From the NCBI GenBank assembly GCA_018304445.1, contig JAGVWD010000038.1, positions 1-9,508 of the forward strand: a stretch of 9,508 nt of DNA, written 5' to 3'. This document shows, one piece after another, positions 1-9,508 of this stretch. Each line of letters starts with the position of its first letter. Position 1 is the first letter of the stretch. Source of the DNA: Candidatus Iainarchaeum sp. Its GTDB lineage: Archaea > Iainarchaeota > Iainarchaeia > Iainarchaeales > JAXPJC01. The notes below the pieces were generated by a model. That model made no database searches, was not told the DNA's origin, and saw only the letters and a list, made by a program, of their open reading frames with translations. The translations under genes and the position numbers were made by a program.

Positions 1-147
1 GTCCTTGAGGGAAAAGGAGTTTTTAATTTAAAGGGGGAAAAAATTCCAATGAGGCCCGGAATCTGCATATTTATGGAAAAGAATGCAAAGCACTCCCTCA
101 AAGCGGAGCAGAACACTTCTTTCATACTTTCCCTGTGCGATGGCTGA
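1..147 (+). CDS. Cupin-domain protein, C-terminal fragment (5' end outside window)
   Basis: Frame 1 is open from the window edge to a TGA at 145-147, giving 48 residues that begin VLEGKGVFNLKGEKIP and continue with RPG, a hydrophobic strand, and KNAKHSLKAE before a final strand. This is the usual layout of the second half of a single-domain cupin: the G-rich turn, the PG turn, and then the second conserved motif with a His (fragment residue 31) that normally binds metal. The first cupin motif (HxH...E) would lie upstream and is not visible, so metal binding and substrate cannot be judged. The gene converges on lhr, with only 4 bp between the two stop codons. The antisense strand is also open here, but its translation resembles nothing, whereas this frame reads as a cupin. 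Confidence 0.72.
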   Translation, partial: VLEGKGVFNLKGEKIPMRPGICIFMEKNAKHSLKAEQNTSFILSLCDG

Positions 148-151
148 AATT

Positions 152-2749
152 TCATTCCCCTATTTTTCTCATTATCTTCTCATGCATGCGCTGTATGAAC
201 TGCAATCTTCCCTCAATGCGCATTATGTCCGCATAGCCCTGGGAGTACAGGTTAAGTGCAAAAGGGCTCGGAAGTTCTGCAGTCTTAATTTTTATTTCAA
301 TCTCCTTGTTTTCAATCCATTTGAGCAATTGCTCCGCGTGCCTTATGTCCATGGCATCCTCAAGCACCTCGCGACGCGTTTCCCTAAGTATTGGGAAATC
401 ATTTCCAATGCGCTTCACCGCGCTCAAAAGCAGGCGCGAATTCATCTGCTGTTTTCCCACTGATTTTTCCCTTCCCCTATAGTTGCGCAGTATCATCAGT
501 GAGCGCGTTGCGCAATGTCTGAAGCGCCTTCTGAACAATTCAGTGTCATCAATTGCCTTTTCAAGAACCATGCGCAGATTCTCGGACTTCAATAAATTGA
601 ATGCATGCTCAATCGGCATTTTTGTGTCCGCGCTTAAAATAAATCCATTGTCATCCAGAACAATTTCAATGTCCTTGTGCACCAATTTCCCAATGACATA
701 TGCAAGCGCCCTGCTCAGCGCATCATTAGTGCGCCTTCCGAATGTTGAATGGAAAATCGCATGGCGCATTTCCTCCTCCTTGTATATTTCAACCAGCAGC
801 TTTTCATTGTGCGGAATTTCACTGTACCTGAACTGCTCGTGGAAATAGGAATAAATCGCATTTGCTGCATTTTTGTCCACATACAGATAGGAATTTATGA
901 AGTCAATTATTTCGGCTTTTGCCCTTCTTGCAGAGAATTTCTGCTCCATTAATTTTCTGAAGCGCTGAATTTCAAGCGCAAGGTCAAAGCTCAATGGGAG
1001 CATTTCCGAGAACCAGCTCGGCACTGTTGGAGGTCTTTTCTCCGCGCTTGAAACATTCGCGACCATTCCGATTGCGTGCCTGAAAACATAGCTCTGCCCT
1101 CCCAGAATAAAAACATCGCCTTTGTGCAGGCGCTCCAGAAAACCCTCATCAATTGTGCCTATTACAAAATCACCAAGCTTCACTTTCACGCGCGCTTCAT
1201 CCGGAATAGTTCCAATATTCGTCATGTAAAGCACTCTTGCCAGCTTCCCGCGCTTTCCAATTATTCCAGAAGCCTCATCATGCCAGATTTTCGCATAAAC
1301 ATTGCGCGTTTCCAGGCTTGAATATGTTCCGGAAAGGTAATTTATTATTTCAAGGAAGTCATTCCTGCTTAATGCGGAATAGCAATAGCTGTGCCTTATT
1401 ATTTTGAGCAATTCATCAATGTGGATCTTGGAGTCAATTGCAATCCCATAAATGTGCTGCGCCAGAACATCAAGCGCGTTTTTAGGAACAGCAATTTTAT
1501 CAAGCTTCTTCTCAAGCGCATTTTTCAGCAGGACTGCGCACTCCACAAGGTCATCACGGTCCAGAACAACAATCCTGCCCTTTATCTGGTCATGCAGCTT
1601 GTGCCCAGATCTTCCCGTTCTTTGGATTGCGCGCGCAACAGATTTTGGCGAACCAAGCAGCACAACCAAATCAATATAGCCAATATCTATGCCCAACTCA
1701 AGCGAAGTGGAACAAACAACACATTTAAGTTTTCCCTCCTTGAGCCTGTTTTCAGTGTTTATGCGCAGTTCCCTGCTCAATGAGGAGTGGTGCGCCTCAA
1801 TATTCGCTTTGCGGTAATATTTCGGGTAATTCTCTTTCAAATAATGCACCACTCTTTCGGTAGCGGAGCGCGTGTTTGTGAAAACAAGCGTAGTCTTGTG
1901 CTCCTGGATCAACTCGTGCAGCGTTTTGTAGAGCGCGGAATGTATCTGCTCCTGCGTGACATTAATCAAATCTGGAAGCGGCGAAATAACTTTCAGGTCC
2001 ATTTTCTTGAGGAAATTCACATCAACAATCTTGCAGTCCCTCGGGGTTTCCGCATTTTCCATTCCCACAAGGAATTTCGCGATTTCCTCCAAGGGGGAAA
2101 TAGTTGCGCTCAATCCGATGCGTGCGAAGTTCGGATTGTAGTGCTGCAGCCTTTCAAGGCTCAGAGAGAGGTGCATGCCTCTCTTGTTGTCTGCAAGCGA
2201 ATGGATTTCATCCACAATAAGCCATTTTATTTCCTGCAGATGCGCCTTGAATCTTGGACTATTGAGGAGTATTGCAAATGATTCAGGAGTTGTAATTAAA
2301 ATATGCGGGGGCTTTGCGAGCATTTTTGCCCTTTCGCTTGTGGGAGTATCCCCTGTTCTGACAGCAACCCTCACATTGATTTCCTTCCCGAGCTTTTTTC
2401 CGGCTTTTGTTATCTCCTCCAACGGCTCCTTAAGATTTTTCTCAATATCGTTTGAAAGCGCGCGCAGGGGCGAAATGTACAAACAATAAACCCTGTCCTC
2501 AAGCATTTTGCTTTCGGAAAGCGTAATAAGTTCGCTCAACACTGCGGCAAAAGCGCTCAGGGTTTTTCCTGTTCCTGTTTCTGCACTTACAAGAGTGTTC
2601 TGGCGCTGATGGATATTCATTATTGCATAGCGCTGGGGCTCAGTAAACTTCCCAAATTTCCATTTGAACCACTTTGCAAGCAATGGATTCAGCGCTGAGA
2701 ATATCTCCTCATCCGAGTACTTCTGGGTCTGGGATTCTATCATATGCAT
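152..2749 (-). CDS. lhr: Lhr-like ATP-dependent helicase (superfamily 2)
   Basis: This 865-residue protein carries the ordered SF2 helicase motifs. They are Walker A AETGTGKT at residues 56-63, TTPES near 153, DEIH at 180-183, SAT at 214-216, TNTRS near 291, STSLELGIDIG near 347, and QRTGRSGH at 376-383. The DEIH box, the LGIDIG motif and the long C-terminal half (about residues 420-865) fit the Lhr family, in which two RecA domains are followed by a winged helix and an Lhr-specific region. The length is in the normal range for archaeal Lhr. Family members translocate 3'-5' on single-stranded DNA or RNA and unwind forked or hybrid duplexes, with roles proposed in repair and RNA metabolism. 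The start is ATG at 2749; an in-frame ATG two codons later (2743) is equally possible, since neither has a clear ribosome site. Lhr is confident; assignment to a particular archaeal Lhr subgroup is not possible here. Confidence 0.95.
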   Translation of the reverse strand: MHMIESQTQKYSDEEIFSALNPLLAKWFKWKFGKFTEPQRYAIMNIHQRQNTLVSAETGTGKTLSAFAAVLSELITLSESKMLEDRVYCLYISPLRALSNDIEKNLKEPLEEITKAGKKLGKEINVRVAVRTGDTPTSERAKMLAKPPHILITTPESFAILLNSPRFKAHLQEIKWLIVDEIHSLADNKRGMHLSLSLERLQHYNPNFARIGLSATISPLEEIAKFLVGMENAETPRDCKIVDVNFLKKMDLKVISPLPDLINVTQEQIHSALYKTLHELIQEHKTTLVFTNTRSATERVVHYLKENYPKYYRKANIEAHHSSLSRELRINTENRLKEGKLKCVVCSTSLELGIDIGYIDLVVLLGSPKSVARAIQRTGRSGHKLHDQIKGRIVVLDRDDLVECAVLLKNALEKKLDKIAVPKNALDVLAQHIYGIAIDSKIHIDELLKIIRHSYCYSALSRNDFLEIINYLSGTYSSLETRNVYAKIWHDEASGIIGKRGKLARVLYMTNIGTIPDEARVKVKLGDFVIGTIDEGFLERLHKGDVFILGGQSYVFRHAIGMVANVSSAEKRPPTVPSWFSEMLPLSFDLALEIQRFRKLMEQKFSARRAKAEIIDFINSYLYVDKNAANAIYSYFHEQFRYSEIPHNEKLLVEIYKEEEMRHAIFHSTFGRRTNDALSRALAYVIGKLVHKDIEIVLDDNGFILSADTKMPIEHAFNLLKSENLRMVLEKAIDDTELFRRRFRHCATRSLMILRNYRGREKSVGKQQMNSRLLLSAVKRIGNDFPILRETRREVLEDAMDIRHAEQLLKWIENKEIEIKIKTAELPSPFALNLYSQGYADIMRIEGRLQFIQRMHEKIMRKIGE

Positions 2750-2792
2750 CTTCTACATAACAGAATGCCGCTAAGCAAGCGATTACATATAG

Positions 2793-2798
2793 TATATA
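2793..2798 (-). promoter_or_regulatory. Candidate TATA box of lhr
   Basis: TATATA lies in the A+T-rich gap before lhr. Archaeal transcription starts about 26 bp from the box centre, which would put the start near 2769 and leave a leader of about 20 bases. The spacing is reasonable, but the whole gap is A+T-rich, so other boxes are possible. Confidence 0.4.
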
Positions 2799-2804
2799 GA
2801 ATAG

Positions 2805-2814
2805 AAATAAAAAT
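2805..2814 (-). terminator. T-rich candidate terminator after the kinase/PP-loop fusion gene
   Basis: On the minus strand this reads ATTTTTATTT, starting 6 bases past the stop codon of the fusion gene. Archaeal termination often needs only a T-run of this kind without a hairpin, and none is seen. The site lies just upstream of the lhr TATA box, so it would separate the two units. Confidence 0.3.
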
Positions 2815-2820
2815 CAATTA

Positions 2821-4392
2821 TTATATTAATTCTGCCTTTTTCAAAATCTGCGGAACACTATATTTGCATTTTCTTATTCTCTGTAATGCCCTTTTAGCCT
2901 CTTTTTTAGTAAGAAAGCCAACGGTAACTTCTCTTGCTAAACGGGTGGTATCCGGATGAAATCCTAAATTTTTACATAATGGCTCTTCTGCAGCGCAGGC
3001 TAAAAGGCAAGAAGCAGCATTGGATTGAACATTATGATAATAATTCCATCCAATCTTTTTAAGAATTTTTTTAGTATCTTTTAATTTTGCCTGAATCAAA
3101 AACGGAAAATGCACAATATAAACAGCAGGCTTATCGGGAAAAGGTTTTAATTTTCTAATTGCAGATACAACTAGTTTCTTTTGCGAGGTACTTTGTTTTA
3201 AGGAAGTCCATTCATTAATTCCAATTGCTACTGCCCGCACTCCGTGCTTGAGGGCCTCAAAATAGCGAGCATGGATTATTAATTCTCTGCACACCCAGCA
3301 AGGTCGCACAACACCCTGATATTCTCTACGGCCAGTTGCATAATCCATAACAAATTCCTCTTTTTTATCTCTTTTATAGAGGTCTGCCATTTTGCGAAAG
3401 CGTCTTAGCATTTTTTTAGTAATATATTTTCTGACCGGGATTATTTCATAATCAACTCCGCACATCTCAGCCACTTTTTTTGCTCTTCGGTAAATGTAAG
3501 GGTGAAAATAACCCAAGTCAAAGGTAAATGCGAGAGGGGTAAATCCCATTTCTCTAACCTGATATAGTGTTGCCGAACTATCTTTTCCGCCAGAAAGCCC
3601 CACCATTATATCGTATTTTCCTTTGCCGCTTCCTATAAATGATTTAAAAAGTGCTAATTCTTTAGCTAGAGCTTTCTTGTCAAAATTCTTCAGGTATATT
3701 TCGCAAACATCACAATAGCCTTCCTTATTAAACTTAATAAAAGGGTTTTGATTTGTATTAATGCACTTCTTGCATTCTTGTATTTTTTTCTGGACTAAAC
3801 TTATTATCTTATCCGCAATCTCTGCCGCAGAAATAGTGGAAGTATTAAATACCAAATCTGCCTCTTTCTCAATCTTCTTTGTCAGATATAGGCGGTCTTC
3901 CTCCTTTAATTCGTTTAAAATCTCTTTCTTCGAATAGTCCCTTTTCTTGGAAAGCCTTTCTAAAAGGTCTTCTTTATTTGCTTTAAGGAAAACAACAAAA
4001 TAGCCTCGTTTCTTAAAATATTTCGCATTTTCGTATCCTCTAACGCCGGTAAATATCAAGGGCGCAGTAGGATATTTTTTTGAATAAATCTTCTCAAGAG
4101 TCTCTGCTATAAAAGAGGGAAAATATTGTTTAACTAAAGAAGAAAAAATTTTCCTCGCTTTTTTCCTATTTATCGGGGCTTGGGTGGCTAAATTTTTATC
4201 AACAATTTTCTCGAGACTATAAAGAAGCGTGTTGTAATTGGAGGGCAATTTTTTGAAATGGCGCGCTATAGGAACAATAAGGCCTTCGGAAGACTCCACA
4301 ATTTTATAATTAGGAAGCTTGAAAGATAACTTTTTTGCAATTGTTGATTTGCCTGTTGCAGGCTCTCCAAAAATTACAATATTTTTTAACAT
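2821..4392 (-). CDS. Fusion: P-loop kinase-like domain + PP-loop N-acetyl sugar amidotransferase-like domain
   Basis: The 523 residues form two recognisable parts. Residues 1-205 resemble small P-loop kinases of the dephospho-CoA kinase/AAA_18/UPF0200 type: Walker A GEPATGKST at 9-17, TGVRGYENAKYFKKRG near 115-130, a basic lid-like segment near 145-151 (ERLSKKR), and a closing EADLVFNTS followed by a helix. Residues 207-500 resemble the N-acetyl sugar amidotransferase family (WbpG/PseA-like): paired CxxC (C207/C210 and C227/C230) around NPFIKFNKEG, the PP-loop LSGGKDSS at 266-273, TFD at 290-292, CWVC at 365-368, and a C-terminal GFLTKKEA segment like the GxITREE tail of that family. PP-loop enzymes activate a substrate by adenylation; in WbpG/PseA the outcome is amidation or amidination of a sugar nucleotide with ammonia from a partner glutaminase. 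No such partner lies in the window. The GHxxDD-like position found in many PP-loop proteins reads GINEW here. The gene is clearly richer in A+T than its neighbours and stands alone with its own promoter. The substrate is unknown, and tRNA or another nucleotide cannot be excluded. The fold calls are firmer than the function. Confidence 0.8.
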   Translation of the reverse strand: MLKNIVIFGEPATGKSTIAKKLSFKLPNYKIVESSEGLIVPIARHFKKLPSNYNTLLYSLEKIVDKNLATQAPINRKKARKIFSSLVKQYFPSFIAETLEKIYSKKYPTAPLIFTGVRGYENAKYFKKRGYFVVFLKANKEDLLERLSKKRDYSKKEILNELKEEDRLYLTKKIEKEADLVFNTSTISAAEIADKIISLVQKKIQECKKCINTNQNPFIKFNKEGYCDVCEIYLKNFDKKALAKELALFKSFIGSGKGKYDIMVGLSGGKDSSATLYQVREMGFTPLAFTFDLGYFHPYIYRRAKKVAEMCGVDYEIIPVRKYITKKMLRRFRKMADLYKRDKKEEFVMDYATGRREYQGVVRPCWVCRELIIHARYFEALKHGVRAVAIGINEWTSLKQSTSQKKLVVSAIRKLKPFPDKPAVYIVHFPFLIQAKLKDTKKILKKIGWNYYHNVQSNAASCLLACAAEEPLCKNLGFHPDTTRLAREVTVGFLTKKEAKRALQRIRKCKYSVPQILKKAELI

Positions 4393-4414
4393 GCGTTACT
4401 CACACAGTGCTCAT

Positions 4415-4433
4415 ATTTAGACAGTGTCTAAAT
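4415..4433. promoter_or_regulatory. 19-bp perfect palindrome, candidate operator of the fusion gene
   Basis: ATTTAGACAGTGTCTAAAT is a perfect inverted repeat with 9-bp arms around a single central base. It lies 23 bp before the fusion gene's start codon and directly downstream of a TATA-like box, so it falls between the box and the expected transcription start, a common place for archaeal repressor sites. No T-run follows on the minus strand, and a one-base loop cannot form a hairpin, so a terminator is unlikely. The protein that would bind is not known. Confidence 0.5.
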
Positions 4434-4440
4434 TAATATA
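4433..4440 (-). promoter_or_regulatory. Candidate TATA box of the fusion gene
   Basis: The minus strand reads TATATTAA. With the usual spacing, transcription would begin near 4410, giving a leader of about 17 bases that contains GTGAG six bases before the ATG at 4392, a plausible weak ribosome site. The last base of the box is the first of the adjoining palindrome. Confidence 0.45.
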
Positions 4441-4464
4441 TTCATTGTTCTTTAGCAATTTAAT

Positions 4465-5541
4465 CTATTGCTTAACAGCTTTTATTGCAGAATAGGGGCA
4501 GAGCTCAACGCATACCAAGCACTGGATGCATTTGCGCTCGTTTATTTCAGGGAATCCGTTTGAATTGTCAAATGAGAACGCGCTTTCAGGGCAGAAGTGC
4601 AGGCATTTCCTGCATTTTGCGCATTCCTGCGGATTTATTTCTGGCCTTTGCGCAGATAATTTTGCCTTGAGCACCTTATGCTTGAAGCCATATGCAAGCC
4701 TTGAAAGGCGCGTCGGAAGCCAGTCAATCTTTTTCGGCAATTCCAAATCAAAATGCTTTTCATTTATTATTTCAACATCAGGAATTCCGAATTCCTTTAT
4801 CGCCAGATCCAAATGATTTATTTTATTTACTGGAATGCCTGCGCATTTTGCAATTGCATAATCCACAGCAAGGGAATTTGTACCCGCAAATATTCTGTCC
4901 AGTTTTATTTTCTCCCCGGAGTGGGGTCCAGAGCCCTGCATTGCTGTTGTTGCATCCACAATCACCAAATCCGGCTTTAGGATGCGGTTGTAATCAACAA
5001 TCGCTTCATCAAGCCCAATCGTATGGCACTTTAATTTGTCATTCGGGTGCAGGCAGCCCTTCATATTTTTCAGTGCGCAGGTTATTGTTGTAAGTACATG
5101 GGTTTTGAGCACAGGAACATTTACAATTTTGTTCGCGCCCAGAATTGTTTCGGAAATTCTTGCATTTTTGAGAACCTTTGCATTTGGAATCTTTACATTC
5201 CTGAATTTGCCCTTATTGAGGTCGATCAATTCAATGCCGTATTTTTTTGAAATATCATAATAGCCCGCTTTCCTGAAGTTCGCGAGCGCGTTCCCTATTA
5301 TTGAAGTGCCTTCAGCAATCGTTATGTTCGGGCTTTTTTTGATGAGAAGGGAAACAAGAGAATCAATTACTGCGGAAGAAGTGTTTGCTCCGCTGCCGCT
5401 TTCCTGGAATTCATTTACATTCGGCTTTATTACGATTTTATCATTTTTCCCAAAGCCCGAAAAATTTATTGCATCAAGTGCAGAAGAAACGGCATTTTCA
5501 ATATTTTTTCCGGCATCAGCGCAGGCAACTTTTTCACTCAT
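4465..5541 (-). CDS. DUF362 protein with C-terminal 2[4Fe-4S] ferredoxin domain
   Basis: Residues 1-270 match the DUF362 pattern: KIVIKPNV near 35-42, VPVLKTH near 142-148, ALKNMKG near 156-162, VDATTAMQGSGP near 195-206, and AGTNSLAVD near 219-227. Residues 300-358 form a bacterial-type ferredoxin domain with two CxxCxxCxxxCP clusters, C307/C310/C313/C317 and C338/C341/C344/C348, each able to bind one [4Fe-4S] cluster. No signal peptide or membrane span is evident, so it is probably cytosolic. DUF362-ferredoxin proteins are common in anaerobic archaea and bacteria, but the reaction is not established; electron transfer is inferred only from the clusters. Its ATG overlaps the stop codon of the upstream phosphatidyltransferase by 4 bp (ATGA), which implies translational coupling. 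It is the last gene of its run. Confidence 0.9.
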   Translation of the reverse strand: MSEKVACADAGKNIENAVSSALDAINFSGFGKNDKIVIKPNVNEFQESGSGANTSSAVIDSLVSLLIKKSPNITIAEGTSIIGNALANFRKAGYYDISKKYGIELIDLNKGKFRNVKIPNAKVLKNARISETILGANKIVNVPVLKTHVLTTITCALKNMKGCLHPNDKLKCHTIGLDEAIVDYNRILKPDLVIVDATTAMQGSGPHSGEKIKLDRIFAGTNSLAVDYAIAKCAGIPVNKINHLDLAIKEFGIPDVEIINEKHFDLELPKKIDWLPTRLSRLAYGFKHKVLKAKLSAQRPEINPQECAKCRKCLHFCPESAFSFDNSNGFPEINERKCIQCLVCVELCPYSAIKAVKQ

Positions 5542-6101
5542 CCCAAAACCCTTTTAGCATAAATCAGCCTTGATGCAAGCGCATATGCGCCAATTACAAG
5601 CACAATATACACCGCATACTGCACTGAAATTTTCATTCCAAGGAGCAATCCGATGAAAATTATTCCTGTGCGAACTGCCCGCAGACTAATGCGCTCCCCT
5701 GTTGTTTTCTCAACCTGCGCATCAAGGCATGCGCTTGCATAGCTTGCAATTGTTATAAGCACTAATGCCGCCAAGCCAATCCACAATTCAACAAGTCCCG
5801 CAAGTATTATTGCGCACAAAATGATTGCGTCATTTATCCTGTCTGCCACTTTGTCAAAAAGCGAGCCGAATTTTGTTGAGCGCCTGTGGGTTTTTGCAAT
5901 TGCGCCGTCAAGCGAATCAAAAATTCCCGAAAGCAGCCAGAAGAGCGCCCCATAAGCAAGAGAATTCTGCAATACAAAATAGCCGGCAATGATGCAGAGC
6001 AGGATTGAAAATGCGGTTATGCAATCCGGGCTTATGTTCATGCGTTTTGCGATTGGCGCAAGCAGCGTCGCCTCTATCCTGCTTTTTGTTTTTATTTCCA
6101 T
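5538..6101 (-). CDS. CDP-alcohol phosphatidyltransferase family protein
   Basis: This 187-residue integral membrane protein has about six hydrophobic segments. It carries the family's catalytic signature in full: D62xxD65G66xxA69K70, then eight residues, G79xxxD83xxxD87. The four Asp residues bind two metal ions and activate the acceptor alcohol. The usual Arg after the Ala is Lys here, a conservative change. The N-terminus (PIAKRMNISPDCIT, residues 16-29) also fits the family. These enzymes join a CDP-activated lipid to an alcohol phosphate, releasing CMP. In archaea the donor is CDP-archaeol, and the short length fits archaetidylinositol-phosphate or archaetidylglycerophosphate synthases; the acceptor cannot be chosen from sequence. 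The ATG at 6101 directly abuts the TAA of the VTT gene, and the stop overlaps the DUF362 start, so the three are probably co-translated. Confidence 0.9.
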   Translation of the reverse strand: MEIKTKSRIEATLLAPIAKRMNISPDCITAFSILLCIIAGYFVLQNSLAYGALFWLLSGIFDSLDGAIAKTHRRSTKFGSLFDKVADRINDAIILCAIILAGLVELWIGLAALVLITIASYASACLDAQVEKTTGERISLRAVRTGIIFIGLLLGMKISVQYAVYIVLVIGAYALASRLIYAKRVLG

Positions 6102-6599
6102 TTATCCCAGCCCGAACAGTTTTGAAAGCCATGCAATCCCGTAGAAGCCCGCAAAAGCGATTGCGGAATATTTTATCACTTTCCCTATTGCCGTTGCAAC
6201 AATGAATTTCCTGAGCGAATATCCCATGATGCCGCAGAATATTCCCACAACATCAAAGGGGAGCGGGGTTGCAGCAAAAATGGTTATTACGAAAAATCCC
6301 CCGAATTTCTCGAAATATTTCTCCACTACCTTCAGCTTGTCCCTGTAATTGTTAAGCGCAAGCTTTTCGCTCCCATATCCAATCCCATAGCCTATCATTT
6401 CCCCGAGCGCAGCCCCGATTCCCGCGGAAATTCCCAGGAACAATGGATTGAAGCCGAACTGCGGCGCGGCCATTATAAAAATCACAATGAACGCAGGCGT
6501 TGGGAGAAAAAGCGTTGCCGAGCTTATGAATCCCGCAAGCCCTGCGCCCAGATATCCGAGGCTTATTATCAGTTCAGTCAGGAGCACGTCAAGGGCCAT
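6102..6599 (-). CDS. VTT-domain (DedA/YqaA-like) membrane protein
   Basis: This 165-residue membrane protein is of the VTT (formerly SNARE-associated) family. It has hydrophobic segments at about 8-25, 35-45, 52-75, 103-125 and 133-155. Glycine-rich GAALGEMIGYGIGYG (62-76) and TPLPFDVVGIFCGIMGY (111-127) match the re-entrant loops of the domain, with the shortness and the TPLP form nearest to YqaA-type members. Homologues are linked to lipid scrambling or flipping, including recycling of undecaprenyl phosphate or phosphatidylethanolamine in bacteria; the lipid moved here is unknown. Pairing with a phosphatidyltransferase that begins at the very next base supports a membrane-lipid role. GTGAG five bases before the ATG could act as the ribosome site. 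A 50-bp gap separates it from the metallophosphoesterase upstream. Confidence 0.85.
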   Translation of the reverse strand: MALDVLLTELIISLGYLGAGLAGFISSATLFLPTPAFIVIFIMAAPQFGFNPLFLGISAGIGAALGEMIGYGIGYGSEKLALNNYRDKLKVVEKYFEKFGGFFVITIFAATPLPFDVVGIFCGIMGYSLRKFIVATAIGKVIKYSAIAFAGFYGIAWLSKLFGLG

Positions 6600-6649
6600 T
6601 TTCTCACGAGAAACCAGTTATGATTATGGGATGAGCTATTATTAATTAT

Positions 6650-7369
6650 TTACATTCCGGAAATCAGCCTTTCAGCCTCAAACCTCGGAAGCCCTGCCTG
6701 CAAAACTTCATCATAGGTTTTTTTCACATCATATTCCGCCCTGAAAATCCCCAGTTCCCTGCTTTCAGCATCAAGAATTCCAAATCCTGCATTCGGGTTC
6801 CCATCGCGCGGCTGCCCAACTGAGGGAAGAGACACAACCATGCGCCTTCCCCTGCACTGGATTTTTGAGTTTCCGATAATTGCCTTCGTGCTATCTGCAT
6901 TTGCCTCATAATAGAAAGGCATGTGCACATGCCCGCATATTATCAAACTTTCAGGCACGCGCTGAAGCGAATCCCCTGCAATTTCCGCATCCATATAGCC
7001 CCACAGGGGATTTTCCGGGCTTCCATGGAGCGCAAGCAGATACTGCATCGAGAAGAATCTTGGCAGTTCCGAAAGGAAATTTTTATTTTGCGCTGTTAAT
7101 TTGGGTTTTGTCCATTTTATGCATTCTGCAGCCTCGGGATTGAATTCCTCAAGCGGAATTTCCTCTACAGCTGCCGCATCGTGGTTGCCCTGAAGGCAGA
7201 TGAAATTGTTTTTGCGCAGGATTTCAATGCACTCATTCGGCCTTGCATTGTATCCCACAATATCGCCAAGGCACAGGGCGCGCTCATATCCGATTTTCTG
7301 CGCTGCAGCAATTACGGCATTAAGCGCGTGCAAATTGCTGTGCACATCCGCAATAAGTAGATAGCGCAT
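6650..7369 (-). CDS. Calcineurin-like metallophosphoesterase (YfcE/MJ0936-like)
   Basis: The 239 residues hold the complete metallophosphoesterase set: D8xH10 (ADVHSN), G35D36 (LCLGDIVGY), G61NHD64, H115 (LHGSPE), and G146HVH149. Together these form a two-metal site. SVGQPRDGNP (183-192) matches the conserved loop of the archaeal/bacterial YfcE-MJ0936 group, whose members hydrolyse phosphodiesters such as model bis-pNPP or 2',3'-cyclic nucleotides in vitro. The in vivo substrate is not known. There is no signal peptide, so it should be cytosolic. It starts 17 bp after the stop of the small membrane protein gene and is probably co-transcribed with it, and perhaps with the downstream lipid genes; a cyclic nucleotide or lipid-headgroup phosphodiester is therefore possible but unproven. 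Confidence 0.9.
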   Translation of the reverse strand: MRYLLIADVHSNLHALNAVIAAAQKIGYERALCLGDIVGYNARPNECIEILRKNNFICLQGNHDAAAVEEIPLEEFNPEAAECIKWTKPKLTAQNKNFLSELPRFFSMQYLLALHGSPENPLWGYMDAEIAGDSLQRVPESLIICGHVHMPFYYEANADSTKAIIGNSKIQCRGRRMVVSLPSVGQPRDGNPNAGFGILDAESRELGIFRAEYDVKKTYDEVLQAGLPRFEAERLISGM

Positions 7370-7386
7370 TTCTGAAGCCCCTGACT

Positions 7387-7542
7387 TCAGCCCCTGAGGA
7401 ATACGACTATCCCTATTACCATCAGAATCAGCCCGAAATACGGATTTATTATGTTAATGGGCGCCGGAAATTCAGGCAGATAGGTGCCAACGCCAAGCCC
7501 AATCAAAAACATTCCAACAGCATGCGCCGAATCAGTCGCCAT
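7387..7542 (-). CDS. Small membrane protein, 51 residues, unrecognised
   Basis: ATG at 7542 to TGA at 7387 encodes 51 residues starting MATDSAHAVGMFLIG. There are two hydrophobic stretches, about residues 8-22 (AVGMFLIGLGVGTYL) and 36-49 (FGLILMVIGIVVFL), joined by a Pro/Asn-rich turn (PEFPAPINIINP), and the C-terminus is LRG. That is a helical hairpin membrane protein with no obvious soluble domain. The start is well supported by GGAGG (7550-7554) exactly seven bases upstream, the strongest ribosome site in the window. It lies 17 bp before the metallophosphoesterase and appears to lead its operon. No family is recognised. The ribosome site, the spacing and the amphipathic layout make it more than a chance reading frame. 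Confidence 0.7.
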   Translation of the reverse strand: MATDSAHAVGMFLIGLGVGTYLPEFPAPINIINPYFGLILMVIGIVVFLRG

Positions 7543-7549
7543 TGTATTG

Positions 7550-7554
7550 CCTCC
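7550..7554 (-). promoter_or_regulatory. Strong Shine-Dalgarno site of the small membrane protein gene
   Basis: The minus strand reads GGAGG, with seven bases to the ATG at 7542. It fixes the start of a gene that would otherwise be too short to call with confidence. Confidence 0.75.
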
Positions 7555-7565
7555 TTGATTTCTCC

Positions 7566-7589
7566 AATAATTAATGCAAGGTAATTATT
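7566..7589. repeat. Inverted repeat, 8-bp arms, before the small membrane protein gene
   Basis: AATAATTA (7566-7573) and TAATTATT (7582-7589) are perfect reverse complements separated by 8 bp. The element lies between the Lrp-type gene and the small membrane protein gene and overlaps a TATA-like sequence. A+T-rich dyads of this kind are typical targets of Lrp/AsnC regulators, but the low complexity means chance is possible. Confidence 0.4.
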
Positions 7590-7592
7590 AAA
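7585..7592 (-). promoter_or_regulatory. Candidate TATA box for the small protein-phosphoesterase-lipid gene run
   Basis: TTTAATAA on the minus strand would place transcription start near 7562, giving a leader of about 20 bases that holds the GGAGG site. This is the only well-placed box before the five-gene run, although a weaker internal promoter in the 50-bp gap before the VTT gene cannot be excluded. Confidence 0.4.
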
Positions 7593-7601
7593 TCTATTTA
7601 T

Positions 7602-7934
7602 TCAGCCTTTTGCGTGTTTTGATTTGATGTTCAGATCCTGCCTCAGCACAATGAATGATTTTGTTTCCATAACCCCTGAAATCCTCCTTATTGTATCTAT
7701 GAGCCTGTTCATTTTCTCGTGGCTCTGCGCCTCCCCGAAGCAGATTATGTCATATTCCCCGGAAACCTCGCAGATGTGGTTTATCTCATATGGCAGCGCC
7801 TTGAGCCTTTTTATCATTTCCCTCGCATCAACCGCAGGCTTCAGCCTGATGCATATTATTGCGCGGTAATCGAATTCGGTGTTTGTTTCAATCCCGAATT
7901 TTATTATTGTGCCGGAATCCAGCATCCTTTTCAC
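7602..7934 (-). CDS. Lrp/AsnC-type regulator, truncated: effector-binding (RAM) domain only
   Basis: From the GTG at 7934 this frame gives 110 residues. It begins KRMLDSGTIIKF, which is the end of the helix-turn-helix and the linker in Lrp/AsnC regulators, and continues through a full ferredoxin-like RAM domain: a first strand with DYRAIICIRLKP (near 22-33), the conserved glycine segment VSGEYDIICFG (near 58-68), and a final strand TKSFIVLRQD. RAM domains form dimers and octamers and bind amino acids or other small ligands. Extending the frame upstream gives only a few residues (AGLRHRV), and the first DNA-binding helices lie in another frame (7945-8004). The gene therefore looks broken by a deletion with frameshift. 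It could instead be expressed from the GTG as a stand-alone RAM protein, a class known in archaea, but no good ribosome site precedes that codon. The downstream domain shows no further damage. Confidence 0.7.
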   Translation of the reverse strand: MKRMLDSGTIIKFGIETNTEFDYRAIICIRLKPAVDAREMIKRLKALPYEINHICEVSGEYDIICFGEAQSHEKMNRLIDTIRRISGVMETKSFIVLRQDLNIKSKHAKG

Positions 7935-7944
7935 GCGGTGCCTT

Positions 7945-8004
7945 AATCCTGCTGTTCTCCCTCAGAAGCGAGAGTATTTTCCTGTCGGTTTCATCGGCTT
8001 TCAT
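7945..8004 (-). pseudogene. Out-of-frame 5' fragment of the Lrp/AsnC regulator (first helix of the HTH)
   Basis: ATG at 8004 starts MKADETDRKILSLLRENSRI, the standard N-terminal helix of Lrp/AsnC proteins (the DxxDRxIL...L...RI pattern). After Ile20 the family would have about 16 residues for the second and recognition helices before RHRVKRM. Here only one base separates the two blocks, and RHRVKRM is in another frame. A loss of 3n+2 bases, near 47, would explain both the missing helices and the shift. Continuing in this frame gives a sequence without similarity to the family. Whether the lesion is biological or an assembly error cannot be told from one sequence. Confidence 0.65.
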
Positions 8005-8026
8005 CAGAGAAGCAGATACGAAATTG

Positions 8027-8034
8027 TTTAAAAA
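8027..8034 (-). promoter_or_regulatory. Candidate TATA box of the Lrp/AsnC gene (leaderless)
   Basis: TTTTTAAA on the minus strand is centred about 26 bp before the ATG at 8004, so transcription would begin at or next to the start codon. No ribosome site precedes that ATG, as expected for a leaderless archaeal transcript. The T-run may also help terminate prs transcripts. Confidence 0.45.
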
Positions 8035-8065
8035 CCTTCCTGAAATTACGGATTTCGTTTTTCAT

Positions 8066-9025
8066 TCATTTCTTGATTCCCCTGGTTTCAAACAGCTCTG
8101 AAACTGACTTGTTCGCGTGGATGTTCCCTATTGCCTTCGCGAGAATCTCCGAAACCGAAAGGACCCTGATCTTGCCAATTATCCTTTCATCGGCAATCGG
8201 GATGGTATCCGTAACAATAAGCTCCTTTATTGGCGCAGCATCCAGCTTTTCCATGGCATTTCCCGCAAGTATTGCATGCGTAACAGCAACATAAATGCCC
8301 CCTGCGCCGTTTTCCTTCAGAATTTTCGCGGCATTTACAATCGTGCCCCCGGTGCTTATCTCATCATCAATTATTGCAATGTTTCGGCCTGCAACCTCCC
8401 CAATTAGTGAAACGGTTTCCACTTCATCATGCACCCCGCGCTTTTTGCTTATTACAGCCATTTCCGCATCAAGCAATCTAGCAAAATCCCTCGCGCCCTT
8501 CGCGCTTCCTACATCAGGCGCAACAACTGTGAGGTCGAGCAGTTTCTTGCCCCGCAGATAATTCAGGATCAAAGGCTCTGCTGTAAGGTTGTCAAGAGGT
8601 ATATTGAAAAATCCCTGCACCTGGCCTGAATGCAGATCTATGACAACAACCCTGTCCGCGCCCGCAGCAGTAAGCAAATCAGCGACCAGTTTTGCAGTAA
8701 TGGGCTCTCTGCTCTCAGTTTTCCTGTCCTGCCTCCTGTATCCGTAAAACGGCATAACTGCGGTGATGCGCCCGGCGCTCGCGCGCTTTGCGGCATCAAT
8801 CATTATGAGAAGCTCCATTATGTTCTCATTCGCGGGATTGCATGTCGGCTGCACAAGAAAAACGTCCTTTCCCCTTATGTTCTCAAGGAACTGCACATAT
8901 GTTTCATTGTCCGCAAACCTCTCGATTTTTATTTTTCCCGGTTCAATTCCGAGATGCCCCGCAATGCGTTCCGTGAGCCTGGGGTTTGCGCTTCCTGAAA
9001 ACAGAACAAGGTCAAAATTCTCCAT
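8066..9025 (-). CDS. prs: Ribose-phosphate pyrophosphokinase (PRPP synthetase)
   Basis: Transfers pyrophosphate from ATP to ribose 5-phosphate, making PRPP for purine, pyrimidine, histidine and tryptophan synthesis in the cytosol. The 319 residues cover the whole family. Visible motifs are SGSANPRL near 10-17, RFADNE at 36-41, the ATP-site PFYGYRRQDRK at 92-102, DLHSGQVQGFF at 130-140, the flexible-loop basic residues K194 K195 R196, the PRPP loop IAIIDDEISTGGT at 216-228, and TDTIP at 272-276. The PRPP loop has DDEISTGGT where many bacterial enzymes have DDMIDTGGT, a form seen in archaeal members. The ATG at 9025 is preceded by GGGGAGAGGA, a purine-rich ribosome site ending right at the start. 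It is divergent from the HAD-like gene and followed after 61 bp by the broken Lrp gene. Confidence 0.96.
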   Translation of the reverse strand: MENFDLVLFSGSANPRLTERIAGHLGIEPGKIKIERFADNETYVQFLENIRGKDVFLVQPTCNPANENIMELLIMIDAAKRASAGRITAVMPFYGYRRQDRKTESREPITAKLVADLLTAAGADRVVVIDLHSGQVQGFFNIPLDNLTAEPLILNYLRGKKLLDLTVVAPDVGSAKGARDFARLLDAEMAVISKKRGVHDEVETVSLIGEVAGRNIAIIDDEISTGGTIVNAAKILKENGAGGIYVAVTHAILAGNAMEKLDAAPIKELIVTDTIPIADERIIGKIRVLSVSEILAKAIGNIHANKSVSELFETRGIKK

Positions 9026-9057
9026 TCCTCTCCCCGAAAAAACAATAATGGCTTCAG

Positions 9058-9066
9058 TTTTTATAG
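9058..9066. promoter_or_regulatory. Shared TATA element of the divergent prs and HAD-like genes
   Basis: TTTTTATAG on the plus strand is centred about 27 bp before the ATG at 9090, predicting a leaderless HAD-like transcript. Read on the minus strand, CTATAAAAA predicts a prs start near 9036 with a leader of about 10 bases that is just the ribosome site. The 64-bp gap has no second equally good box, so one element may serve both directions. Confidence 0.45.
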
Positions 9067-9089
9067 CTTTGTTTTCCTATTCTTTAATT

Positions 9090-9508
9090 ATGCCCAAATT
9101 GGATCTGATTCCAGAGCAGCAGCTCAAAAAGCACGCGCTTGTCTTCTGCCTTGACAATGTTCTGATTCCGGGGGATATTGCGCAGAAGATAAACAGAAAT
9201 GAGATTGAGGAAATTCTGCAGAACCTCCGCGAAATGGAGCTTCGCTATAAAAATTTCCGCGTTTTTGCAGTTTCAGGGGCAAAAGCCCGGGAGGCAAAAG
9301 GCATAATAGCGGAAAACGGCCTGAATGCATACTTTGATGACGCAAATATTTTCGGGGTTACGCAATCCTATATAGATTCTAAGGAAGCAATTGACAAGGA
9401 GCGCTATAAGATTGAGCTGCAGAAAAACCCGAGATTTCGGGATGAGTTCTTCAAGCAGTATGCGATTGACAAGGAAATAATAGAAAAGCGCGGCATTCCC
9501 CGCGAGAA
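9090..9508 (+). CDS. HAD-like protein, N-terminal part (3' end outside window)
   Basis: The ATG at 9090 opens a frame that runs off the window, giving 139 full codons. VFCLDNVLIPG (residues 18-28) sits where HAD phosphatases have their first motif (hhhDxDxT). FRVFAVSGAKAREAKGI (56-72) resembles the second motif, with S62. AYFDDANIFG and a long charged helical region follow. In the first motif the nucleophilic Asp position reads Cys20, while the second Asp (D22) is kept, so ordinary HAD phosphatase chemistry is doubtful. Motifs III and IV would lie beyond the edge. The call rests on motif pattern only; a different Rossmann-like protein is possible. Transcription appears leaderless from the TATA element shared with prs. 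Confidence 0.6.
   Translation, partial: MPKLDLIPEQQLKKHALVFCLDNVLIPGDIAQKINRNEIEEILQNLREMELRYKNFRVFAVSGAKAREAKGIIAENGLNAYFDDANIFGVTQSYIDSKEAIDKERYKIELQKNPRFRDEFFKQYAIDKEIIEKRGIPRE

Follow-up and report, generated by a model that had tools for sequence, protein, structure and literature searches.

In the PP-loop sulfur transferases TtcA, TtuA, and NcsA, as well as in the [4Fe-4S]-type LarE, three Cys residues arranged as a CxxC pair and a later Cys (CxxC + C) bind a cluster having a free iron, and an extra sulfide is passed on (PMC10067955 and PMC9283937, each in excerpt). The amidotransferase-type PP-loop proteins are defined by a zinc tetracysteine motif (PMC10607449, in excerpt), and a precedent for the thiolation of purine nucleotides is given by the gene clusters for 6-thioguanine, the reactions of which are unconfirmed according to the excerpted paper itself (PMC7994395). 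Here, we describe a fusion protein encoded in a 9,508-nt stretch of Candidatus Iainarchaeum sp. DNA (hereafter, the window), in which a P-loop kinase-like domain precedes an amidotransferase-type PP-loop module carrying a CxxC + C triad. The coordinates of its features are summarized in Table 1.

Table 1. Features of the kinase-like/PP-loop fusion gene and its upstream gap (positions in the window)
Feature	Position	Strand	Remarks
Kinase-like / PP-loop fusion gene	2821-4392	minus	unbroken ORF, ATG at 4392, 523 aa
P-loop kinase-like domain, residues 1-204	3781..4392	minus	nearest fold is an adenylate-kinase-related protein
Walker A GEPATGKST, residues 9-17	4342..4368	minus	from sequence; G9, G14, K15 invariant in 25 aligned fusions
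Zinc-ribbon PP-loop module, residues 205-523	2824..3780	minus	
Zinc ribbon C207xxC210 ... C227xxC230	3703..3774	minus	invariant in 106 rows; this is the amidotransferase-family tetracysteine motif (PMC10607449, in excerpt)
PP-loop LSGGKDSS, residues 266-273	3574..3597	minus	S267-S272 invariant in 106 rows
C365xxC368, putative [4Fe-4S] ligands 1 and 2	3289..3300	minus	invariant in 106 rows; family CxxC aligns on E. coli TtcA C122xxC125
C462, putative [4Fe-4S] ligand 3	3007..3009	minus	invariant in 106 rows
C-terminal family signature FHPDTTRLAREVTVGF, residues 478-493	2914..2961	minus	F478, P480, D481, R484, L485, R487, E488, T490, F493 invariant in 106 rows
Perfect 9+1+9 palindrome ATTTAGACA-G-TGTCTAAAT	4415-4433	no strand	in the 72-bp upstream gap; candidate operator

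Translation of the ORF located the Walker A motif, the zinc ribbon, and the PP-loop in one unbroken frame, at the very residues given in the preliminary description of this DNA. The N half was matched by the Pfam models AAA_18 (1.6e-7) and SKI (9.8e-6), both over the cut-off, and the C half by QueC (2.7e-4, slightly under the cut-off). In NCBIfam, WbuX (N-acetyl sugar amidotransferase, TIGR03573) matched residues 205-332 only (E 5.2e-21; 75.5 bits, cut-off 203.2), and a standalone homologue from Clostridia reached 70.9 bits. The defining pattern of that family, CXXCXn[GN]XCXXC followed by SGGXDS, was present as C207xxC210 ... G225-x-C227xxC230 and SGGKDS. The TtuA model NF049949 was likewise not reached (22.0 bits, cut-off 450), and because both cut-offs were missed, we filed the protein neither as an N-acetyl sugar amidotransferase nor as a TtuA. 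As for the kinase-like domain, a Walker A motif and a kinase fold were found, the nearest fold being AMP-bound, and none of the nine NCBIfam kinase families listed reached its cut-off. No Pfam or NCBIfam model spanned the whole 523-aa architecture, nor was a description of the kinase/PP-loop fusion met in the open-licence papers searched, in accordance with the earlier statement that the pair is not known as a described enzyme. More than 100 copies of the architecture were listed in public data, some of them named shikimate kinase, TilS, or 7-cyano-7-deazaguanine synthase.

The same domain order was found in full-length relatives of 42-73% identity on many different contigs, and the fusion is therefore attributable neither to chance nor to an assembly error; a join near residue 205, which the preliminary description had named as a possible artifact, was thereby ruled out. 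In the metagenomic protein set, three overlapping searches returned 344, 459, and 243 homologues, of which the best 120 each were listed. Among the 173 proteins listed in two of these searches, 123 showed an N-terminal Walker A, five an IMP cyclohydrolase fused to the PP-loop domain, and 45 neither, as judged by pattern.

The PP-loop module was also revealed to carry the Cys triad C365xxC368 and C462, which is absent from the preliminary description. A CxxCR motif was present in all 287 listed proteins having the SGGxDS motif, and also in P0280, the motif of which reads SSGKDS. Of 288 proteins, 262 matched a pattern for the third Cys, and 21 of the other 26 were seen on reading to have a Cys at +94; the remaining five (P0103, P0211, P0276, P0285, and P0288) are short, shifted, or unclear. 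A profile of 33 PP-loop rows compared with the single E. coli TtcA sequence placed the CxxC on C122xxC125 (E 3.4e-9; one pair, local alignment), and since the third Cys lies outside this local alignment, its equivalence was taken from spacing, namely 97 residues from C365 to C462 versus 91 in NcsA (Cys142 to Cys233; PMC10067955, in excerpt). The CxxC + C signature of the PP-loop [4Fe-4S] sulfur transferases was accordingly found in the protein, with its third member assigned by spacing. In the list of fold matches of a PP-loop homologue, 8wex was followed at ranks 2-25 by TrmU/MnmA, TtuA, LarE, and NcsA, many of these being repeat LarE entries; a family missing from such lists was not regarded as excluded.

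Distant tandem relatives of the PP-loop protein in the loci L012-L014 also have CxxC and a later Cys, and both Cys sites are missing from a plain relative in L015. In L012 (8718-14163) and L014 (6806-10527), the tandem amidotransferase-like PP-loop genes lie behind a NifS/DndA-like cysteine desulfurase (9.5e-108 and 4.8e-110, respectively), and the L012 cluster additionally encodes a NodU-like carbamoyltransferase. No NifS-like desulfurase was noticed beside the genes of the family itself at the loci read. From these comparisons, we infer that the triad would mark sulfur chemistry, the best evidence being the desulfurase neighbours in L012 and L014 set against the L015 protein without the two sites.

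A second line of evidence was provided by the partner of the PP-loop domain in loci that have no kinase. In all six intact kinase-less loci, a PurH-type IMP cyclohydrolase was found: directly upstream and overlapping the PP-loop gene by 11, 4, and 11 nt in L006, L008, and L026; fused to the PP-loop in L025 and in L005, the contig of the latter starting inside the cyclohydrolase; and on the other strand of the same 6.1-kb contig, with two genes between, in L009. The PurH matches in L006, L008, and L009 (9e-68, 8e-57, and 3e-65) were confined to the N-terminal half. A PF01808 search of 14 host genomes gave a cyclohydrolase-only match in six of six kinase-less genomes and in none of eight kinase-fusion genomes (Fisher p 3.3e-4), the match being over the cut-off in five of the six and below it in G005, where it is split over contig ends. 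G010, the PP-loop gene of which lies in two frames, had been excluded from these 14-genome searches. In the 279-genome draw, eight genomes had the cyclohydrolase part only, including all four that had the PP-loop but no kinase (table read; p 2.8e-7), and the co-occurrence persisted when the two genomes known before this draw were left out (p 3.9e-4). In G412, which is among the eight, the cyclohydrolase lies in a seemingly ordinary purine cluster (ORF starts read). The catalytic residues, placed by eye with the motif context of the human enzyme, were kept for Lys, Asp, and Lys in nine of nine aligned partners and for Tyr in eight, with Phe in L009. In human IMP cyclohydrolase, the catalytic residues are Lys66, Tyr104, Asp125, and Lys137 (PMC3261824, in excerpt).

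The hosts of these cyclohydrolases were then found to be poor in purine genes. None of the six cyclohydrolase-type genomes was found to encode an AICAR transformylase, PurC, or PurP, which does not place the partner cyclohydrolase in a de novo purine pathway; across all 14 host genomes, PurC was detected in one (kinase-type G454), PurP in none, and PurA in five, only G006 of which is of the cyclohydrolase type. These hosts are MAGs of untold completeness, and single gene absences are therefore soft. No supply of FAICAR was apparent in the cyclohydrolase-type genomes, a misfit for the model proposed below; these hosts may import AICAR/FAICAR, use the enzyme for ring opening, or close a thiolated ring-open intermediate. 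Since orphan cyclohydrolases also occur without a PP-loop gene, the domain may have a wider role. Two of them, L077 (4652-5302) and L078 (4809-5489), from two Patescibacteria draws, share a UvrD-like helicase on one side and a 171-aa protein on the other (ORF starts read). TrmB-like regulators are divergent from the cyclohydrolase in L025, L026, and L074, and an inducible accessory function therefore suits these loci; in L074 (3250-5554), the regulator and a partner-type cyclohydrolase are followed by a DNA methylase gene where the PP-loop would be. In the Clostridia locus L009 (75-5979), the genes for the cyclohydrolase and the PP-loop protein lie together with those for a MetRS, a 465-aa LeuRS-like protein, and a MoaA-like radical SAM protein in a cluster that looks biosynthetic. 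As two unrelated nucleotide-handling domains occupy the same place before the PP-loop, the simplest explanation would be that the substrate of the PP-loop domain is a purine ribonucleotide or a compound shortly before it in the pathway.

A rival reading is that the protein is an ammonia ligase. As in N-acetyl sugar amidotransferase and GMP synthetase, the PP-loop might adenylate an amide or lactam oxygen and ammonia might displace AMP, perhaps as a shortcut in IMP salvage, with the extra Cys residues holding a structural metal. This agrees with the best fold and family matches, both of amidotransferase type, with the GMP synthetase chains also found among the fold matches, and with the nine of 14 host genomes in which PurA was not found. 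It is at odds with the invariant triad and its absence from the plain relative in L015, with the rare, patchy distribution described below, ill-suited to a core salvage step, and with the lack of a glutamine amidotransferase match in the Pfam scan of eight window proteins, an outcome that bears out the earlier remark that no glutaminase partner is nearby. Because the CxxC + C triad is invariant, its CxxC aligns with that of TtcA, and the distant triad relatives in L012 and L014 follow a desulfurase, sulfur transfer fits better than amidation, and we regard an ammonia ligase as unlikely. The preliminary interpretation is partly supported: the kinase-like/PP-loop fusion stands, and the choice left there between amidation and thiolation is shifted by the triad toward sulfur transfer.

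In genomes, the family is rare and patchy. It was detected in one of 379 genomes drawn from the phylum of G002 (the centre itself) and in six of 279 from that of G006 (centre included), with only three and five first-look candidates, respectively, scored per genome, and the order surveys around G009 and G630 recovered the centres only (1/191 and 1/18). Among the matches listed, the sources within Patescibacteria were Sungiibacteriota, Harrisonbacteria, Paceibacterota, Uhrbacteria, Yanofskybacteria, and Lloydbacteria, and the others were Micrarchaeaceae, Nanoarchaeia, Woesearchaeota, Clostridia, one Micromonosporaceae MAG, and one Cyclobacteriaceae MAG. The Micromonosporaceae copy (L010 10001-11000, G010:C117) is split over two frames, indicating a decayed gene or a sequencing error. 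No family member was found in phages, none of 600 pattern matches on viral contigs was confirmed, and plasmids gave only three partial matches (21-25% coverage, ~30% identity). This presence in one of 379 and six of 279 genomes also speaks against a TtcA/TtuA/NcsA-type RNA thiolase modifying tRNA, with the N-terminal domains as accessories. Such an enzyme would share the Cys triad, the ATP chemistry, and the N-terminal zinc ribbon of TtuA and NcsA, both of which rank high in the fold list; however, TtuA and NcsA each carry an N-terminal and a C-terminal zinc finger (PMC10067955, in excerpt), whereas a second Cys4 motif was not seen here, and both partner domains are small-molecule nucleotide enzymes, making action on tRNA quite unlikely.

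Drawing on the observed domains, the invariant triad and the TtcA alignment of its CxxC, the partner swap, the lack of the tested de novo purine genes in the six cyclohydrolase-type genomes, and the patchy distribution, we tentatively propose that the fusion is a purine-mononucleotide thiolase whose kinase-like domain handles the same nucleotide, a proposal that we judge to fall somewhat short of probable. The PP-loop domain would bind ATP and adenylate a carbonyl oxygen of a presumed purine-type 5'-mononucleotide, the simplest candidate substrate being IMP, at O6, or a close analogue. A putative [4Fe-4S] cluster on C365, C368, and C462, its fourth iron free, would carry an extra sulfide. In the assumed order of steps, this presumed sulfur donor would attack the adenylated carbon, upon which AMP would leave and a thio-nucleotide, the predicted product, would be formed. 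The N-terminal adenylate-kinase-related domain, if active as a kinase, would use this compound too, producing the monophosphate or phosphorylating the thio-nucleotide to the diphosphate, and in the sister proteins its place is occupied by IMP cyclohydrolase.

It is improbable that the substrate of the PP-loop is instead a non-purine or a compound with an open ring, such as AICAR/FAICAR, the carboxamide of which would be turned into a thioamide or nitrile, with the cyclohydrolase closing or opening the ring before or after; there is no direct sign of such a product, and the N domain of the kinase form would have to play another part.

The history of the partners was read from a tree of 185 PP-loop domains. 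At least 21 changes among the three labels (kinase, standalone, and cyclohydrolase) are required on this tree, from which L010, L011, L012-L015, and L027 were left out, and the well-supported branches alone force at least eight kinase, at least ten standalone, and at least three cyclohydrolase label changes. These changes indicate that the N-terminal partners were gained and lost repeatedly, some standalone rows possibly being fragments: P0011, P0132, P0133, P0153, and P0155 may represent fusions truncated at a contig end or through the choice of start codon. The window protein belongs to a supported group of 39 rows that comprises 27 standalone copies and 12 kinase fusions. Such interleaving of standalone copies, some perhaps contig-end fragments, with fusions implies that some lineages can do without the N domain and would suit two independent domains in a fusion of little mechanistic meaning, a very unlikely reading given that both alternative N-terminal partners are nucleotide enzymes and that even relatives of only about 42-47% identity retain the fusion.

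The surroundings of the gene were examined as well. The window looks archaeal. Its eight main genes lie on the minus strand, a plus-strand ORF (9060-9506) running off the right end, and among the products are an Lhr-like helicase, a DUF362-ferredoxin protein, a ribose-phosphate diphosphokinase, and a CDP-alcohol phosphatidyltransferase, the best NCBIfam match of which, archaetidylinositol phosphate synthase, was under its cut-off. The fusion gene stands between same-strand genes, with gaps of 72 and 71 bp, and because its GC content (35.4%; GC3 31%) is lower than that of the seven other window genes measured (41.8-49.0%), it looks acquired. In the proposed reading, its product is an accessory enzyme. 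No common neighbour was noticed among the kinase-fusion loci L001-L004, L007, L023, L024, and L027 (ORF starts read and family scans of a few genes). The palindrome in the upstream gap was the sole match within the window, and one as good arose in 4 of 5000 mononucleotide shuffles of the 72-bp gap; it is a possible operator, and it was not found upstream of 13 related loci. The window gave no Rfam match at gathering thresholds, and neither its fusion protein nor the L025 fusion was matched by the PADLOC defence models.

The partner swap in genomes lacking the tested de novo purine genes points to a concrete substrate class, suggests that a sulfur-modified purine nucleotide is made by an undescribed route, and bears on the role of orphan IMP cyclohydrolases in reduced genomes. 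At its widest, and with low confidence, the family might represent a self-contained, horizontally travelling thiopurine-nucleotide synthase of DPANN archaea and Patescibacteria, the Clostridia relatives of which lie in a gene cluster of another kind. Its PP-loop/[4Fe-4S] domain, paired with either an IMP cyclohydrolase or an NMP-kinase-like domain, would make a thio-IMP-like nucleotide, which might act as an antimetabolite directed at a host or a competitor, or else as a novel nucleotide cofactor, in cells mostly unable to make purines. If a thiopurine nucleotide is indeed made, a free-nucleotide thiolase would be added to lineages for which almost nothing is known of the chemistry of host interactions.

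In comparison with known systems, the protein differs from the N-acetyl sugar amidotransferases WbuX/WbpG (TIGR03573; 8wex) in its extra CxxC + C triad and its fused kinase or cyclohydrolase. It resembles TtcA, TtuA, and NcsA in combining a PP-loop with the triad at similar spacing, and is distinguished from this group by its fusion to nucleotide enzymes, with no C-terminal zinc finger seen. Unlike at [4Fe-4S] LarE, no nickel-pincer genes were noticed among the neighbours read, and a zinc ribbon and a fusion partner are present. The nearest relative of the N domain is the archaeal adenylate-kinase-related SSO1041 (UPF0200; 3lw7, 3h0k), weak by sequence (1.9e-4, 2.8e-4), which stands alone, whereas the N domain is fused to a PP-loop. 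PurH2, the IMP cyclohydrolase half of PurH, serves as the alternative partner in relatives (matches of 8e-57 to 9e-68), the six genomes showing nothing of the AICAR transformylase half, and the window protein itself has no cyclohydrolase. The nearest functional idea is 6-thioguanine synthesis (YcfA/TgsB), set beside the family by description, YcfA being among the fold matches; that system is an operon with a separate sulfur transferase gene, a desulfurase, and NUDIX proteins, in contrast to the single fusion here. The protein likely works like a PP-loop sulfur transferase built on an amidotransferase-type scaffold.
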